Shown piece by piece: positions 1 to 64,000 of a DNA stretch of 64,000 nucleotides. The notes under the pieces are model-generated. The model did no database searches, was not told the DNA's origin, and worked only from the letters and a program-made list of their open reading frames with translations. This DNA comes from Micrococcaceae bacterium (GTDB lineage Bacteria; Actinomycetota; Actinomycetes; Actinomycetales; Micrococcaceae), in NCBI GenBank assembly GCA_030452125.1, contig JAKDMV010000001.1:1-64000 (forward strand), written 5' to 3'. Numbering within the stretch: the stretch's first letter is position 1; the number at the start of each line of letters is the position of its first letter. Both the position numbers and the translations under genes were made by a program.

Positions 1-2
1 TC

Positions 3-1394
3 GTCGTCGGCATTGATTCCTCGACCCAGTCCTGCAAGGTGCTGGTCCTGGATGCTGCCACCGGGGCCGAATTGCGCTCGGCCAAGGTGGCCCACCCCGA
101 TGGGACCAGCATCGATCCGCGGATCTGGGCCGCCGCCCTGCACCGCGCCTGGAAAGAAGCAGACCCGGCGGGGGCGGGTACGGTCATCGGCGTCGGGCTG
201 GCCGCCCAACAACACGGCATGGTCGCCCTGGACGTGGCCGGGGAACCGGTCTTCGATGCGCTGTTGTGGAACGACACCCGCAGCGCTCCCCAGGCCGCGG
301 CCATGGTCTGCGACCACGGGGCCGATTTCTGGGCCCGGGAGGTCGGATCGGTGCCGGTGGCCTCCTTCACCCTGACGAAGCTGGCCTGGCTGGCTCGGAA
401 CGAGCCCGAAGCCGCGGCACGGGTGCACCGCGTGGTGCTGCCCCACGATTATCTGAACCACGTGCTCACGGGCAGCTGGTTCACGGATCGCTCCGATACC
501 AGCGGCACCGCCTATTACCACCCTGCTACCGGATACCTCCCCGAACTGCTGACCGAATATTTCGGTCGCACCCCCGAGCTACCCGAGGTGATCGCCCCGG
601 ACGCCGTCGGCGGCCAACTCCTGCCCGAGTTCGGGGCCGACGGGGCGGTCGTCTCGGCGGGCGCCGGCGATAATGCCGCAGCCGCCCTGGGCCTGGGGCT
701 GCAATCCAGGGAAATTGCGGTGTCCATCGGCACCTCGGGCACCGTTTTCGCCTCCGTGCCGGATCGCCCCACCGCGGACCCCACGGGGGCGGTGGCCGGA
801 TTCGCCGACGCCACCGGCGGCTACCTCCCCTTGCTCGCGGTGATCAATTCGGCCCGGGTGATGGCCACCACCGCCGAACTGCTCGGCGTTGGGCTGGCTG
901 AATTCGACCAGCTCGCCTCCTGTGGGGACCCGTTGGCCGGAGGACTGAACCTCATGCCCTATTTCGATGGCGAACGCACGCCGAACCTCCCCGGGGCCAC
1001 CGGGAGCCTGACCGGAATGAGCCGGGCCTCGTTGACCCGGGAGAATCTGGCCCGGTCCTCCGTCCTGGCCGTGATGAACTCGTTGGCCGATGCCGCCGAA
1101 GCCCTCTCCGAGGTGTCCCGACCGGCCCAACGGGCCCTACTGATCGGCGGTGGCGCCCGCTCGGCATCCTTGCGGGCGGTGGCCCCCGAACTGCTGGGAA
1201 TCGACGTGGACGTCCTGGAAGCCGGCGAATACGTGGCCTTGGGCGCCGCCCGGCAGGCCGCGTGGGCGGCCACCGGGGAATTGCCGGTCTTCGAGCGGCA
1301 CGTCCAGGCCCGTCTAAGTCCGTCGGGCGACGGCTGGGGGCGGGAATCGCGCACCCTGTACGCCGCCGAACGCACCCGCCTCTACGGCGTGTAG
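3..1394 (+). CDS. xylB: Xylulokinase (5' end cut by window edge)
   Basis: Phosphorylates D-xylulose to xylulose 5-phosphate with ATP, feeding the pentose phosphate pathway in the cytoplasm. The open frame enters from the left edge; the first visible residues, VVGIDSSTQS, are the FGGY-kinase phosphate-binding start, so only a few residues are missing (463 residues visible; family about 460-490). Later motifs fit the family: an AGAGDNAAAALG segment, an SIGTSGTVFA segment and the xylulokinase-like MPYFDGERTPN. It converges on a polyol dehydrogenase 35 bases away, which suggests a pentitol or hexitol route through xylulose. The rest of the operon probably lies to the left. The family assignment is firm; the substrate is inferred from motif similarity. 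Confidence 0.92.
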   Translation, partial: VVGIDSSTQSCKVLVLDAATGAELRSAKVAHPDGTSIDPRIWAAALHRAWKEADPAGAGTVIGVGLAAQQHGMVALDVAGEPVFDALLWNDTRSAPQAAAMVCDHGADFWAREVGSVPVASFTLTKLAWLARNEPEAAARVHRVVLPHDYLNHVLTGSWFTDRSDTSGTAYYHPATGYLPELLTEYFGRTPELPEVIAPDAVGGQLLPEFGADGAVVSAGAGDNAAAALGLGLQSREIAVSIGTSGTVFASVPDRPTADPTGAVAGFADATGGYLPLLAVINSARVMATTAELLGVGLAEFDQLASCGDPLAGGLNLMPYFDGERTPNLPGATGSLTGMSRASLTRENLARSSVLAVMNSLADAAEALSEVSRPAQRALLIGGGARSASLRAVAPELLGIDVDVLEAGEYVALGAARQAAWAATGELPVFERHVQARLSPSGDGWGRESRTLYAAERTRLYGV

Positions 1395-1429
1395 GCCCCT
1401 TCACGAGGCAGCCGCAGGGAGGCCGAGTC

Positions 1430-2914
1430 CTACTTCCAGCCGTCCTCACGGAGGGTGCGCAGCAGGGCCAGCGCCCCGCCGTCGTCCAGGATGGCCAGCG
1501 CCTGCAGATAGGGCTTGGTGAAGTCCTCGTGGTCGGCCAGATCGCCGAAGAGTTCCCGGTCGCGCAGGAACGCCAGCGGGTCCTCGTCCTGGGCGGCCGC
1601 AGCGGCGAGGACGCGGTCCCGGAGCCGGTCGACGACCTCGATGGGCTGCCCTGCCTCGTCGACCCCGCGGGCGTAGCGGGCCCAGGAAGCGACGATCGCG
1701 GCGCTGAGGCGCACCGCTCCGCCGTCGGACAGGTTCGCCCGGATGACCGGGACCAGCCAGGTGGGGATCCGATCGGAGGATTCAGCGGCCAGGCGGGCCA
1801 GGGTGTCCTGGACCTGTTCGTTGGCGAAACGTTCGATGAGCTCGTGCCGGTAGGCGTCCAGATCGATCCCCGGCACGGGCTTGAGCGTGGGGGTGGCCTC
1901 GCGTTCCATATAGGCGAGGAGGAACTCGACGAGCAGCGGGTCGGAGCAGGCCTCGTGGGCGAAGCGGTACCCGGCGAGGTAGCCAAGGTAGGCGATGCCC
2001 TGGTGGCTGCAGTTGAGCAGGCGTAGTTTCATCAGCTCATAGGGTTCGACGTCGTCGACGAGCTGGACTCCTACCGACCCCCAGTCGGGGCGCCCGGTGG
2101 GGAATCTGTCCTCCAGGACCCATTGGATGAAGTCCTCGCAGACCACCGGCCAGGTGTCTTCCACACCGTATTCGGCGGCAATGGCAGCCCGGTCGGCCTC
2201 GGTGGTGACCGGGGTGATCCGATCGACCATGGAGTTCGGGAAGGGCACCTGCTCGGCCACCCATGCTCCGAGCTCCGGACCCTTCAACCGGGCGAAGGCG
2301 GTGAAGACCTTTGCGGCCAGGTGGCCGTTGCCTTGGATGTTGTCGCAACTCATCACCGTGAACGGCGCGACTCCGGCGGCTCGGCGGCGACGCAGCGCCT
2401 CGGTGACGAACCCGAACGTGGTGGTTGGTACGGCATCCTCGGCCAGATCGGCGGCGACCGCAGGGGTAGTGGCGTCGAATTCCCCGGTGGAGGGGTTGTA
2501 GTTATAGCCCCCCTCGGTCACGGTGAGCGACACGATCCGCACCATCGGGTCGGTGAGCTGCGCCAGGACCAGCTCGGGACCGTCCGGGGCATAAAGGTAG
2601 CGGGCGATCGAACCGACGACCCGGGCATCGCGCGTTCCATCGGGGGCCTTGGACACCAAGGTATACAGGCCGTCCTGCTCGGCCATGACATCACGCATGC
2701 GCTGGTCGTGGGGCATGAGCCCGACGCCGCAGATGGCCCAGTCCAGATCCTGACCCGAGTTCATCAACGCGTCGAGATACATCGCCTGGTGGGCCCGATG
2801 GAAGCCGCCGACACCAAAGTGCACGATGCCGATGCGTCGTTGCCCCAGTGGATACCCGGGCACTGCGACCAGGTCGTTGAGTTCGGCTAGGGCCCCGGCC
2901 TGCAGACGCGTCAT
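1430..2914 (-). CDS. Mannitol/arabinitol dehydrogenase family protein (polyol-specific long-chain)
   Basis: NAD-dependent oxidation of a polyol to a ketose (mannitol to fructose or arabinitol to xylulose), or the related uronate reductase reaction. The 494-residue length is typical. The N-terminal Rossmann segment GIVHFGVGGFHRAHQ is followed by the family catalytic triad pattern with K296, N301 and H304 in a KLRLLNCSH segment. The frame stays open 15 codons further upstream, but the ATG at 2914 begins where family members begin. Xylulokinase next door favours an arabinitol 4-dehydrogenase producing xylulose; sequence alone cannot separate this from mannitol 2-dehydrogenase. Confidence 0.85.
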   Translation of the reverse strand: MTRLQAGALAELNDLVAVPGYPLGQRRIGIVHFGVGGFHRAHQAMYLDALMNSGQDLDWAICGVGLMPHDQRMRDVMAEQDGLYTLVSKAPDGTRDARVVGSIARYLYAPDGPELVLAQLTDPMVRIVSLTVTEGGYNYNPSTGEFDATTPAVAADLAEDAVPTTTFGFVTEALRRRRAAGVAPFTVMSCDNIQGNGHLAAKVFTAFARLKGPELGAWVAEQVPFPNSMVDRITPVTTEADRAAIAAEYGVEDTWPVVCEDFIQWVLEDRFPTGRPDWGSVGVQLVDDVEPYELMKLRLLNCSHQGIAYLGYLAGYRFAHEACSDPLLVEFLLAYMEREATPTLKPVPGIDLDAYRHELIERFANEQVQDTLARLAAESSDRIPTWLVPVIRANLSDGGAVRLSAAIVASWARYARGVDEAGQPIEVVDRLRDRVLAAAAAQDEDPLAFLRDRELFGDLADHEDFTKPYLQALAILDDGGALALLRTLREDGWK

Positions 2915-3026
2915 GATGTGCTCCGATCGTGATGTAGCTAACAAATCCGAGCATAACATATGAGCAAACCAGTTGACTCAAATGAGCGCGATATGCTGAT
3001 GGTCTCCCTTGCTAGGGTGGGGCCTC

Positions 3027-4265
3027 GTGAGCAGCTCTGATCCTTCCCGCCAGAAATCGGTGTGGCGCGCCCCCGGAATGCCGGCGCTACTGTCCCTGAC
3101 GGCCGCCGGTTTCGCCGGATTCGCCGCCCTGCTGCCCATGGCCCCGCTCTGGGCAGTCCACGGTGGAGCTGATGAGGCCGGTTCCGGCCTCGTTAATGGC
3201 GCCCTCCTGCTGGCCACCGTCCTCACCCAGGGTTTCGTCCCGCGGCTGCTGCAACGACTGGGAACGGGCCGAGTTCTCGCCGCGGGTCTGCTGCTCCTCG
3301 GCGGACCCTCCCTCCTGATGCTCATCTCCGATCAGCTCGGTTGGATCCTGGCGCTGTCGTTGATCCGTGGGGTGGGGTTCGGAATCTTGACGGTCACCGG
3401 TTCCGCTGCGGTCGCCCATCTGGTGGCACCGGCAAGGCATGGCGCAGCCATCGGGGCCTATGGCGCGGCGATCGCCGTACCCCAACTGCTCCTGTTACCT
3501 GCCGGTCCGTGGCTGGCCGACACGATCGGTTTCTGGGCGGTTTTCGCCCTGGGAACCCTGCCGCTGCTGGGTATCGCGGCAGCCCCCCGGTTGGCCCAGG
3601 CCCTACGTGTCCGCGAAGCCGAACAGGCCCGTCGCCGCCCGGCCCAGGAGCTCGACCTGCCCGCCGAGGGCACCACGGCGACAGCCGGGCGGCGGCTCCC
3701 CCGGCTTCCGGGTGGACTCTTCCAACCGATGATCCTGCTCCTTGCCGTGACCCTCGCCGGTGGCGCACTGATCACCTTCGTCCCGCAAATGAGCTCCTCC
3801 CCCGCCGCAACGACCGGGGGTCTGGCCCTGCTGACCGCCACCGCTGCCGTCAGCCGGTGGCGCCTGGGAGCCCTGGCCGATCGGCATGGGACGAAAGCCT
3901 TCCTCTGGCCGCTGGTGCTGCTCACCTGTCTCGGACTCGTGCTGGCAGCCCTCGCGGTGAAGAATCAAGACGCGACCCGGGTCCCCCTGCTCCTGGTGGC
4001 CATGACGATCATCGGCATCACCTATGGCGGTCTACAGAACCTCACCTTGCTGCTCTCCCTTTCGGCAGTACGGCCAGCGCAGTATGGGACGGCGAGCGCC
4101 GTCTGGAACATGGGCTTTGATGCCGGAACCGGTCTGGGATCGGTGCTCGTGGGAGCCCTGGCCGCGGGGCTGTCCTTCCCCATCGCCCTGTTGGTGGCCG
4201 CCGGAATCTCGCTGGCCACTCTGCCGCTGGCGCTGATGCGCCAACGCGCGGCTCCTTCGGCCTAA
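3027..4265 (+). CDS. MFS transporter, 12-TM
   Basis: A predicted inner-membrane secondary transporter of the major facilitator superfamily, about 412 residues, with two six-helix halves joined by a charged loop near residues 190-225 rich in Arg, Pro and Glu. A RWRLGALADRHG segment in the second half corresponds to the MFS loop motif. I chose the GTG at 3027 because AGGGTGGGG lies just upstream; a TTG 18 bases earlier is also open. It is divergent from the polyol dehydrogenase across about 110 bases, so it could carry a sugar alcohol, but no residue identifies a substrate. DUF1206 starts 10 bases after its stop. Confidence 0.75.
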   Translation: MSSSDPSRQKSVWRAPGMPALLSLTAAGFAGFAALLPMAPLWAVHGGADEAGSGLVNGALLLATVLTQGFVPRLLQRLGTGRVLAAGLLLLGGPSLLMLISDQLGWILALSLIRGVGFGILTVTGSAAVAHLVAPARHGAAIGAYGAAIAVPQLLLLPAGPWLADTIGFWAVFALGTLPLLGIAAAPRLAQALRVREAEQARRRPAQELDLPAEGTTATAGRRLPRLPGGLFQPMILLLAVTLAGGALITFVPQMSSSPAATTGGLALLTATAAVSRWRLGALADRHGTKAFLWPLVLLTCLGLVLAALAVKNQDATRVPLLLVAMTIIGITYGGLQNLTLLLSLSAVRPAQYGTASAVWNMGFDAGTGLGSVLVGALAAGLSFPIALLVAAGISLATLPLALMRQRAAPSA

Positions 4266-4274
4266 ACTCAGGGG

Positions 4275-5093
4275 ATGAAGAACACCGACAAGGCGGCCGT
4301 CGAGGCCCGCAAGGCAGTCCGCAGCGCATGGTTCGAACGCGCGGCACGGCTTGGCTTCGTGGCCAACGGCATCCTGCATGCCATGCTGGGCTTCCTGACC
4401 TTGAATGTCGCCTTGGCGCGTGGCGGGGATGCCGACCAGTCGGGCGCCATGAGGACGCTCTCCGCACAGCCCGGTGGCGAGATCCTGATTTGGATCTGCT
4501 TCCTGGGCTGCCTCCTGTTGGCGGTCTGGAGCCTGGCCCAGGCCATCGTTCCCAGCCAGAAGGGCCTCGGTTTCATCGTCAAACAGGCGGGCACCGGCGT
4601 CGTCTTCGCGGCCATCGGCACCACCTTCGGCAGCTACGCCCTCGGGGCCGGAAAGGACTCTTCGGAACAGAGCCAGTCCGTTTCGGCGACCCTGATGTCC
4701 TCACCCTTCGGAAGCGTCGCCCTGATCATCGCCGGCCTGGTCGTCATCGGCGTCGGCATCTATTTCATCTACTCCGGCGTGGCCCGACAATTCGCCAAGA
4801 GCCTGCGCCGGCCCTCCAGCCCCACGGTGCAGCGCACCCTGATGATCCTGGGCACCGCGGGTTACGTGGCCAAGGGGCTGACTCTGGCCGCGCTGGGACT
4901 GCTGATCGTCGTCTCCACGGCGCAACACGACCCCGAGGATTCCACCGGCCTCGATGGTGCCCTCAAGGCAGTGCGCGATCAGCCGTTTGGTTCCTTCGCC
5001 CTCATCGCGATCGCCGTCGGCCTGATGGCCTACGCGGTCTTCTTGTTCATGCGCTCGCGCTATGACGAGATGAAACAGGGTGCCGGGCTCTAG
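4275..5093 (+). CDS. DUF1206 membrane protein
   Basis: A 272-residue integral membrane protein built from three DUF1206 repeats of about 80 residues, each with two hydrophobic helices (first pair near residues 28-50 and 70-95). The repeats share motifs such as ARLGFVANGILHAMLG and GTAGYVAKGLTLAALG. The family is widespread in actinobacteria and has no established function. AGGGG directly precedes the ATG. The gene follows the MFS gene closely and may be cotranscribed. Its stop codon overlaps the stop of the convergent CoA-binding gene in a shared CTAG. Confidence 0.85.
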   Translation: MKNTDKAAVEARKAVRSAWFERAARLGFVANGILHAMLGFLTLNVALARGGDADQSGAMRTLSAQPGGEILIWICFLGCLLLAVWSLAQAIVPSQKGLGFIVKQAGTGVVFAAIGTTFGSYALGAGKDSSEQSQSVSATLMSSPFGSVALIIAGLVVIGVGIYFIYSGVARQFAKSLRRPSSPTVQRTLMILGTAGYVAKGLTLAALGLLIVVSTAQHDPEDSTGLDGALKAVRDQPFGSFALIAIAVGLMAYAVFLFMRSRYDEMKQGAGL

Positions 5094-5878
5094 GAGCGCA
5101 TCAGGTTGCGCCGCTCGATCGCCGGGCAGGCGTCCATGACCACATCCAGTCCGGCGGCCGTGGCGCGGGCCGCGGCGGCTTCATCGATGACCCCGACCTG
5201 GAGCCACACGGCCTTCGCGCCGATGTCGATGGCCTGGTCGACGATGGCGCCGACCTTCTGCGAGTTCACGAAGCAGTCCACGACGTCGATGGTCCCGGGG
5301 ATCTCATCGAGCCGGGTGTAGCCCCGCTCCCCGTGGACGGTGTCCCCCTTCAGCGAGACCGGGACGATGTCCATGCCCAGGTCATCACGCACGATCCGCG
5401 CCACCCCGACGGCGGCTCGCATCGGATTATTGGACAGACCGACGATGGCCCAACGGGCCGGGGTGGTGAGCAGACGCCGGATGGTGTCCGGATCGTTGAT
5501 GTGGTGCTGGCGCAGCTGTGGACCGTCGGTCCCGCCATCACCGAGTACCGGCTCGCGCAGCACCGGTTCGGAAAGCACCGGATCGGACACGTTCAGGACC
5601 GGCTCAGTGGTGCGCAGCTGCGGATCGGTGGTGCCCAACGGTGGTCCTTCGACCTCGGGAACCTCCGGTTCAACGACGGCTCCGCGACGGCCGGTCCCCG
5701 CAAGGTCGAGACCTGGCGGTGCCGATTCCCCGGGGGTGGACGGCGGACGGACCGGTGCCGCGGGGATGTCGACATCGGCAATATCGGCCTCCGGGATATC
5801 GGCTGCGGGGATCTCCAGATCGGGGATCCCTGCCAGCTCGGCATCGGACGGTTGGTTCTGCGGTGCTGGTTCCGTCAT
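5090..5878 (-). CDS. CoA-binding domain protein with long low-complexity N-terminus
   Basis: The C-terminal ~130 residues form a Rossmann-like CoA-binding domain of the YccU type: WAIVGLSNNPMRAAVGVAR, then VVDCFVNSQKVGAIVDQAI and a closing VVMDACPAIE segment. The N-terminal ~125 residues are acidic, proline-rich and repetitive: a run of IPxADIP-like units followed by repeats around EPVLxxxDPVL. These look disordered. Start chosen at the ATG at 5878; the frame is open further upstream, but that stretch overlaps the next gene and has no family similarity I can see. A shorter paralogue without the extension lies at 21162-21662. The cellular role of the family is not established. Confidence 0.78.
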   Translation of the reverse strand: MTEPAPQNQPSDAELAGIPDLEIPAADIPEADIADVDIPAAPVRPPSTPGESAPPGLDLAGTGRRGAVVEPEVPEVEGPPLGTTDPQLRTTEPVLNVSDPVLSEPVLREPVLGDGGTDGPQLRQHHINDPDTIRRLLTTPARWAIVGLSNNPMRAAVGVARIVRDDLGMDIVPVSLKGDTVHGERGYTRLDEIPGTIDVVDCFVNSQKVGAIVDQAIDIGAKAVWLQVGVIDEAAAARATAAGLDVVMDACPAIERRNLMRS

Positions 5879-5910
5879 GGCCCCCACCTTACAAGGCCCA
5901 CCGGCGCCCG

Positions 5911-7323
5911 TCAGCCCACCGGGGCCGTCTGCTGGGTGGCAGCTGCCGAGTGCTTGGAGAACGCTCCCCGGTAGGCGGCGGCCGGGTGGTTGGCCTCCAG
6001 GGTGGCCGTCCTGCCGAAGACCTTTTCCCGCAGGGTCCCGGGTGCGTACTCGCTTTGGGCCAGACCGCGGGCCCGCAGTTCTGGAAGGACCCCCTCGATG
6101 AAGTCGGTATAGGAGCCGGGAAGGATCTGGTTGATGATGTTGACCCCATTGATCCCGGCATCCTGCCACCGCTCAAGTTCGTCGACGATTTGTTCCGGGG
6201 TACCGGCGATCTGTTGTGCTTTCGCCCGCGAGCGGGCCAGATCTCCGACGGTCGGCTTACCGCCGGGTACCGAGGCGATGACCGCCTCGAGGACCCCGCG
6301 TGCCCCTTCGGTTTCGATATCGCCCAGCGGGGTGTCCAAGTCCAGGCCCCCGAGGTCCACGCCGATGCCCCCGCCGATATGCGCGATCAGGGCGTGGGGG
6401 TCCAGGTACTGGTCATATTCGGTCTCCTTGCGCTTGACCTCTGCCTCGGTGCTGCCCACGACGAAGGACAGCCCGGCGAAGATCTTCGCGTCCCCCGGCG
6501 ATCTGCCCGCTGCGGCTTCGGCCGCCCGGATGGCCGTTGCTTGTTTGCGCACGTATTCGGTGTTCGGGGCGAACAGGAACGTGGCCTCGGCATGGGCCGC
6601 GGCGAAGGCCTTCCCACGCGGTGAGCTGCCGGCTTGGAAGAGGAACGGGGTGCGCTGCGGGCTCGGCGAGGACAAATGCGGGCCTTCGATGGAATAGCGG
6701 GGGCCTTCATGGTGGATCTTGTTCACCAGGGCCGGGTCGGCATAGCGACCGGTCTGCTTATCGGCCAGCACAGCCCCATCCGCCCAGGAGCCTTCCCATA
6801 GTTTATAGACGGCGGAGACGTATTCCTCGGCCCAGTCATAGCGGTCTGCGTGGGCGGCCAGGCCCGTGGCCCCGAAGTTGCGGTGGGAGTTCTCCAACAC
6901 GCTGGTCACGATGTTCCAGGCGACCCGGCCTCCGGAGAGGTGATCGAGGGTGGAGAACTGGCGGGCCATCTGGAACGGGTCGGACTGCACCACCGAGCTG
7001 GTCAGCGCCAACCCGATCTGAGAGGTGGTCGCGGCCAGGGCGGAGGCCAGCACCAGAGGGTCATTGGAGGGTACCTGCAGCCCCTTCTCCACCAGCGAGG
7101 CCCACCCTCCCTCATGGTCGCCGTAGAGGCCCACCACGTCGGCGAAGAACAGGGCATCGAATTTTGCGTCCTCGAGTTGCCGGGCTAGATCTACCCACAG
7201 ACCGAGCTCGTTATAGCGATGCTGTTGGGCCTCGGGGTGACGCCACTGGCCTCCCAGGATGTGGCTCGGGGTGTTCATCAAAAAGGCGCTCAGCAGCAGG
7301 CGCGGGCGTTGGTTGGTGCTCAT
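5911..7323 (-). CDS. NtaA/SnaA/DszA-family flavin monooxygenase (copy 1)
   Basis: A bacterial-luciferase-like (LLM class) monooxygenase of 470 residues that uses reduced FMN from a separate reductase. This family attacks C-S or C-N bonds, for example in sulfones, dimethyl sulfide or nitrilotriacetate. Visible family motifs are HILGGQWRHPEAQ near the N-terminus, FDALFFADVVGLYG, the LDHLSGGRVAWNIVTS segment and FQAGSSPRGKAFAA. It is the last gene of a transcript headed by a SAM riboswitch (transporter, acyl-CoA-dehydrogenase-like oxygenase, this gene), and its ATG overlaps the previous stop by 4 bases. A role in mining organosulfur compounds is inferred from this context; the substrate is unknown. 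No flavin reductase is encoded nearby. Confidence 0.85.
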   Translation of the reverse strand: MSTNQRPRLLLSAFLMNTPSHILGGQWRHPEAQQHRYNELGLWVDLARQLEDAKFDALFFADVVGLYGDHEGGWASLVEKGLQVPSNDPLVLASALAATTSQIGLALTSSVVQSDPFQMARQFSTLDHLSGGRVAWNIVTSVLENSHRNFGATGLAAHADRYDWAEEYVSAVYKLWEGSWADGAVLADKQTGRYADPALVNKIHHEGPRYSIEGPHLSSPSPQRTPFLFQAGSSPRGKAFAAAHAEATFLFAPNTEYVRKQATAIRAAEAAAGRSPGDAKIFAGLSFVVGSTEAEVKRKETEYDQYLDPHALIAHIGGGIGVDLGGLDLDTPLGDIETEGARGVLEAVIASVPGGKPTVGDLARSRAKAQQIAGTPEQIVDELERWQDAGINGVNIINQILPGSYTDFIEGVLPELRARGLAQSEYAPGTLREKVFGRTATLEANHPAAAYRGAFSKHSAAATQQTAPVG

Positions 7324-8585
7324 GCTCGGGTGGTGTCCTTCGGAGTCGTGGTGGCTTCGCCGATGCTGTTCAGGCCGATGGGGATGGTTCCGTTGATGTG
7401 GAAGTCACCGACGGAGCGGGCCTTGAAGGCCGCCGGGTTGTGGGTGGCGACCGTGCGGGCGTTGCGCCAGTGCCGGTCCAAGGATTTTCCGCGGCTGGTG
7501 GCGGAGGCCCCGGTCACGTCGAAAAGGGCCCCTGCGGCATCGAGGACCAGCGGCGGGACAGTCACCTGGGCTTTCTGCACGGCGATTTCCGCGCGCAGGA
7601 ACGCCGCTTCCGTGTCCAGGGCCACAGCCGGATCGACGGCGGCGTCCAGGTCGCGGGCCGCTGCAGCAACCACTGCTTCGGCGGCATAGACCCGTGCGGC
7701 GAGGGTGCCGACATGTTCCTGGATCTGTGCGTCATCGCGGAAGAGTCCACCGGATCCGGTATTGAACGTCCGGGTGCGGGCGGCGACGAGTTCGGAGGCG
7801 TCGCGCAGCGCGGCCCGCCCAATCCCGGCCAGCACGGCCAGCAGGACCAGTTGGAAGAACGCCGGTTCCAGCGTGCTGGTGACCTTGCGGGAAATGATGT
7901 TGGAGGACTCGACGGCCACGTTGTCGAAGATCGCGGTTCCGGTGCCGGTCAACGGTTGGCCGAAGCCGTCCCAGTCATCGTGGATGGCCACCCCGTCGGC
8001 ATCGGTGGGGACGACGGCGTACTGCCGGCCTTCGACGCCCTCGGTACTGGCCAGCACCACCACCCAATCGGCGAAGATGCTGCCGGTGGTGTAGTACTTC
8101 GCACCATTGAGGACCCAGCCGCCGTCGTGCCGTGTCAGTTTCGTCGCCGTGGTGCCCAGGGCGTTGCCGCCGCGTTCGGTGGCCGCATTGCCGAAGATCT
8201 GCCCGGCCAGCACCCGCGGGAACCAGGTGTCGCGGAAGTCCCGCGGCTGCAAGGCAATGGTTTCGACGAAGGAAAAATGTGATCGCAGCAGATGGGCCAC
8301 GTTGGAATCGGCGGCAGCCAATTCCACCAGCAGCCGGAACAGGTGTTCATGGTTCACCGGGTCCCCGCCGTATTCGGCCGGCACCCGCAAGGTGGTGAAA
8401 CCGGCCTCCTGGAGGCACCCGACTTGTTCGAAGGGAAGCACATGGTCCTGTTCGCGGGCGACGGCGTCGACGGCGATGGCGTCGAAGACGGGGCGGAAGC
8501 GTGCGGCCAGGGCAAGATAGCGGGCTTCGGAGCCCTCCGGCACGGGGGTGTCGAAGGCCGGTGGGGTGGTGGTGGTTTCACTCAT
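7320..8585 (-). CDS. Acyl-CoA-dehydrogenase-fold flavin monooxygenase, DszC/SfnB type (copy 1)
   Basis: A 421-residue protein with the acyl-CoA dehydrogenase fold. Its signatures are those of DszC/SfnB sulfur-acquisition oxygenases rather than beta-oxidation enzymes: ERGGNALGT, LNGAKYYTTGSIFADWVVV, and the C-terminal RHWRNARTVATHNPAA followed by INGTIPI. Such enzymes add oxygen to sulfur using reduced FMN. A much longer frame is open upstream, but the ATG at 8585 starts the conserved protein and leaves 8 bases to the transporter gene. It overlaps the downstream LLM monooxygenase by 4 bases, indicating coupled translation. Paralogue of the product of 11464-12729. Confidence 0.85.
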   Translation of the reverse strand: MSETTTTPPAFDTPVPEGSEARYLALAARFRPVFDAIAVDAVAREQDHVLPFEQVGCLQEAGFTTLRVPAEYGGDPVNHEHLFRLLVELAAADSNVAHLLRSHFSFVETIALQPRDFRDTWFPRVLAGQIFGNAATERGGNALGTTATKLTRHDGGWVLNGAKYYTTGSIFADWVVVLASTEGVEGRQYAVVPTDADGVAIHDDWDGFGQPLTGTGTAIFDNVAVESSNIISRKVTSTLEPAFFQLVLLAVLAGIGRAALRDASELVAARTRTFNTGSGGLFRDDAQIQEHVGTLAARVYAAEAVVAAAARDLDAAVDPAVALDTEAAFLRAEIAVQKAQVTVPPLVLDAAGALFDVTGASATSRGKSLDRHWRNARTVATHNPAAFKARSVGDFHINGTIPIGLNSIGEATTTPKDTTRA

Positions 8586-8593
8586 GGTCGTTC

Positions 8594-9943
8594 CTAACTG
8601 ACGAGGGTATGTTCGGGCTCGGAGACGGGGCAGGCGTCTTGGCGTGCGTCCAGATCCCGCGCACTGGTTTCGGGGGAAAGCAGGGTGGTGACGACGGTGA
8701 GCGCGCCGACCGCAACGAAGTAGGCGATGACCCAGATCGGGCTGCCGCCGCCGGCGGCCAGCAGCGCGGTGGCCACCAGCGGGGCCAGGCCACCGCCCAG
8801 GACTGAACCGATCTGATAGCCGATGGACACCCCGGAAAAGCGGACCCGGGTGTCGAAGAGCTCGGAGAAGAACGCCGCCTGCGGCCCATACATCGCGTCG
8901 TGGCCGATGTTCATGCCCAGCACGACGGTCAGCACGATCAGCACGAAGCTGCCGGTATCGAGCAGCGGGAAGGCGATCAGGGCAACCAGGATGCTGAATA
9001 TCCCGCCGAAGAGGTAGGTGCGCCGGCGCCCGATCCTGTCCGATACCCAGCCCCAGAACGGGACGGTGACCAGTCCGAGGGCGGAGGCGATGAGAATGGC
9101 CTGCAACCCGGTTTCGCGGCTGATTCCGCCCTGGGCCAGGTAGGTCAGGATGAAGACCGTGTAGACGTAGTAGAACGCGTTCTGGGCGATGCGCAGCCCG
9201 GTGGTCAGGGCGACTTGGCGGGGATGGGTGCGCAGCGATTCCAGCACCGGGCGGCGGGAGACCTGCTGCGTTTGAACCACCTGTTTGAAGGAGGCGCTGT
9301 CCTCGATCCTCAGCCGCACCACCAGACCGACGACGACCAGCAGGATGCTCGCCAGGAACGGCAGCCGCCATCCCCAGGCCAGATAGGCGGCATCCGGCAG
9401 GGCTGATTCCAGTCCCAACAGCACCGCCGTGGCCAACAGCATGCCCGCGCTCGGGCCGATTTGGGTGGCGCTGCTGGTCAGTCCGCGGCGTCCGGGGGCG
9501 GCGTGTTCGACGGTCATCAGGGCGGCTCCCGCCCATTCGGCACCGTAGCCGATGCCCTGGGCCACGCGCAGGATCAGCAGTAGCGCCGGGGCAATCCATC
9601 CGGCAGTGTCGTGGGTGGGCAGCAAACCGATCGCCGTGGTGGCGATACCGGTCAGCAGCAGGGAGGCAACCAGCACGGTCTTGCGTCCGATCCGATCCCC
9701 GTAGTGCCCTCCAAGAAGCCCACCAATGGGGCGGGCGATGAACCCGACGGCATAGGTGGCGAAGGCCGCCATGGTCCCGACCAACGGGTCGGCCGGTGCG
9801 AAGAACAGCGGGCCGAAGACAGTCGCCGCGGCGAGCCCGTAGAGCACGAAGTCGTAGCCCTCGATCGTGGTGCCGATGAAGCTGGCGACGGCGACGCGTG
9901 AACGCATCCTGCGGGTTGGCGGGGTGGGCGTGGTGGTGGTCAT
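8594..9943 (-). CDS. MHS-type MFS transporter
   Basis: A 449-residue, 12-helix metabolite:H+ symporter-like carrier (same superfamily branch as ProP and ShiA). Signatures include VASFIGTTIEGYDFVLYGLAAA at the first helix, GGLLGGHYGDRIGRKTVL (loop 2-3 motif) and WGWVSDRIGRRRTYLFGG in the second half. The ATG at 9943 follows AAAGGAA, a site that abuts the SAM riboswitch P1 helix. As first gene of the unit it probably imports the sulfur compound that the two following flavoenzymes oxidise. That substrate assignment is inference from position. Confidence 0.85.
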   Translation of the reverse strand: MTTTTPTPPTRRMRSRVAVASFIGTTIEGYDFVLYGLAAATVFGPLFFAPADPLVGTMAAFATYAVGFIARPIGGLLGGHYGDRIGRKTVLVASLLLTGIATTAIGLLPTHDTAGWIAPALLLILRVAQGIGYGAEWAGAALMTVEHAAPGRRGLTSSATQIGPSAGMLLATAVLLGLESALPDAAYLAWGWRLPFLASILLVVVGLVVRLRIEDSASFKQVVQTQQVSRRPVLESLRTHPRQVALTTGLRIAQNAFYYVYTVFILTYLAQGGISRETGLQAILIASALGLVTVPFWGWVSDRIGRRRTYLFGGIFSILVALIAFPLLDTGSFVLIVLTVVLGMNIGHDAMYGPQAAFFSELFDTRVRFSGVSIGYQIGSVLGGGLAPLVATALLAAGGGSPIWVIAYFVAVGALTVVTTLLSPETSARDLDARQDACPVSEPEHTLVS

Positions 9944-9955
9944 GGTGGTTCCTTT

Positions 9956-10039
9956 CCATCGGTCCCGGCGGAAGCACCTGCCCGAAACGGGTGGTTGCTG
10001 CGGAGTCAACGAGCCAGGTCTCTCGTCCGCTCTGGATGG
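9956..10039 (-). ncRNA. SAM-binding riboswitch (S-box / SAM-I/IV-like), copy A
   Basis: Read on the minus strand, a CCATC/GATGG pair closes P1. P2 pairs GCGGA with TCCGC around a GAGAGACCTGGCTCG kink-turn arm, and the conserved TGAC and AGCAACC follow. P3 is the short hairpin CCCG-TTT-CGGG, followed by the core GGTGCT. There is no long P4 arm, so the SAM-I/IV variant class fits better than classic SAM-I. The P1 3' strand runs into AAAGGAA, the ribosome site of the transporter gene, so ligand binding should block translation. It begins only 18 bases after the stop of the upstream monooxygenase gene. Confidence 0.85.
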
Positions 10040-10057
10040 TGGTTCTCGTAGGTGCTG

Positions 10058-11467
10058 CTAGCTGGTGGCCAGTTGTGCTCCCGCGAGCCGGTAGTCGGCG
10101 GCCCGGTGGCTGTCCTTGACCCGGTCCCCGGCGCCGAAGAGCTTCTGGCGCAGGGTCCCCGGCGCGTATTCGGTGGGGTAGGCACCCAGGGCCTGCAGTT
10201 CGGGGATGACGAATTCGACGACGTCCTCGAACGTGCCCGGGGTGATGGCGTAGGCGATGTTGAAGCCGTCCACGTCGGTGTCCTCGACCCATTCGACGAG
10301 CTTCGCGGCGACCTGGGCCCCGTCACCGACGGTGACCGGGCCGAAACCGCCGACGCCGATCCATTCGGCCAACTGGCGGATGGTCCACGGTTTGCCGTCA
10401 TCCCCGGAGGCCTTCTTGAACGTCTCCACCGAGGACTGGATGGCATTGGACTTCACGTCCTCACCGATCACGTCGTCAAGGTCGTACTGTGACATGTCGA
10501 TTCCGGTCCAGCCCGAGAGCAGGGCCAGCGACCCGTTGATGTCGGCGTAGGAGGCATAGTCGGCGTATTTGTTCTGCGCCTCCTCGTCTGTGGCAGCGGT
10601 GATGATCGTCTGCATCGTGTAGATCTTCACGTCGTAGCGGTCGCGGCCGGCGGCCTCGACATTGTCCCGGATCCTCCGCACGGTGTCGGTGAGGATTTCT
10701 TTGGTCGGACTATTCACGAAGACGGATTCGGCGTTCGCCCCCGCGAATTCCAGGCCGCGCGGGGAGGCACCGGCCTGGTAGATGACCGGGGTGCGCTGCA
10801 CCGAGGGTTCGGTGATGGCAATGCCCGGGACCTTGAAGTACTTGCCCTCGTGGCCGATCTCGTGGACCTTCGACGGGTCGGTGTAGACCCCCGATTCCCG
10901 GTCGCGGAGAACGGCGTCGTCCTCCCAGGAACCCTCGAGCAGCTTATAGACCACTTCGAGGTACTCATCGGCGTGGTCGTAGCGTTCGTCGTGTTCCATC
11001 TGGTCTTCCTGGCCCATGTTCCTGGCTGCCGAGGGCAGGTATCCGGTCACCACGTTCCAGCCGAGGCGGCCGTTGGTCAGGTGGTCCAGGGTCGCCAGTC
11101 GGCGGGCGAACGGGTAGGGGTGTTCGTAGGCGGTTCCGGCGGTGACCCCGAAGCCCAGGTTCTCGGTGACGGAAGCCATCGCGGAGACCAGCAGGAACGG
11201 GTCGTTGACCGGGACCTGGGCGCCGGCGGAGAGCGGGGTGGAGTTGGTGGATCCGTAGACGTCGTAGGTGCCCAAGACGTCCGCGATGAAGATCCCGTCG
11301 AACAGCCCCTTCTCCAGCGTCTTGGCCAGCTCGGTCCAGTAGCCCAGTTCCTTATAGCGCCACGCCTGGTCCTGCGGATGACGCCACAGCCCCGGCGATT
11401 GGTGGACCACGCAGTTCATGTCGAAGGCGTTCAGGCGGATCCGGCGGCGTGCTGGTGTGGTGCTCAT
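10058..11467 (-). CDS. NtaA/SnaA/DszA-family flavin monooxygenase (copy 2)
   Basis: A second LLM-class reduced-FMN-dependent monooxygenase, 469 residues, with LWRHPQDQAWRYKELGYW, FDGIFIADVLGTYDVYG, LDHLTNGRLGWNVVTGYL and YQAGASPRGLEFAG. It resembles copy 1 throughout but is clearly diverged, so it may act on another substrate. It is the second gene after riboswitch B and overlaps the preceding oxygenase gene by 4 bases. Members of this family include dimethyl sulfide, sulfone and dibenzothiophene-sulfone monooxygenases. Control by a SAM riboswitch supports organosulfur rather than aminopolycarboxylate substrates. Confidence 0.87.
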   Translation of the reverse strand: MSTTPARRRIRLNAFDMNCVVHQSPGLWRHPQDQAWRYKELGYWTELAKTLEKGLFDGIFIADVLGTYDVYGSTNSTPLSAGAQVPVNDPFLLVSAMASVTENLGFGVTAGTAYEHPYPFARRLATLDHLTNGRLGWNVVTGYLPSAARNMGQEDQMEHDERYDHADEYLEVVYKLLEGSWEDDAVLRDRESGVYTDPSKVHEIGHEGKYFKVPGIAITEPSVQRTPVIYQAGASPRGLEFAGANAESVFVNSPTKEILTDTVRRIRDNVEAAGRDRYDVKIYTMQTIITAATDEEAQNKYADYASYADINGSLALLSGWTGIDMSQYDLDDVIGEDVKSNAIQSSVETFKKASGDDGKPWTIRQLAEWIGVGGFGPVTVGDGAQVAAKLVEWVEDTDVDGFNIAYAITPGTFEDVVEFVIPELQALGAYPTEYAPGTLRQKLFGAGDRVKDSHRAADYRLAGAQLATS

Positions 11468-12729
11468 TTTTCTCCTTCAGGGGTCTTGAGGTCGCCGACG
11501 GCGCCGAGTTTGCGCGGCGTCGCGGCGTTGACCTCGTAGTCGCCGACGATGCGGGACTTGTACATGGCGGGGTTGTGGGTGGCTATGGTGCGCGCGTTGC
11601 GCCAGTGGCGGTCCAGGTTGCAGGCGGTGGAGGTCGCCGAGGCGCCGAGGCCGTCGAAGAGCTTGCTGGTCGCCTCGAGCACGAGTGGTTGGATGCTCGT
11701 CTGGGCCCGGTTGGCGGCCAGCTCGCTGACCGCGTACTGCTCCGCGGGGCTCAGCCCCGGTTGGCCGATCACCGATTCGAGTTCGGCGATGGCGGCCAAC
11801 AGGATCGCGTCCACGGCACAGGCGGTCGCCGAGATCTCTCCGATGACCTGCAGGACCTGGGGTTCATGCCGGGAGGGGACGCCGGTTCCGGTGGTGAAGG
11901 CTCGTTCACGCAGTTGGGTGTGGGCGCGGGCGTCGGCGAGGACCGCCCGGGCGATACCGGCCTGGACGGCGAGCAGCACCAACTGGAAGATGGCCGATTC
12001 CGGGTGGACGTCCAGCACCTCGGGGTCCAGGAGCGTATCCACGGGAACCCGGGTGAATCCGGTGGTCCCGGTGCCGGTGAGTTGTTGGCCGAACCCGTCC
12101 CAATCGTCGTGGATGACCACCCCCGAATGCTGGGTGGACACCACCGCGACGTGGCGTCCTTCAACCGCCGGCGCCATGGCGGTGACCGCCACCCAGTCGG
12201 CGAAGAGCGTCCCGGTGCAGTAGTACTTCTGCCCCGTGAGCAGCCAGCCGGCCTCGGACTGTTCGACGGCGGTGTTCAGGTGGCCCAGGTCGTTGCCGCC
12301 GCGCTCGGTGTAGGCGTTGCCGACGATCTGCCCGGCGACGAAGCGGGCGAACCAGCGCGCCTTGACCGCCTCGTCGTGGAGCAGCAGCACCGATTCGACG
12401 AAGCCGATATGGGCCCGCAGCAATTGGGCGATCTGCGAGTCGGCCTCCCCCAGCTCGATGAGCAAGCGGAAGGAATCAACCAGCGAGGCGCCGAAGCCGC
12501 CGACCTCCCGGGGGACCCGCAGGGCACCGAAGCGGGCCTGGTTGAGCCAGCCGACCTGTTCGAAGGGCAGGATCCGCCGGGCATCTCGGTCGGCGGCGCC
12601 ATCGGCGATGCTGGCGAACACGGGTCTGAAGACCGCCGCGAGTTCGTCGTAGTGTCCGTCGGCGGGCACGCCGGGGGTCAGTTTGATCAGGTGTCGCGGG
12701 GTCACTTCGTCGATCGGCAGGGCAGCCAC
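11464..12729 (-). CDS. Acyl-CoA-dehydrogenase-fold flavin monooxygenase, DszC/SfnB type (copy 2)
   Basis: A 421-residue paralogue of the 7320-8585 product. Shared signatures are TERGGNDLGH, LTGQKYYCTGTLFADWVAV and RHWRNARTIATHNPAMYKSR. The start is the GTG at 12729, nine bases after a GGAG that forms part of the riboswitch P1 stem; an ATG slightly upstream is in another frame. It is the first gene of a two-gene unit with the LLM monooxygenase, together a plausible sulfur-oxygenation pair. Activity as a monooxygenase rather than a dehydrogenase is inferred from family signatures. Confidence 0.85.
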   Translation of the reverse strand: MAALPIDEVTPRHLIKLTPGVPADGHYDELAAVFRPVFASIADGAADRDARRILPFEQVGWLNQARFGALRVPREVGGFGASLVDSFRLLIELGEADSQIAQLLRAHIGFVESVLLLHDEAVKARWFARFVAGQIVGNAYTERGGNDLGHLNTAVEQSEAGWLLTGQKYYCTGTLFADWVAVTAMAPAVEGRHVAVVSTQHSGVVIHDDWDGFGQQLTGTGTTGFTRVPVDTLLDPEVLDVHPESAIFQLVLLAVQAGIARAVLADARAHTQLRERAFTTGTGVPSRHEPQVLQVIGEISATACAVDAILLAAIAELESVIGQPGLSPAEQYAVSELAANRAQTSIQPLVLEATSKLFDGLGASATSTACNLDRHWRNARTIATHNPAMYKSRIVGDYEVNAATPRKLGAVGDLKTPEGEK

Positions 12730-12740
12730 AGAACATCACT

Positions 12741-12833
12741 CCATCGGTTCCGGCGTGAGCACCTTCCTCCCGACGGATCGGGAAGGGGTTGCTGCGGCGT
12801 CACGGAGCCAGATCTCTCGGCCGCTCTGGATGG
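12741..12833 (-). ncRNA. SAM-binding riboswitch (S-box / SAM-I/IV-like), copy B
   Basis: On the minus strand: P1 CCATC/GATGG, P2 GCGGC/GCCGC enclosing GAGAGATCTGGCTCCGTGAC, then AGCAACC. A P3 hairpin with CTTCC/GGAAG arms and an inner CCCGA/TCGGG follows, then GGTGCT and CGCCGGAACC before the P1 closing strand. The conserved core nucleotides match copies A and C. GGAG, the ribosome site for the GTG start at 12729, overlaps the P1 3' strand, so SAM-stabilised P1 should hide it. I see no U-tract terminator; translational control is the simplest reading. Confidence 0.87.
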
Positions 12834-13090
12834 TTGTTGTCTCCATTGGGCCACATCATGGGCCCTCAGCGCCACCGTTGGAGTCAACGGAAACCACTTT
12901 TCCGGGGTGTTTCAGCCCAGGTTCCGAGCCCCAGGCAATCCAAGCAACATCGAATATTTCCGTTATTTGCACGGGTTCTGGACACGAAAGTTCAATCCGG
13001 GCACCTCGCAGGAAACATCAATGAAATATTTCGCAACGCGTCGTGTGAAGTTGCTTCTTCTGGTGCCGGTGGCCTTTAGTGGAAAGGTAC
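12834..13090. promoter_or_regulatory. Divergent promoter region between SAM riboswitches B and C
   Basis: This 257-base stretch has no credible gene and must hold both divergent promoters. For the rightward transcript, TTGCTT at 13051-13056 and TTTAGT at 13075-13080 are 18 bases apart and lie 11 bases before aptamer C. An inverted repeat, CCGTTG (12875-12880) and CAACGG (12885-12890), may be an operator. The centre (12950-13035) is AT-richer than its surroundings and contains two near-identical AATATTTC motifs. The leftward promoter could not be placed with confidence. Confidence 0.45.
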
Positions 13091-13206
13091 CCATCCCGAG
13101 CGGCCGAGAGATCTGGCTCCGTGACGCCGCAGCAACCACGCCGAACAAGGCCCCGCCACCCCGCGGAACCCGTCACCGGCGAAGGTGCTTCCGCCAGGAA
13201 CGATGG
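13091..13206 (+). ncRNA. SAM-binding riboswitch (S-box / SAM-I/IV-like), copy C
   Basis: On the plus strand: CCATC (13091-13095) pairs with GATGG (13202-13206) as P1. GCGGC and GCCGC form P2 around GAGAGATCTGGCTCCGTGAC, identical to copy B in this arm, followed by AGCAACC. P3 is longer than in the other copies (about 13138-13182). The core GAAGGTGCTTCCGCC follows. GGAG, which serves the OsmC ATG at 13217, overlaps the end of P1. A frame that reads through this element without a stop is coincidental. Confidence 0.87.
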
Positions 13207-13216
13207 AGCTGAGTTC

Positions 13217-13822
13217 ATGAGCATTGCCCCGACCCGTACGACCGACGCACAGCAGACCCGCCTCGGGGGCTCCGTCTCCCCGAAAGCCCACGACAAACGC
13301 ATTCGTTCCCAAGGGACGTGGCAGGGATCCATGCGGACGAAGATCCGGATCCGGGCCTTCGGCTTCGAAGTGGACGAGCCCGAACCCGTTGGCGGGACCG
13401 ATACCGCCCCCACTCCCATGGAATACATGGTCGGCGCAGTCAACGCATGCCTGGGCGTGGTGGTCGAACAGATCGCCGAGGAACTGCAGATCGGTCTCGA
13501 AGCCATCGAGACCTATTGCCTGGCTACCCAGGACACGCGCGGATTCGCCGGTACCGCCGATGTCCAGCCCTTTTTTCATTCCTGCCGGATCGCCGTCCAC
13601 GTCCAGACCGGAGAACAAGATGCCAGCCGGTTGGACCAGCTGACGACGTCCGTGGAATCACGTTGTCCGGCGCTGACCCTGATCCGCGCCGCCGGCGTTG
13701 TCGTGGATCTTCGCTGGCATTTCGCGGAGTTGATCGATGTCGACGCTCCTGAAAGGGAATGCAACAACGCGGATGCCCTCTCTCGCGGTCTCGACTCGCG
13801 GTCCCGAAAGGTGGAGCAGTGA
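13217..13822 (+). CDS. OsmC family protein under SAM riboswitch
   Basis: A 201-residue OsmC/Ohr-fold protein. The two family cysteines are present: C78 in AVNACLGVVVEQ and C150 in SVESRCPALTLI, so thiol-dependent peroxide or persulfide chemistry is possible. Two further cysteines (C101, C123) are present. The first ~30 residues are an unstructured basic extension and the last ~20 a charged tail. The ATG at 13217 is nine bases after GGAG in the riboswitch. Its stop overlaps the GTG of the symporter gene, so the two are translationally coupled. OsmC proteins usually detoxify organic hydroperoxides; regulation by SAM suggests a sulfur-linked substrate here, which is inference. Confidence 0.85.
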   Translation: MSIAPTRTTDAQQTRLGGSVSPKAHDKRIRSQGTWQGSMRTKIRIRAFGFEVDEPEPVGGTDTAPTPMEYMVGAVNACLGVVVEQIAEELQIGLEAIETYCLATQDTRGFAGTADVQPFFHSCRIAVHVQTGEQDASRLDQLTTSVESRCPALTLIRAAGVVVDLRWHFAELIDVDAPERECNNADALSRGLDSRSRKVEQ

Positions 13823-15453
13823 CATCGGCGGGCGCATGGACCATCGGCTTAGCCGTGGGCTATACGGCTCTTTTGCTCTTTGGCGGCCGCTGGTCCCGCG
13901 TGCGCGCAGGGCGTCCCGGCGGACAGGGCTTCTTCGATGGCGGCCGTTCCTTCAGCCCTTGGACCGTCGCCTTCTGCATCACGGGGCTCTTCTCGGGCTC
14001 TTCATATATTTCCATCATGGAACTCAGCTATCGGACCGGGATTTCCGCTGCCTGGTACGGAGTGGCCGAAACGGTGCAAATTCTGCTGATCGCCTTGTTG
14101 CTGGTGAAACCGCTGCGGGAGAAGCTCGTCGTGACGGTCACCGGCATCATCGGTGATCGGTTCGGTCGGGCGGCTAAAGCCATCGCGGGCGTCATTACGG
14201 CGGTCACTTTCCCCATGTGGTCGGTGGCCACAACGATCGCCTTCGCCTCGGCTTTGACGGCGTTCACCGATTTGCCGCTGCAATGGACGGTCACTGCGAC
14301 CGCGCTGCTTCTGTTGGTTTTTCTCTGGTCGGGCGGCATGAGGTCCGTGGCATTCAATCAGACGTTGAACTGCCTGGTCTTCGTCGTCATGCTCGTCATC
14401 GCGGGCTTCGTAGTGTTGTCGAATCCCGGCCCCGGCGGTTGGCAGGAATTGGCAGCCACCCGTCCGGCGATGGTCGACCCCGGAAATGCCGGGCTGTCCC
14501 TCATCGTCGCCTGGTTTGGGACATTCATCGTCAATGTGCCGCTGGCGCAGGCTGCCTTCCAAATGACCATGTCCTGCCGCTCTCCGCGTGACGGCCAGAA
14601 GGGCCTGTATGCGGCAGCCCTCTTCGGGATCCCCTTCATCGTCCTCGGTGCCCTGGTGGGGACCTCCGCAGCCATTGCGGTTCCCGACCAGGAACTTGGC
14701 CTCGTGGCTGTCCCCTATTACATCAGCGAGACCCTGCCGGCGCCGCTGGTCGGCCTCTTCTTCCTTGGCGTCTGGGCCTGCGCCATGGGCTGGGCGGGGC
14801 CATGCCAGTTTTCCGGAGCCACGTCCCTGGGCCGTGATGTCGGCAGCGCATTACGCCCCAAGGCCACCGAACAAGATCTGGTTCGCTACACCCGGTACTC
14901 CTTGGTTGCCCTGACGGCCTTGATGATCCTTTACGGGATCCTTCGCACCGAGCAGGCTGCCTGGTGGAACGTCCTTGCCTGGACCTTGCGCAACGGGGCC
15001 ACGTTGGCGCCGGTTCTCGCGGTCTTCCTTTGGCCGTTGGCCAGCCGTCGGGCAGTACATGCAGCCATGCTTTCCGGGTTCCTTGCCGGCATTGCCTGGA
15101 ACCAGCTCTCGGGCTGGTCCGCCACAACGTTCTTCGCAGGAATCCATCCCGTGTGGGTTGGAATGGGCATCAACCTTGCAGTCATGGTCGTGGTCACGCT
15201 GGTGACCGTGCCCTGGGAATCCACCCCGGATCGAAAACGACGAACGGCCGGCATCCGCTACACCGCGGGTGGAACGTTGGTCGCTGCAGCACTGCTGACG
15301 TTCGGAGAATGGCTGGGACATTTCGGGCTTCTGGGGCTGGGACTCTTCACCGCCGTGACCCTCTACTCACTGGCGATCTTCAATCTCACCGTAGGAACCA
15401 CCCGCCGGCAGCACCTGCCCACCACGGAAGAAACCATCCCGGTTTCCGCCTAG
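13819..15453 (+). CDS. Sodium:solute symporter family (SSS) transporter
   Basis: A 544-residue, roughly 13-helix membrane protein of the SSS family (PutP/SglT fold). Family-like segments are FFDGGRSFSPWTVAFCITGLFSG near the N-terminus and GVWACAMGWAGPCQFSGATSLGRDV in the middle. I chose the GTG at 13819, which overlaps the OsmC stop and follows AAAGGTGGAG; the frame is open 60 bases further upstream. As the second gene of a SAM-riboswitch transcript it is a candidate importer of a sulfur-containing substrate such as a sulfonate or methionine-related compound. No substrate can be read from the sequence. Confidence 0.85.
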   Translation: MTSAGAWTIGLAVGYTALLLFGGRWSRVRAGRPGGQGFFDGGRSFSPWTVAFCITGLFSGSSYISIMELSYRTGISAAWYGVAETVQILLIALLLVKPLREKLVVTVTGIIGDRFGRAAKAIAGVITAVTFPMWSVATTIAFASALTAFTDLPLQWTVTATALLLLVFLWSGGMRSVAFNQTLNCLVFVVMLVIAGFVVLSNPGPGGWQELAATRPAMVDPGNAGLSLIVAWFGTFIVNVPLAQAAFQMTMSCRSPRDGQKGLYAAALFGIPFIVLGALVGTSAAIAVPDQELGLVAVPYYISETLPAPLVGLFFLGVWACAMGWAGPCQFSGATSLGRDVGSALRPKATEQDLVRYTRYSLVALTALMILYGILRTEQAAWWNVLAWTLRNGATLAPVLAVFLWPLASRRAVHAAMLSGFLAGIAWNQLSGWSATTFFAGIHPVWVGMGINLAVMVVVTLVTVPWESTPDRKRRTAGIRYTAGGTLVAAALLTFGEWLGHFGLLGLGLFTAVTLYSLAIFNLTVGTTRRQHLPTTEETIPVSA

Positions 15454-15544
15454 GACCCCACCGGTCATCTCCCGGGGGCCGCTACCCACCGCGGGGAAGC
15501 CTTACATGGCCCCGCGTCATACTGCCCACCCGATTGGAGCACCC

Positions 15545-17545
15545 ATGACCAACGTACCGACAATGGACTCCCCCACTGCCGACGCCCAGCTCGATGTCCT
15601 GAACGCCGAAGCCGCACGCCTGGACTTCTGGGCCGAGGCCGCGGCACGCCTGGACTGGACCGAACCCTGGCATACGATCCACAGCACTACCGCCGTGGAC
15701 CCGGTGGCCCGCCGGGGCCCCGAACTACGCTGGTTCGAGGGCGGGAAACTCAATGCGGCGGTGAACTGTGCCGACCGGCATGTCGCCTCCGGCCAGGGGG
15801 AGAAGGTCGCCCTGCATTTCGAGGGCGAACCCGGGGACCGGCGCAGTGTCACCTACGCCGAGCTGACCGGCATGGTCAGCCAGGCGGCCCACGCCTTGAC
15901 CTCCCTGGGCATCGGCGTCGGGGACCGCGTGGTCATCTACCTGCCGGTGCTGGTGGAGACCATTGTCATCACCCTGGCCTGCGCCCGGATTGGTGCGGTG
16001 CATTCGCTGGTCTTCGGCGGCTTCTCGGCCGAGGCCCTGCGATTCCGGGTCGAGGACACCGGGGCGAAGCTCCTGGTCACCACCGACGGCCAGTTCCGCC
16101 GCGGAACCGCGGTGCCGGTCAAGGCCCACGCCGACGCCGCGGTGGCCGGGGACAACGCCATCGAACACGTATTGGTCATCCGTCGCACCGGCAGCGGGAT
16201 CGCGTGGACCGAAGGCCGGGACCTGTGGTGGCACGAGGTGGTCGAGAAGCAGCCGCGCACCCACGCCGCCGAGGCCTTCGACGCCGAAACCCCGCTGTTC
16301 ATCATGTACACCTCGGGGACCACCGGGAAGCCCAAGGGTCTGGTGCACACCACCGGCGGCTACCTCACCCAAGCCTCCTGGAGCCACGAGTTCCTCTTCA
16401 GCCATCCGGACCCCGGCCAGCGGGACCTGGACGTGCACTGGTGCACCGCCGACCTGGCCTGGGTCACCGCCCACACCTACGAGATCTACGGACCACTGTC
16501 CAACGGTGTCACCCAGGTCCTCTACGAAGGCGTCCCCAACGCCCCGCATCCGGGACGGCACTTCGAGATCATCGAACGTTATTCGGTGACCAGCTACTAC
16601 ACGGCCCCGACCCTGGTGCGCTCGCTCATGGGCTGGTTCCCGGACGGTATCCCCGCCGATCACGACCTCTCCTCCATCCGGATGGCCGGCACCGTCGGGG
16701 AGGCCGTGAACCCCGAGGCCTGGCGTTGGCTGCGCACCCAAGTCGGCCGCGATTCACTGGTTCCCGGTGAGCCCAATGCCGGCATCCCGATGGTCGACAC
16801 CTGGTGGCAATCCGAAACCGGCGCCACGATTCTTTCACCGCGCCCCGGCGATACCGTGCTCAAACCCGGTTGTGGCACCCGGGCACTTCCCGGGGTGGCC
16901 ACGGACATCGTGGACGAGGACGGCGCCCGGGTCCCGGCGAACGTGCAAGGGAACATCGTGCTCACCGCCACCGGTCCGGCCATGGCGCGTACCGTGTGGG
17001 GCGATCCGGAACGCTACTTCAGCAGCTATTGGCAAAAGTACGCCGCGCAGGGCTGGTTCCTCGCCGGAGACGGCGCGAAGTACGACGACGACGGCGACAT
17101 CTGGATCCTGGGGCGCACCGATGATGCGGTGAACATCTCGGGTCATCTGCTCTCGACCATCGAGATCGAATCAGCTCTGGTCTCCCATCCGGGGGTCGTC
17201 GAGGCGGGGGTCTGCCCCACCGTCGATGCCACGACCGGTCATGCGGCAACGGCGTTCGTCGTCCCCCATGACCCAACATTGGTCGATACCGACGGCAGCG
17301 CCTCCCCCACTCCGGAGCAGGTGGCGGCCGCCGCCGATCTGCGCGCCCATGTGGCCGCGCAGATCGGTCCGATCGCCAAGCCGCGCGACATCGTCTTCGT
17401 CCCCGATGTCCCCAAGACCCGTTCCGGGAAGATCATGCGCCGGCTACTGACCCAACTGTTCGAAGGATCCGCGTTGGGCGATACGACGAGCCTGCAGAAC
17501 GAAGAGTGCCTGCCCGCCCTGGAACGGATCTGTGCCGCTGGCTGA
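15545..17545 (+). CDS. acsA: Acetyl-CoA synthetase (AMP-forming)
   Basis: Activates acetate to acetyl-CoA through acetyl-AMP. Family features are in order: ARIGAVHSLVFGGFS, the P-loop-like YTSGTTGKPKG, DTWWQSETG (adenine and acyl pocket), GRTDDAVNISGHLLSTIEIE, and a C-terminal PKTRSGKIMRR with the catalytic and usually acetylatable lysine. Length is 666 residues, typical. Start at 15545 because GGAG sits about seven bases upstream; an ATG at 15506 is also in frame. It lies 91 bases after the symporter gene and could belong to the same transcript, or salvage C2 fragments left by C-S cleavage. That link is speculative. Confidence 0.92.
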   Translation: MTNVPTMDSPTADAQLDVLNAEAARLDFWAEAAARLDWTEPWHTIHSTTAVDPVARRGPELRWFEGGKLNAAVNCADRHVASGQGEKVALHFEGEPGDRRSVTYAELTGMVSQAAHALTSLGIGVGDRVVIYLPVLVETIVITLACARIGAVHSLVFGGFSAEALRFRVEDTGAKLLVTTDGQFRRGTAVPVKAHADAAVAGDNAIEHVLVIRRTGSGIAWTEGRDLWWHEVVEKQPRTHAAEAFDAETPLFIMYTSGTTGKPKGLVHTTGGYLTQASWSHEFLFSHPDPGQRDLDVHWCTADLAWVTAHTYEIYGPLSNGVTQVLYEGVPNAPHPGRHFEIIERYSVTSYYTAPTLVRSLMGWFPDGIPADHDLSSIRMAGTVGEAVNPEAWRWLRTQVGRDSLVPGEPNAGIPMVDTWWQSETGATILSPRPGDTVLKPGCGTRALPGVATDIVDEDGARVPANVQGNIVLTATGPAMARTVWGDPERYFSSYWQKYAAQGWFLAGDGAKYDDDGDIWILGRTDDAVNISGHLLSTIEIESALVSHPGVVEAGVCPTVDATTGHAATAFVVPHDPTLVDTDGSASPTPEQVAAAADLRAHVAAQIGPIAKPRDIVFVPDVPKTRSGKIMRRLLTQLFEGSALGDTTSLQNEECLPALERICAAG

Positions 17546-19048
17546 TCATTCGGTGTCCGACACCGACACCTTCCGCTGGTAGCCGCGCTGGGTCAGGTGG
17601 TCACTGACGTCCTCTTCGGTCCAGCAATCGATGTTCTTGATTTCCGGCATGTCGGTGGCCAGGAAGACCGGGTCCAGGCCTTGGGCCCGTTGGGCGTTGT
17701 AGTGGCGCAGGAGCTTGAGTGCGGTGGGTGCCAGGATCGTGATCACCACCAGGTTGATCATGGCAATGAAGACCATCGTGACCCCGGCCAGCGACCAGGC
17801 CAGGTCAACGGAGATCACGGACCCGAGGAAGACGACGGCGGTGACGGCGAGCGCGAAGAGGGTCCGCACCCGCTTGTTCCGGGTGATGAAGTTGACGTTG
17901 GCTTCCCCGTAGGAGAAGTTGCCCAGCACCGAGGTGAAGGCCAGCAGGAACATGATCACCGCCAGGGCGATCGCCGCCCACGCCCCCAGGTTGCCGACCA
18001 GGGATTCCTGCACCATCACCAGGCCCTCGCCGCCTTGTCCGAGGTCCGGGAAGGCGATGAGGACGATGAACGCGGTGATCGAGCAGATCAGCAGAGTATC
18101 GAAGTAGACGCCCAGCGTCTGGGTCAGCCCCTGCTTGACCGGGTGGCTGACCGAGGCGGTGGCGGCGACGTTGGGGACCGAGCCCATGCCGGCTTCGTTG
18201 GAGAGCATGCCGCGCTGGACGCCCTGGACGATGGCGACGCCGATGCCGCCGCCGACGGCTGCCTTGACGTTGAAGGCCCCGTCGACGATCTGGCCGACGA
18301 CGCGCGGGAGCTCTTCGAAGTTCATGAGCACGATCACGAGGCCGAAGCTGACGTAGATCAGTGCCATCAACGGCACCAGGTTCTGCGCCACGAAGGCGAC
18401 GCGGCGCATCCCGCCCAGGACGATGGCGGCGGTCATGCCGGCCAGCAGCAGCCCCAGGGCCCAGGGTAGCCAGGTCACGGATTCCGGATCGGTGAAGGTG
18501 CCGACCGCGCCGGTGACGGCGTCGACGATGGTGTTGGACTGCAGCGAGGTGAAGGCCAGCGCGAAGCAGAAGATGAACAGGGTGGCGAAGAAGACGCCGA
18601 AGCCCCGGCTGCCCAGGCCGCGGTGGATGTAGAAGGCCGGACCGCCCTTATAGGTGTCTTCGCCCCGGGTCTTGTAGAGCTGGGCCAGCGTGGATTCGAT
18701 GAAGCTCGCGGCGCTGGTGAACAGGGCCATGATCCACATCCACATCACCGCACCGGGCCCACCGATGAACAAGGCACCCGCAACGCCTGAGACGTTGCCG
18801 GTTCCGACGCGGGCTGCCGCGGAGACGATGAACGCCTGGAACGCCGACAGGGACTTCGTGTTGCTGTCCTCGTCGCGTTGCGCTTTTTCCGTGATGGATT
18901 TGAACATGGCCGGCAGCATGCGGAACTGGACGGCTTTGGTTCGAAGGGTGAAATAGAGCGCCAGGACGACGACGACGGGCATGCCGATGAAGGTCCACAA
19001 CCAGCCTTCAGAGGTACCGAGCCAGTCATTCAGGTTCGCGAGAGTCAT
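17546..19048 (-). CDS. Alanine/glycine:cation symporter family (AGCS) protein
   Basis: A 500-residue sodium- or proton-coupled amino acid carrier with about 11 helices. AGCS signatures are AAARVGTGNVSGVAGALFIGGPGAVMWMW, the YKGGPAFYIHRGLG loop and GVQRGMLSNEAGMGSVPNVAA. Substrates in the family are alanine, glycine and sometimes other small neutral amino acids. It directly abuts the convergent acetyl-CoA synthetase stop with no gap and is followed upstream by a histidine phosphatase gene on the same strand. No operator is recognisable. Confidence 0.9.
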   Translation of the reverse strand: MTLANLNDWLGTSEGWLWTFIGMPVVVVLALYFTLRTKAVQFRMLPAMFKSITEKAQRDEDSNTKSLSAFQAFIVSAAARVGTGNVSGVAGALFIGGPGAVMWMWIMALFTSAASFIESTLAQLYKTRGEDTYKGGPAFYIHRGLGSRGFGVFFATLFIFCFALAFTSLQSNTIVDAVTGAVGTFTDPESVTWLPWALGLLLAGMTAAIVLGGMRRVAFVAQNLVPLMALIYVSFGLVIVLMNFEELPRVVGQIVDGAFNVKAAVGGGIGVAIVQGVQRGMLSNEAGMGSVPNVAATASVSHPVKQGLTQTLGVYFDTLLICSITAFIVLIAFPDLGQGGEGLVMVQESLVGNLGAWAAIALAVIMFLLAFTSVLGNFSYGEANVNFITRNKRVRTLFALAVTAVVFLGSVISVDLAWSLAGVTMVFIAMINLVVITILAPTALKLLRHYNAQRAQGLDPVFLATDMPEIKNIDCWTEEDVSDHLTQRGYQRKVSVSDTE

Positions 19049-19087
19049 TGAAAAACCGTATCAGAACCTGTGGCATACATCACCGGC

Positions 19088-19654
19088 CTAGTGGACGGGT
19101 GTCGAATTCCGTCGCACCATCGTGTTCTCGAGCTGGCAGGTGTCGGTGAGCACGATCTCCCCGTTCTCCAACCGCGGGTGGACGGCGTCCTGCAGGGCGC
19201 TCATGACCAGCCGGATGAGGGTCCCGTGGGCGACGACCACCAGATCAGCGTCCGGATGCTCCCGGACCAGGCCGACCAACGCGGCCAGCCCCCGGTCGAC
19301 GACCTCGGCTTCGGGTTCGGCACTGAGCAGTAGTTCGTCGATCCGGGGGCGAGGCATCCCGAGCACCGCCCGGCCTTCGCCCTCGCCGTAGTGGCGTTCC
19401 TGGAGCCCCACGACGGGTTCCACCGCCTCGAGACCCAGCGCGGTACCGATCAGCGTGGCGGTCTCCACGGCCCGGCCCAACGGCGAGGAGACCAGGGTGC
19501 CCCAGTCGCCGTCATGCTCGGCCAATCGCTCCCCGGCGGCGCGGGCCTGGGCCCGGCCGGCCTCGTTCAGGGGGATGTCGGTCTGCCCCTGAAGACGGCC
19601 CTCGGCGTTCCATGCGGTTTCCCCGTGGCGCACCAGCGCAATGCGTGTTCCCAT
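19088..19654 (-). CDS. Histidine phosphatase family protein
   Basis: A 188-residue cofactor-independent phosphoglycerate-mutase-like phosphatase. The RHG motif LVRHGETAWN near residues 7-16 provides the phospho-accepting histidine; SSPLGRAVETA and the late VVAHGTLIRL carry the other active-site Arg and His. Members dephosphorylate many small molecules, so the substrate is unassigned. The ATG at 19654 begins a standard N-terminus. It is oriented as the gene before the AGCS symporter, 39 bases away, and is divergent from metY. Confidence 0.88.
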   Translation of the reverse strand: MGTRIALVRHGETAWNAEGRLQGQTDIPLNEAGRAQARAAGERLAEHDGDWGTLVSSPLGRAVETATLIGTALGLEAVEPVVGLQERHYGEGEGRAVLGMPRPRIDELLLSAEPEAEVVDRGLAALVGLVREHPDADLVVVAHGTLIRLVMSALQDAVHPRLENGEIVLTDTCQLENTMVRRNSTPVH

Positions 19655-19712
19655 GCACCCATCCTATCCGGGGCCCGCAGCGTGCAGTTTGTTCGGACCG
19701 GCCACGAAAAAG

Positions 19713-19786
19713 CGCCACGTGGCGAAACATTCTTTGATGGAACCCGGAGATTTGTCACGATGGGGGATCGGGAACCTCCCGACCCC
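19713..19786 (+). promoter_or_regulatory. metY leader: 12-bp palindrome and hairpin
   Basis: Two elements lie in the 155 bases before metY. CGCCACGTGGCG at 19713-19724 is a perfect 12-base palindrome, a candidate operator. GGGATCGGGA (19764-19773) and TCCCGACCCC (19777-19786) pair as a 10-base stem with one G-T wobble and a 3-base loop, ending 23 bases before the start. No SAM aptamer core is present here, unlike at the sulfur island. Confidence 0.4.
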
Positions 19787-19809
19787 ACCCCGAAGGAGCC
19801 ACCACGTAG

Positions 19810-21165
19810 ATGTCCGATCACCGGTTTGGATTCCGTACCCGCGCCCTGCACGCCGGAGGCACCCCCGATGCCGAGCACGGGGCCCGTGCGGTCCCGATCT
19901 ACCAGTCCACCTCGTTCGTGTTCAAGGACACCGACGACGCGGCCAACCTGTTCGCCCTGCAGAAGTACGGGAACATCTACTCCCGGATCGGCAACCCCAC
20001 CGTCGCGGCCTTCGAGGAACGCGTTGCCTCCCTGGAAGGGGGCATCGGGGCGGTGGCCACCGCCTCGGGCATGGCCGCGGAGTTCATCACCTTCGCCGCA
20101 CTGACCGGCGCCGGAGACCATATCGTCGCCTCCTCGAAGCTCTACGGGGGCACCATCACCCAGCTGGACGTGACGCTGCGCCGCTTCGGCGTGGACACCA
20201 CCTTCGTGGACAGCAACGAGGCGGCCGACTTCGCCGCCGCCCTCCGCCCGGAAACCAAGGCCCTCTACACGGAGGTCGTCGCCAATCCGTCGGGGGACAT
20301 CGCCGACCTCAAGGGCCTGGCGGCCGTCGCCCGCCAGGCGGGCATCCCGCTCGTCGTCGACTCCACCCTCACCCCGCCGTACATCCTGCGCCCCATCGAA
20401 CACGGTGCGGATATCGTCATCCATTCGGCCACCAAGTTCCTGGGCGGCCACGGCACGACGATGGGCGGGGTCGTCGTCGAATCCGGCCGCTTCAACTGGG
20501 GCAACGGGAACTTCCCGACCCTGACCGAACCGGTGCCCTCCTACGGCAACGTGTCCTGGTGGGGGAACTTCGGCGAATACGGGTTCCTGACGAAGCTGCG
20601 CTCCGAACAGCTCCGCGATATCGGTCCTGCCCTGTCCGCCCAGTCGGCCTTCCAACTGCTGCAGGGGGTCGAGACGCTCCCGCAACGCATGGACGCCCAT
20701 CTGGCCAACACCTCGACGATCGCCGCCTGGCTCGAGGCCGACCCCCGCGTCAGCTACGTGAACTTCGCCGGACTACCTTCCCACCCCCAGCACGAACGGG
20801 CGCAGGACCTGCTGCCCGATGGGGTCGGCTCGGTCTTCAGTTTCGGGATCTCCGGCGGGCGCGAGGCCGGAGGCCGGTTCATCGAGGCGCTGCAGCTGGC
20901 CAGCCATCTGGCCAATATCGGTGACGCCCGCACCCTGGTCCTGCATCCGGGATCGACGACGCATCAGCAGTTGAACCCCGAACAGCTGGCCGCCGCGGGC
21001 GTGCCGGAGGACCTGATCCGGCTTTCGGTGGGGCTCGAAGACGTCGAAGACATCATCTGGGATCTGGATCAGGCACTCACCGCCGCCCAGGCCACCTCCG
21101 CCGACGCCGCCGGAGCCGATGCGACCCCAGCAGATAGCGCCGAAGAGATCGGAGTCTTCTCGTGA
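19810..21165 (+). CDS. metY: O-acetylhomoserine aminocarboxypropyltransferase (sulfhydrylase)
   Basis: Makes homocysteine from O-acetylhomoserine and sulfide, assimilating inorganic sulfur directly into the methionine branch. A 451-residue PLP enzyme of the Cys/Met metabolism family: GFRTRALHAGGTPD at the N-terminus, RIGNPTVAAFEERVASLEGG, and the PLP lysine K209 in IHSATKFLGGHGTTMGG. The insertion with WGNGNFPTLTEP is typical of MetY rather than MetB. The C-terminus has an Ala/Asp-rich tail of about 30 residues. Sulfide released by the nearby oxygenase island would be a natural substrate. The next gene overlaps by 4 bases. Confidence 0.93.
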   Translation: MSDHRFGFRTRALHAGGTPDAEHGARAVPIYQSTSFVFKDTDDAANLFALQKYGNIYSRIGNPTVAAFEERVASLEGGIGAVATASGMAAEFITFAALTGAGDHIVASSKLYGGTITQLDVTLRRFGVDTTFVDSNEAADFAAALRPETKALYTEVVANPSGDIADLKGLAAVARQAGIPLVVDSTLTPPYILRPIEHGADIVIHSATKFLGGHGTTMGGVVVESGRFNWGNGNFPTLTEPVPSYGNVSWWGNFGEYGFLTKLRSEQLRDIGPALSAQSAFQLLQGVETLPQRMDAHLANTSTIAAWLEADPRVSYVNFAGLPSHPQHERAQDLLPDGVGSVFSFGISGGREAGGRFIEALQLASHLANIGDARTLVLHPGSTTHQQLNPEQLAAAGVPEDLIRLSVGLEDVEDIIWDLDQALTAAQATSADAAGADATPADSAEEIGVFS

Positions 21166-21662
21166 GCACCGAAACCACCGAGCGCGGATGGATCGGCCCC
21201 TCGGCCCCCGAACGGTTGAACATCCTGCGCAACACCCGTTCGATCGCGATCGTGGGGGCTTCGAATAAACCCTCCCGGGCCTCCTATTTCGTGGCGACCT
21301 ACCTGCTCTCCTCCACCAGCTACACGGTCTACTTCGTGAACCCGGTGCTGGACGAGATCCTGGGCCGGCCGGTCTACGCCTCGTTGGCCGAGCTGCCCGA
21401 GGTCCCCGATCTGGTCGAGGTGTTCCGCAAGAACGACGACCTGCCCGGCGTCCTGGACGAGGCCCTCGCGGTCGGGGCGAAAACACTGTGGCTACAGCTC
21501 GGCGCCTGGCACGAAGACGTCGCGACGAAGGCCGAAGCCGCGGGAATGAACGTGGTGATGGACCGCTGCGTGAAGATCGAACACGCCCGGTTCCACGGCG
21601 GCCTGCATCTGGCCGGTTTCAACACCGGCGTCATCTCCTCCAAACGGCAGGTCCTGGCCTAG
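21162..21662 (+). CDS. CoA-binding domain protein, coupled to metY
   Basis: A 166-residue protein that is essentially one YccU-type CoA-binding domain: SIAIVGASNKPSRASYFVATYLLSS, VDLVEVFRKNDDLPGVLDEAL, TLWLQLG and NVVMDRCVKIEHAR. The GTG start overlaps the metY stop, so translation is coupled and a link to methionine synthesis or its acyl-homoserine substrate is plausible. Biochemical function of the family is unknown. Compared with the 5090-5878 paralogue it lacks the repetitive N-terminus and has a short C-terminal tail. Confidence 0.85.
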   Translation: MSTETTERGWIGPSAPERLNILRNTRSIAIVGASNKPSRASYFVATYLLSSTSYTVYFVNPVLDEILGRPVYASLAELPEVPDLVEVFRKNDDLPGVLDEALAVGAKTLWLQLGAWHEDVATKAEAAGMNVVMDRCVKIEHARFHGGLHLAGFNTGVISSKRQVLA

Positions 21663-21671
21663 AAACTACGA

Positions 21672-21704
21672 CGGCGGCCCTCCCGAAGCCCGGGATGGCC
21701 GCCG
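21672..21704. terminator. Bidirectional hairpin terminator between convergent genes
   Basis: CGGCGGCC (21672-21679) pairs with GGCCGCCG (21697-21704). After one C/T mismatch, TCCCG pairs with CGGGA, leaving a 5-base loop. It sits exactly between the converging CoA-binding and nitrilase-family stop codons, so it can serve both strands. There is no U-tract, as is common in high-GC genomes. Confidence 0.6.
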
Positions 21705-21717
21705 AGGTCGGCCCCCC

Positions 21718-22515
21718 TCAAGCATTGATGTCGGTGCCGATCCGCCGGTTGGCCAGCACCGGCAGGAACTGGCGGACTTCCTCCACCCGGCGACGGGTGA
21801 CGTCGACGGTCGCCAGCGCCTCGGTTTCCTCGCCCAGGAAGGCCACCGGGATGCCCAGCGGATCCAGGATCGCCGAGTGGCCCACGGTGTTCGTCGAGCT
21901 CGTCCCGGCGGCAGCCACCCAGACCGTGTTCTCCACGGCGCGGGCCTTGAGCAGGGTCTCCCAGTGGTCGATCTTGTGGTCGCCCTTGAACCAGGCGGCG
22001 GCCACGAGGACCACGTCCGCGCCGGCGACCGCCAGACGGCGGGCCACCTCGGGGAAACGGATGTCGTAGCAGGTCATGATCCCCACGTTCAGTCCGCCGA
22101 TCTCGAAGACGGGGACCGCCTCGACGTCGCCGGATTTGATCCGGCTGGACTCCTGGTAGGAGAAGGCGTCGTAGAGGTGGATCTTGCGGTACGTCCCCAG
22201 GATGGCACCGCTGGAATCGATGGTCACCAGCGTGTTGTAAGGCTGGGGGTCTGCACTGGGCTCGTATCCCCCGGCGACGATCGCGACCCCGAATTCGGCG
22301 GCCAGGAGCGAGAGCTGCTGGACGAAGGTGCTCCAATCCCGCTCCACGGCGGTGCTCAGATCCCCCTCGACCTTGCGGACCGTGAACATCGTTTCCTCGG
22401 GGAAAAGCACCAGTTCCGCACCGGAATCCTTGGCGCGGGCGACCAGGCGGCGAACCACCTGCAGGTTCTCTGCCATTTCGCCGCTGGGTGAGAGCTGTCC
22501 AACACTGATCTTCAT
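21718..22515 (-). CDS. Carbon-nitrogen hydrolase (nitrilase superfamily)
   Basis: A 265-residue amidase-type member of the nitrilase superfamily. The Glu-Lys-Cys triad is visible: the E of LVLFPEE near residue 40, the K of YRKIHLYDAF near 110 and the C of IMTCYDIRFPE near 149. Length and motifs fit Nit2/omega-amidase-like or deaminated-glutathione-amidase-like enzymes that hydrolyse small amides. The ATG at 22515 starts the canonical N-terminus; the longer frame upstream is not conserved-looking. Divergent from the DHA2 transporter. The exact substrate cannot be assigned. Confidence 0.88.
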   Translation of the reverse strand: MKISVGQLSPSGEMAENLQVVRRLVARAKDSGAELVLFPEETMFTVRKVEGDLSTAVERDWSTFVQQLSLLAAEFGVAIVAGGYEPSADPQPYNTLVTIDSSGAILGTYRKIHLYDAFSYQESSRIKSGDVEAVPVFEIGGLNVGIMTCYDIRFPEVARRLAVAGADVVLVAAAWFKGDHKIDHWETLLKARAVENTVWVAAAGTSSTNTVGHSAILDPLGIPVAFLGEETEALATVDVTRRRVEEVRQFLPVLANRRIGTDINA

Positions 22516-22608
22516 GGTTTCCGCCTTCCGCTGTGCGTGCCTCCAGCCTACCCATGATCGATCAAAAGGTGGATGGATCCAGACGGTGCAGACCGTAACG
22601 TTGAGGAC

Positions 22609-24219
22609 GTGAAGAAGCCTCAACCCAATAAGTGGGCCGCCCTGGCCGTTCTGGCCGCCGGCCTATCCATGATCGTGCTCGACGGCACCATCGTCGGCGT
22701 CTCCCTGCCGACGATCATCACCGACCTGGGACTCGACCTCGGCGACGCCCAGTGGGTCAACAGCCTCTACTCGGTGGTGCTGGCCGCCCTGCTGCTCAGT
22801 GCCGGCCGATTGGGCGACCGGGTCGGACGACGCAAACTCTTCGTCGCCGGCGTCGTGCTGTTCATGGCCGGCAGCCTGTTCTCCGCGATGGCCGACTCCT
22901 CTTCCTCCCTCATCCTGGGCCGGGCCATCCAGGGCGTCGGCGGTGCCGCCGTCCTGCCGTCCACCCTGGCCAGCGTCAACGCCAACTTCCAGGGGCGCGA
23001 CCGTGCTGCCGCCTTCGGTGTCTGGGGCGCCGTGATGTCCGGGATGGCAGCCGTCGGCCCGCTGCTGGGCGGCTGGCTCTCCTCCAGCGTCGACTGGCGG
23101 TGGATCTTCCTGGTCAATCTGCCCTTCGGTCTCCTGATCCTCGTGGGCACCGTGCTTTTCGTTCCCGAAACCAGTGACACGCATGCGTCTCCGGGATTCG
23201 ACGTCGTCGGGCTACTGCTCAGCGCCTCCGCGTTCGGCCTGTTGGTCTTCGCGCTGATCGAGGGCCCCACACTGGGTTGGTGGACCCCCCAGCAGCCCTT
23301 GACCATCGGCCCCGTATCCTGGCCCGCAGGCAGTTCTCCGGTCATCCCGCTGGCGGTCACCGGCGTCGTGCTCCTCGCGGCGTTCCTGGGCTGGCAGGGG
23401 CACCGCGCCACCGTGGGCAAGGCCGCCCTGCTGGATTTGACGCTCTTCAGGATCAGCACCTTCTCCTGGGGAAACACCGCCGCAGCTGCGGTCGCCGTCG
23501 GCGAATTCGGCCTGCTGCTGGTCTTGCCCCTCTTCCTGGTGAACGTGCTGGAGACCGGCACCCTCGGAGCCGGGCTGATCCTGGCAGCCATGGCGTTGGG
23601 TGCCTTCGGCTCGGGGGCAGCGGCACGGCATCTGGCCGATCTGATGGGCGCGGCCCGGGTGGTGATCCTCGGTCTGGCGCTGGAGGTCGTCGGGGTACTG
23701 GTGCTGGCGATCTTCACCAGCAACAGCCTGCCCATCGCCCTGTTGGTTCCTGTGCTGGTCGTCTACGGTCTGGGGCTGGGCCTGGCCTCGGCACAGCTGA
23801 CCGGGACCGTCCTGCGGGACATCCCCACCGAAGCCTCGGGCGAGGCCTCGGCCACCCAGTCCACCGTGCGCCAGATCGGCTCCGGGCTCGGCTCGGCCAT
23901 CGCCGGAACCATCCTGGCCGTCGCCACGGCGGCCAGCGCCATGGGCCTGCTACGCGATGCCGGCGCCGACGAGGCCACCGCCACCAAAATGGCCTCGGGG
24001 CTCAGTGACTCCGCAGGCGGCCTGATCTCCAGCGTGAATCCCGCCAACCCGTTGCATGATGCCCTGACCGCAGGGTTCGCCACGGGCGTGCAGTGGTCGC
24101 TCTTCGGCGCTGCAGCATTCCTCATTCTCGGGCTGATCGCCTCGTTCCGGGTCGCCTCCGCGGCCCGGTTGACCGGCAAGGGCGCCACGGGCGCCGACGC
24201 GGGGCTCAGCCAGGAGTAA
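22609..24219 (+). CDS. DHA2-family MFS drug exporter, 14-TM
   Basis: A proton-driven multidrug-type efflux carrier in the inner membrane. LDGTIVGVSLPTIITDLG in helix 1 and GRLGDRVGRRKLFV after helix 2 are DHA2 signatures, and the length (about 536 residues) gives 14 helices. The GTG at 22609 follows GAGGA closely; an ATG at 22573 is in frame after AAAGGTGG, so the start is uncertain. It is followed after nine bases by a flavin hydroxylase gene, probably the same operon: a pairing often seen for aromatic or antibiotic-like compounds that are modified and exported. Confidence 0.85.
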   Translation: MKKPQPNKWAALAVLAAGLSMIVLDGTIVGVSLPTIITDLGLDLGDAQWVNSLYSVVLAALLLSAGRLGDRVGRRKLFVAGVVLFMAGSLFSAMADSSSSLILGRAIQGVGGAAVLPSTLASVNANFQGRDRAAAFGVWGAVMSGMAAVGPLLGGWLSSSVDWRWIFLVNLPFGLLILVGTVLFVPETSDTHASPGFDVVGLLLSASAFGLLVFALIEGPTLGWWTPQQPLTIGPVSWPAGSSPVIPLAVTGVVLLAAFLGWQGHRATVGKAALLDLTLFRISTFSWGNTAAAAVAVGEFGLLLVLPLFLVNVLETGTLGAGLILAAMALGAFGSGAAARHLADLMGAARVVILGLALEVVGVLVLAIFTSNSLPIALLVPVLVVYGLGLGLASAQLTGTVLRDIPTEASGEASATQSTVRQIGSGLGSAIAGTILAVATAASAMGLLRDAGADEATATKMASGLSDSAGGLISSVNPANPLHDALTAGFATGVQWSLFGAAAFLILGLIASFRVASAARLTGKGATGADAGLSQE

Positions 24220-24228
24220 CCTGAGCGC

Positions 24229-25812
24229 ATGGAAACCGACCAGCGCACCGTGGACGTCTGCGTCGTCGGCGCCGGGCCCACCGGACTGATGGCGGCGAAC
24301 TGGCTGGAACGACTCGGGGTCGAGGCGGTCATCATCGACGGCAAGGCGGGGCCCACCCGTGAATCACGGGCCTTGGGCGTCCAGGCCCGGACCATGGAGA
24401 TCTACGCACAGCTCGGCGTGGTGGACCAGGTCCTGGCCCAAGCGGTCCCGGCCAACGAGATGCGCCCGGGAGTCGGTCGCAGCTCGTGGCATCCGGTGCC
24501 GCTGGATCGGATCGGCCAAGGGCTGACCCCCTACCCGGGGATCACCATCCTGGAACAGCACGCCAACGAAGAGATCCTGGCCTCCCGGCTCGCATCCCGC
24601 GGGCGGGCGGTGGCCTGGAACACGAAGCTGCTCGGTCTCCGACAGGACGGCGACGGGGTCGACCTGGACGTCGAGTCCGCCGATGGGCCCCGGCAGACGA
24701 TCCGTGCCAGGTACGTGGTGGCCGCCGACGGCGCCTCCTCCCCGACCCGCGGGCAGTTGGGGATCGGCTTCGAGGGCGAAACCAACGAAAAGGTCTTCTA
24801 CGTCATCGACGCCCACGACGTCCACGGCACCGGATCGGGCATCAACGTCCGGCTCGCCGGCGATGACTTCCTGCTGACCTTCCCGATGTCCGACCCCTCC
24901 CCGGACGCCCGCAGGGTCAGGCTGCTGGGCATCCTGCGTGAGGCCGCCGGGGCCCGGAGCAGCACAGCCCACGCTGCCAGTGGCGATCAGGTCGGCGTCG
25001 ATGAGCAGCGCGCCCGGGGCGCGCTGGAGCAGGACTTCGGGGTGAGCTATTCCCAGGCGGGCTGGTTCGCCACCTACCGGGTCCACCACCGGGTGGCCGA
25101 TGCCTTCCGTGCCGGGCGGGTCTTCCTGGCCGGGGATGCCGGTCATGTGCACTCCCCCGTCGGGGCCCAGGGCATGAACACCGGACTGCAGGATGCCCAT
25201 AATCTTGCGTGCAAGCTCGCCGATGTCCTCTCCGGTCGCATGCCCGAGTCCTATCTTGAACGCTACGAGGCCGAACGCCGTCCGGTCGCCCGCAGGCTGG
25301 TCGCCACCACCGACCGACTCTTCTCACGGGTCACTTCCTCCACGGCCCGGGCACGGTTCATCCGCAGCCGGGTGATGCCGTTGCTGTGGCCGGTCCTGGT
25401 GCGTGTGGCCCCCCGGGGCCCGCTCGGCACCCGGATCTTCGGCTACGTCTCCCAGCTGCGCATCCACTATTGGATGACCGAGCAGGAGCGGACCCGGGCC
25501 GAGGCGCGCCACGGTGTGGCGAGGATCCGGCGCCGGGATCCGGTGGTGGGCCGCCGGCTGCCCTGGATCGGGGCGACGAACCCGGGCGAGGACAACCACG
25601 CCCCGCTGGCCTCGGCCCGGTGGCAGGTCCACGCCTACGGGGCGCGGGCCGCAGGCCGGGGAGCCATCACGGCCCAACAGCATGGCGTCGAGTTGCACCT
25701 CTTCGGGGCATCGCCGCGGCGTGGGCTACCCGACGGGACCGTGGTGGTGGTGCGCCCCGACGGGTTCGTGGCCGTGCGGCATCGGGTCAGGGCGCACCGC
25801 CGCGAGGCCTAG
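24229..25812 (+). CDS. FAD-dependent aromatic-ring-hydroxylase-like monooxygenase
   Basis: A 527-residue class A flavoprotein monooxygenase. GAGPTG at 14-19 binds the FAD ADP moiety, [12 protein letters not shown] is the DG motif, and [23 protein letters not shown] is the GD motif that contacts the ribityl chain. The C-terminal ~110 residues form a thioredoxin-like domain ending [11 protein letters not shown], as in phenol- and pentachlorophenol-type hydroxylases. Substrate unknown; the exporter just upstream suggests modification of a toxic aromatic compound. Its stop overlaps the purA stop within CTAG. Confidence 0.87.
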
Positions 25813-27104
25813 AGCGAGTCGTCGATCAGGTCGTGACGCACGATCGTCTGCTCGCGGTCCGGGCCGACCCCGATGGCCGAGATCCGGGTTCCCGAGATCT
25901 TCTCCAGCGACAGGATGTAGTTCCGCGCGTTCTCCGGCAGATCCTCCATGGTCCTGGCCTTGGTGATGTCCTCGGTCCAGCCGTCGAAGTATTCGAAGAT
26001 CGGCTTCGCGTGGTGGAAGTCGGTCTGCGTCATCGGCATCTCATCGTGGCGGACGCCGTCGACGTCGTAGGCCACGCACACCGGGATCCTCTCGATGTTC
26101 GAGAGCACGTCGAGTTTGGTCACGAAGTAGTCGGTGAAGCCATTGACCCGCGAGGCGTGGCGGGCCAGAACGGCGTCGTACCAGCCGCAACGGCGGGCCC
26201 GTCCGGTGTTCACACCGAACTCACCGCCAGTCTTTTGCAGGTACTCGCCCATCTCGTCGAAGAGCTCGGTGGGGAACGGGCCGGCCCCGACACGGGTGGT
26301 GTAGGCCTTGATGATCCCGACCGAGCGGGTGATCCGGGTCGGCCCGATGCCCGAGCCGACGGAGGCGCCGCCGGCCGTCGGGTTCGAGGAGGTCACGAAC
26401 GGGTAGGTGCCGTGGTCCACGTCCAGGAACGTGGCCTGCCCGCCTTCCATGAGCACCACCTTGCCGGCGTCGAGCGCCTCGTTGAGCACGAAGGTGGAAT
26501 CCACGACCAGCGGGCGCAGCCGCTCCACGAAGCCCAGGAAGTACTCGACGATCTCGTCGACCTCCGCGGAGCGGCGGTTGTAGACCTTCACGAGCAGTTC
26601 GTTCTTCTGCCGCAGCGCCCCCTCGACCTTTTGGCGCAGGATGGATTCGTCGAAGACGTCCTGGACGCGGATGCCCAGCCGGCCGACCTTGTCCATGTAG
26701 GCCGGGCCGATGCCCCGGCCGGTGGTGCCGATGGCCCGCTTGCCCAGGAAGCGTTCGGTGACCTTGTCCATGGTCTGGTGGTAGGGGGCCACCAGGTGGG
26801 CGTTGGCCGAGATGCGCAGCTTCGAGGTGTCGGCGCCGCGGGCTTCGAGGCCGTCGATCTCCTCGAACAGCGCTTCGAGGTTCACCACGCAGCCGTTGCC
26901 GATGATGGGGGTCGCGTTCTGGGACAGGATGCCCGCGGGAAGGAGCTTCAGCTCGTACTTCTCGCCACCGACGACGACGGTGTGCCCGGCGTTGTTGCCG
27001 CCGTTGGGCTTGACCACGTAGTCGACACGGCCTCCGAGCAGGTCAGTGGCCTTGCCTTTTCCCTCGTCACCCCATTGGGCTCCGACGATCACGATTGCTG
27101 GCAT
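25809..27104 (-). CDS. purA: Adenylosuccinate synthetase
   Basis: Catalyses the GTP-dependent condensation of IMP with aspartate, the first committed step to AMP. The N-terminal [11 protein letters not shown] loop, the [17 protein letters not shown] segment and the late [19 protein letters not shown] are diagnostic. Length is 431 residues. The ATG at 27104 follows GGGGGAGGATCCC, a strong ribosome site. The longer frame is not used. It is downstream of the biotin operon on the same strand with about 190 bases between, which contain a strong inverted repeat. Confidence 0.95.
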
Positions 27105-27212
27105 GGGATCCTCCCCCTTGCGTGGGTCAGCGGCCGGCTTGCGCCGGGTTCCGGCGGTGCCGGACACAAGAACGCCCCTGACCTCCGTACCCCGCCCCGA
27201 AACCGGGCTGGA

Positions 27213-27239
27213 GCGTAAGAGTGAAAGGGGCTCTTACGC
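27213..27239. terminator. Perfect 9-bp inverted repeat between bioD and purA
   Basis: GCGTAAGAG (27213-27221) and CTCTTACGC (27231-27239) are perfect inverted arms with a 9-base spacer. On the minus strand the hairpin would lie about 56 bases after the bioD stop and 109 bases before purA. It has no following U-tract, so it may be a terminator for the biotin operon, a purA leader structure, or a protein operator. Confidence 0.4.
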
Positions 27240-27294
27240 ATCAAGGTTACCCAAGTGCCCGCCAACATGCGACTTTTTCCACGCATTGGACCAG

Positions 27295-28002
27295 TCATGA
27301 AGCGTCGGCGGCCACCGGGGAGAGCCAGCGCAGCGCTCCCGCACGGAACCGTGCCCCCGACCACGACCCGGCCTGCTCGGGGATGCGCCCGAGCCAGGGG
27401 GTCGAGGTGGTGGCGCACCGGTGGCGCAGATACTCCTCGTTGGTGGCATGGAGGATTTCGGGGTCTTCGGGCCAGCTTCCCAACAACAGCCCAGTCAGTT
27501 GCAGGCCGCGGGCCCGGGCGGCTTCGAGGGTGAGCAGGGTGTGGTTCAGGGTGCCCAGGTCGGGGCGGGCCACCAGCACCAGGCCTCCGTCCACGGCGGT
27601 GCACAGTTCGGCCAGGGTCTGTCCGGCGGCGGTGAGTTCGACCAACAGACCCCCGGAGCCCTCGACCAGGACGAGGTCCACGTTCGAGGCCAGGGCCCGG
27701 ATGGTGGCCACATGTTCGCTCAGCGGTGGCAGCGCGACCCCGGCGTCCCGGGCCGCGGGCACCGGAGCCAGGGGCAGCGGCAGCCGGATCCCTTCCTTCA
27801 CGACGACGTCCTCCCCGGCCAGCCGGTTCACCTCGGAGACATCCGCCGGTTCCGGTCCGCTTCCCGTGGCGGGGATGCCGGTCTGCACCGCCTTATACAC
27901 ACCGACGCGCAGCCCTTCGTGCTGCCAGCGGGCGGCCAGCGCCGCAGTGGCCACCGTCTTGCCCACACCGGTATCGGTTCCGGTGACCATCACGATCTTC
28001 AT
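27295..28002 (-). CDS. bioD: Dethiobiotin synthetase
   Basis: Closes the ureido ring of 7,8-diaminopelargonate with CO2 and ATP to give dethiobiotin. A 235-residue P-loop enzyme: GTDTGVGKT at residues 8-16, the YKAVQTG segment and VLVEGSGGLLVELT. The ATG at 28002 overlaps the stop of the P450 gene by 4 bases. It is the last gene of bioB-bioA-bioF-P450-bioD. The C-terminal ~30 residues look somewhat variable but intact. Confidence 0.93.
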   Translation of the reverse strand: MKIVMVTGTDTGVGKTVATAALAARWQHEGLRVGVYKAVQTGIPATGSGPEPADVSEVNRLAGEDVVVKEGIRLPLPLAPVPAARDAGVALPPLSEHVATIRALASNVDLVLVEGSGGLLVELTAAGQTLAELCTAVDGGLVLVARPDLGTLNHTLLTLEAARARGLQLTGLLLGSWPEDPEILHATNEEYLRHRCATTSTPWLGRIPEQAGSWSGARFRAGALRWLSPVAADAS

Positions 28003-29093
28003 GTTCCTCCATCGATCTGCGCCCGGACCGCCCGAGGCGCCTGAAAGGAGAGCAGCCGCAGCCACTCGGGTTCCGGGCCGGAAGGCACCGCGTCCGGTAG
28101 GGTGCGGGCCACCTCGTGGAGCACCAGTCCTGCTTCGAGTTCCGTCAGGCGGGCGCCCAGGCAGCGGTGCAATCCGTGGCCGAAGGCCAGCCCATAGCCG
28201 GCCCCGTCCTCGGCCACCGCGTCCGGGGCGTGGTGACCGGTCAGTTCCAACAGGATTTCGGCCCCTGCGGGCAGTTGGCGGCCGGACAGCGTGGCCCCCG
28301 GCACCGTTGTACGTCGCCAGGTGGGGACCGAGGACTCGGTGGCCAGCACCTGACGGACCCGCCGCTTGCTGGCCGTCAGCCCGTCGGGTCCGCCGCATTC
28401 GGCCCAGGCCACGGGATCGGCCAGGGTGCGGTGGAGGACGGTGTTGATCAGCAACGCCGTCGTCTCCTGTCCGGCGATGACCAGGAAGTAGCCCAGCGAA
28501 CAGATCTGCCGTACTCCCAGCCCTGCCTCGTGCAGGACCCCGAACAGGTTCGTACTGCCCCTGCTGGCGGTGACCGATTCCCTGAGCCAGGCATGGAAGT
28601 CGGCGGCCCCGTGGGCGAGTTCGACCTGGCGGTCCGGCCCGGGCCACCCCCAGAACAGTTCCAGCGAGTCACGGCTCCACCGTTGCAAGGTCTCCTGCTC
28701 CGGTCCGGGCACCCCGATCAGTTCCCACATGATCTGCGCGGGGATCCCGCCCACGCGTTCGCCCAGGTCCAGCGTGGATCCCTGTTCCAGTGCGGGCCGG
28801 GCTCCTGCTGCCTGTTCGCGGGCCAGCGAGCTGACCCGGTCGGCGACGGCTGCGACCTTGGCCGGGCTGAAGAAGCGGGCGACCAGTCTCCTGACGCGCA
28901 GGTGTTCCTCCCCCACGGCCGAGGCCAGTACCGGCGGCAGGGCGAAGCCGACCCGGGCCAGGACACGCAGCGCCTCCGGGCCCAAGGGTTCGACGGCGGT
29001 CAGGGCGTTGGTAGGGAGGAATTCCGTGGTGCGCTGAAGGACCTCGCGTACCTGCTGCGGGTCGCTGACGGTGAAGTAGTCGGCGGCTTTCAT
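27999..29093 (-). CDS. Non-canonical cytochrome P450 within the biotin operon
   Basis: A 364-residue P450, shorter than the usual ~400. The haem-thiolate signature FGHGLHRCLG (Cys near 311) and the oxygen-activating I-helix AGQETT are intact. However, where the K-helix ExxR should be, the sequence reads VRQVLATESSVPTW, giving QVLA in place of ExxR. The meander that normally follows (NRDP...FDPDRF) is shortened, so the third ERR residue is not evident. ATGA overlaps on both sides couple it to bioF and bioD. By position it recalls Bacillus BioI, a P450 that makes pimeloyl precursors; a biotin role here is inference. Confidence 0.85.
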   Translation of the reverse strand: MKAADYFTVSDPQQVREVLQRTTEFLPTNALTAVEPLGPEALRVLARVGFALPPVLASAVGEEHLRVRRLVARFFSPAKVAAVADRVSSLAREQAAGARPALEQGSTLDLGERVGGIPAQIMWELIGVPGPEQETLQRWSRDSLELFWGWPGPDRQVELAHGAADFHAWLRESVTASRGSTNLFGVLHEAGLGVRQICSLGYFLVIAGQETTALLINTVLHRTLADPVAWAECGGPDGLTASKRRVRQVLATESSVPTWRRTTVPGATLSGRQLPAGAEILLELTGHHAPDAVAEDGAGYGLAFGHGLHRCLGARLTELEAGLVLHEVARTLPDAVPSGPEPEWLRLLSFQAPRAVRAQIDGGT

Positions 29094-30286
29094 GCCGTCA
29101 CCCGGGCATGGCGTGACACCGTTCTGGCCACCGTGGCCAAAACCTCCACCAGCTCCTCGGGGTGCTGGGTGGCCCGGGCCGTCAACCGGATGCGGGAGAT
29201 GCCGTCCGGGACGCTGGGCGGTCTGAAGCATCCGACGGCGATCCCGGCCCCACGCAGTTCAGCGGCGATCATGGTGGCCGTTTCGGCCGATCCCACCCGG
29301 AGGGAGACCACGGCCCCGGCCCCGGATTCGATGACCTCGACCTCGACCTGGTTCCTCTGCCCCGGACTCGAACCGGCAGGGAACAACCGGCCCAGCGTGC
29401 CGGTCATCAGCGCCACGCGCTCCGGCACCAGCCCGGCCAGAGCGGGGTCTTCCTCCAGGATCCGCACGGCTTCGCCGGCCGCCGCCGCGCTGCCGGGCGC
29501 CAGGGCGGTATCGAAGATGAAGCTCCTGGCGGTACTGGCCAGGTGGGTGCGCAGCATTCCTGCCGGTTCCCCGCCGAACAGCACGGCCCCACCTTGGGCG
29601 CCGAGCGCCTTGGACAGCGTCGCGGTGACCACCACCGAGGGGTCCGCGGCCAGCGAAGCGGCCCGCACCGCCCCACCGGCGGTGCCCACCCCGAGTGAAT
29701 GGGCCTCGTCGACCAGCAGCAGGGCGTCGTACCGGCGGCAGGCGGCAGCGAGTTCGGCCAGCGGGGCGGCGTCCCCGGAGACCGAATATACGGATTCCAC
29801 GACGACCACGGCCCGCGGTTGGCTGCGGCTGGCCAGTAGGTCGATGGTTTCCTTCACGGAATGATGGGAGGTCCAGGCCAGCGGGCTGCGGGCCAGCCGG
29901 GCCCCGTCGATGAGACTGGCATGGGCCTGCTCATCGAGCACCAGCAGTGTTCCAGGCCCGCCGAGCGCGCCGAGGATCCCCAGATTGGCCAGGTAGCCGC
30001 TGGAGAAGACCAGTGCCTCGTCCCTGCCGGTCAGCCGGCAGAGCCCGTCTTCGAGTTCCCGATGCACCGGATGTGTCCCGGTGACCACCCGGCTGGCGGA
30101 GGAACCGGTCCCGTGGCGCAGGGTCGCCCGGTGCGCCGCCTCGGCCAACCGGGGGTCGCGGGCCAGGCCCAGGTAGTCGTTGGAGGCCAGATCGTAGAGT
30201 CCGGTGGCTTCGTCGGTGGCGCGGGCCAGTCCACGCACCTCTCGGACCCGGGCACGTTCTAGGAGCCAGTGCTGCCAGGCGCTCAT
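29090..30286 (-). CDS. bioF: 8-amino-7-oxononanoate synthase
   Basis: PLP-dependent condensation of pimeloyl thioester with alanine, the first ring-assembly step of biotin. 398 residues. YDLASNDYLGLARDPRL begins the family core; DEAHSLG (D193, H196) and K226 in TATLSKALGAQGG mark the cofactor site. The frame is open upstream, but the ATG at 30286 overlaps the bioA stop and starts the conserved protein. Its acyl substrate would have to come from elsewhere: no bioC or bioH is in the window, which makes the adjoining P450 noteworthy. Confidence 0.93.
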   Translation of the reverse strand: MSAWQHWLLERARVREVRGLARATDEATGLYDLASNDYLGLARDPRLAEAAHRATLRHGTGSSASRVVTGTHPVHRELEDGLCRLTGRDEALVFSSGYLANLGILGALGGPGTLLVLDEQAHASLIDGARLARSPLAWTSHHSVKETIDLLASRSQPRAVVVVESVYSVSGDAAPLAELAAACRRYDALLLVDEAHSLGVGTAGGAVRAASLAADPSVVVTATLSKALGAQGGAVLFGGEPAGMLRTHLASTARSFIFDTALAPGSAAAAGEAVRILEEDPALAGLVPERVALMTGTLGRLFPAGSSPGQRNQVEVEVIESGAGAVVSLRVGSAETATMIAAELRGAGIAVGCFRPPSVPDGISRIRLTARATQHPEELVEVLATVARTVSRHARVTA

Positions 30287-31659
30287 GCGTGGACCTCGGC
30301 GATCGCCCCGGTCACCGCTGAGCAGAGCCGGGAGATCTCCTCCGCCTCGGCTACGTAGGGCGGCATGAGGTAGACGAGGTTCCTGAAGGGGCGGACCCAG
30401 GCGCCGGCCCGGACGGCGGCATGGGTGAGCGCGGTGATGTCGACGGGCCGATCCAGTGCGATGACGCCGATGCCTCCCAGCACCCTGACGTCGCTGACGC
30501 AAGCAAGTTCCATCGCCGGTTGCAGTCCGGTGAGCAGGCCGGCTTGCAGGGCAGTGACCGCGGTCTTCCAGGCGGGCACCCCGGCGGCGTCCGGGGTGGC
30601 GAGCAGGTCCATCGAGGCGGCGGCGATGCGGCAGGCCAGCGGGTTGCCCATGAAGGTCGGTCCATGCAGGATCGCGTCGGTATCGGAGGCGGCGATGGCG
30701 CGGGCCACCTTCTGCCCGACCAGCAGTGCCGCCAGGGTCACGTAGCCGCCGGTCAAGGCCTTGCCCACGCACATCAGATCCGGGACGACGCCGGCCCATT
30801 CGCAGGCGAAGTACCTTCCGGTGCGCCCGAAGCCGGTGGCGATCTCGTCGAGGATGAACACCAGATCCTCCGCGTCGGCGATCTCCCGCAGGATCCGCAG
30901 GACCTGCGGCGGGTAGACATACATGCCCCCGGCCCCCTGGAGCACCGGTTCCACCACGATCCCCGCCAGGGTGTCGGAGGACTCGGCCACCAGCCGCCGG
31001 ACCTGGCCCTCCCAGGCATCGAGTGCTTCGGTGTCATAGGTCCAGGTCCCGCCCTCCGGGGTCCCCGCGTCGGGCTCGAAACGGGCCGGAGGTGGACGGG
31101 AGGCGAAGAGGTGATCCGCCACCAGACCGGGGAAGGCCGAATGCATCCCGTCCACCGGATCGCAGACACCCATCGCCCCGAGGGTGTCACCGTGGTAGCC
31201 GCCCCGCAGGGCCAGGAACCGGTGGCGGCCGGTGTGGTGCCGGGCCCCCTGGTATTGCACGGCGGTCTTCAACGCCACCTCGATGCTGACCGATCCGGAA
31301 TCGGCCAGGAAGACGTGCTCGAGCCCGGGTGGGGCGGCAGCCCGCAGGCGTTCGGCCAACTCCACCGCCGGGGCATGGGTGAGCCCACCGAACATGACAT
31401 GGCTGTAGACCTCGATCTGGGCGTGGGCCGCGGCGTTCAGGGTCGGATGGTTATAGCCGTGGACCGCCGACCACCAGGAGGACATCCCGTCGATGACCCG
31501 GTGGCTGCCGCCGGGGCCGGCGAGTTCCAGCTGGCTGCCGGCGGCGGAGGTGACGGAGTACAGCGCCCCGGCGTCCAGGCTCGCATAGGGGTGCCAGAGC
31601 AGGCCCGCGTCCCGGTCGAGCAACCTGGGTGTGGCAGTGCTGGTGTGGGGCGCACTCAT
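30283..31659 (-). CDS. bioA: Adenosylmethionine-8-amino-7-oxononanoate aminotransferase
   Basis: Transfers the amino group of SAM to 7-keto-8-aminopelargonate, giving 7,8-diaminopelargonate. A 458-residue class III PLP aminotransferase: LWHPYASLD near the N-terminus, [15 protein letters not shown], the cofactor aspartate D271 in [14 protein letters not shown] and the Schiff-base lysine K300 in CVGKALTGG. The start overlaps the bioB stop by 4 bases. Second gene of the biotin operon. Confidence 0.95.
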
Positions 31660-32780
31660 GCGTTGGGGGCCACTTCCGTCCCGGCACCACGACGGCGGAT
31701 GGTTGGGTTCGCCCCGACGTTTTCCCTACTGGCGCCCAGGACCTCGAAGCCCGCATCGGAGATCATGGCCAGATCCGCCTCGGCCTCCTGGCCTTCACTG
31801 GTGAGGTAGTCGCCCAGGAAGAGCGAGTTGGCGACCTGCAGCGCGAACGGCTGCAGGGAGCGCAGATGCATTTCGCGTCCCGCGGCCATCCGGACTTCGG
31901 AGGCCGGGGCCGCGAGTCGGACCAGGGCCAGGATGCGCAGGCATTTGAGCGGGGTCAGTTCCCACGTCCCTTCCAATGGCGTGCCGTCGAAGGGCATGAG
32001 GAAGTTCACCGGGATGGAGTCGGCGTCCAGATCCCGCAAGGCGAAGACGGCCTCGACGAGCTGCTCGTCGGTTTCGCCCATCCCGACGATGAGTCCCGAG
32101 CAGGGGGACAAACCCGCCGTCTTGGCGGCCTGGACCGTGGCGACCCGGTCGGAGAACTCGTGGGTGGTGCAGATGTCCTCGTATTTGGATTCGGCGGTGT
32201 TCAGGTTGTGGTTGTAGGCGTCGACCCCGGCCTCGCGCAGTTTTTCGGCCTGACCGGATTTCAGGATCCCCAGGCAGGCGCAAACCTCCACCTCGGGGTT
32301 GCGTTCCCGGAGCTGGCCGACCATCCCTGCGACCCGGTCGACGTCGCGGTTGGCCGGCCCCTTGCCACTGGCCACCATGCAGACGCGGCTGGCGCCGCCT
32401 TGGATGCCCAGCTCGGCCTGCCTGACCGCTTCATCGGCGTCGATCCAGGTGTACTTCAGGATCTGGGCGGCCGAACCCAGCCGTTGGGAACAGTAGGTGC
32501 AGTCTTCGGGGCAGAGACCCGATTTCAGGTTCACCAGGTAGTTGACCTTCACCGTGTTCGAAAAATGACGACGTCGCAGCTCCCCTGCGGCGCCGACGAG
32601 GGCGAGGGTCTCCTCATCGGGGGTGGCCAGGATGGCCGCTGCACCCTCGGCGTCGAGTCCGTGACCGGCGGCCACCTTCTCGACGACCCCACGCCAACTG
32701 CTCGGAGTTGTATTGGCTACGGTCTGCTCATCGGTCGACTCCGCGACCCTGGCCTCTGGTGTTCCTGCTGGCATTGCCAC
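31656..32780 (-). CDS. bioB: Biotin synthase
   Basis: Radical-SAM enzyme that inserts sulfur into dethiobiotin. The 4Fe-4S cysteines C90, C94 and C97 are in [10 protein letters not shown]; further cluster-binding residues lie in the ACLGILK and YNHNLNT segments. 374 residues including an N-terminal extension of about 25. I chose the GTG at 32780, seven bases after GGGAG; an ATG two codons later is the alternative. First gene of the operon, expressed from the intergenic region holding two BioQ-type operators. Confidence 0.95.
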
Positions 32781-32806
32781 GTTGCGTCTCCCTCATAAAT
32801 CATGAT

Positions 32807-32819
32807 TGAACACCGTTCA
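32807..32819. promoter_or_regulatory. BioQ operator 1
   Basis: TGAAC-ACC-GTTCA, a perfect 13-base palindrome with the TGAAC-N3-GTTCA layout known for the actinobacterial biotin repressor BioQ. It lies 27 bases upstream of the bioB start, over the probable bioB transcript start or leader. Confidence 0.85.
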
Positions 32820-32849
32820 GCGGTGTCGTCGATCCAGCGTACAATAAAT

Positions 32850-32862
32850 TGAACGGCGTTCA
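32850..32862. promoter_or_regulatory. BioQ operator 2
   Basis: TGAAC-GGC-GTTCA, a second perfect copy, centred 43 bases from operator 1 and 31 bases before the bioQ start. The AT-rich TACAATAAATT between the two sites (32840-32850) can act as a -10 on either strand, so the pair probably represses both bioB and bioQ. Confidence 0.85.
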
Positions 32863-32892
32863 GCCACTCCCCGGGCACCGTAGACTACGGGC

Positions 32893-33495
32893 ATGGCGTT
32901 GACTCGGGATCAGGTGGTGGGCTCCGCCGTCGGCATCCTCACCGAGTTCGGTCTGGCCGATCTGTCGATGCGTCGCCTCGCCCGCGAGCTCGAGGTCCAG
33001 GTCGGCGCCTTGTACTGGCACGTGAAGAATAAACAGGACCTGCTCGTCGACGTCGCAGCCCGCCTGCTGGGCGGAATCACGCTCCCGCCCCTGGCCGCCA
33101 CCTCCTCCCCCGGCGGACCGGCCGAGTCCCGCGCGGCGATCATCGAGGTGGCCACGGCCATCCGCTCCGCCCTGCTGCCGGTGCCCGACAGCGCCGAAGT
33201 GGTGCAACTGGCGCAATCCATGCAGCCGGCGGCCCTGCTCCCGCTGACCGGGCTGCGTGATCTGCTCGAGACCTCCGGCATCGATCCGGCCCATTCGGCC
33301 TGGGCGCAGCATCTGATCCTCAACCACATCCTGGGTTCCGTCGCGGCCGGTCAGGAACACGCCAAACTCGCGGCCCTCGCGGCCACCGACCCCTCGATCC
33401 CCGGCGGCCCGCAATTGGGGGCCGACGCCTTCGCCTGGGGTTTGGGCGTCATCCTCGACGGAGCCCTCCCGGTCCGCGAAGCGTCGAACGCATAA
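32893..33495 (+). CDS. bioQ: TetR-family biotin regulator BioQ
   Basis: A 200-residue TetR repressor. The N-terminal helix-turn-helix is visible in MRRLARELEVQVGALYWHVKNKQDLL (about residues 26-51), and a variable ligand/dimer domain follows. Divergent position from bioB across two TGAAC-N3-GTTCA palindromes identifies it as BioQ, which in Corynebacterium and Mycobacterium represses biotin synthesis and itself. Its 3' end is also the left end of a tandem duplication: a near copy of its last codons reappears at 34496-34518. Confidence 0.88.
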   Translation: MALTRDQVVGSAVGILTEFGLADLSMRRLARELEVQVGALYWHVKNKQDLLVDVAARLLGGITLPPLAATSSPGGPAESRAAIIEVATAIRSALLPVPDSAEVVQLAQSMQPAALLPLTGLRDLLETSGIDPAHSAWAQHLILNHILGSVAAGQEHAKLAALAATDPSIPGGPQLGADAFAWGLGVILDGALPVREASNA

Positions 33496-33543
33496 CGAAG
33501 CCGCCGGGTGCATTGTGGGCCCACTGCCGGTTCCGTACCTTCG

Positions 33544-34470
33544 ATGGAGGAACCCGGTCTTCCGGGTTCGGTCTCAGTACTTCCGAAGGGGAACAGCAAG
33601 TTCAATATTTCGCAGACCAGCCGTCACCGCTCCGGCGCCGCAGTGGCTTCCGGCCCGTCGCGCACCTCGGCCGGCCCCCGTTTGCTGGCCGTTGCCGCCG
33701 TCGGACTCCTGTCCCTGACGGCCTGCAGCAATGCCAACGGCGCCGGGGAGGCCAGCGCCTCGTCGAGCCCCGGCGGTGCTTCGGACAGTTCCGAGGCACC
33801 GGCCTCAGCAATCCAGGACCCGGGGGTGATCACCGAAGGAGCCGCCGACGAAGCCTGGAAGGAACAGGCCCGCTCGGCGGGCGCGGAAGGCAGCGAGATC
33901 GACGCCACCCGCTGTGTCGACGAGCTGCTGGACCAGAAGGCCCTGGATGCCGTGGCCACCGCCCTGCCGGAAGTCGGGGGGATGTACCTCAGCGGCCTCT
34001 ACACCCACGCCGGCTGCACTTTCACCGCCACCAATCTGGACGCGGACGCCCACCAGGCGTCGGCCATGGTCCAGGTCCGCAGGTACTACCCCGGCAACGA
34101 CGAGGAGTACAAGACGCTGGACGAGTCCGGTTTCCTCAAGCACGGCCAGTGCGCGGACGACGTCGAAACGGACGAAAACGGTGTCGCCACCGTCAATAAG
34201 CACGGCGTGAAGGAAAGCAACATCCCCGGGGCCTCCGCCGCCGTGGAGCTGCAGGCCGCCTGGCAGTGTTCCGAGGACGGGGCGACGAGCTCCGCCGTCC
34301 TCATCCATGCCGCGGACGACGAACAGGACGGCTTCTCGGATCCCACGGTCCTCACCGAACCGGAGCTGGCCCTCGAGATGGCCACCCACCTATCCGAGAC
34401 CGAATCCGACTGGGCTCCACAAATGGACGAGATCTACGAGAAGAACTTCAAGGACGCCATGGGCCAGTAG
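33544..34470 (+). CDS. Putative lipoprotein, tandem copy 1 (start codon uncertain)
   Basis: A secreted lipoprotein of unknown function: a hydrophobic signal LLAVAAVGLLSLTACSN ends in the lipobox LTAC, followed by a Ser/Gly/Ala-rich linker. The mature domain has four well-spaced cysteines (RCVDELLD, AGCTF, GQCADD, WQCSED), a pattern recalling DUF3558-type actinobacterial lipoproteins without proving it. The paralogue starts at an ATG behind GAAAGGAACAGC; here the equivalent codon (33598) is AAG behind GAAGGGGAACAGC. The remaining in-frame starts (ATG 33544, GTG 33643) have no good ribosome site, so translation may be weak or the sequence erroneous. Confidence 0.6.
   Translation: MEEPGLPGSVSVLPKGNSKFNISQTSRHRSGAAVASGPSRTSAGPRLLAVAAVGLLSLTACSNANGAGEASASSSPGGASDSSEAPASAIQDPGVITEGAADEAWKEQARSAGAEGSEIDATRCVDELLDQKALDAVATALPEVGGMYLSGLYTHAGCTFTATNLDADAHQASAMVQVRRYYPGNDEEYKTLDESGFLKHGQCADDVETDENGVATVNKHGVKESNIPGASAAVELQAAWQCSEDGATSSAVLIHAADDEQDGFSDPTVLTEPELALEMATHLSETESDWAPQMDEIYEKNFKDAMGQ
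33550..33569 (+). promoter_or_regulatory. Leader hairpin of lipoprotein copy 1
   Basis: GAACCCGG and CCGGGTTC form a perfect 8-base stem with a TCTT loop, 16 bases before the ribosome-site-like GAAGGGG. The right arm is mostly kept in copy 2 but the left arm has diverged, so the structure is specific to copy 1. Confidence 0.35.
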
Positions 34471-34495
34471 CCCTCCCCTTCGACGGCGTGGCCCC

Positions 34496-35494
34496 GAAGC
34501 GTCGAAGGCATAACGAAGGCGCAGGACCCATTGGCCCGTCGTTCCGAATTCCGTAGTTTCGATGAAGCAACTTGTTTTTTCGGGTTCGGTCCCAGCAGTC
34601 GAAAGGAACAGCATGTTCAGCACATCGGAGTCCAGCCGCCCCACCGCAGTAGTACCGGGACGGAAACGCACCACCGTCCTTCCGCGGCTGATGGCCGTCA
34701 CGGCCGTGGGATTCCTGTCCCTGACGGCCTGCAGCAATGCCGACGGCGCCGGGGATCCCAGCGCGTCCTCGAGCCCCGGTGGCACCTCCGAAAGTGCCCA
34801 AGCCCAGGAATCTGCGAGCCAGGACACCGGGATGATCACCGAGGGAGCCGCCGACGAGGCTTGGAAGGACCAGGCCCGGAAGGCAGCTTCGAAGCAAGCG
34901 GCGAAGCGCAACTCGGTGGACCCCGCTCCCTGCGTGGATGGTCTGTTGGACCAGAAGACCCTCGACGCCGTGGCCACTGCAATTCCGGAAATCGGCGGGC
35001 TATCCATGAGTGGTCTGTACACGCATGTCGGTTGCGGCTTCACCGCCACCGACCCCGACGATGAGGACCTGCTCCAGGCCGCCGCGGAGGTCCAGATCCG
35101 CAGGTATTACCTCGCCAACGACGAGGAGTTCAAGACCCTGAACGAGTCCGGGTATCTGAAGCACGGCCAGTGCGCCGACACCGTCGAGACGGACGAGAAC
35201 GGCGTCTCCACGGTCAATAAGCACGGCGTGAAGGAAAGCAAGATTCCAGGTCCTAGCATCGCGGCCGTTGACCTGCAGGCCGCCTGGCACTGCTCCGCGG
35301 ACGGTGCGACGACCTCCGCCGTCCTCATCCATGCCGCGGAGGGCGAAGAGGACCGCTTCACGGATCCCACGGTCCTCACCGAACCGGATCTCGCCGTCGA
35401 GATGGCCACCCACCTATCCGAGACCGAATCCGACTGGGCTCCACAGATGGACGAGATCTACGAGAAGAACTTCAAGGACAACACCGGCCAGTAG
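34496..35494 (+). repeat. Tandem duplication unit 2 (~1.0 kb)
   Basis: Begins with GAAGCGTCGAAGGCATAACG, a non-coding remnant of the bioQ 3' end including its TAA, followed by a leader and gene homologous to unit 1. The repeat period is 1018 bases. Confidence 0.75.
34613..35494 (+). CDS. Putative lipoprotein, tandem copy 2
   Basis: A 293-residue paralogue of the preceding gene. Signal sequence LMAVTAVGFLSLTACSN with lipobox LTAC, then a low-complexity linker, then a domain with the same four cysteines (PCVDGLLD, VGCGF, GQCADT, WHCSAD). The C-terminal ~25 residues, SETESDWAPQMDEIYEKNF and beyond, are nearly unchanged from copy 1. The ATG at 34613 follows AAAGGAAC at good spacing; the ATG at 34562 lacks a ribosome site. 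Function unknown; probably surface-anchored by a lipid on the cysteine. Confidence 0.8.
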   Translation: MFSTSESSRPTAVVPGRKRTTVLPRLMAVTAVGFLSLTACSNADGAGDPSASSSPGGTSESAQAQESASQDTGMITEGAADEAWKDQARKAASKQAAKRNSVDPAPCVDGLLDQKTLDAVATAIPEIGGLSMSGLYTHVGCGFTATDPDDEDLLQAAAEVQIRRYYLANDEEFKTLNESGYLKHGQCADTVETDENGVSTVNKHGVKESKIPGPSIAAVDLQAAWHCSADGATTSAVLIHAAEGEEDRFTDPTVLTEPDLAVEMATHLSETESDWAPQMDEIYEKNFKDNTGQ

Positions 35495-35526
35495 CCCCGC
35501 CGATCCCGCCCCGGGGACCACGAACC

Positions 35527-35973
35527 TCAGGGGGCGAGTTCGGCATACCCCTTGAAGGCAGGAAGCTGGCTTGATTCGGCATCCGCCACGGCCCGGCGGA
35601 TATCCCAACCGTCTCCCGGCACGCGGGGGCTGATCACCACCTGCACCGTGAGTGTCAGCAGCGTGCCACCGGCGTCCGGGGACAGCTGATAACCGTAGAT
35701 GGTGTGCACATCACCGTCACCGGTGGAGATCACCAGCTCCCGCTCCGGGGTGAAAACGGCCAGGCTGTAGGTCCGCACGTTGTCCCCCATCCGGACCTCC
35801 AGCTCCACGCCGGGGCCCAGCGGGGCATCCGCATGCATCTCCGTCACCCCGGTGAGCCACAGTGGTGCCGCGGTGAAGTCGGTCAGCAGGGCCCAGACGC
35901 GTTGGACGGGCAGGCTGATGTGTTCGCTGGCCTGGTAGGCGGTGGTCTCGTCATCCTTCGCTGCGGTGCCCAT
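35527..35973 (-). CDS. SRPBCC (START/PYR1-like) family protein
   Basis: A 148-residue single-domain protein with the polyketide-cyclase/SRPBCC pattern: an opening beta strand YQASEHISLPVQRVWALLTDF, the helix-grip core with LWLTGVTEM, strands around VELEVRMGDNVRTY, and a long final helix. Such proteins bind hydrophobic ligands in a cavity. The ATG at 35973 is preferred over an upstream in-frame start because the domain begins directly after it. Function unassigned. Confidence 0.75.
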   Translation of the reverse strand: MGTAAKDDETTAYQASEHISLPVQRVWALLTDFTAAPLWLTGVTEMHADAPLGPGVELEVRMGDNVRTYSLAVFTPERELVISTGDGDVHTIYGYQLSPDAGGTLLTLTVQVVISPRVPGDGWDIRRAVADAESSQLPAFKGYAELAP

Positions 35974-36057
35974 GACTGCAGCATGCCCTGCGTGGCGGCG
36001 GAAGTGAAGACTTCGCTGCAAGCGGTCATCGCCCTGATGTCCGGAGCGCGGGCCGGA

Positions 36058-36684
36058 TCAGTTCCCCAGCCGGCCTTCCGAGGCTTCGAGGTAGCAGGAC
36101 CCGCACAGCGATTCGTACCAGACGTCCTGCCCGTCAATGGCGACCTGGTCGCCGTCGAAGACCACCGTGTCACCGATCCTTCGGGTGTTGAAGATGGCCT
36201 TGCGCCCGCACCGGCAGATCGTTTTGAGCTCTTCGAGGGTGTGCGCCAGTTCCATGAGCCGCAGCGATCCGGGGAACATCCGGGTCTTGAAGTCGGTGCG
36301 GATGCCGAAGGCCAGGACCGGGACGTTCTGCCGCACGGCGATGCGGAAGAGGTCGTCGACCTGATCGGCGGAGAGGAACTGGGCCTCATCGATGAGCAGG
36401 CAGGCCACCGGCTGCTGGTCCACGTGTTCCAGCAGGGCATCCGGATCGTCTCCCGAGGCGTGGGCGTTGAACAGGTCGACGGCGGATTCCCCGGGCGGGA
36501 TGAGGAAGTCGACGGTACGGCTGACGCCGAGCCGGGAGACGATCTGGTCATCGCCTTTGGTGTCGACATCCGGCTTGGCCAACAGAACGCGTTGTCCACG
36601 CTCCTCGTAGTTGAAGGCCACCTGCAGCAACCCCGTGGACTTGCCGGAGTTCATGGCTCCGTAGCGGAAATAAAGCTTGGCCAA
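36058..36684 (-). CDS. tdk: Thymidine kinase
   Basis: Type II thymidine kinase of the salvage pathway, 208 residues. The P-loop GAMNSGKST is at 9-17, LLIDEAQFLS carries the Mg-binding and catalytic residues, and the zinc-binding half includes CRCGRKAIFNTR and ESLCGSCYLEA. It uses ATP to phosphorylate thymidine to dTMP. AAGGAACC is just upstream of the ATG at 36684. Confidence 0.95.
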   Translation of the reverse strand: MAKLYFRYGAMNSGKSTGLLQVAFNYEERGQRVLLAKPDVDTKGDDQIVSRLGVSRTVDFLIPPGESAVDLFNAHASGDDPDALLEHVDQQPVACLLIDEAQFLSADQVDDLFRIAVRQNVPVLAFGIRTDFKTRMFPGSLRLMELAHTLEELKTICRCGRKAIFNTRRIGDTVVFDGDQVAIDGQDVWYESLCGSCYLEASEGRLGN

Positions 36685-36747
36685 TGGGTTCCTTTTCGTT
36701 GCGGCGTGCGCACCGAGTCTATGCGTTGGGTGGCCACCGGGGAGGCA

Positions 36748-38130
36748 TCAGCCCAGTTGGACGTCGCGACCGAAGACCACGGCCTGCAACACATCCTCCA
36801 ACTGCCAGAGGATGTAGGAGCTGTCCGTCGCCCACAACCCCGGATGATCCCTTCCGGTCTCCGGGTGCTCGATCAGGCCGATGCGGTAGTTCCCTCGGGG
36901 ACCCACATTGACGTAGGTGATCGGATCGATGGATGTCGTATCGCCTTCCGCTTGGATTTCCCAGATGAACCACGGGTGGTTCCAGACCTGTTCCATGGCC
37001 TCGTTCGCCCCGCTGGGCAGCGGCGTTTCGCCGGCGAAACGTTCGTCCAGCTGCCCGTTCTGCAACAACAAGGGCTCGACGTGGACATTCCATGCAGGTC
37101 CTGCCCCGACCCAGCGCGACGCGCAGGAGGACAGTTCGCTCAACGGGATGAGCTGGACGTTGAACATCGTCTCGTCGTCGGGGTGCCAGGACTGGTTCAG
37201 TACCCGGGGGCCGTACCCCTGCTCGGCGGCCACCAGGGCCAGATCCCCCACGACGAAGGCCTGCAGCATCGTTTCCCCGTCCAGGAACCTGCCGGTCAGC
37301 CGCATCCGGGTCGTCGCCCCGTTCAGCATCGCGGCCATCACGTCGCCGATCTCGCTGAGTCGGCCGCCTTCCAGGACTCCGAGTTCCTGCAATTCGGCCA
37401 GTACCGGATCCTTGGCTCCTAGGCCCAAGCGTCCCAGCACCGAGTCCTCCAACTCCCCCATGCGCGCGATGGCGGCACCGGTCAGCCAGGTGCCTTCGCC
37501 GATCCACGACCCGGCTGCCTGGTAGAACGAATAGTCTTCCAGCACCTCACCCCGGGCACGACTGGCGACTTCATCCACGGATGCTTCCGGGGATCCACTC
37601 GATGATTCCTCCCCGGCCGGTTTTTCTTCGGTGTCGGCTGCTGGCTGCAGCACCGATACCGACCGGGCGATCGCCTCGAATTCCTCCGCGAAAAGGTGCC
37701 GGGTCTGCAGGGCTGTGGTGGTGCTGATCTGGATGGCCCATCCCTGGTGGATGACGAGGTAGTCGACACCGCTGACCGTGCGCCCCACCGGTGCACGATG
37801 CGTGTATTCGATGATCCGGCCGGAATGACCCAGCGCCTCTTCGGTGGAAGCCCCCGGGCGGAAGTCCCATTCGGAGACATCCACGATCCGACCCTCCGTC
37901 AGATCGGCGACGATCCCGGAGACGGCCAGCCGTCCGAAGTCCTGCACCGTGCCCGAGTACGGGTTCACTGTCACGACGACGTTGGGCGTGAATTCGCCCT
38001 GCACCGCCGGCATGCTGCCGAAGAGCTCTACTTCGGGACGTAGCTGCTGGCCGGTCCATGGGGCCGGGAGCTCGAAGGCCAGGATGCCTTGGTATCCCTC
38101 ATACCGATCCGTGGTGTGTGCCTGCGTCAT
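36748..38130 (-). CDS. Uncharacterised protein, secretion-associated (possible EspG-like second half)
   Basis: A 460-residue soluble protein. Residues ~15-165 form a beta-rich domain (VELFGSMPAVQGEF, VVVTVNPYSG, IIEYTH, YLVIHQGWAIQIST) reminiscent of LpqN/PsbP-like folds. An acidic Ser/Glu-rich linker (~170-190) leads to a second domain that vaguely resembles EspG chaperones of ESX secretion. The ATG at 38130 follows AAAGG at proper spacing and overlaps the stop of the membrane-protein gene by 4 bases. It is the last gene of a cassette with a WXG-containing protein, so a chaperone or immunity role is possible. I cannot assign the family firmly. Confidence 0.5.
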   Translation of the reverse strand: MTQAHTTDRYEGYQGILAFELPAPWTGQQLRPEVELFGSMPAVQGEFTPNVVVTVNPYSGTVQDFGRLAVSGIVADLTEGRIVDVSEWDFRPGASTEEALGHSGRIIEYTHRAPVGRTVSGVDYLVIHQGWAIQISTTTALQTRHLFAEEFEAIARSVSVLQPAADTEEKPAGEESSSGSPEASVDEVASRARGEVLEDYSFYQAAGSWIGEGTWLTGAAIARMGELEDSVLGRLGLGAKDPVLAELQELGVLEGGRLSEIGDVMAAMLNGATTRMRLTGRFLDGETMLQAFVVGDLALVAAEQGYGPRVLNQSWHPDDETMFNVQLIPLSELSSCASRWVGAGPAWNVHVEPLLLQNGQLDERFAGETPLPSGANEAMEQVWNHPWFIWEIQAEGDTTSIDPITYVNVGPRGNYRIGLIEHPETGRDHPGLWATDSSYILWQLEDVLQAVVFGRDVQLG

Positions 38131-38546
38131 GCCCATCCTTTTCTTGCTGCCCTCGCGGGCACCTGCTCTCCCGGCCCCCAGAGAGGCGTTTCTTCCGTGC
38201 CGCCGCGAGCGACCCACTCCTTATGCCAACGCGGCGTCACGGCGGCCGGCCACCACCAGCGCATCCCGAACACGATGGGGACGAAAATCACCAGGAGCAC
38301 CGTCCACAAGGTTTCGGCGTACTCCGCACGAGCCAAACTGGCGAAGACCGCCGGCCAGATGCACAGCACCGCCACCCCGCCCACGCCCAGATACATCGGA
38401 TCGTAGTTTCTCTGCGTAAAGATGAAGGGACCGGGCTGCTTAACCGCCCAGGTCCGCCACCGTCCGCTCCAAGCCAACCCCCAGGCCGTGAGCAATGCCA
38501 GCCCGGGAAGGCCGAAAATCAAAACGGAAAGTAGAAAATCTTCCAT
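38127..38546 (-). CDS. Small 3-TM membrane protein (candidate immunity protein)
   Basis: A 139-residue integral membrane protein with predicted helices at about 4-26, 51-72 and 79-96, then a Trp/Arg-rich cytoplasmic tail. No recognised family. It starts 25 bases after the glycine-zipper gene and overlaps the following gene by 4 bases, so all are one operon. A small membrane protein next to a membrane-inserting candidate toxin is the arrangement seen for S. aureus TspA and its immunity protein TsaI; assigning immunity here is inference. Confidence 0.6.
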   Translation of the reverse strand: MEDFLLSVLIFGLPGLALLTAWGLAWSGRWRTWAVKQPGPFIFTQRNYDPMYLGVGGVAVLCIWPAVFASLARAEYAETLWTVLLVIFVPIVFGMRWWWPAAVTPRWHKEWVARGGTEETPLWGPGEQVPARAARKGWA

Positions 38547-38571
38547 GCTGTGAACCGTATCGCTCCCTAAG

Positions 38572-39984
38572 CTAGCCGAATGGGTTGAGTGATTTGAGGA
38601 TCTTTTTCCCGGTTTCCTTCGCTGCTTCGCCGATGGATCCAATGTCACCGTGGCGGAGGTCGTTGATCGTCGATCCTATGGCATTGCCTACTTGGCCGCC
38701 GACCCAGCCACCGGCCAGTCCACCGACGAAACCTCCGACGGCTGCACCCACCCCTGGAATGGGGATGAGCGCCTGGCCCACTGCCGCCCCGACGCCACGT
38801 CCGACCGCAGTACCAACGATTGCCCCGGTTTCTTCTGCGGCAGTGACGACCGCAGCATCTTTTCGAGCTTCCTTTTGATGCTCAGCGTGGGTCATCTCCG
38901 GGTTGCGAAGCACACTATCGTTATAGCCTTCGCCGTAGGCCCCGACAAAGGTCATTCCGGCGCCGGCTACGGTAAGTAGCTTCCCTCCGGGGCCCTGGGT
39001 GAACTTATTGACCTTTTCCAGCGCCTTGGGCAGCTTGACGGGCCCGGTGCGCGTGTTGGGGTTACGTTCATGGCGTCCGGGGCCTCGAGTCAATTGCTTG
39101 GTCACCCGCACATGCGCCCCGTCCCTGATGGGCTTCACGTTCCATGGGTACTTCGCAGCCAGTGGCCCTCCGCCGACGGCGAGGGCCATCGGGTTGGCTG
39201 CATGTTTCGGGATGTAGTGATTCCCGGCGAGACGGGCATGCTTGGGGACGTAGCTCGGGTTTTTCCTACCGCCTCCGTCGGCGATGCGCTCCGCGTAAGA
39301 CTTCGGAACTCCGAGTTTCTGCAGCCTCTTCTCCGTAATGCCGTACCGCTTCGGCTGGAACCCCTTCTTATGCTCATTCCTGTCTGAGTTGTAGACAAAG
39401 AACAGCTTTCCGTCCCTGTACTCGAAGGACGAAGCAGTGAGGCCGAGCACTGTGAGCGCGGTTACAGCATCCCCTCCGTACCCGGCTGCCTTGTTCGCAT
39501 TCTTGAGGCCATCCCCGAATAGCGGGTTGAGCTCGGCGATCTTGGAAGCGCAGGTCGAGACCGCATCGTCATATAGCTCGGCAACGGCATTGACTTCCAG
39601 CTGAATATCACCAGTGGTGTCGAAATAATCGTCAGGGCGGGCCTCTTCCCTCATCTCGTTGTGACTCGCCGCACGCGATACGACTGCGTCATATCGTGCT
39701 TTGAGACCAGCGATCCTGGACGAGAAGTCCTCCAGCGCCTTGGCGGTGTCGTCGGTGACGGTGCCCACGGCATCGATTGGTGGGGACAACACCGTTGTCA
39801 CCGCCGCGTAGACCTTGTCTTGATGCGGGGATTCGAAGACCGCTCCCAAACCAGACCAGTGGCTTTGGACATCGTCACGGATATCCCCGCAGTCCGTTCC
39901 GACCTTGCGCACGGCCTTGGCCTTGGAATCGATCGCAGCGGTATCGGGAAGCCTGTCAGGAAGCGGGGAAATGACAACGCTCAT
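38572..39984 (-). CDS. WXG-containing protein with C-terminal glycine zipper (candidate T7SS toxin)
   Basis: A 470-residue protein. The N-terminal ~110 residues are helical with a WSG motif at 43-45, as in WXG100/LXG-type secretion substrates. A basic Gly/Pro-rich middle (~205-310, containing GNHYIPKHAANP) may be a linker. Residues ~387-437 form a striking glycine zipper of repeated small residues spaced by hydrophobics (GAAVGG, GGLAGGWVGG, GNAIG), then an amphipathic Lys-rich tail. Such zippers insert into membranes and occur in bacteriocins and in TspA. The ATG overlaps the stop of the 129-residue gene by one base. No secretion machinery is in the window; toxicity is inferred. Confidence 0.65.
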   Translation of the reverse strand: MSVVISPLPDRLPDTAAIDSKAKAVRKVGTDCGDIRDDVQSHWSGLGAVFESPHQDKVYAAVTTVLSPPIDAVGTVTDDTAKALEDFSSRIAGLKARYDAVVSRAASHNEMREEARPDDYFDTTGDIQLEVNAVAELYDDAVSTCASKIAELNPLFGDGLKNANKAAGYGGDAVTALTVLGLTASSFEYRDGKLFFVYNSDRNEHKKGFQPKRYGITEKRLQKLGVPKSYAERIADGGGRKNPSYVPKHARLAGNHYIPKHAANPMALAVGGGPLAAKYPWNVKPIRDGAHVRVTKQLTRGPGRHERNPNTRTGPVKLPKALEKVNKFTQGPGGKLLTVAGAGMTFVGAYGEGYNDSVLRNPEMTHAEHQKEARKDAAVVTAAEETGAIVGTAVGRGVGAAVGQALIPIPGVGAAVGGFVGGLAGGWVGGQVGNAIGSTINDLRHGDIGSIGEAAKETGKKILKSLNPFG

Positions 39985-40373
39985 CAGGCACTGGCCTTGG
40001 TCTTCGGGGGAGCCGGGATCGAGTAGATCTCGGCCTCCGCGTCCGCAGCCATCTCCCAGTGGGCATCGGCGTAGGCCCCGATCGATGCCTTGGTGTTTCC
40101 GCAGATGGAATATCCCGCGTTCTTGCCGGATTCCAGCAGCTTGCCTAGAAATTCTCCGAGGAGCCCATCGAGTGCCTCCCCGATTTCCAAGTGGTCACAG
40201 GCCGTCGCCGCTTCGTTGAATGCCGTGTTCAGCTTCGTTTCCTGGCCTTCGAAGTCGTCCACCTCTCCCTGGGCCTTGTCCACAATGGAGTTCGCCGTCA
40301 CGACGCTGACTTTCCACCCATCTCCTGCCACTGACTCGGCCTCCCCGTTCATGTAGTCATTTCCACTGTCCAT
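39984..40373 (-). CDS. Small helical protein, WXG100-superfamily-like partner
   Basis: A 129-residue protein, mostly helical by composition, with no signal peptide and one central Gly/Leu segment (GLLGEFLGKLLESGK) breaking two long helices. Length, position first in the cassette and stop/start overlap with the WXG-containing gene fit an ESAT-6/WXG100-like or Lap-type partner that accompanies a T7SS effector. It lacks a clear WXG itself. The start could be the ATG at 40373 or seven codons later. Confidence 0.55.
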   Translation of the reverse strand: MDSGNDYMNGEAESVAGDGWKVSVVTANSIVDKAQGEVDDFEGQETKLNTAFNEAATACDHLEIGEALDGLLGEFLGKLLESGKNAGYSICGNTKASIGAYADAHWEMAADAEAEIYSIPAPPKTKASA

Positions 40374-40394
40374 CAGCCTATGACAGGCAGAATG

Positions 40395-40428
40395 AAGCCG
40401 CGATGGGGAGAACTCCCCATCGCGGCTT
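40395..40428. terminator. Strong intrinsic terminator downstream of fbaA-DUF3151
   Basis: A perfect 16-base stem: arms 40395-40410 (AAGCCGCGATGGGGAG) and 40413-40428, with effectively a 2- to 4-base loop. On the minus strand it follows the DUF3151 stop by 33 bases and is trailed by a weak T-rich stretch. It insulates the aldolase operon from the secretion cassette. Confidence 0.85.
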
Positions 40429-40460
40429 TACTCTGCGGGCGCGCCGAGCGCCACCAGGTG

Positions 40461-40886
40461 TTACTTACCGGCGGAGATACGCTCTGCCGCGGTCGGGTCG
40501 GAGTCGTTGAGGAACGTTCCGATCCGGTCGACTTCCTCGGCTTCGCCGATCGCTGCCGCGGCCCGCTGGAGGGCATACAGCGAGCGCAGGAAGCCGCGGT
40601 TGGGTTCGTGCGAGTACGGCACGGGACCCTGACCACGCCAACCGGCCTGGCGCAGCGCGTCGAGTCCTCGGTGGTAGCCCACCCGCGCGTAGGCATAGGA
40701 CTCGACGGTGCGGCCGTCGTCGTAGGCCTCGTCGGCGAGCATCGCCCATGGCAGTGATGACGCGGGGAACCTGGCCGCCAGGTCCACGGCTTCGTCGCCG
40801 GCTTCGAGACGCGCGTTGACGTCCTCGTCCGGGGCCAGGAGGGTCTCCGGGATGGCCAGGAGGTTGCGTCCGAGTGCTTCGCTCAT
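40461..40886 (-). CDS. DUF3151 domain protein
   Basis: A 141-residue actinobacterial protein of unknown function. Features typical of the family: ARFPASSLPWAMLADEA, then AYARVGYHRGLDALRQAGWRGQGPVPYSHEPNRGFLRSLYAL. It is helical and cytoplasmic. It starts one base after the fbaA stop; this neighbourhood is conserved in actinobacteria and suggests a link to glycolytic control, but nothing has been proven. Confidence 0.88.
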   Translation of the reverse strand: MSEALGRNLLAIPETLLAPDEDVNARLEAGDEAVDLAARFPASSLPWAMLADEAYDDGRTVESYAYARVGYHRGLDALRQAGWRGQGPVPYSHEPNRGFLRSLYALQRAAAAIGEAEEVDRIGTFLNDSDPTAAERISAGK

Positions 40887-40887
40887 A

Positions 40888-41910
40888 TTATTTCAGGCTC
40901 TTTCCGGCGGAACCGAGCTGGCGGGCCGCCTCAACGATGCGTTCGGCCATGGAGGTCTCCGCGGCCGCACCCCACACGCGGGGGTCGTAGACCTTCTTGT
41001 TTCCGACTTCGCCGTCGATCTTCAGGACGCCGTCGTAGTTGGAGAGCATGTGCCCGGCGACCGGGCGGGTGAAGGCGTACTGGGTATCGGTGTCGATGTT
41101 CATCTTGATGACGCCATAGGAGACCGCGTCGGAGATCTCCTGCTCGGAGGATCCCGAACCACCGTGGAAGACCAGGTCGAAGGGCTTGTCCTGGCCGAGC
41201 TTGGTGCCGATCTCGGCCTGGATGTCCTTGAGGATCTCCGGACGCAGCTTCACTCCACCGGGCTTGTAGACCCCGTGGACGTTGCCGAAGGTCAGCGCGG
41301 TGATGTAACGGCCGTGTTCGCCGGTACCCAGCGCCTCGACGGTGGCCAGCGCGTCCTCGACCGTGGTGTAGAGCTTTTCGTTGATCGCGTTCTCCACGCC
41401 GTCCTCTTCACCACCGACGGTGCCGATCTCGACCTCGAGGATCTGCTTGGCAGCGGCGGAGCGCGGCAGTAGTTCCTTGGCGATGCGGAGGTTCTCCTCC
41501 AGTGTTTCGGCCGAGCCGTCCCACATATGCGAGTTGAAGATCGGGTCACGGCCGGCCTTGACCTCCGCCTCGGAAGCGGCCAGCAGCGGCAGCACGAATC
41601 CGTCGAGCTTGTCTGCCGGGCAGTGGTCCGTGTGCAGGGCGATGTTCACGCCGTAGCTTTTGGCCACTTCCTTGGCGAAGGCGGCGAAGCCCAGGGAGCC
41701 CACCACCATGTCCTTGATCGAGGATCCCGACCAGTAGGCGGCGCCACCGGTCGAGACCTGGATGATCCCGTCGGACTCGGCTTCAGCGAATCCGCGGATG
41801 GCGGCATTCAGCGTCTGCGAGGACGTCACGTTGACGGCGGGGAAAGCGTAGGAACCGGCTTTCGCCGCGTCGATCATGGCGTTGTATTTGTCCGGGGTTG
41901 CAAGGGGCAT
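40888..41910 (-). CDS. fbaA: Class II fructose-bisphosphate aldolase
   Basis: Zinc-dependent reversible cleavage of fructose 1,6-bisphosphate to dihydroxyacetone phosphate and glyceraldehyde 3-phosphate. 340 residues. LHTDHCPADK carries a zinc-binding His and the catalytic Asp, the VFHGGSGSSEQEI loop binds phosphate, and the NIDTDTQYAF segment closes the active site. AAGGAGTC lies upstream of the ATG at 41910. Confidence 0.95.
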   Translation of the reverse strand: MPLATPDKYNAMIDAAKAGSYAFPAVNVTSSQTLNAAIRGFAEAESDGIIQVSTGGAAYWSGSSIKDMVVGSLGFAAFAKEVAKSYGVNIALHTDHCPADKLDGFVLPLLAASEAEVKAGRDPIFNSHMWDGSAETLEENLRIAKELLPRSAAAKQILEVEIGTVGGEEDGVENAINEKLYTTVEDALATVEALGTGEHGRYITALTFGNVHGVYKPGGVKLRPEILKDIQAEIGTKLGQDKPFDLVFHGGSGSSEQEISDAVSYGVIKMNIDTDTQYAFTRPVAGHMLSNYDGVLKIDGEVGNKKVYDPRVWGAAAETSMAERIVEAARQLGSAGKSLK

Positions 41911-42003
41911 GCTGACTCCTTATGAGTTGGGCTGGGAGTAGACATCGTTGGCTAGGTCCATCCTACCGACATGCGATCAAAGCCACACCAGCGTGTGACG
42001 GGC

Positions 42004-43350
42004 TCAGAGACGCCAGCAGCTGGACAGCTGGCGTTTTCCGTCGAATCGGCTCTTCAGGAAGTGCAGGGCACGCGGCACGGCGGCAATATAGCCACCGATA
42101 TGTGCCGGGCCGGCCGTCGCATCCCAGGAGACGTTGACCCCCTGGGCGCACCAACGCTTCGCTAGGTCCCGTCCCGTGGCATAGGGAATGACGTCATCGA
42201 GCAAACTGTGGGACAGCAAGACCGGGACCTCCGGCTTGCGGCCCACCCCGATTTCTTGTTCCTTCAGCGCGGCCTTGAAGCGGGGTTCGTCCGCCACATC
42301 ACTGAGCTTCTTGCCACTCTTGGTCAATTTCGCCGTATCGACGAAGGCATGGCTTCCAATGGCTTCGATCGTGCATTCGCTCCGGGCAGCGTTCATTTCC
42401 TTCATGCCCTCGGCGTTCAGGTACGACGCGGGCGCCAAGCCGTTGGAGGTGCCCACTCCATCGATCGCGAACAGCAGGAAGGCCGTGTAGAGGCCGGAAT
42501 CCAAGCTGTCGGCCACCTCGCTCAGATCGGCGGGGACGGCGCCGGCGAAGGCACCCCGGAGCTTCATGTCCGGCGCGTATTCGGGGGCCAGCTCTGCTGC
42601 CGCCGCACTGGCACCTCCACCTTGGGAGTAGCCCACCAAGGCCACAGGGTTCCCTGCATCAAGACCATCCACGCCCAACCCCTGGGCCGCACGCACCCCG
42701 TCGAGTAGTGCATGGCCTTGCGAGGCCCGTGCCATGAAGGTGTGGGATCCGGGGGTTCCCAGCCCCTCGTAGTCGGTGATGGCCAGGGCGTAGCCGGATT
42801 CCAGCAACGCAGCCATCATCGGCCCCTCGTATTCCTGCCCCACCCCCATCTGGCGGGACGGCGCACACTTATCGGCCAAGCCCTGGGTGCCCACGGCGTA
42901 ACCGATCACCGGACGCTCACCGGAGCCGGCCCACTTCTTCTTCGGCACCAGCACGGTCCCGGTCACCGCCATGGCATCCCCGTGGCTGTCGGTGGATTTG
43001 TACATCATCCGCGTCACGGTCGCGTTCGGGCGGATGAGCTTGACCGGGTCCAGGAAGAAGTCGGCAGGTTCGCTGCGCACCACCGCTCCGTCGGCTTCCG
43101 GCAGGGTCGCCGGTGGGGTGTAGAAATCCGGGTCCACGCTGTTCGAAAGCTGCTCCAGCTTCTCCTGACGCTGCACGTCTCCGGGATCGGCGGCGTCGGT
43201 CTTCTCGATGGAGGCCGGGTCCGAGGGAGCGGACGTCGCCGCGGCTGCCGGGCCGAGCCCTGCGAACAACAGGGACGAGGCGGCAACACAGGAGAAGAGC
43301 ACGCGGAGTCGACTTGACTGGGACACGGGGGGCTTTCGGACAGGGGACAT
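42004..43350 (-). CDS. Secreted lipase/esterase (LIP-type alpha/beta hydrolase)
   Basis: A 448-residue exported hydrolase. The Sec signal peptide has Arg residues, a hydrophobic core VLFSCVAASSLLFAGLG and a cleavage site after AAAA near residue 38. The nucleophile elbow GYSQGG places Ser at 242; a Lys/Asp-rich region and the late SHSLLDDVIPY and GPAHIGGY supply the probable Asp and His. This resembles fungal-type secretory lipases found in actinobacteria. The ATG at 43350 follows AAGGAGCG. Substrates are probably triglycerides or esters. Confidence 0.87.
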   Translation of the reverse strand: MSPVRKPPVSQSSRLRVLFSCVAASSLLFAGLGPAAAATSAPSDPASIEKTDAADPGDVQRQEKLEQLSNSVDPDFYTPPATLPEADGAVVRSEPADFFLDPVKLIRPNATVTRMMYKSTDSHGDAMAVTGTVLVPKKKWAGSGERPVIGYAVGTQGLADKCAPSRQMGVGQEYEGPMMAALLESGYALAITDYEGLGTPGSHTFMARASQGHALLDGVRAAQGLGVDGLDAGNPVALVGYSQGGGASAAAAELAPEYAPDMKLRGAFAGAVPADLSEVADSLDSGLYTAFLLFAIDGVGTSNGLAPASYLNAEGMKEMNAARSECTIEAIGSHAFVDTAKLTKSGKKLSDVADEPRFKAALKEQEIGVGRKPEVPVLLSHSLLDDVIPYATGRDLAKRWCAQGVNVSWDATAGPAHIGGYIAAVPRALHFLKSRFDGKRQLSSCWRL

Positions 43351-43514
43351 ATTCGCTCCTTGTGACGGATGGCCATGGATCGGTACGCAAAATGACAAAG
43401 CAATGACCTGATCCGTACATTACTGATGAGTAACTAGTGACTCAGTTCACACCCTAGAGCGCCGGTTGTCGGAATGGAAGACCCGTGTCCTCCCGGATTT
43501 CAACTTCCCGTCGC

Positions 43515-43531
43515 CGCCGGTTCATCCGGCG
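43515..43531 (+). promoter_or_regulatory. Hairpin in the phoX leader
   Basis: CGCCGG and CCGGCG flank TTCAT, a perfect 6-base stem 46 bases before phoX. GTTCAC-like motifs nearby resemble half-sites of PHO boxes, but the spacing does not match a standard direct repeat. Confidence 0.25.
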
Positions 43532-43577
43532 CTGACACGGTGAAGGCGATTCCAGCTCCCGCTCCGAAAGGTTCACG

Positions 43578-45635
43578 ATGACTCCCGGCAACCGGACCCT
43601 CCTGCCCATGCTCGGCCACACGCGCGGCAAGCGCAGCCCGGTCACCTGCGCCCTGAAATGCGACAACGCCTGCTCCAAGGCCGTCTGCAACACCTCCTCG
43701 AACGACTATTTCCGCGATATCGTCTCGGCCCAAATGACGCGTCGCTCGGCGTTGGGACTCGGGGCCGCCGGAGCCCTCAGCGCAGCCGTCGTGGCCTTCG
43801 GCGGGGCCGATACGGCCGTTGCCGGGCCGGTGCCCACCGGCCGCCCGGCCCGGCACGGACGACTGGACTTCACCCCCATCAAACCGGTCGACGCCGCCAT
43901 CGACGTGTTCGATGTCCCCGAAGGCTTCGAATGGACGCCGATCATCCGCTGGGGAGATCCCCTGTTCCGCCACACACCGGACTTCGACTTCGATGATCAG
44001 AGCCCCAAGGCACAGGCCCAGCAGTTCGGCTACAACAACGACTACACCGACATCCTCCGCTCGAAGAACGGCAAGAAGGCCGTCCTGGTGTGCAACCACG
44101 AATACGTCAATCCGGGAATCATGTTCCCGGCGGCCCCGGGCACCACGGCCGAGGAGCGCCGCCGCCGCAACATCTTCCGTCAGGCGGTGGGCCTGAGCGT
44201 GGTGGAACTGGAACGCAGGACGAAGGGGACGCCCTGGGAATACATCCGGGGCGGGCGACGCAACCGCAGGATCACCCTGGACACCGAATTCGAGCTGACC
44301 GGACCGGTCGCCGGTTCGGAACTGGTGAAGACCCGGCGCGATCAGCGCGGCCGCTTCGTCGAAGGCACGCTAGGCAACTGCTCGGGCGGGACCACCCCGT
44401 GGGGCACCATCCTGTCCGGGGAGGAGAACTTCAATGGCTTCTTCCGCACGAACGGGACCTCGGCCGAGGACAAGCGGTACGGGCTCGAGAACAAGGCCAC
44501 CTCCATGGGTTGGGAGCAGGAAGACCCACGTTTCGACGCCCGCGCCGAACGCTTCGCCAACGAGCCGAACCGTTTTGGATACATCGTGGAGATCGACCCC
44601 GAGGACCCCGATTCGACGCCGCGCAAACATACCAGCATGGGCCGGTTCAAACACGAGGGCGCCAACGTCATCGTTGCCGACAACGGGCACGTCGTGGCCT
44701 ATATGGGGGACGACGAACGCTTCGACTACCTCTATAAGTTCGTGTCCAAACGCAAATACCGCAAGAACAACCGCCGGCACAACATGACCTTGCTGACCGA
44801 GGGCGACCTCTACGTGGCCCGCTTCACCGGCACGTCCGACGACGAGATCGACGGCTCCGGGGACGTCCCCTCCGATGGCGGATTCGACGGGACAGGTCGT
44901 TGGCTGCCGCTGGTCAAGGACGGTACGAGCCACGTTTCGGGCATGAGTATGGAGCAGGTCCTGGTCCACACCCGGCTGGCCGCCGACAAGGTCGGGCCCA
45001 CCAAGATGGACCGGTGTGAAGATGTGGAACCGAGCCTGAAGAGCGGCAAGATCTACGTCGCGTGCACCAACAACTCCCAGCGTGGCACCTCAGGCCAGCA
45101 GAAGGCCGATGAGGTCAACCCGCGCACCGAAAACCGGGACGGGCATATCGTGGAGATCACCGAACACCGGGGCGGGCACACCGGGGACCGGTTCACCTGG
45201 GACCTGCTGATGCTGTGTGGCGATCCGGCGCAGGGGGATGCGACCTACTTCAGCGGCTTCCCCGCCGAGAAGGTCAGTCCGATCTCCTGCCCGGACAACG
45301 TGGCCTTCGATTCCCACGGAAACCTCTGGATCTCCACCGACGGCGCCCCCAGCGGCATCGGCTACAACGACGGCCTGTTCAAGGTCACCGTGGAGGGCAG
45401 GGACCGCGGGAAGGTCGAACAGTTCCTCTCGGTCCCCCGCGATGGAGAAACCTGCGGGCCGGTCATCCACGACGAGGAGTCGATGGTCTTCGTGGCGGTC
45501 CAGCACCCGGGCGAGGACGGTTCCTTCACGGACCTGCGCTCGCGTTTCCCGGACTACGTCCCTTCGGAGGCCCGCCCGGGCCCCGGTGAGGTCAGGGCAC
45601 CACGCCCCTCGGTCGTCCAGGTGTACCGGCCGTAG
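43578..45635 (+). CDS. phoX: PhoX-family phosphatase (DUF839)
   Basis: A 685-residue calcium/iron-dependent alkaline phosphatase-like protein. The N-terminus has the PhoX cysteine-rich lead (CALKCDNACSKAVC) and then a Tat-like signal with RR at 55-56 (TRRSALGLGAAGALSAA), so export folded to the cell surface is likely. Core motifs follow: GNCSGGTTPWGTILSGEENF, YIVEIDPEDP, MGRFKHEGANV and CPDNVAFDSHGNLWIS. Its 3' end overlaps the convergent ltrA-like gene by 44 bases. Probably expressed under phosphate limitation. Confidence 0.9.
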   Translation: MTPGNRTLLPMLGHTRGKRSPVTCALKCDNACSKAVCNTSSNDYFRDIVSAQMTRRSALGLGAAGALSAAVVAFGGADTAVAGPVPTGRPARHGRLDFTPIKPVDAAIDVFDVPEGFEWTPIIRWGDPLFRHTPDFDFDDQSPKAQAQQFGYNNDYTDILRSKNGKKAVLVCNHEYVNPGIMFPAAPGTTAEERRRRNIFRQAVGLSVVELERRTKGTPWEYIRGGRRNRRITLDTEFELTGPVAGSELVKTRRDQRGRFVEGTLGNCSGGTTPWGTILSGEENFNGFFRTNGTSAEDKRYGLENKATSMGWEQEDPRFDARAERFANEPNRFGYIVEIDPEDPDSTPRKHTSMGRFKHEGANVIVADNGHVVAYMGDDERFDYLYKFVSKRKYRKNNRRHNMTLLTEGDLYVARFTGTSDDEIDGSGDVPSDGGFDGTGRWLPLVKDGTSHVSGMSMEQVLVHTRLAADKVGPTKMDRCEDVEPSLKSGKIYVACTNNSQRGTSGQQKADEVNPRTENRDGHIVEITEHRGGHTGDRFTWDLLMLCGDPAQGDATYFSGFPAEKVSPISCPDNVAFDSHGNLWISTDGAPSGIGYNDGLFKVTVEGRDRGKVEQFLSVPRDGETCGPVIHDEESMVFVAVQHPGEDGSFTDLRSRFPDYVPSEARPGPGEVRAPRPSVVQVYRP

Positions 45636-46746
45636 TGCTGCGACGGCGGCGCCCCGCGGCGATGGCCACCACGGTGATCGCCGCGACCGCGCCGAGCTGC
45701 TGCGCCGTCCCCAGGCCCACCCCCACGGGGACGGTGCCCAGGCATCCGGCCGCCGCAATCAACCGCACCCGGGCGGGCCCGACCTGCAACGCCCAACGGA
45801 AAAGCCCCGTCGCGCCCAGGTACACCGCCACCCCGCCACCGACGAGCCACGCCGACACCACGGGGGCCGGGGACGACAGCTGACCCAGATCAAGTCTGAT
45901 GCCGGCCGCGACACCGATGATCCCGATGATCATCAGCAGATGCGAGATGTCATAGCCGATCCGGGCCATCCACGACTGCCGCGGCCCGGACGCCGCGGCG
46001 AAGTGCTTTGCCGCGAGGTCGTCATCACCGACGAAGTAGGCCCACCACATGGCCGCGATGGCGGCCACCCCGAGCAGCCCCCCGGTGATGAGCGGGATAT
46101 CGAGGGCCTGTGTCTGGGCCGCGAGTGCGACGGAGATAATCGACTCCCCCAGCACGATGATGATCATCAGCCCATGCCGTTCGGCGAAATTCCCGGGTCG
46201 GACCGCCAGACGGTGGCCGGAGGGTCGCAGATGGGAGGAGGCGAACAGGAGCGCCGCACCGCCGAACAGGATCCAGTCCCCCGCCCCGGTCACCCATCCT
46301 GCGGCGAGGACCATCAATGCGCCGGTGAGATTGACCGGCGCCACGAGTCTGATGGAGACGTCCTCCCGCGGGCCCTGCAACCACAAGAACCCCGCCAGAT
46401 GCACCAGGGTCAGCAACAGGAAACCAATCCCCAACACGATGCCCGCCTCGCCAAAGGCCTGGGGTATCGCCTGTGAACAGACGAACAACGCGGCCATTCC
46501 GGCCAGGACGATCAGCCGTTGCAGGGTGCCCTCGGTCCCCATCGCGTTGGTCAACCAGGCGAATCCGCCATACATCCAAAACAGGATCGCCAGGATCAGG
46601 ATCGCCTGGGCGATTCCTGCCGGGTCAGGGTGCAGGTCGATCACCTGCGTCACCTGGGTGACGGTGAAGACGAAGACCAGATCGAAGAAAAGTTCCAGGG
46701 TCGAGACATTCCCCGTCTCTGGAGCGGTCCCGGCCGGTACGGACAT
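45592..46746 (-). CDS. Low-temperature-requirement A (LtrA) family membrane protein
   Basis: A 384-residue polytopic membrane protein with about 10-12 helices. LTRA hallmarks: LELFFDLVFVFTVTQVTQVI at the N-terminus, NAMGTEGTLQRLIVLAGMAALF, and the central ERHGLMIIIVLGESI. The family was named for cold growth in Listeria, but its biochemical function is unclear. The C-terminus is basic and overlaps phoX on the other strand by 44 bases. Confidence 0.9.
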   Translation of the reverse strand: MSVPAGTAPETGNVSTLELFFDLVFVFTVTQVTQVIDLHPDPAGIAQAILILAILFWMYGGFAWLTNAMGTEGTLQRLIVLAGMAALFVCSQAIPQAFGEAGIVLGIGFLLLTLVHLAGFLWLQGPREDVSIRLVAPVNLTGALMVLAAGWVTGAGDWILFGGAALLFASSHLRPSGHRLAVRPGNFAERHGLMIIIVLGESIISVALAAQTQALDIPLITGGLLGVAAIAAMWWAYFVGDDDLAAKHFAAASGPRQSWMARIGYDISHLLMIIGIIGVAAGIRLDLGQLSSPAPVVSAWLVGGGVAVYLGATGLFRWALQVGPARVRLIAAAGCLGTVPVGVGLGTAQQLGAVAAITVVAIAAGRRRRSTTAGTPGRPRGVVP

Positions 46747-46817
46747 CGTCCACCTCCCTGGTGGGGCACGACCTCTCTCAGGTCAAGAATCCCACCGGAA
46801 GCGGCGCAGCGATACCT

Positions 46818-47510
46818 CTAGGCCGGCAATTGTCCGAAGACGTGGCGCCGGATCCAGGCGTGCATGGCGATCCCGGCCGCCGAGGCGGCATTGATGGAGC
46901 GGGTGGAACCGAACTGCTCGATGCTCAGCGTGGCATCGGCCACCGCATGGACCTCGTCGCTGAGGCCGGGGCCTTCCTGCCCGAACACCAGCACGCAATC
47001 ACGGGGCAGGTCATAGGTCTCCAGCTGCTCCGAGTCCGGGAAGATGTCGACCCCGATGATGGCCAGGCCCTCGCCCTGGGCCCACTGGACGAAGTCCTCG
47101 ACGCTGGGGTGGTGGCGCACATGCTGGTAGCGGTCGGTGACCATGGCCCCGCGCCGGTTCCACCGGCGTCGTCCAATGATGTGCACTTCCTTGGCCAGGA
47201 AGGCGTTGGCGGTGCGCACCACGGTGCCGATGTTCATGTCATGCTGCCAGTTCTCGATGGCGATATGGAAGTCGTGGCGGCGGGTGTCCAGATCCGCGAC
47301 GATGGCCTCGTGCAGCCAATACCGGTACCGGTCCCCGACATTGCGGCGGTCCCCCTCCCGCAGCAGTTCAGGATCCCAATGCGCTCCGACGGGCCATTCC
47401 CCTTCCCAGGGGCCCACCCCGACTTCCGGTCGTTCCGCGGCTCCGGGGTCGGCGGCCGGAACCGCGTCCGGGGGTGGTGGGGAGGCAGGTTCGTGCGATG
47501 AGTGGTCCAC
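46818..47510 (-). CDS. TrmH/SpoU-family RNA methyltransferase
   Basis: A SPOUT-class 2'-O-methyltransferase for tRNA or rRNA, 230 residues with a Pro-rich N-terminal ~40. Knot motifs are visible: NIGTVVRTANAF (motif 1), VLVFGQEGPGLSDE (motif 2) and EQFGSTRSINAASAAGI (motif 3), which bind SAM. I placed the start at the GTG at 47510; a GTG or ATG 13 codons earlier cannot be excluded. Divergent from the CorA gene. RNA target not assignable. Confidence 0.85.
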   Translation of the reverse strand: MDHSSHEPASPPPPDAVPAADPGAAERPEVGVGPWEGEWPVGAHWDPELLREGDRRNVGDRYRYWLHEAIVADLDTRRHDFHIAIENWQHDMNIGTVVRTANAFLAKEVHIIGRRRWNRRGAMVTDRYQHVRHHPSVEDFVQWAQGEGLAIIGVDIFPDSEQLETYDLPRDCVLVFGQEGPGLSDEVHAVADATLSIEQFGSTRSINAASAAGIAMHAWIRRHVFGQLPA

Positions 47511-47593
47511 CGTCCCAGCGTAATGCGTCAGCCGCGCACCGCAGGGCACGACGGTCGTCGGGGCAGATGGCAGAATATCCGCAGGAGGTGGTC

Positions 47594-48637
47594 ATGGCCA
47601 TTATCGATAACGGGATCTACGTCAACGGGCGTCGGGTGCACGATCCGTCGCAATTGGGGCACACCATGGCGCGGCTGCGCGAGCATTCCGGCATGGCCTG
47701 GCTGGGCCTCTACCGTCCCACCGAGGACGAGCTGCGATCCGTGGCCGATGAGCTCGAACTGCACCCGTTGGCCCTCGAGGACACCTTGAAGGGCCACCAG
47801 CGGGCAAAACTGGATCATTACGGGGACCACTCGCTGCTGGTGCTGCGACCGGCCCGCTATCTCGATGCCAGCGAGAAGGTCGAATTCGGGGAGCTGCACG
47901 TCTACATCGGGGAGGACTTCGTGGTGACGGTCCGCCACGCCGAATCCCCCGACCTGGCCCGGGTCCGCCACCGGATGGAAGAGGAGCCCGAACTGCTGGC
48001 CATGGGTCCACGGGCGGTGCTCTACGCGGTGCTCGACCAGGTCGTGGACGAATACGAGCCGGTCGTCGACGGCCTCTCCAACGACATCGACGAAATCGAC
48101 GACCAACTCTTCTCGGGCACCCCCGACGTGTCCCGCCGGATCTACGAACTCTCCGGCGAAGTCATCGAACTGCAGCGGGCGACCGTCCCCTTGGAACGGA
48201 TCCTGTCCATCCTGCGCCGGGACCTGGCCGGCGGGCAGCCGGTGGGGCCCGGCGGCCGACCGGCACCGTCCGTCGCCCGGGACGAGCAGCTGCTCGAACT
48301 GGACCACCGGTTCGCCGACGTCCAGGATCACGCCATCCGCGTCTCCGAGCGCATCGCCTCGTTCAGGGCCCTGCTGACCAATGCCCTGTCCTTGTCGGCG
48401 ACCCTCGTCTCGCAGCAGGCCGCCCAGGCAGGGGTCGCGCAGAACGAACAGATGAAGAAGATCTCCTCCTGGGCGGCCATCCTGTTCGCCCCCAGCCTGA
48501 TCGGCAGCATCTACGGGATGAACTTCACCCACATGCCCGAACTTGCCTTCACCTGGGCCTATCCGGCGGCCCTGGGGCTGATGGTGGGGCTGAGCGTCGG
48601 CCTGTACGTGGTGTTCAAACACAACAGGTGGCTGTGA
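47594..48637 (+). CDS. corA: CorA-family magnesium/cobalt transporter
   Basis: A 347-residue pentameric cation channel subunit. The long cytoplasmic funnel (residues 1-280) is charged and helical. Two C-terminal helices follow, with the selectivity signature YGMNFTHMPE (GMN near 308-310) between them, and the protein ends KHNRWL. The ATG at 47594 follows GGAGGTGG at ideal spacing, so upstream in-frame starts are rejected. Confidence 0.93.
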   Translation: MAIIDNGIYVNGRRVHDPSQLGHTMARLREHSGMAWLGLYRPTEDELRSVADELELHPLALEDTLKGHQRAKLDHYGDHSLLVLRPARYLDASEKVEFGELHVYIGEDFVVTVRHAESPDLARVRHRMEEEPELLAMGPRAVLYAVLDQVVDEYEPVVDGLSNDIDEIDDQLFSGTPDVSRRIYELSGEVIELQRATVPLERILSILRRDLAGGQPVGPGGRPAPSVARDEQLLELDHRFADVQDHAIRVSERIASFRALLTNALSLSATLVSQQAAQAGVAQNEQMKKISSWAAILFAPSLIGSIYGMNFTHMPELAFTWAYPAALGLMVGLSVGLYVVFKHNRWL

Positions 48638-48712
48638 TTCCGGGTACGGCCCCCGTTCGTCCGACGGGATAGCGTTGACCCCGGAACCACCACGAGGCAG
48701 AAGAGGCTGAGA

Positions 48713-49504
48713 ATGAGCACCGACGACCGCACACCCGCCGATATCGAATGCTGGCTGACCGACATGGACGGCGTCCTGGTCCATGAGAACAAGGCCATTC
48801 CCGGCGCGGCGGAGCTGATCGAACGCTGGGTATCGACCTCCAAACGCTTCCTCGTACTGACCAACAACTCCATCTACACCCCGCGCGATCTCTGCGCCCG
48901 GTTGGATGCCGCCGGACTGGTGATCCCCGAGGAGAACATCTGGACCTCGGCCATGGCCACCGCGGAGTTCCTGCGCCGCCAGTCACCGGGGGGAAAGGCC
49001 TTCGTCATCGGCGAGGCCGGACTGACCACCGCATTGCACGACGCCGGTTTCATCCTCACGGACCGAAATCCCGATTTCGTGGTGTTGGGGGAAACCCGCA
49101 CCTATTCCTTCGAGGCCATCACCCGGGCGATCCGGCTGATCGCCCAGGGCGCGCGGTTCATCACGACCAACCCCGATGCCACCGGCCCCTCCCCCGAAGG
49201 CGTCATGCCCGCCACCGGGGCCGTCGCGGCACTGATCAGCCAGGCGACGGACCGGCAGCCCTACGTGGTCGGCAAGCCGAACCCGATGATGTTCCGTTCG
49301 GCACTGAACCGGATCCAGGCCCACTCGGAGACCACCGCGATGATCGGGGACCGGATGGACACCGATATCGTCGCCGGGATGGAGGCCGGACTGTATACGG
49401 TGCTGGTCCACTCGGGCATCACCCAGCCCGAGGACATCGAACGCTTCCCCTTCCGGCCAGACACTGTTTTCCCCTCGGTCGCCGAACTCCTCCCCCGGCT
49501 CTAG
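48713..49504 (+). CDS. HAD-IIA family phosphatase (NagD-like)
   Basis: A 263-residue haloacid-dehalogenase hydrolase. The catalytic DxD is D17/D19 in LTDMDGVLVHENKAIPGA, motif II is LTNNS, and motif IV is MIGDRMDTDIVAGMEAGL. The intervening C2-type cap makes it HAD-IIA, like NagD and glycerol- or nucleotide-phosphatases. Substrate undetermined. GAGGCAGAAGAGG precedes the start. Confidence 0.9.
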   Translation: MSTDDRTPADIECWLTDMDGVLVHENKAIPGAAELIERWVSTSKRFLVLTNNSIYTPRDLCARLDAAGLVIPEENIWTSAMATAEFLRRQSPGGKAFVIGEAGLTTALHDAGFILTDRNPDFVVLGETRTYSFEAITRAIRLIAQGARFITTNPDATGPSPEGVMPATGAVAALISQATDRQPYVVGKPNPMMFRSALNRIQAHSETTAMIGDRMDTDIVAGMEAGLYTVLVHSGITQPEDIERFPFRPDTVFPSVAELLPRL

Positions 49505-49595
49505 GGCACCGGGCGGCCGGCCGGCCCTGTTGATCTGCTCACCTCCGACCCTCCCCGGCTTGCCCCGCCCCGCCGCAAGCCCCTAGTTTCGACAT

Positions 49596-50630
49596 ATGCC
49601 CCTGTCGTTTTCCCTTGATTCCCCCGCCGACACCTCACCGCTGCTGGACTGGTCCTTCTGGCTGGACCGCCCGCTGAAGATCGCGATCGTCATCGTCATC
49701 GGCGTGGCGCTGAACTTCATCATCCGCCGTCTCATCCGCCGAACCACCGAACACATCGCCGCCGGTGAGGCCGCCGCCCTGTCCAAGGAGCACCGGAAGT
49801 CCGAGAAGAGCGGGCGGCGCTGGCTGGTGCAGGAGTCCCCGATCGCGGTGGCCCGGCGGACCCAGCGGGCCCAGACCGTCGGGTCGGTCCTGCGCTCTGT
49901 CACCACGATCATCATCACCGCGGTCGTCCTGCTGACCGTGCTCTCCCAGCTGGGCATCAACATGGCCCCGATCCTGGCCAGTGCCGGCGTAGTCGGTGTC
50001 GCGTTGGGCTTCGGCGCCCAGGCCCTGGTCAAGGACTACCTCTCGGGAATCTTCCTGGTCGCCGAGGACCAGTTCGGCATCGGCGACTACGTGGATCTCG
50101 GCGAGGCCTCCGGCGAGGTCGAGGCCGTGGGTTTGCGCATCACCCAGGTCCGTGACGTCGATGGCAGCCTCTGGCACGTCCGCAACGGCGAGATCCTGCG
50201 GGTGGGCAACTTCTCCCAGGGCTGGGCCCGCGCGGTCCTGGACGTCCCGGTCCCCTACGACTCGAAGATGCCCGAGGTCAACGACCTGATCCTCGCCTCG
50301 GCCCAACGGCTCCAGTCCGACCCGAAGTGGTCCCGTGAGATCCTGGACGACCCCGAGATCTGGGGGGTCCAGGACCTGAGCGGGGAGTCCATCACCATCC
50401 GGCTGGTCTTCCGTACCCGTCCGTTGCAGCAGTGGGCGGTGGCCCGGGCGATGCGGGCTCAGCTCAAGGCCGACCTCGATGCGGCAGGGGTGCGGATCCC
50501 GCTGGTCCAGCAGACCATCATCCGTGCGGCGAACCCCGAGGGCTTCACCACCGCGCATGCCGGGACCGGCCCCACCCCCGAGACGGACCCCGCCAGCCCG
50601 ACCGGCGAGCCGGAGGCCCACCCGGACTAG
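49596..50630 (+). CDS. MscS-family mechanosensitive channel
   Basis: A 344-residue small-conductance channel that relieves osmotic downshock. Helices near 15-40 and 90-120 precede the pore helix ALGFGAQALVKDYLSGIFLVAEDQFGIGDYVDLG, whose Gly/Ala packing is diagnostic, followed by the beta domain with VGLRITQVRDVDGSLWHVRNGEI. The C-terminus is Pro/Thr-rich. Its stop shares a CTAG with the convergent pyrE stop. Confidence 0.92.
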   Translation: MPLSFSLDSPADTSPLLDWSFWLDRPLKIAIVIVIGVALNFIIRRLIRRTTEHIAAGEAAALSKEHRKSEKSGRRWLVQESPIAVARRTQRAQTVGSVLRSVTTIIITAVVLLTVLSQLGINMAPILASAGVVGVALGFGAQALVKDYLSGIFLVAEDQFGIGDYVDLGEASGEVEAVGLRITQVRDVDGSLWHVRNGEILRVGNFSQGWARAVLDVPVPYDSKMPEVNDLILASAQRLQSDPKWSREILDDPEIWGVQDLSGESITIRLVFRTRPLQQWAVARAMRAQLKADLDAAGVRIPLVQQTIIRAANPEGFTTAHAGTGPTPETDPASPTGEPEAHPD

Positions 50631-51196
50631 AGGCCGAGCTCCTCCTTGCCGTAGGCGAAGAAGTAGGGAACCCCGGCCTCGGACTCGATGCGTTCCTTCG
50701 AGCCGGTGTCACGGTCCACGATCACCGCGACGGCCACGACGTGGCCCCCGGCCGCCCGGACGCCTTCGACGGCGGTGAGCGCCGAGCCGCCGGTGGTGGA
50801 GGTGTCCTCCAAGACCACGACGTTGCGCCCCGAGACCTCGGGGCCTTCGACCTGGCGGCCCATCCCGTAGGACTTCTGCGCCTTGCGGACCACGAAGGCA
50901 TCCACCGCGCGGCCGGCCCGCCCGGCGGCGTGCATCACGGCGGTGCCGACGGGGTCGGCCCCCATGGTGAGGCCACCGGCGTTGGTGAAGTCGATCCCCG
51001 CATCATCGAGCAGATCGAGCATGACCTCCCCGACCAATGGTGCCGCCTCGTGGTGCAGGGTGATCCGGCGCAGGTCGATGTAGTAGTCGGCCTCCTTGCC
51101 GGAGGAGAGAGTGACCTTGCCGCGGACCACGGCGAGTTCGGTGACGAGTTCGAGCAGGCGGGCGCGGGCGGGGGTGTTCGAGGTCATGGACTTCAT
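50627..51196 (-). CDS. pyrE: Orotate phosphoribosyltransferase
   Basis: Adds PRPP-derived ribose phosphate to orotate in pyrimidine synthesis. 189 residues. The PRPP loop VVVLEDTSTTGGSAL (family D/E-D-x-x-T-T-G-x-S pattern), VRKAQKSYGMG with the catalytic lysine, and LSSGKEADYYIDLR at the start are characteristic. An ATG three codons later is an alternative start. Not clustered with other pyr genes here. Confidence 0.93.
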   Translation of the reverse strand: MKSMTSNTPARARLLELVTELAVVRGKVTLSSGKEADYYIDLRRITLHHEAAPLVGEVMLDLLDDAGIDFTNAGGLTMGADPVGTAVMHAAGRAGRAVDAFVVRKAQKSYGMGRQVEGPEVSGRNVVVLEDTSTTGGSALTAVEGVRAAGGHVVAVAVIVDRDTGSKERIESEAGVPYFFAYGKEELGL

Positions 51197-51275
51197 TCTA
51201 GGTCCCGTTGGACCGTGCAGGTCACGTCCGCATCGATGACGCGACAGCCGGTCCGTCCCGGGCTAGGGTGAAACC

Positions 51276-51719
51276 ATGAACGCTCAACGACCGATCGGAT
51301 ACTGGCTCAAGCTGGTGGACTCGCTCATTTCCGAGCAGTTCGCCACCTCCCTGGAGGAGCACGGCGTCACGCGCCGGCAATGGCAGCTCCTGAACCTCCT
51401 GGGGTCCAAACCCCATACCTCCGCAGAACTCATGTCCGCACTGGCCCCGTTCTTCGACGAGGTCTCCCCCGAAGGCGAGCCGGCCTCCCCGGCAGAGCAT
51501 CTGGCCGAACTTCTGGAATCCGGATGGGTCTCCCAGGACGGGGATTCCTACGCGCTGACCGACCGCGGCAACATCAGCCTGGAACGGCTCACCGAACTGG
51601 TCGAGGGCATGCGGGAGCGTTCCAGCGACGGAGTCACTCAGGAGCAGTACGAAACGACGATCGCGACCCTGCAACGCATGGCCACCAACCTGGGCTGGTC
51701 CGAGGCGGACCGCGCATGA
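51276..51719 (+). CDS. MarR-like winged-helix protein
   Basis: A 147-residue predicted DNA-binding protein: the N-terminal dimerisation helix GYWLKLVDSLISEQF is followed by a winged helix around TRRQWQLLNLLGSKPHTSAELMSAL and LLESGWVSQDGDSYALTDRG. This resembles MarR/PadR-type regulators with a short insertion rich in Glu and Pro (SPEGEPASPAEH). Its stop overlaps the Stealth gene start by 4 bases, which suggests it controls or is coupled to that gene. Ligand unknown. Confidence 0.75.
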   Translation: MNAQRPIGYWLKLVDSLISEQFATSLEEHGVTRRQWQLLNLLGSKPHTSAELMSALAPFFDEVSPEGEPASPAEHLAELLESGWVSQDGDSYALTDRGNISLERLTELVEGMRERSSDGVTQEQYETTIATLQRMATNLGWSEADRA

Positions 51720-53374
51720 ACCCAGTCGACCCCACCACCGATCCGCTCGAGGCCACCCGGACGGCCCCGCATCCCGATGAGGTCTTCCACGGGACCCCGG
51801 AGGACGACGACGCGGCCTCCCCGGTCCGCGAAGTCACCTCGGCGGCGGCGATCGCCCGGTTCATGGAACGCACCGACGTCCTGCGTTCGGACGGTCGTTA
51901 CGCCCTGGTGAATTCGACGATCACTCCGCATGAGGCGATGGTGACCGACCTGCTGTTCATCCGCGATGCCCTCGACGCCGCCTCGGTGGCCTACCTGCTG
52001 GTGCGCGGCAACGACGCCCGCCCGGTCATCGCCGTCTCCTGGGATGAGCGCAAGGCCATGCGCGCCGCCCTCGTGGCTGCCTGTCAGGACGAACCGTTCT
52101 ACTCTTTGGCCGTCGACACCCGCAAGGGCAAGTCCCTGCTGGTGGCCGATGGCGCGTTGGCCCGGAAACCGAAGGCACGGATGTATCGGCTCTACCGTCC
52201 CCGGATCGAACCGGCCGGCGGTCTGGCCTTCGGGGCCTCCACCGGGGTGCAGATCGAATTATGGCAGTGGAAGGACTCGGGGCTGCTGGATCTGCCCATG
52301 GAGAACTCGCTGACCCGGGCCACCCTGCCGGCGGACGAAGCGGTCCGCGGGACCGTCCACCGCTACGGCAGGGAATGGCCGACCATCGAGAACATGTTCG
52401 CCGATCACGCAGCGGACATCTCCTTCCCCATCGATATGGTCTTCTCCTGGGTCGACGGCAACGACCCCGAGCACCAGCGCTATCGCGCCTCCTTCATGGA
52501 CGGCGTCGTGGTCGGCGAGGGGGATGATTCCGAGGCCCGCTACCGGCAGATCGACGAGCTGAAGTATGCCCTGCGCAGCGTCTACATGTTCGCGCCCTGG
52601 GTCAGGCACATCTACATCGCCACCGATTCACCCATCCCTGCCTGGTTGGATGCCGACCATCCACGCATCTCCGTGGTGCGGGCCCCCGACCACTTCCGCG
52701 ACCCCACGGTGCTGCCCACCTTCAACTCCCAGGCCGTGGAGTCGCAGCTGCAGCACATCGACGGGCTCTCCGAACACTTCCTGTACTCCAACGACGACAT
52801 GTTCGTGGGGCGCCCGCTGGGCCCGGATACGTTCTTCTCCCCCGGCGGGATCACCAAGTTCATCGAGGCCGGAACCCGGATCGGGTTGGGCGATAACCAT
52901 CTGGACCGTTCGGGCTTCGAGAATTCGGCCCGGGTGAACCGGCGGCTGCTCAACGACCGGTTCGGGCGCATCACCACCCGCCACCTCGAGCACACCGCGG
53001 CTCCCTTGCGACGCAGCGTGCTCAAGGAGCTCGAAGAGGTCTTCTCCGAGGAGTTCGCGGCGACGGCGGCCAGCAGGTTCCGCGCCAAGGACAACATCTC
53101 GGTCACCAATTCGCTCTACCACTACTACGCGTTGCTGACCGGCCGTGCCGTGACCAAGGAGAAGGCGAAGGTGAAGTACGTGGACACCACCATGTATTCG
53201 GGCCTGGACGCACTGCGCAAGCTGTTGAAGAAACGCAACCAGGACTTCTTCTGCCTCAATGACGGGTCCTTCCCCGAGGTCCCCGCCCGGGAACGCCAGG
53301 AAGTGGTCACCGACTTCCTGCAGGCCTACTTCCCGCTGGCCGCCCCGTGGGAGGTGGCCCGGACCGACCGGTAG
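51716..53374 (+). CDS. Stealth family protein (hexose-1-phosphotransferase)
   Basis: A 552-residue cytoplasmic enzyme that joins sugar-1-phosphate units, as in capsule polymerases and the phosphotransferase GNPTAB. All four conserved regions are visible: [13 protein letters not shown] (CR1), [21 protein letters not shown] (CR2), [12 protein letters not shown] (CR3) and [12 protein letters not shown] (CR4). An N-terminal ~220-residue region precedes CR1. The ATG at 51716 overlaps the regulator gene. The 3' end overlaps the convergent phosphodiesterase by 68 bases. Role probably in cell-envelope or capsule phosphoglycan. Confidence 0.88.
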
Positions 53375-54344
53375 CATCCTGCGCCGCCGCGGCACCGCCA
53401 TCATGCCCGGTGGCCGGGGTGCCGATGGAGTGGGGGCTCCGGCCCACGGTATCGGGGTCGATGCCGTGTTCACGCAGGATCGCGGCCACCGCCTCCGGTT
53501 CCACGACATCTCCAACACTGACACCGCTGGCCACCGGGACCACCGAATGCACCACGGTCTCGGGGAGCACGTGCACCAGGTTGTAGCCTTGGGCCTCGTC
53601 GCGTCCGCGGGTGGTGTGGATCCCCCGCACCGGATCGGCTCGTGCTGCCAGATCCTGGGTGTAACAGCTCGCCGAGGCCACCGATACAGGGATTCCGGCG
53701 AAGGTCCCGAACGTCGAGTAGTGCAGGTGCCCGGCCAGAATGGCGCGCACATCGCTGCCGGTCAGCACCTCGGCCAGCCGCGCCTGGCCCCGCAGTTCCA
53801 CCAGGATGGCCAGCGGTTGGACACTGGCGATCGGTGGATGATGCATGGACAGGATGGTCCCGTCGGGGGCCGGGGTGGCCAATTCGGCTTCGAGCCACCG
53901 CAACTGGGCGTCCTCGAGGTGGCCATGGTGGGAGCCGGGAACCGTGGTGTCCAGGGTGATCAGGCGTAGCCCGCCCAGCCAGAAGACGTGGTCCAGCGGG
54001 GTGGTGTCTGCCGGCTCGCCGAGCAGTTCGGTACGCAGGTTCGACCGGTCGTCATGGTTGCCTGCGGCCCAGAGGATCCTGGTCCCCAACCGTTCGGCCG
54101 CCGGTTCCAGGATCGAGCGCAGGGCGGCGTAGGCGTCGGGTTCCCCCTTATCCGCCAGGTCTCCGGTGACCACGAGGGCGTCGGGACGCACCCCGGAGGC
54201 CTCCAGCCGGTCCACGAGCGAACGCAGCCGTCCGATGCTGTCCAGCGTATCGGCCAACAAATGGCCCCCGCCTCGAACATGGGTGTCACTCAAATGGATG
54301 AGCACTCGGTCCGGAGCGGGGTGCTCCGGGCGGATGGGTTCCAT
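53307..54344 (-). CDS. Calcineurin-like phosphoesterase (CpdA-type)
   Basis: A 345-residue dinuclear metallophosphoesterase with the full motif series: SDTHV (D20, H22), [22 protein letters not shown] and GHLHYSTFG. This order matches class III cyclic-nucleotide phosphodiesterases such as CpdA and Rv0805, so cAMP hydrolysis is likely but not certain. The C-terminal ~40 residues are Gly/Pro/Arg-rich. The ATG at 54344 is preceded by GAGGAAAG; the longer frame is rejected. Confidence 0.88.
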
Positions 54345-54461
54345 GACCGCTTTCCTCACGCAGGTGGTACGCCTTACCGCACCCACTATTCCCCATCCGG
54401 GGCCGGTTCGGCGACGAAACGCCACGGTGATAGCACAACGGGGGCAGGCTAGGCTGATTCC

Positions 54462-55295
54462 ATGCGCGATATGCAGGCACGGATCATCAGTGAAATGGGC
54501 GTCAAGGCCACCATCGACCCGCAGGAAGAGGTCACGCGGCGGGTGGCGTTCCTGCGGGACTACCTGGAGGCCACCGGCACCAGGGGCTTCGTGCTGGGCA
54601 TCTCGGGAGGCCTGGATTCCACCCTCGCCGGACGTTTGGCGCAATTGGCCGTAGAGGCCGCGGCCCGGGACGGGGACGACGTGGATTTCGTGGCAGTCCG
54701 CCTGCCCTACGGCACCCAGACCGATGAGGACGACGCCGCGGCGGCGATGGAGTTCATCGCCCCGAAGACCGCCTGGACCTATGACATCAAGCCCGGGGTC
54801 GACGCCCTGGCCGCGGAATATGTGAAGACCACGAGCGAAACGATCAGCGACTTCAACAAGGGCAACATCAAGGCCCGGCTACGCATGACCGCCCAGTACG
54901 CGTTGGCCGGCCAACACGGGCATCTGGTCATCGGCACCGACCATGCGGCCGAATCGGTCACCGGGTTCTTCACGAAATTCGGCGACGGGGCGGCCGACCT
55001 CCTGCCGTTGTACGGACTGGATAAGCGGCAGAACCGCCAACTGCTGCGCCATCTGGGGGCCAGCGAGCGGCTCTGGGCCAAACCCCCGACGGCGGATCTG
55101 CTGGACGGGACCCCGCTGCGCACCGACGAGGACGAATTGGGCCTGGCCTATGACGACATCGACGACTACCTCGAAGGACGTCCGGTGCCGGAGGCCGTCG
55201 CCGAAGCCATCGAGACCCGGTTCCTGCGCAGCCGTCATAAACGCACCACCCCCGTGTCACTTCTCGATGATTGGTGGACCCGAGGCGCCGACTGA
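54462..55295 (+). CDS. nadE: NAD+ synthetase (ammonia-dependent)
   Basis: Amidates nicotinic acid adenine dinucleotide to NAD+ with ATP and ammonia. 277 residues, which is the single-domain NH3-dependent form lacking the glutaminase. The PP-loop ATPase motif SGGLDS is at 48-53; [26 protein letters not shown] and the late [12 protein letters not shown] are family-specific. The ATG at 54462 is used; another three codons later is possible. Confidence 0.94.
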
Positions 55296-55397
55296 AGGAC
55301 GGATCCTCCACAACCCTTCCAAGCAGTAGGATGTCCACGTATATTTTGGGGAACGCCTCGTCGGGGATGGCCCCGGCGCCCCGACGAAAGGTGGAAC

Positions 55398-57137
55398 ATG
55401 ACCGTCACCGACCAGTTCCGTGAAGCCCGCGACCGCCTCGTCTCCCTGCGGGGGGACCAGGCCAAGGCCCGGAAGGAATTCCGTTGGCCCGAGTTCGCCG
55501 AATTCAACTTCGGGCTGGATTGGTTCGACGCCGTCGCCGCCACCAGGGAACGGGCCGACACCCCGGCGTTGATCATCGTCGAGAAGGACGGCTCCTCCAC
55601 CCGCAGGACCTGGGCCGAGCTATCCGAACGCTCCGGCCAGGTCGCCAACTGGATGCGCAGCGTGGGCTTCTCCCGCGGCGACAAGGCGATCCTGATGCTG
55701 GGCAACCAGGTGGAGTTGTGGGAGATCATGCTGGCGGCCATCAAGCTGGGCATCGTCATGATCCCGACCACCACCCAGATGGGGCCTGCCGATCTGGCGG
55801 ACCGGGTCGAACGCGGTGGCGCCAGCTGGGCCATCGCCGGCACCACCGATCTGCCCAAATTCGCCGACGTGCCCGGGGACTACCGGTTGATCGCCATCGG
55901 GGACGCCCCCGCCCCCACCGCAGCGGGAGCCCCGGAGGTGCTGCCGTATTCGGCGTCGACCACGGCGCCGACCGGCTTCACCGCTGACGTACCCACCCGT
56001 GGTGACGAGACGCTGCTGCTGTATTTCACCTCCGGGACCACCTCGAAGGCCAAGCTGGTCGAGCATACCCATACCTCCTACCCGGTCGGGCACCTTTCGA
56101 CGATGTACTGGATCGGCTTGGAACCCGGCGACGTGCACCTCAATGTCGCCTCCCCCGGTTGGGCCAAGCATGCGTGGTCGAATGTCTTCACCCCGTGGAT
56201 CGCCGAGGCGACCGTCTTCATCTACAACTACGACAAATTCGACCCGGCGGCCCTGATGGATCAGATGGAGGCCGAGCAGGTCACCAGCTTCTGCGCCCCG
56301 CCCACGGTCTGGCGTCTACTCATCCAGGCGGATCTGACCCGGCTGAAGACCCCGCCGACGAAGGTCGTCTCCGCCGGGGAACCGCTCAACGCCGAAGTGA
56401 TCGACCAGGTCCACCGCGCCTGGGGCCAACAGATCCGGGATGGCTTCGGCCAGACGGAGACCACCGTGCAGATCGCCAACTGCCCGGGCCAGCCGATGAA
56501 GATCGGTGCCATGGGCACCCCCCTGCCCGGTTACGACGTCGTCCTGGTCGACCAGGCCACCGGCGAAGAAGGCGATTTCGGGGAGATCTGCCTGCGCCTG
56601 GACCCCCGGCCGTTGGGGTTGATGAAGGCCTACTACGGCGATCAGGAGAAGACGGCAGCCGCCTTCCGCGACGGGTATTACCACACCGGGGATGTCGCCG
56701 AACGGGATGAGCGCGGGATCATCACCTACGTCGGCCGCGGCGATGACGTCTTCAAGTCCAGCGACTACCGGCTCAGCCCCTTCGAACTGGAGTCGGTGCT
56801 CATCGAGCACCCCGCGGTCGCCGAGGCCGCCGTCGTGCCCTCACCGGAGCCGATGAAGCTCAACGTGCCCAAGGCCTACGTCGTCCTGGCGGCCAGTTAC
56901 GCCGCCGACGCCACGACGGCGGAGGACATCCTGGGCTACTGCCGGGAGCATCTCCCGGCGTTCAAGCGGATCCGCCGGCTGGAATTCGCTGAACTGCCCA
57001 AGACCATCTCGGGGAAGATCCGCCGGGTCGAGCTGCGCCGCAACGAAGAGCTGCGCCACGGCTCGGACACCCCTCCGCAGGGGCTGGGAGTGGAATACAC
57101 GGACACCGATTTCCCGTCCCTGAAGGCGCGGGGATGA
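55398..57137 (+). CDS. Acyl-CoA synthetase (ANL superfamily, medium-chain type)
   Basis: A 579-residue AMP-forming acid:CoA ligase. YFTSGTTSKAKLVEHTHTSYP is the ATP loop, DGFGQTETTVQIANCPGQP the A5-type motif, YHTGDVAERDERG the A7 motif and KTISGKIRRVELR the C-terminal catalytic lysine. The pattern resembles MACS enzymes for medium-chain or aromatic acids. A GAAAGG ribosome site precedes the ATG. The downstream MarR gene overlaps by 4 bases and probably senses the acid or its thioester. Confidence 0.9.
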   Translation: MTVTDQFREARDRLVSLRGDQAKARKEFRWPEFAEFNFGLDWFDAVAATRERADTPALIIVEKDGSSTRRTWAELSERSGQVANWMRSVGFSRGDKAILMLGNQVELWEIMLAAIKLGIVMIPTTTQMGPADLADRVERGGASWAIAGTTDLPKFADVPGDYRLIAIGDAPAPTAAGAPEVLPYSASTTAPTGFTADVPTRGDETLLLYFTSGTTSKAKLVEHTHTSYPVGHLSTMYWIGLEPGDVHLNVASPGWAKHAWSNVFTPWIAEATVFIYNYDKFDPAALMDQMEAEQVTSFCAPPTVWRLLIQADLTRLKTPPTKVVSAGEPLNAEVIDQVHRAWGQQIRDGFGQTETTVQIANCPGQPMKIGAMGTPLPGYDVVLVDQATGEEGDFGEICLRLDPRPLGLMKAYYGDQEKTAAAFRDGYYHTGDVAERDERGIITYVGRGDDVFKSSDYRLSPFELESVLIEHPAVAEAAVVPSPEPMKLNVPKAYVVLAASYAADATTAEDILGYCREHLPAFKRIRRLEFAELPKTISGKIRRVELRRNEELRHGSDTPPQGLGVEYTDTDFPSLKARG

Positions 57138-57652
57138 AGCCTCCACTCCCGTTCGACCCCATTGCCACGGCCCAACACAACTGGGAGGGCCAGGGGTGGA
57201 CCGTCGAGGCGGCGCCGATGGCCGCCTTCACCGCGGTCATGCGCGCCCAGCAGATCCTGCTGCACCGCTGCGAGGCCGTGGTCAAGCCCTTCGGGCTGAC
57301 CTTCGCCCGCTACGAGTTGCTGGCCCTGCTGTGGTTCTCGCGGACCGGTTCCCTGCCCATGGTCAAGGTCAGTGCCCTGCTGCAGGTCCACCCGACGTCG
57401 GTCACCAACGCAGTGGACCGGCTCGAGCGGGCCGGCTTCGTCGAACGCAGCCCGCACCCCACCGACGGCAGGACGACCCTGGTCTCGCTGACCGATCGCG
57501 GTCGGGACGTGGCAGCGCAGTCGACGGCGCAACTGAACTCCGTGGTGTTCTCGAATCCGGGGATGTCGGCCGCGGATATCAACGAACTGATCGAGATCCT
57601 CGGCCGCTTCCGTCGCGACGCCGGTGACTTCGAGGCGGAAACGGCCCCCTGA
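57134..57652 (+). CDS. MarR-family transcriptional regulator
   Basis: A 172-residue MarR regulator: winged helix from FARYELLALLWFSRTGSLPMVKVSALLQVHPTSVTNAVDRLERAGFV, with the wing HPTDGRTTLVSLTDRGRDV. Translationally coupled to the acyl-CoA synthetase by ATGA. Likely regulates that gene and perhaps the converging valine-catabolic pair; the ligand may be an acyl-CoA or carboxylic acid (inference). Confidence 0.9.
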   Translation: MKPPLPFDPIATAQHNWEGQGWTVEAAPMAAFTAVMRAQQILLHRCEAVVKPFGLTFARYELLALLWFSRTGSLPMVKVSALLQVHPTSVTNAVDRLERAGFVERSPHPTDGRTTLVSLTDRGRDVAAQSTAQLNSVVFSNPGMSAADINELIEILGRFRRDAGDFEAETAP

Positions 57653-57671
57653 CAGTTGCTGTCAGAGGGCC
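57643..57671. terminator. Hairpin terminator after the MarR gene
   Basis: GGCCC-C-CTGACAG (57643-57655) pairs with CTGTCAG-A-GGGCC (57659-57671): 12 base pairs with one C/A mismatch and a 3-base loop. It overlaps the end of the MarR gene and lies before the convergent dehydrogenase stop, so it can serve both directions. Confidence 0.65.
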
Positions 57672-57698
57672 GTGATCGTCGCGCTCGGGACCCGCGGG

Positions 57699-58622
57699 TC
57701 AGTCGGACCCGTGGGAGCGGTCGCGGATCCCGGTGATGATGCCGGAGAAATCACGGCCGGCACCACCCTCGTCGCGGAATCGCTCGTAGATCCGTGCGGC
57801 CATCGGCCCGAGTTCGGCGGCGACCCCGGTGCTTTCGATGGCGCTCATCGCCAGGCCCAGGTCCTTGGCCATCAGCGCCCCGGCGAATCCGGGTTCGTAG
57901 TCGCGGTTCGCCGGGCTGGTCGGCACCGGACCGGGGACCGGGCAGTTCGTCGTCACGGCCCAGCATTGGCCCGAGGCCGTGGAGACGACGTCGTAGAGCG
58001 CCTGGTTGCTCAGCCCCAGCTTCTCGCCCAGGACGAAGGCCTCCGAGGCGGCGATCATGCTCACGCCCAGGATCATGTTGTTGCAGACCTTCGCCGCCTG
58101 CCCGGCCCCATGATCCCCGCAGTGGACCAGCTTCCCGCCCATGACCTCCAGGAGCGGACGAACCGATTCCAGGTCCGCTTCCAGGGCACCGATCATGAAC
58201 GTCAGGGTCCCGGCTTCGGCGCCGACCACCCCACCGGAGACCGGGGCGTCGACACTGCGGTGTCCGGCCTCCACGGCCAGCCCGGCGGCTTCACGGGCGT
58301 CGTCGACATTGATGGTCGAGCAGTCCAGGAACACGGTGTCCGCGTCGACGGAGTCGAGCAGGCCGGGCCCGTCGACCCCACGATAGGCGTCGAGCAGCTG
58401 CTGTCCACCGGGGAACATGGTCAGGACCACCGAGGCCCCGCGGACGGCCTCGATCGCCGAGGAGGCGGTCGGCACCCCGGAGGCGGAGATGGCCTCGACG
58501 GCGGCAGGGACCACGTCGAAGGCCCGGACGTCGTAGCCGGCCTGCACCAGGTTCTTCGCCATGGGAGCACCCATGTGCCCGAGCCCGAGAAAGGCAATCG
58601 TTCCGGTTTCCGTGGTCATCAT
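57699..58622 (-). CDS. mmsB: 3-hydroxyisobutyrate dehydrogenase
   Basis: Oxidises 3-hydroxyisobutyrate to methylmalonate semialdehyde with NAD+ in valine degradation. 307 residues. IAFLGLGHMGAPMAKNL is the N-terminal NAD-binding signature, DAPVSGGVVGAEAGTLTFMIGA the substrate loop, and GAGQAAKVCNNMIL holds the catalytic lysine. It overlaps the stop of the upstream hydrolase gene by 4 bases. Confidence 0.92.
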   Translation of the reverse strand: MMTTETGTIAFLGLGHMGAPMAKNLVQAGYDVRAFDVVPAAVEAISASGVPTASSAIEAVRGASVVLTMFPGGQQLLDAYRGVDGPGLLDSVDADTVFLDCSTINVDDAREAAGLAVEAGHRSVDAPVSGGVVGAEAGTLTFMIGALEADLESVRPLLEVMGGKLVHCGDHGAGQAAKVCNNMILGVSMIAASEAFVLGEKLGLSNQALYDVVSTASGQCWAVTTNCPVPGPVPTSPANRDYEPGFAGALMAKDLGLAMSAIESTGVAAELGPMAARIYERFRDEGGAGRDFSGIITGIRDRSHGSD

Positions 58623-59710
58623 GCACGCTCCTTCGCGTCGGCGGCGAGTCCGAGCTCACCGCCTTGTTCGTCCGGGCCGAGCGGCTCGAAGTAGTCCCGG
58701 ATCATTTCCGGGCTGATCTGTTCGAAGTTGGCCGGACTCCACTTCGGCTGGCGGTCCTTGTCGATGACCTGGGCCCGGATGCCCTCGAGGAAGTCAGGGG
58801 AGGCGAGCATGCGCACACCGACCCGGTAGTCCTGGTCCAGGGCCTCCTCCAGGCTCGACAGCCCGACGGCCCGGCGCAGTGCCGCCAACGTGGTCTTCAC
58901 GGCCGTCGGCGACTTCGCGGCGATCAATTCGGCGGCTTCGGCGCCGTGGCCTCCACGGATGCGCAGGCGTCCCAGGATCCGTTCGATCGAGTCCCCGGCG
59001 TAGTCCTTGGCCATCCAGGTGGATTCGCCGGCGAGCGCCGAATCCGGCGCCGCCTGGGCGAACCGCCCGATGATCCCATCGACGTCGTCCCCCTGGCCTG
59101 CGGTTTCCAGTGCGGTGGCCAACTCGTCGAGCTGGCCGGAGGGGACGTAGGAATCGGCCAACCCCAGGAACAGGGCGTCGGCCGCATCGAGGTGGGAGCT
59201 GGTCAGCGCGGCGTGGGTTCCCGCTTCCCCCGGGGCCCGGGAGAGCAGGTGGAGCCCTCCGACGTCGGGGACGAAGCCGATGGTCGTTTCGGGCATCCCG
59301 CTGCGGGTGCGTTCGGTGACGATCCGGTGGCTGCCGTGCGCCGAGATACCCACCCCGCCACCGAGGACCAGTCCGTCCATGAAGGCGATGAAGGGTTTGG
59401 GGTAGTTGCGGATCAGCGCATTGAGCCGGTATTCGGTGCGCCAGAAGGCTGCGGTGCCGGCCCCGCCTTCGGGGATGTCACGGTAGATGGCCACGATGTC
59501 GCCCCCTGCGCAGAGGCCGCGGTCACCGGCGCCGGCGATCATCACGGACACCACCGCGTCGTCGTCGCTCCAGGCGGTGAGCTGGGCCAGGGTTGCTTCG
59601 ACCATCCCGTGGGTCAGCGCGTTGACGGCCCTCGGTCGGTTCAGGGTGATGATGCCCAGCGTTCCTCGGACCTCGAACAGGACCTCGGGTTCGGTGGGGG
59701 CGTCGCTCAT
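58619..59710 (-). CDS. 3-hydroxyisobutyryl-CoA hydrolase / enoyl-CoA hydratase family
   Basis: A 363-residue crotonase-fold enzyme. LNRPRAVNALTHGMV opens the fold, GAGDRGLCAGGDI and MDGLVLGGGVGISAHG build the oxyanion hole, and PETTIGFVPDVGG carries the acidic residue used by HIBYL-CoA hydrolases. Coupling to mmsB makes the valine-pathway hydrolase the best reading: it releases 3-hydroxyisobutyrate for MmsB. The ATG at 59710 is chosen; the longer frame runs into the ABC intergenic region. Confidence 0.88.
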   Translation of the reverse strand: MSDAPTEPEVLFEVRGTLGIITLNRPRAVNALTHGMVEATLAQLTAWSDDDAVVSVMIAGAGDRGLCAGGDIVAIYRDIPEGGAGTAAFWRTEYRLNALIRNYPKPFIAFMDGLVLGGGVGISAHGSHRIVTERTRSGMPETTIGFVPDVGGLHLLSRAPGEAGTHAALTSSHLDAADALFLGLADSYVPSGQLDELATALETAGQGDDVDGIIGRFAQAAPDSALAGESTWMAKDYAGDSIERILGRLRIRGGHGAEAAELIAAKSPTAVKTTLAALRRAVGLSSLEEALDQDYRVGVRMLASPDFLEGIRAQVIDKDRQPKWSPANFEQISPEMIRDYFEPLGPDEQGGELGLAADAKERA

Positions 59711-59878
59711 GGTTGTCCTTCCGGCGGTGCGGCGCTGGTGCGGCGGTCTTCCTCCGGCCCAGCGTCGGGTGGCAGTTCGTTGACCCGGACCGGCATAATC
59801 GACCATGGTCCAGGTCACTCGGACTCCAAGGTACTCGGACATCCTAGGAATTTCTAGGGAGCACCCATCCGCCGGGGG

Positions 59879-60670
59879 CTATCGTCCCACCGGGGCCCGG
59901 CGTAGCATCAGCCAGCTGCCGGTGGCGCTGATCAGCGCCACGAGGATCATGATCAGGGCGATCTTCGCGAAGGTCGCCCCCTCGAACCAGCCGAAGGGAT
60001 TCACCCCGGCCGCCAGAAGCAACCAGATCAACGCCAGGAGGACCGCCACCGTGCCGAAGATGACCGCGATGACGCCCTTCTGGTTCCAGCGCAGGAATAC
60101 GACGGCGAACATCGCCCCGATGAACAACATCGCGGCGCTGAGCCCGAACCCCATCAGGAAGGTGCTCGAATAGCTCCCGTTCCCGATGGCCACCACATCG
60201 AAGACCCGGGCCCCATTGAACCAGTGGCCGGTGGCCTTCTCCAGCGCCAGCAGCACGGTCATCGTCACCCCGATGAAGACGGACTCCAGGAGGAGTGCCA
60301 GGCAGGTGCCGACGAAGTACTGCCGCCGCGTGGAACCCATCCCCAGGGCAAAGGGCATGGTACGGGAGTAGGCCATGACGCCGATGCTCACGAAGTACCC
60401 GGCAAAGCACCACAAGGTCGCCTGGTTGTAGCCGAACCCCTCGGTCAGTTCCGCAGGGGAAGCCGGCGCAAAGGAACGCAATAAGCCCATGACGACGATG
60501 CACAGCACGATGATGCTGCCGAAGATGAACAGCGGGACCCCGATCATGCGCATCGGGTCCGCAAAATGCAGGCGCACGATCTTCATCAGGGCCCCGACGG
60601 GTCGCTGCGTGGGCAGGGTGGGCTGCGCGGACGGTGCGCCCGCCACGGGGCGCGGCTGGGTGATGCTCAT
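59879..60670 (-). CDS. ABC transporter permease
   Basis: A 263-residue membrane protein with about six helices (near 53-73, 90-115, 128-150, 168-195, 200-220, 228-250). It begins with a Pro-rich cytoplasmic stretch. It overlaps the ATPase gene by 4 bases. Together with the GntR regulator it forms a YtrA-type cassette often responding to cell-envelope stress; the substrate is unknown and no motif identifies one. Confidence 0.8.
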   Translation of the reverse strand: MSITQPRPVAGAPSAQPTLPTQRPVGALMKIVRLHFADPMRMIGVPLFIFGSIIVLCIVVMGLLRSFAPASPAELTEGFGYNQATLWCFAGYFVSIGVMAYSRTMPFALGMGSTRRQYFVGTCLALLLESVFIGVTMTVLLALEKATGHWFNGARVFDVVAIGNGSYSSTFLMGFGLSAAMLFIGAMFAVVFLRWNQKGVIAVIFGTVAVLLALIWLLLAAGVNPFGWFEGATFAKIALIMILVALISATGSWLMLRRAPVGR

Positions 60671-61605
60671 CGGAGGGCCTCCTTGGCCTCGGTCTGGTCC
60701 TTCTCTGCTGGGTGGGCCACGGCGGCCGGCTCCCCGCCTTCAAGGAGCCCGTGGGCAGCCACGAGTTCCTGCAGGCTCACCGGGCCGACCTCTAGCCCGC
60801 CGGCCCGCGCATCGGCGTATAGACGTTCGTCGGGGATCCCGGCGATCGTCACCGAGCGCAGGCCTCCCAGGGCCTGGGTGCGCAGGACCTTCCGGGGCCC
60901 GGTCGCCTCGGCGACGGCAGTCGCCGTACCGGAGAGGGTGAAGGCCGAGGCGGTGGCCTCCTCCACGGAGGAGTCCAGGATCTTGCGGCCATCCTGCAGG
61001 ACCACGACGTGCTCGAGCAGGTTCGCGGCCTCATCGATCAGGTGCGTGGACATGAGGATGGTGCGTGGATGCTCCATGTAGTCCTGAAGCAGGAGGTCGT
61101 AGAAGATGCCGCGGGCCGTCGCGTCGAGCCCGAGGTAGGGCTCGTCGAAAAAGGTGACAGGTGCCCGGGATGCCAGGCCCACGACGATGGCCACTGCGGA
61201 GAGCTGCCCGCGGGAGAGCTTCTTGATCGGCGTCTTCAGCGGTAGCCGGAATTCCCCGATCAGGCGCCGGGCAAACCCGGCATCCCAGCCGGCGTAGAAC
61301 CAGGGGGCCGTGCGCAACACGTGGGAGACCTTGAACTCCTCGGGATATTTCTGGTTCTCCCGCGCGAAGCTGAGTTGGGCCAGCACCGCGGCATTTTCGA
61401 AGGGGTCCGCTCCCAGCACCCGGGCCTGGCCCGAGGTCTTGAGTTCCTGGCCGGCCAGGATGGACATCAAGGTCGTCTTCCCGGCTCCGTTGCGGCCCAG
61501 CAGGCCACAGATGGTGTTCTTTTCGATGCCGAGGCTGACATGATCCAGCGCGGCGGTGTGACGGTAGACCTTCGTCAGGTCGGTGGTTTCAATGGCGAGA
61601 CTCAT
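60667..61605 (-). CDS. ABC transporter ATP-binding protein
   Basis: A 312-residue ABC ATPase: Walker A GRNGAGKT at 37-44, signature LSRGQLSAVAI, Walker B VTFFDEPYLGLD and the switch His in MSTHL. A C-terminal domain of ~90 residues follows the nucleotide domain. The ATG is nine bases after the GntR stop, so GntR-ATPase-permease is one operon. Confidence 0.92.
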   Translation of the reverse strand: MSLAIETTDLTKVYRHTAALDHVSLGIEKNTICGLLGRNGAGKTTLMSILAGQELKTSGQARVLGADPFENAAVLAQLSFARENQKYPEEFKVSHVLRTAPWFYAGWDAGFARRLIGEFRLPLKTPIKKLSRGQLSAVAIVVGLASRAPVTFFDEPYLGLDATARGIFYDLLLQDYMEHPRTILMSTHLIDEAANLLEHVVVLQDGRKILDSSVEEATASAFTLSGTATAVAEATGPRKVLRTQALGGLRSVTIAGIPDERLYADARAGGLEVGPVSLQELVAAHGLLEGGEPAAVAHPAEKDQTEAKEALR

Positions 61606-61614
61606 GATCGCGCC

Positions 61615-61980
61615 TCACTTTCCCGCGACGGCGGCACGGTGGCCGATCATCGCAATGAGTTCGTCGGAATCGATGCCCAGTCGTGCGGCCTCGTCGATCA
61701 GTGGTGAGAGGTACTGGTCCCCGAAGGCCTCGCGCCGGACGGACCTGAGCCGGTCGAGGGCCCCGGTGGCTACGAACATGCCGATACCTCTTCTTTTGTG
61801 CAGGATCCCGGCGTCGACGAGCCGGTTCAGCCCTTTTCCGGCGGTCGCCGGGTTGATCCGCATGAATGCCGCGAATTCGTTGGTCGAGGGGACCTGGGTC
61901 CCCTCCGGGTAGGTTCCTTCGAGGATCCGGCCCTCGATCTCCTCGGCGAGCTGGATGAAGATCGGCTTGGAATCGTCCAT
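61615..61980 (-). CDS. GntR-family (YtrA-type) regulator
   Basis: A ~121-residue repressor: winged helix at PIFIQLAEEIEGRILEGTYPEGTQVPSTNEFAAFMRINPATAGKGLNRLVDAGIL, then a short C-terminal segment as in the YtrA subgroup. The ATG at 61980 follows GGTGA at 5 bases; a GTG three codons earlier is possible. It probably represses its own ABC operon through the inverted repeat just upstream. Confidence 0.88.
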   Translation of the reverse strand: MDDSKPIFIQLAEEIEGRILEGTYPEGTQVPSTNEFAAFMRINPATAGKGLNRLVDAGILHKRRGIGMFVATGALDRLRSVRREAFGDQYLSPLIDEAARLGIDSDELIAMIGHRAAVAGK

Positions 61981-61995
61981 CGCGCTCACCGCCCG

Positions 61996-62027
61996 TTGGT
62001 TGGTTCATTGGTCATGTAACTAACCAA
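61996..62027. promoter_or_regulatory. Inverted repeat upstream of gntR, probable operator
   Basis: TTGGTTGGTT (61996-62005) and AACTAACCAA (62018-62027) are 10-base arms with one mismatch and a 12-base spacer, 16 bases before the regulator start. Position and symmetry fit autoregulation by the GntR dimer. Confidence 0.55.
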
Positions 62028-62092
62028 AGCACCTCGTTTTCCGCTCGTCAACCCCTGCGCCCGGAACGGCCCCGGATTGATAGGTTGGAGTC

Positions 62093-62896
62093 GTGAAGAT
62101 TGCTACCTGGAACGTGAACTCCCTCCGAGCCCGCGCCGACCGCGTGGAAGACTGGCTGCGCCGCACCGACGCCGACGTGCTGGCCATCCAGGAGACCAAA
62201 TGCAAGGACGAGAACTTCCCGTGGGAACTGTTCGAGAACAACGGCTACGAAGTCGCCCACTTCGGGTTCAGCCAGTGGAACGGGGTGGCCATCGCCTCCC
62301 GGGTCGGACTCGACGACGTCGAGCGGACGTTCCCCGACCAGCCGACCTTCGGCAAGGGCGGCAAGGATCCGGTCCAGGAGGCCCGGGCCATCGGCGCCAC
62401 CTGCAACGGCGTACGAATCTGGAGCCTCTACGTCCCCAACGGCCGCGCCCTGCAGGACGAACACATGCCCTATAAGCTCGAGTGGCTGCGCCGGCTCAAG
62501 GAAAACGCCGCCGGCTGGATCGCCGATGATCCCCAGGCGCAGGTCGCCCTGATGGGTGACTGGAACATCGCCCCCTTGGACGAGGACGTCTGGGACATCG
62601 ACTACTTCCACGACAATGAGCTGACCCACGTCTCAGGCCCCGAACGAGCAGCCTTCGAGGCCTTCGTTCAGGCCGGCTTCTCCGACGTCGTCCGCCCGCA
62701 CACCCCCGGCCCGGGCGTCTACACCTACTGGGACTACACGAAGCTGCGCTTCCCCAAGAAGGAGGGCATGCGCATCGACTTCACCCTGGCCTCCCCGGCC
62801 CTGGCCCAACGGGTGACCGGGGCCTGGATCGACCGCGAGGAGCGCAAGGGCAAGGGCGCTTCCGATCATGCCCCCGTGGTCGTGGAGCTGGATTAG
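62093..62896 (+). CDS. xthA: Exodeoxyribonuclease III
   Basis: AP endonuclease and 3'-5' exonuclease of base excision repair, 267 residues, Mg-dependent. WNVNSLRAR, AIQETKCKD (catalytic Glu), YVPNGRALQDE, LMGDWNIAPLDEDVWD and the terminal SDHAPVVVEL are the standard motif series. It starts with a GTG behind GGAG. The next gene begins immediately at its stop. Confidence 0.94.
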   Translation: MKIATWNVNSLRARADRVEDWLRRTDADVLAIQETKCKDENFPWELFENNGYEVAHFGFSQWNGVAIASRVGLDDVERTFPDQPTFGKGGKDPVQEARAIGATCNGVRIWSLYVPNGRALQDEHMPYKLEWLRRLKENAAGWIADDPQAQVALMGDWNIAPLDEDVWDIDYFHDNELTHVSGPERAAFEAFVQAGFSDVVRPHTPGPGVYTYWDYTKLRFPKKEGMRIDFTLASPALAQRVTGAWIDREERKGKGASDHAPVVVELD

Positions 62897-63748
62897 ATGA
62901 CACAGACGGGGACACAGGCGCGGCGTCGGCTTCCCCCGACGTCGTATCTGCGGGTCTTCGAGCCATTACGCGCCTACGACGACGAAGCCCAACTGGCCAT
63001 TGCGGCCCAACGCGGCGTGGGACGCACCGCCTTCGAGGAACGGGCGGCCGCCGAAGCCCTGGAACGGTTGACCCGCGGTGTTCCCGACCCGTTCCCCCAC
63101 GAACAGGCCGAACGGTACCGGGAGCTGCACTACCCCGGGGCCGACGGGTTGACGGCACCGTACTATTGCCCGGACCAGCTACCGACCCGGGCGACCTTGG
63201 CTGCCGAGCAACTCGATTCCAGCATGCGCCCGGCCCTGTTGGAACTTCTGGTCCCCGACGCCGCCCGGGGGGCGAACGCCGGCCGCATCGGCTCCGAAGC
63301 CTTCGCCGGGGACGTCGCTTCGCTCCACACCCGCAGCGCGACCTGGGGCATCCCGTTGGGGTGGTTCGTCCTGATCACGGACGAGGACCACTGTGAACTC
63401 GAAGAGGACGGCACCACCTTGTTGACGGTCCGGCTCAGCGCCCCGGCCGTCCAGGTCCTGGAGCGCACCCGCCATGCGGCGGCCTCGCTGGCCCTCCACG
63501 CACCGGAACTGGAGATCCTGGACGAGCTCACCGCCCTGGATGAATGGCTGCACCTCTTCCACGAGGACTCGATCATCGAGTTGGATTACGGATCGATCGC
63601 CGAACGCGTATGGCCCGATGACTCCCCCCAGGACCTGCGGCATGGCATCGAGTCCTTATCCGAACAGGACATGCTCGGGGCGGCCGCCGCCTACCGTCGC
63701 CTGACCAACAGGTGGCTGAAGGTCCGTCAGCTCGCCCGCGCCAACTGA
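62897..63748 (+). CDS. Conserved protein of unknown function
   Basis: A 283-residue soluble, acidic protein that I do not recognise by function. It has no signal peptide or membrane helix. Notable segments are PTSYLRVFEPLRAYDDEAQ at the N-terminus, PYYCPDQLPTRATLAAEQLDSSMRPALLELL and the late WLHLFHEDSIIELDYG. Absence of low complexity and correct codon use indicate a real gene. It abuts xthA without a gap, so they are probably cotranscribed. Confidence 0.7.
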   Translation: MTQTGTQARRRLPPTSYLRVFEPLRAYDDEAQLAIAAQRGVGRTAFEERAAAEALERLTRGVPDPFPHEQAERYRELHYPGADGLTAPYYCPDQLPTRATLAAEQLDSSMRPALLELLVPDAARGANAGRIGSEAFAGDVASLHTRSATWGIPLGWFVLITDEDHCELEEDGTTLLTVRLSAPAVQVLERTRHAAASLALHAPELEILDELTALDEWLHLFHEDSIIELDYGSIAERVWPDDSPQDLRHGIESLSEQDMLGAAAAYRRLTNRWLKVRQLARAN

Positions 63749-63823
63749 CGCGCCGCCGGAAAACTTTCGATAGGCTAACCCCGTGTTTATTCAAACGAAC
63801 CGATTTTCCACGGGTGCCCGCGT

Positions 63824-64000
63824 ATGACGGGGGGCTCCGGGACCGCCTGGATGTACAGCGACGCGATCGTCTTCGGGATTCCCCTGATCGGCGCATTTGC
63901 CTGGTGCTTGATCTATCCGGCCTACCGCGCGCTGAAAGGCAGCTGGCGCTCCTGGGTCAATGCTCCCCCATACCTGCCATGGCAGGCTTCGTTGACCAAT
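63824..64000 (+). CDS. Partial membrane protein (3' end cut by window edge)
   Basis: An ATG at 63824 opens a frame to the window end (59 codons): a short polar start, then a hydrophobic helix around residues 14-34 (AIVFGIPLIGAFAWCLIYP), then a basic segment with several Trp. The frame is too short to identify a family; a single- or multi-helix membrane protein is likely. The gap before it (63749-63823) contains a possible -10 (TAGGCT) but nothing else. Confidence 0.5.
   Translation, partial: MTGGSGTAWMYSDAIVFGIPLIGAFAWCLIYPAYRALKGSWRSWVNAPPYLPWQASLTN

Follow-up and report, generated by a model that had tools for sequence, protein, structure and literature searches.

A 64,000-nt stretch of DNA from a Micrococcaceae bacterium (the window) carries a putative organosulfur-scavenging island that, in the best overall explanation, is very probably controlled by SAM-I riboswitches of a P4-less form, acting as translational SAM-OFF switches. 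An earlier note on this DNA had claimed three SAM riboswitches here, and the claim is borne out: the three elements, R1, R2 and R3, are confirmed as SAM-I riboswitches (RF00162) of the P4-less variant, with SAM binding predicted. The gene content described in that note, namely two cassettes of an SfnB/DszC-like protein plus an LLM monooxygenase, an MHS carrier, an OsmC protein and an SSS symporter, is likewise confirmed by TIGR and Pfam profiles (Table 1). By sequence comparison, the source of the window is a close relative of Arthrobacter rhombi within the Micrococcaceae; a related A. rhombi contig shares 92–99% protein identity with the window.

Table 1. Riboswitch elements and genes of the island, with positions in the window.
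Feature	Position	Strand	Match and context
R1, SAM-I riboswitch, P4-less	12738..12836	-	RF00162 55.3 bits, E 4.9e-10; leader of SfnB1-LLM1
R2, SAM-I riboswitch, P4-less	9953..10042	-	RF00162 53.3 bits, E 1.8e-9; leader of MHS-SfnB2-LLM2
R3, SAM-I riboswitch, P4-less	13088..13209	+	RF00162 42.8 bits, E 3.6e-8; leader of OsmC-SSS(-AcsA)
SfnB1, SfnB/MsuC/DszC-type flavin-dependent monooxygenase-like	11464..12729	-	TIGR04022 263.5 bits
LLM1, NtaA/DmoA-family FMN monooxygenase	10058..11467	-	TIGR03860 542 bits
MHS-type MFS carrier	8594..9943	-	TIGR00883 401 bits (cut-off of 443 not reached)
SfnB2, SfnB/DszC-like	7320..8585	-	TIGR04022 294.4 bits
LLM2, NtaA/DmoA-family FMN monooxygenase	5911..7323	-	TIGR03860 482 bits
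CoA_binding_2 protein	5090..5878	-	PF13380; 32 nt after LLM2
OsmC-family protein	13217..13822	+	PF02566 51.8 bits; NF041052 69.9 bits
SSS sodium/solute symporter	13819..15453	+	PF00474 55.3 bits; GTGA overlap with OsmC
Acetate-CoA ligase AcsA	15545..17545	+	TIGR02188 743.6 bits; about 90 nt past SSS, own RBS

The whole window was scanned against Rfam 15 with cmscan, in which exactly two RF00162 matches, R1 and R2, exceed the gathering score of 44.4 bits. R3, whose E-value comes from a local 1.1-kb scan, scores slightly below gathering, yet it aligns end to end over the RF00162 model and carries a 32-nt insertion in its P3 loop. With a model trained on 40 elements from the Micrococcaceae, R3 reaches 86.1 bits, a score that is not independent because R3 is among the training sequences. 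RF00162 is the best match of its clan at the window elements. Among the three families that the earlier note had put forward for a covariance scan, RF00162, RF00634 and RF01725, a match was found to RF00162 only: RF00634 (SAM-IV) has none anywhere on the window's contig, and none to RF01725 was reported in the Rfam scan of the window. The outcome that the note had named as refuting, namely no covariance hit to any SAM class, thus did not arise. Three of the four SAM-I elements in the 3.0-Mb genome fall inside 3.3 kb, all in the organosulfur island, while the fourth, found by a whole-genome scan at positions 6221–6330 of contig C18, precedes metF and metE. R1 is kept in all genus members, and an ortholog of R3 is present in A. 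rhombi and in the relative genome G002.

The RNA architecture was analysed in an alignment of 40 Micrococcaceae elements. P1, a kinked P2, P3 and the SAM-binding core (AGAG, GCAACC, GGUGC) are all recovered, with invariant core columns (GAG..GAGAGA, GCAACC and GGUGCU) and covarying helices. P1, the kink-turn P2, P3 and the L2-J3/4 pseudoknot are paired in 98.7% of cells, against just 27–56% in slid-partner controls, and their two-sided changes number 47, compared with 11.4 in shuffles. The pseudoknot (CUGG:CCRG) is paired in 40/40 sequences, three of which have C-G replaced by U-A on both sides. Neither the window elements nor those of the family survey possess a P4 hairpin between J3/4 and P1, the spacing from GGUGCU to P1 being 11–13 nt in 133 of 133 parsable elements. 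P4 is retained in the 12 best-scoring elements outside the class and in two elements from 8–9 Mb genomes of the same class. Several other actinobacterial families also carry P4-less elements, while further ones keep the helix, which rules out a Micrococcaceae-specific loss of P4; the P4-less form thus recurs and is no peculiarity of this locus. With the standard SAM-I riboswitch (S-box, RF00162) the window elements share the core, the P2 kink-turn, the L2-J3/4 pseudoknot, P3 and, as predicted, the control of sulfur genes, but they lack P4 and have putative organosulfur monooxygenases and carriers as clients. SAM-IV riboswitches (RF00634), a class present in this genome, have the same core and the PK-1 pseudoknot, likewise lack P4, and possess in addition P5 and a second pseudoknot (PMC6890682). 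In contrast, no P5 or PK-2 follows P1 in the window elements, where the start codon lies 7–9 nt away. A SAM-IV or hybrid class is thus excluded for them, given the lack of any RF00634 match and of space for P5/PK-2.

To place the elements in the family, SfnB loci were sampled by protein similarity to SfnB1 rather than by RNA, and the 30 best loci from 30 Micrococcaceae genomes were compared. A SAM-I element lies within 1.5 kb in 26 of these loci, and in 23 it stands directly upstream in the same direction; one of the four negative loci is interrupted by a contig end. At nine SfnB loci outside the family no SAM-I element was found, although the same model still picks up SAM-I elements of other classes. 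Bradyrhizobium, Enterovirga, Mycobacterium and Rhodococcus, as well as MAGs, show none near their SfnB homologues. Of 395 sampled Micrococcaceae genomes, 311 contain RF00162. A client survey of the loci around the strongest RF00162 matches, and so biased to strong matches, gave 145 distinct elements, 139 of them with a readable downstream gene. The clients are 50 ABC ATPases (one SsuB/nitrate-sulfonate-type and one MetN-type representative were identified), 21 SfnB-like proteins, 17 LLM proteins, 13 peptide/nickel-type binding proteins, about 10 acetate-CoA ligases, nine flavin reductases, five MetF, five MetY, two MHS carriers, two MetE-like proteins, two SfnG, one OsmC and one unassigned protein; an SfnG client, at 596 bits, is above its equivalog cut-off. 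This conservation, with 23 of 30 SfnB loci and a sulfur-related family regulon, supports the earlier proposal that SAM riboswitches gate organosulfur scavenging, and supports SAM-I control as a family-wide regulon whose expression pattern is predicted.

The aptamers of the window end just before the start codons GUG 12729 (R1), ATG 9943 (R2) and ATG 13217 (R3). In R1, the P1 3′ strand GAUGGAG includes the GGAG of the Shine-Dalgarno sequence; in R3, GAUGGAG again holds the RBS, with the P1 3′ strand GAUGG supplying the GG of GGAG; and in R2, the strand GAUGG abuts an AAAGGA RBS. Because the P1 3′ strand overlaps or touches the RBS, translation would be blocked in the SAM-bound state, and all three elements likely exert SAM-OFF control of translation upon their predicted binding of SAM. 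ViennaRNA predictions, made with neither pseudoknot nor ligand, favour P1 in R3, leave it nearly tied in R2, and give for R1 an alternative fold in which the RBS is hidden as well. Among the 139 surveyed elements, 92 have their P1 strand no more than 22 nt away from the start codon.

The genes are tightly packed, with 4-base overlaps at SfnB1/LLM1, SfnB2/LLM2 and OsmC/SSS and a gap of 8 nt between MHS and SfnB2. R2 begins about 15 nt past the LLM1 stop codon, and owing to this short distance it is most likely internal to a long minus-strand operon, a second switch on a polycistronic mRNA. The three transcription units of the earlier note are thus probably two, in divergent orientation. In the family survey, 14 of the 139 elements lie at most 80 nt from an upstream reading frame on the same strand. 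We propose that an RBS-hiding switch would reach its own coupled block only, so that a long operon would need R2 as a second switch. A promoter consensus scan of the region found no promoter. The earlier note had the island switched on by SAM shortage rather than by a sulfate-starvation protein regulator; a repressor may nonetheless act on its transcription.

In the proposed mechanism, plentiful SAM would bind the P1/P3 core and lock P1, thereby blocking translation of the first gene and of the genes presumed to be translationally coupled behind it. When SAM falls upon methionine or sulfur shortage, the flavin monooxygenases (SfnB/DszC-like and DmoA/DszA-like), the carrier, OsmC, the SSS symporter and probably AcsA would be made. 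The monooxygenase pairs would then act on a small sulfur compound, predicted to be a thioether, sulfone or sulfinate, by oxidising it and cleaving its C-S bond, and the freed sulfur would go back into methionine and SAM synthesis. Such a return fits the other targets in this genome, i.e., metF-metE under SAM-I, and MetY and a flavin reductase under SAM-IV.

Control at the level of transcription, by termination or antitermination, with R2 having its own promoter or serving as an internal attenuator, has some footing in the long leaders of the family. These occur in 47 of the 139 surveyed elements, among them most binding-protein and MetF leaders and roughly half those of LLM genes; in several, the aptamer GGACC could pair with a downstream GGUCC like an anti-P1 hairpin, and in G002 the leader of the R2 ortholog is 82 nt long and includes a stretch resembling a hairpin. 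In the window, however, the short distance from aptamer to start codon leaves no space for a terminator, and terminator-like sites in the region are no commoner than in shuffles, with none 3′ of any aptamer. We therefore consider transcriptional control by these elements improbable, and hold to SAM-OFF control of translation.

The enzymes themselves bear on what the island scavenges. SfnB1 and SfnB2 match TIGR04022 (E 1e-78 to 1e-88) but fall short of its equivalog cut-off of 430.9, and are thus related proteins rather than equivalogs; in the PDB, SfnB1 matches DszC (5xb8, E 7e-35) and MsuC (6u76, E 4e-34). LLM1 and LLM2 both exceed the TIGR03860 cut-off of 279.7. The LLM family also holds NtaA, EmoA, LadA and HcbA1, and the best solved relative of LLM2 is the hexachlorobenzene dehalogenase HcbA1 (6lr1, E 1e-139), in keeping with the possibility that the cassettes and carriers serve non-sulfur substrates such as amino-polycarboxylates, haloaromatics or alkanes and came under SAM control for another reason. 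We regard this as very unlikely: the SfnB partner is DszC/MsuC-like, the solved protein closest to LLM1 is the dimethyl-sulfide monooxygenase DmoA (6ak1, E 2e-160, 53% identity), and the remaining SAM-I clients that can be recognised in the family belong mostly to sulfur or methionine metabolism or are redox partners. LLM1 is a DmoA relative with putative activity on dimethyl sulfide. The paralogues share 40% (LLM1 and LLM2) and 48% identity (SfnB1 and SfnB2), a divergence that fits, short of proof, the suggestion of two substrates, one per cassette. As for the R3 unit, AcsA exceeds the TIGR02188 equivalog cut-off of 724.95 and is probably its third gene. Relatives carry a SAM-I element directly before the orthologous ligase (loci L016, L017, L018 and L022), which argues that AcsA is a conserved client belonging to the unit; the ortholog lies 4–7 nt behind the element in Zafaria, Paeniglutamicibacter, Arthrobacter sp. 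MYb227 and G002. AcsA may recover acetate released by O-acetylhomoserine/O-acetylserine sulfhydrylation of the MetY/CysK type. Alternatively, OsmC-SSS-AcsA under R3 could form a separate module that takes up a small (sulfur-containing) carboxylate and activates it with CoA, with no acetate recycling. The neighbouring SSS symporter and acyl-CoA ligase resemble the actP-acs pair, and in G002, where OsmC and SSS are missing, R3 leads AcsA directly; the ligase, however, passes the acetate-CoA ligase cut-off, and we find the separate module possible but doubtful. With AcsA as a member of the R3 unit, the seven controlled genes of the earlier note, all of which are present, become a minimum, and the island's switched units probably contain at least eight. 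The R2 transcript may end with the CoA_binding_2 gene; the same gene order after LLM2 is seen in G002 (L151).

Five SAM-IV matches occur in the genome, none of them in the window, with MetY, a flavin reductase, an OsmC-family protein and two small unassigned frames as clients. The SAM-IV-led flavin reductase is of the kind required by two-component monooxygenases. The MetY gene of the window (19810–21165) has no SAM-I element before it, whereas its G002 ortholog does carry one. Since sulfate reduction genes (PF01507) are present, scavenging would be an addition to sulfate use. For the Micrococcaceae at large, we give about even chances to a broader picture in which P4-less SAM-I, and not the usual protein regulators of sulfate starvation, is the main organosulfur-scavenging switch. 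Zafaria carries five elements within 13 kb; serial switches of this sort, operon-internal ones included, would each gate one translationally coupled block, and some genomes would split the regulon between SAM-I (uptake, C-S cleavage and MetFE) and SAM-IV (MetY, flavin reductase and OsmC).

Discussion of SAM riboswitches has centred mostly on their control of methionine and SAM synthesis. The sfn/msu enzymes of Pseudomonas, which act on dimethyl sulfone and methanesulfinate and are under protein regulators, have SfnB/MsuC- and SfnG-type enzymes in common with the present system, as judged by family-level matches. Among published systems, Ca. Pelagibacter ubique comes closest: there, SAM-V and SAM-II gate osmC, metY, bhmT and mmuM under sulfur limitation and organosulfur import is not raised (PMC5069961). 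Both systems cluster SAM riboswitches in one region, a variable one in Pelagibacter, and have in common osmC and metY as clients, together with RBS occlusion and induction by sulfur limitation, both of which are predicted for the island; however, the riboswitch classes differ, and the clients in our case are putative scavenging enzymes and transporters. In Rhodococcus IGTS8, DszC/DszA-type enzymes and an NtaA-like protein, types shared with our island, are induced on organic sulfur; the candidate regulators there are proteins (CymR/Rrf2-like and ROK family), as opposed to the riboswitches predicted here, and that desulfurization paper mentions no riboswitch (PMC8557817). We found no report of SAM-I control of SfnB/LLM-type genes in the literature covered, from which key older SAM-IV/S-box papers were missing, so that a prior mention is possible. 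While the riboswitch class and the P1/RBS mechanism are already known, the organosulfur clientele and its family-wide conservation appear to be new.

The more than 140 short natural aptamers provide a set for studying SAM-I function without P4. A functional hint also emerges for OsmC, a poorly understood protein, which stands behind SAM-I and SAM-IV elements here and behind SAM-V in Pelagibacter. For the family itself, a SAM-I RNA appears to set when these environmental actinobacteria attack thioethers, sulfones and sulfonates, which is relevant to the sulfur chemistry of soil and food and to biodesulfurization, a process hampered in practice by sulfate/methionine repression.

The CoA_binding_2 gene next to LLM2, the NtaA/DmoA-family monooxygenase gene of the block behind the operon-internal SAM-I riboswitch R2, may be co-transcribed with that block, and the same gene order is kept at locus L151 of a sister genome (L151:2723-3538). 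The MetY-like gene of the window has no SAM-I leader; its ortholog in the sister genome (L151:16034) carries a SAM-I element at L151:15847-15940, so this leader was apparently lost or gained within the genus. An unusually dense arrangement is found in Zafaria cholistanensis, where five SAM-I riboswitches lie in a single 13-kb locus (L016, 2189-9919), preceding acetate-CoA ligase, ssuB-like, SfnB, LLM and metN-like genes.

Features in the window and on other contigs of its genome
Feature	Location	Strand	Remark
CoA_binding_2 protein gene	window 5090-5878	-	32 nt 3' of LLM2
SAM-I riboswitch leading the other OsmC-family protein	window 13088-13822	+	
MetY-like gene	window 19810-21165	+	
SfnB-like gene, third copy	C39:10960-12180	+	one in-frame TGA
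SAM-IV riboswitch leading one OsmC-family protein	C47:3892-4007		locus L157
SAM-IV (RF00634) match	C109:4301-4411		locus L158
SAM-IV (RF00634) match	C109:14293-14437		locus L158; score below cut-off

Elsewhere in the genome, the third SfnB-like copy is possibly a pseudogene or an assembly error. The two C109 matches lie ~10 kb apart, each followed after 11-12 nt by a small reading frame (~95-110 aa). The two OsmC-family proteins, 34% identical to each other, stand behind SAM-IV and SAM-I, and osmC of Pelagibacter is also preceded by a SAM riboswitch, SAM-V (PMC5069961); the association of OsmC with SAM riboswitches is thus recurrent.
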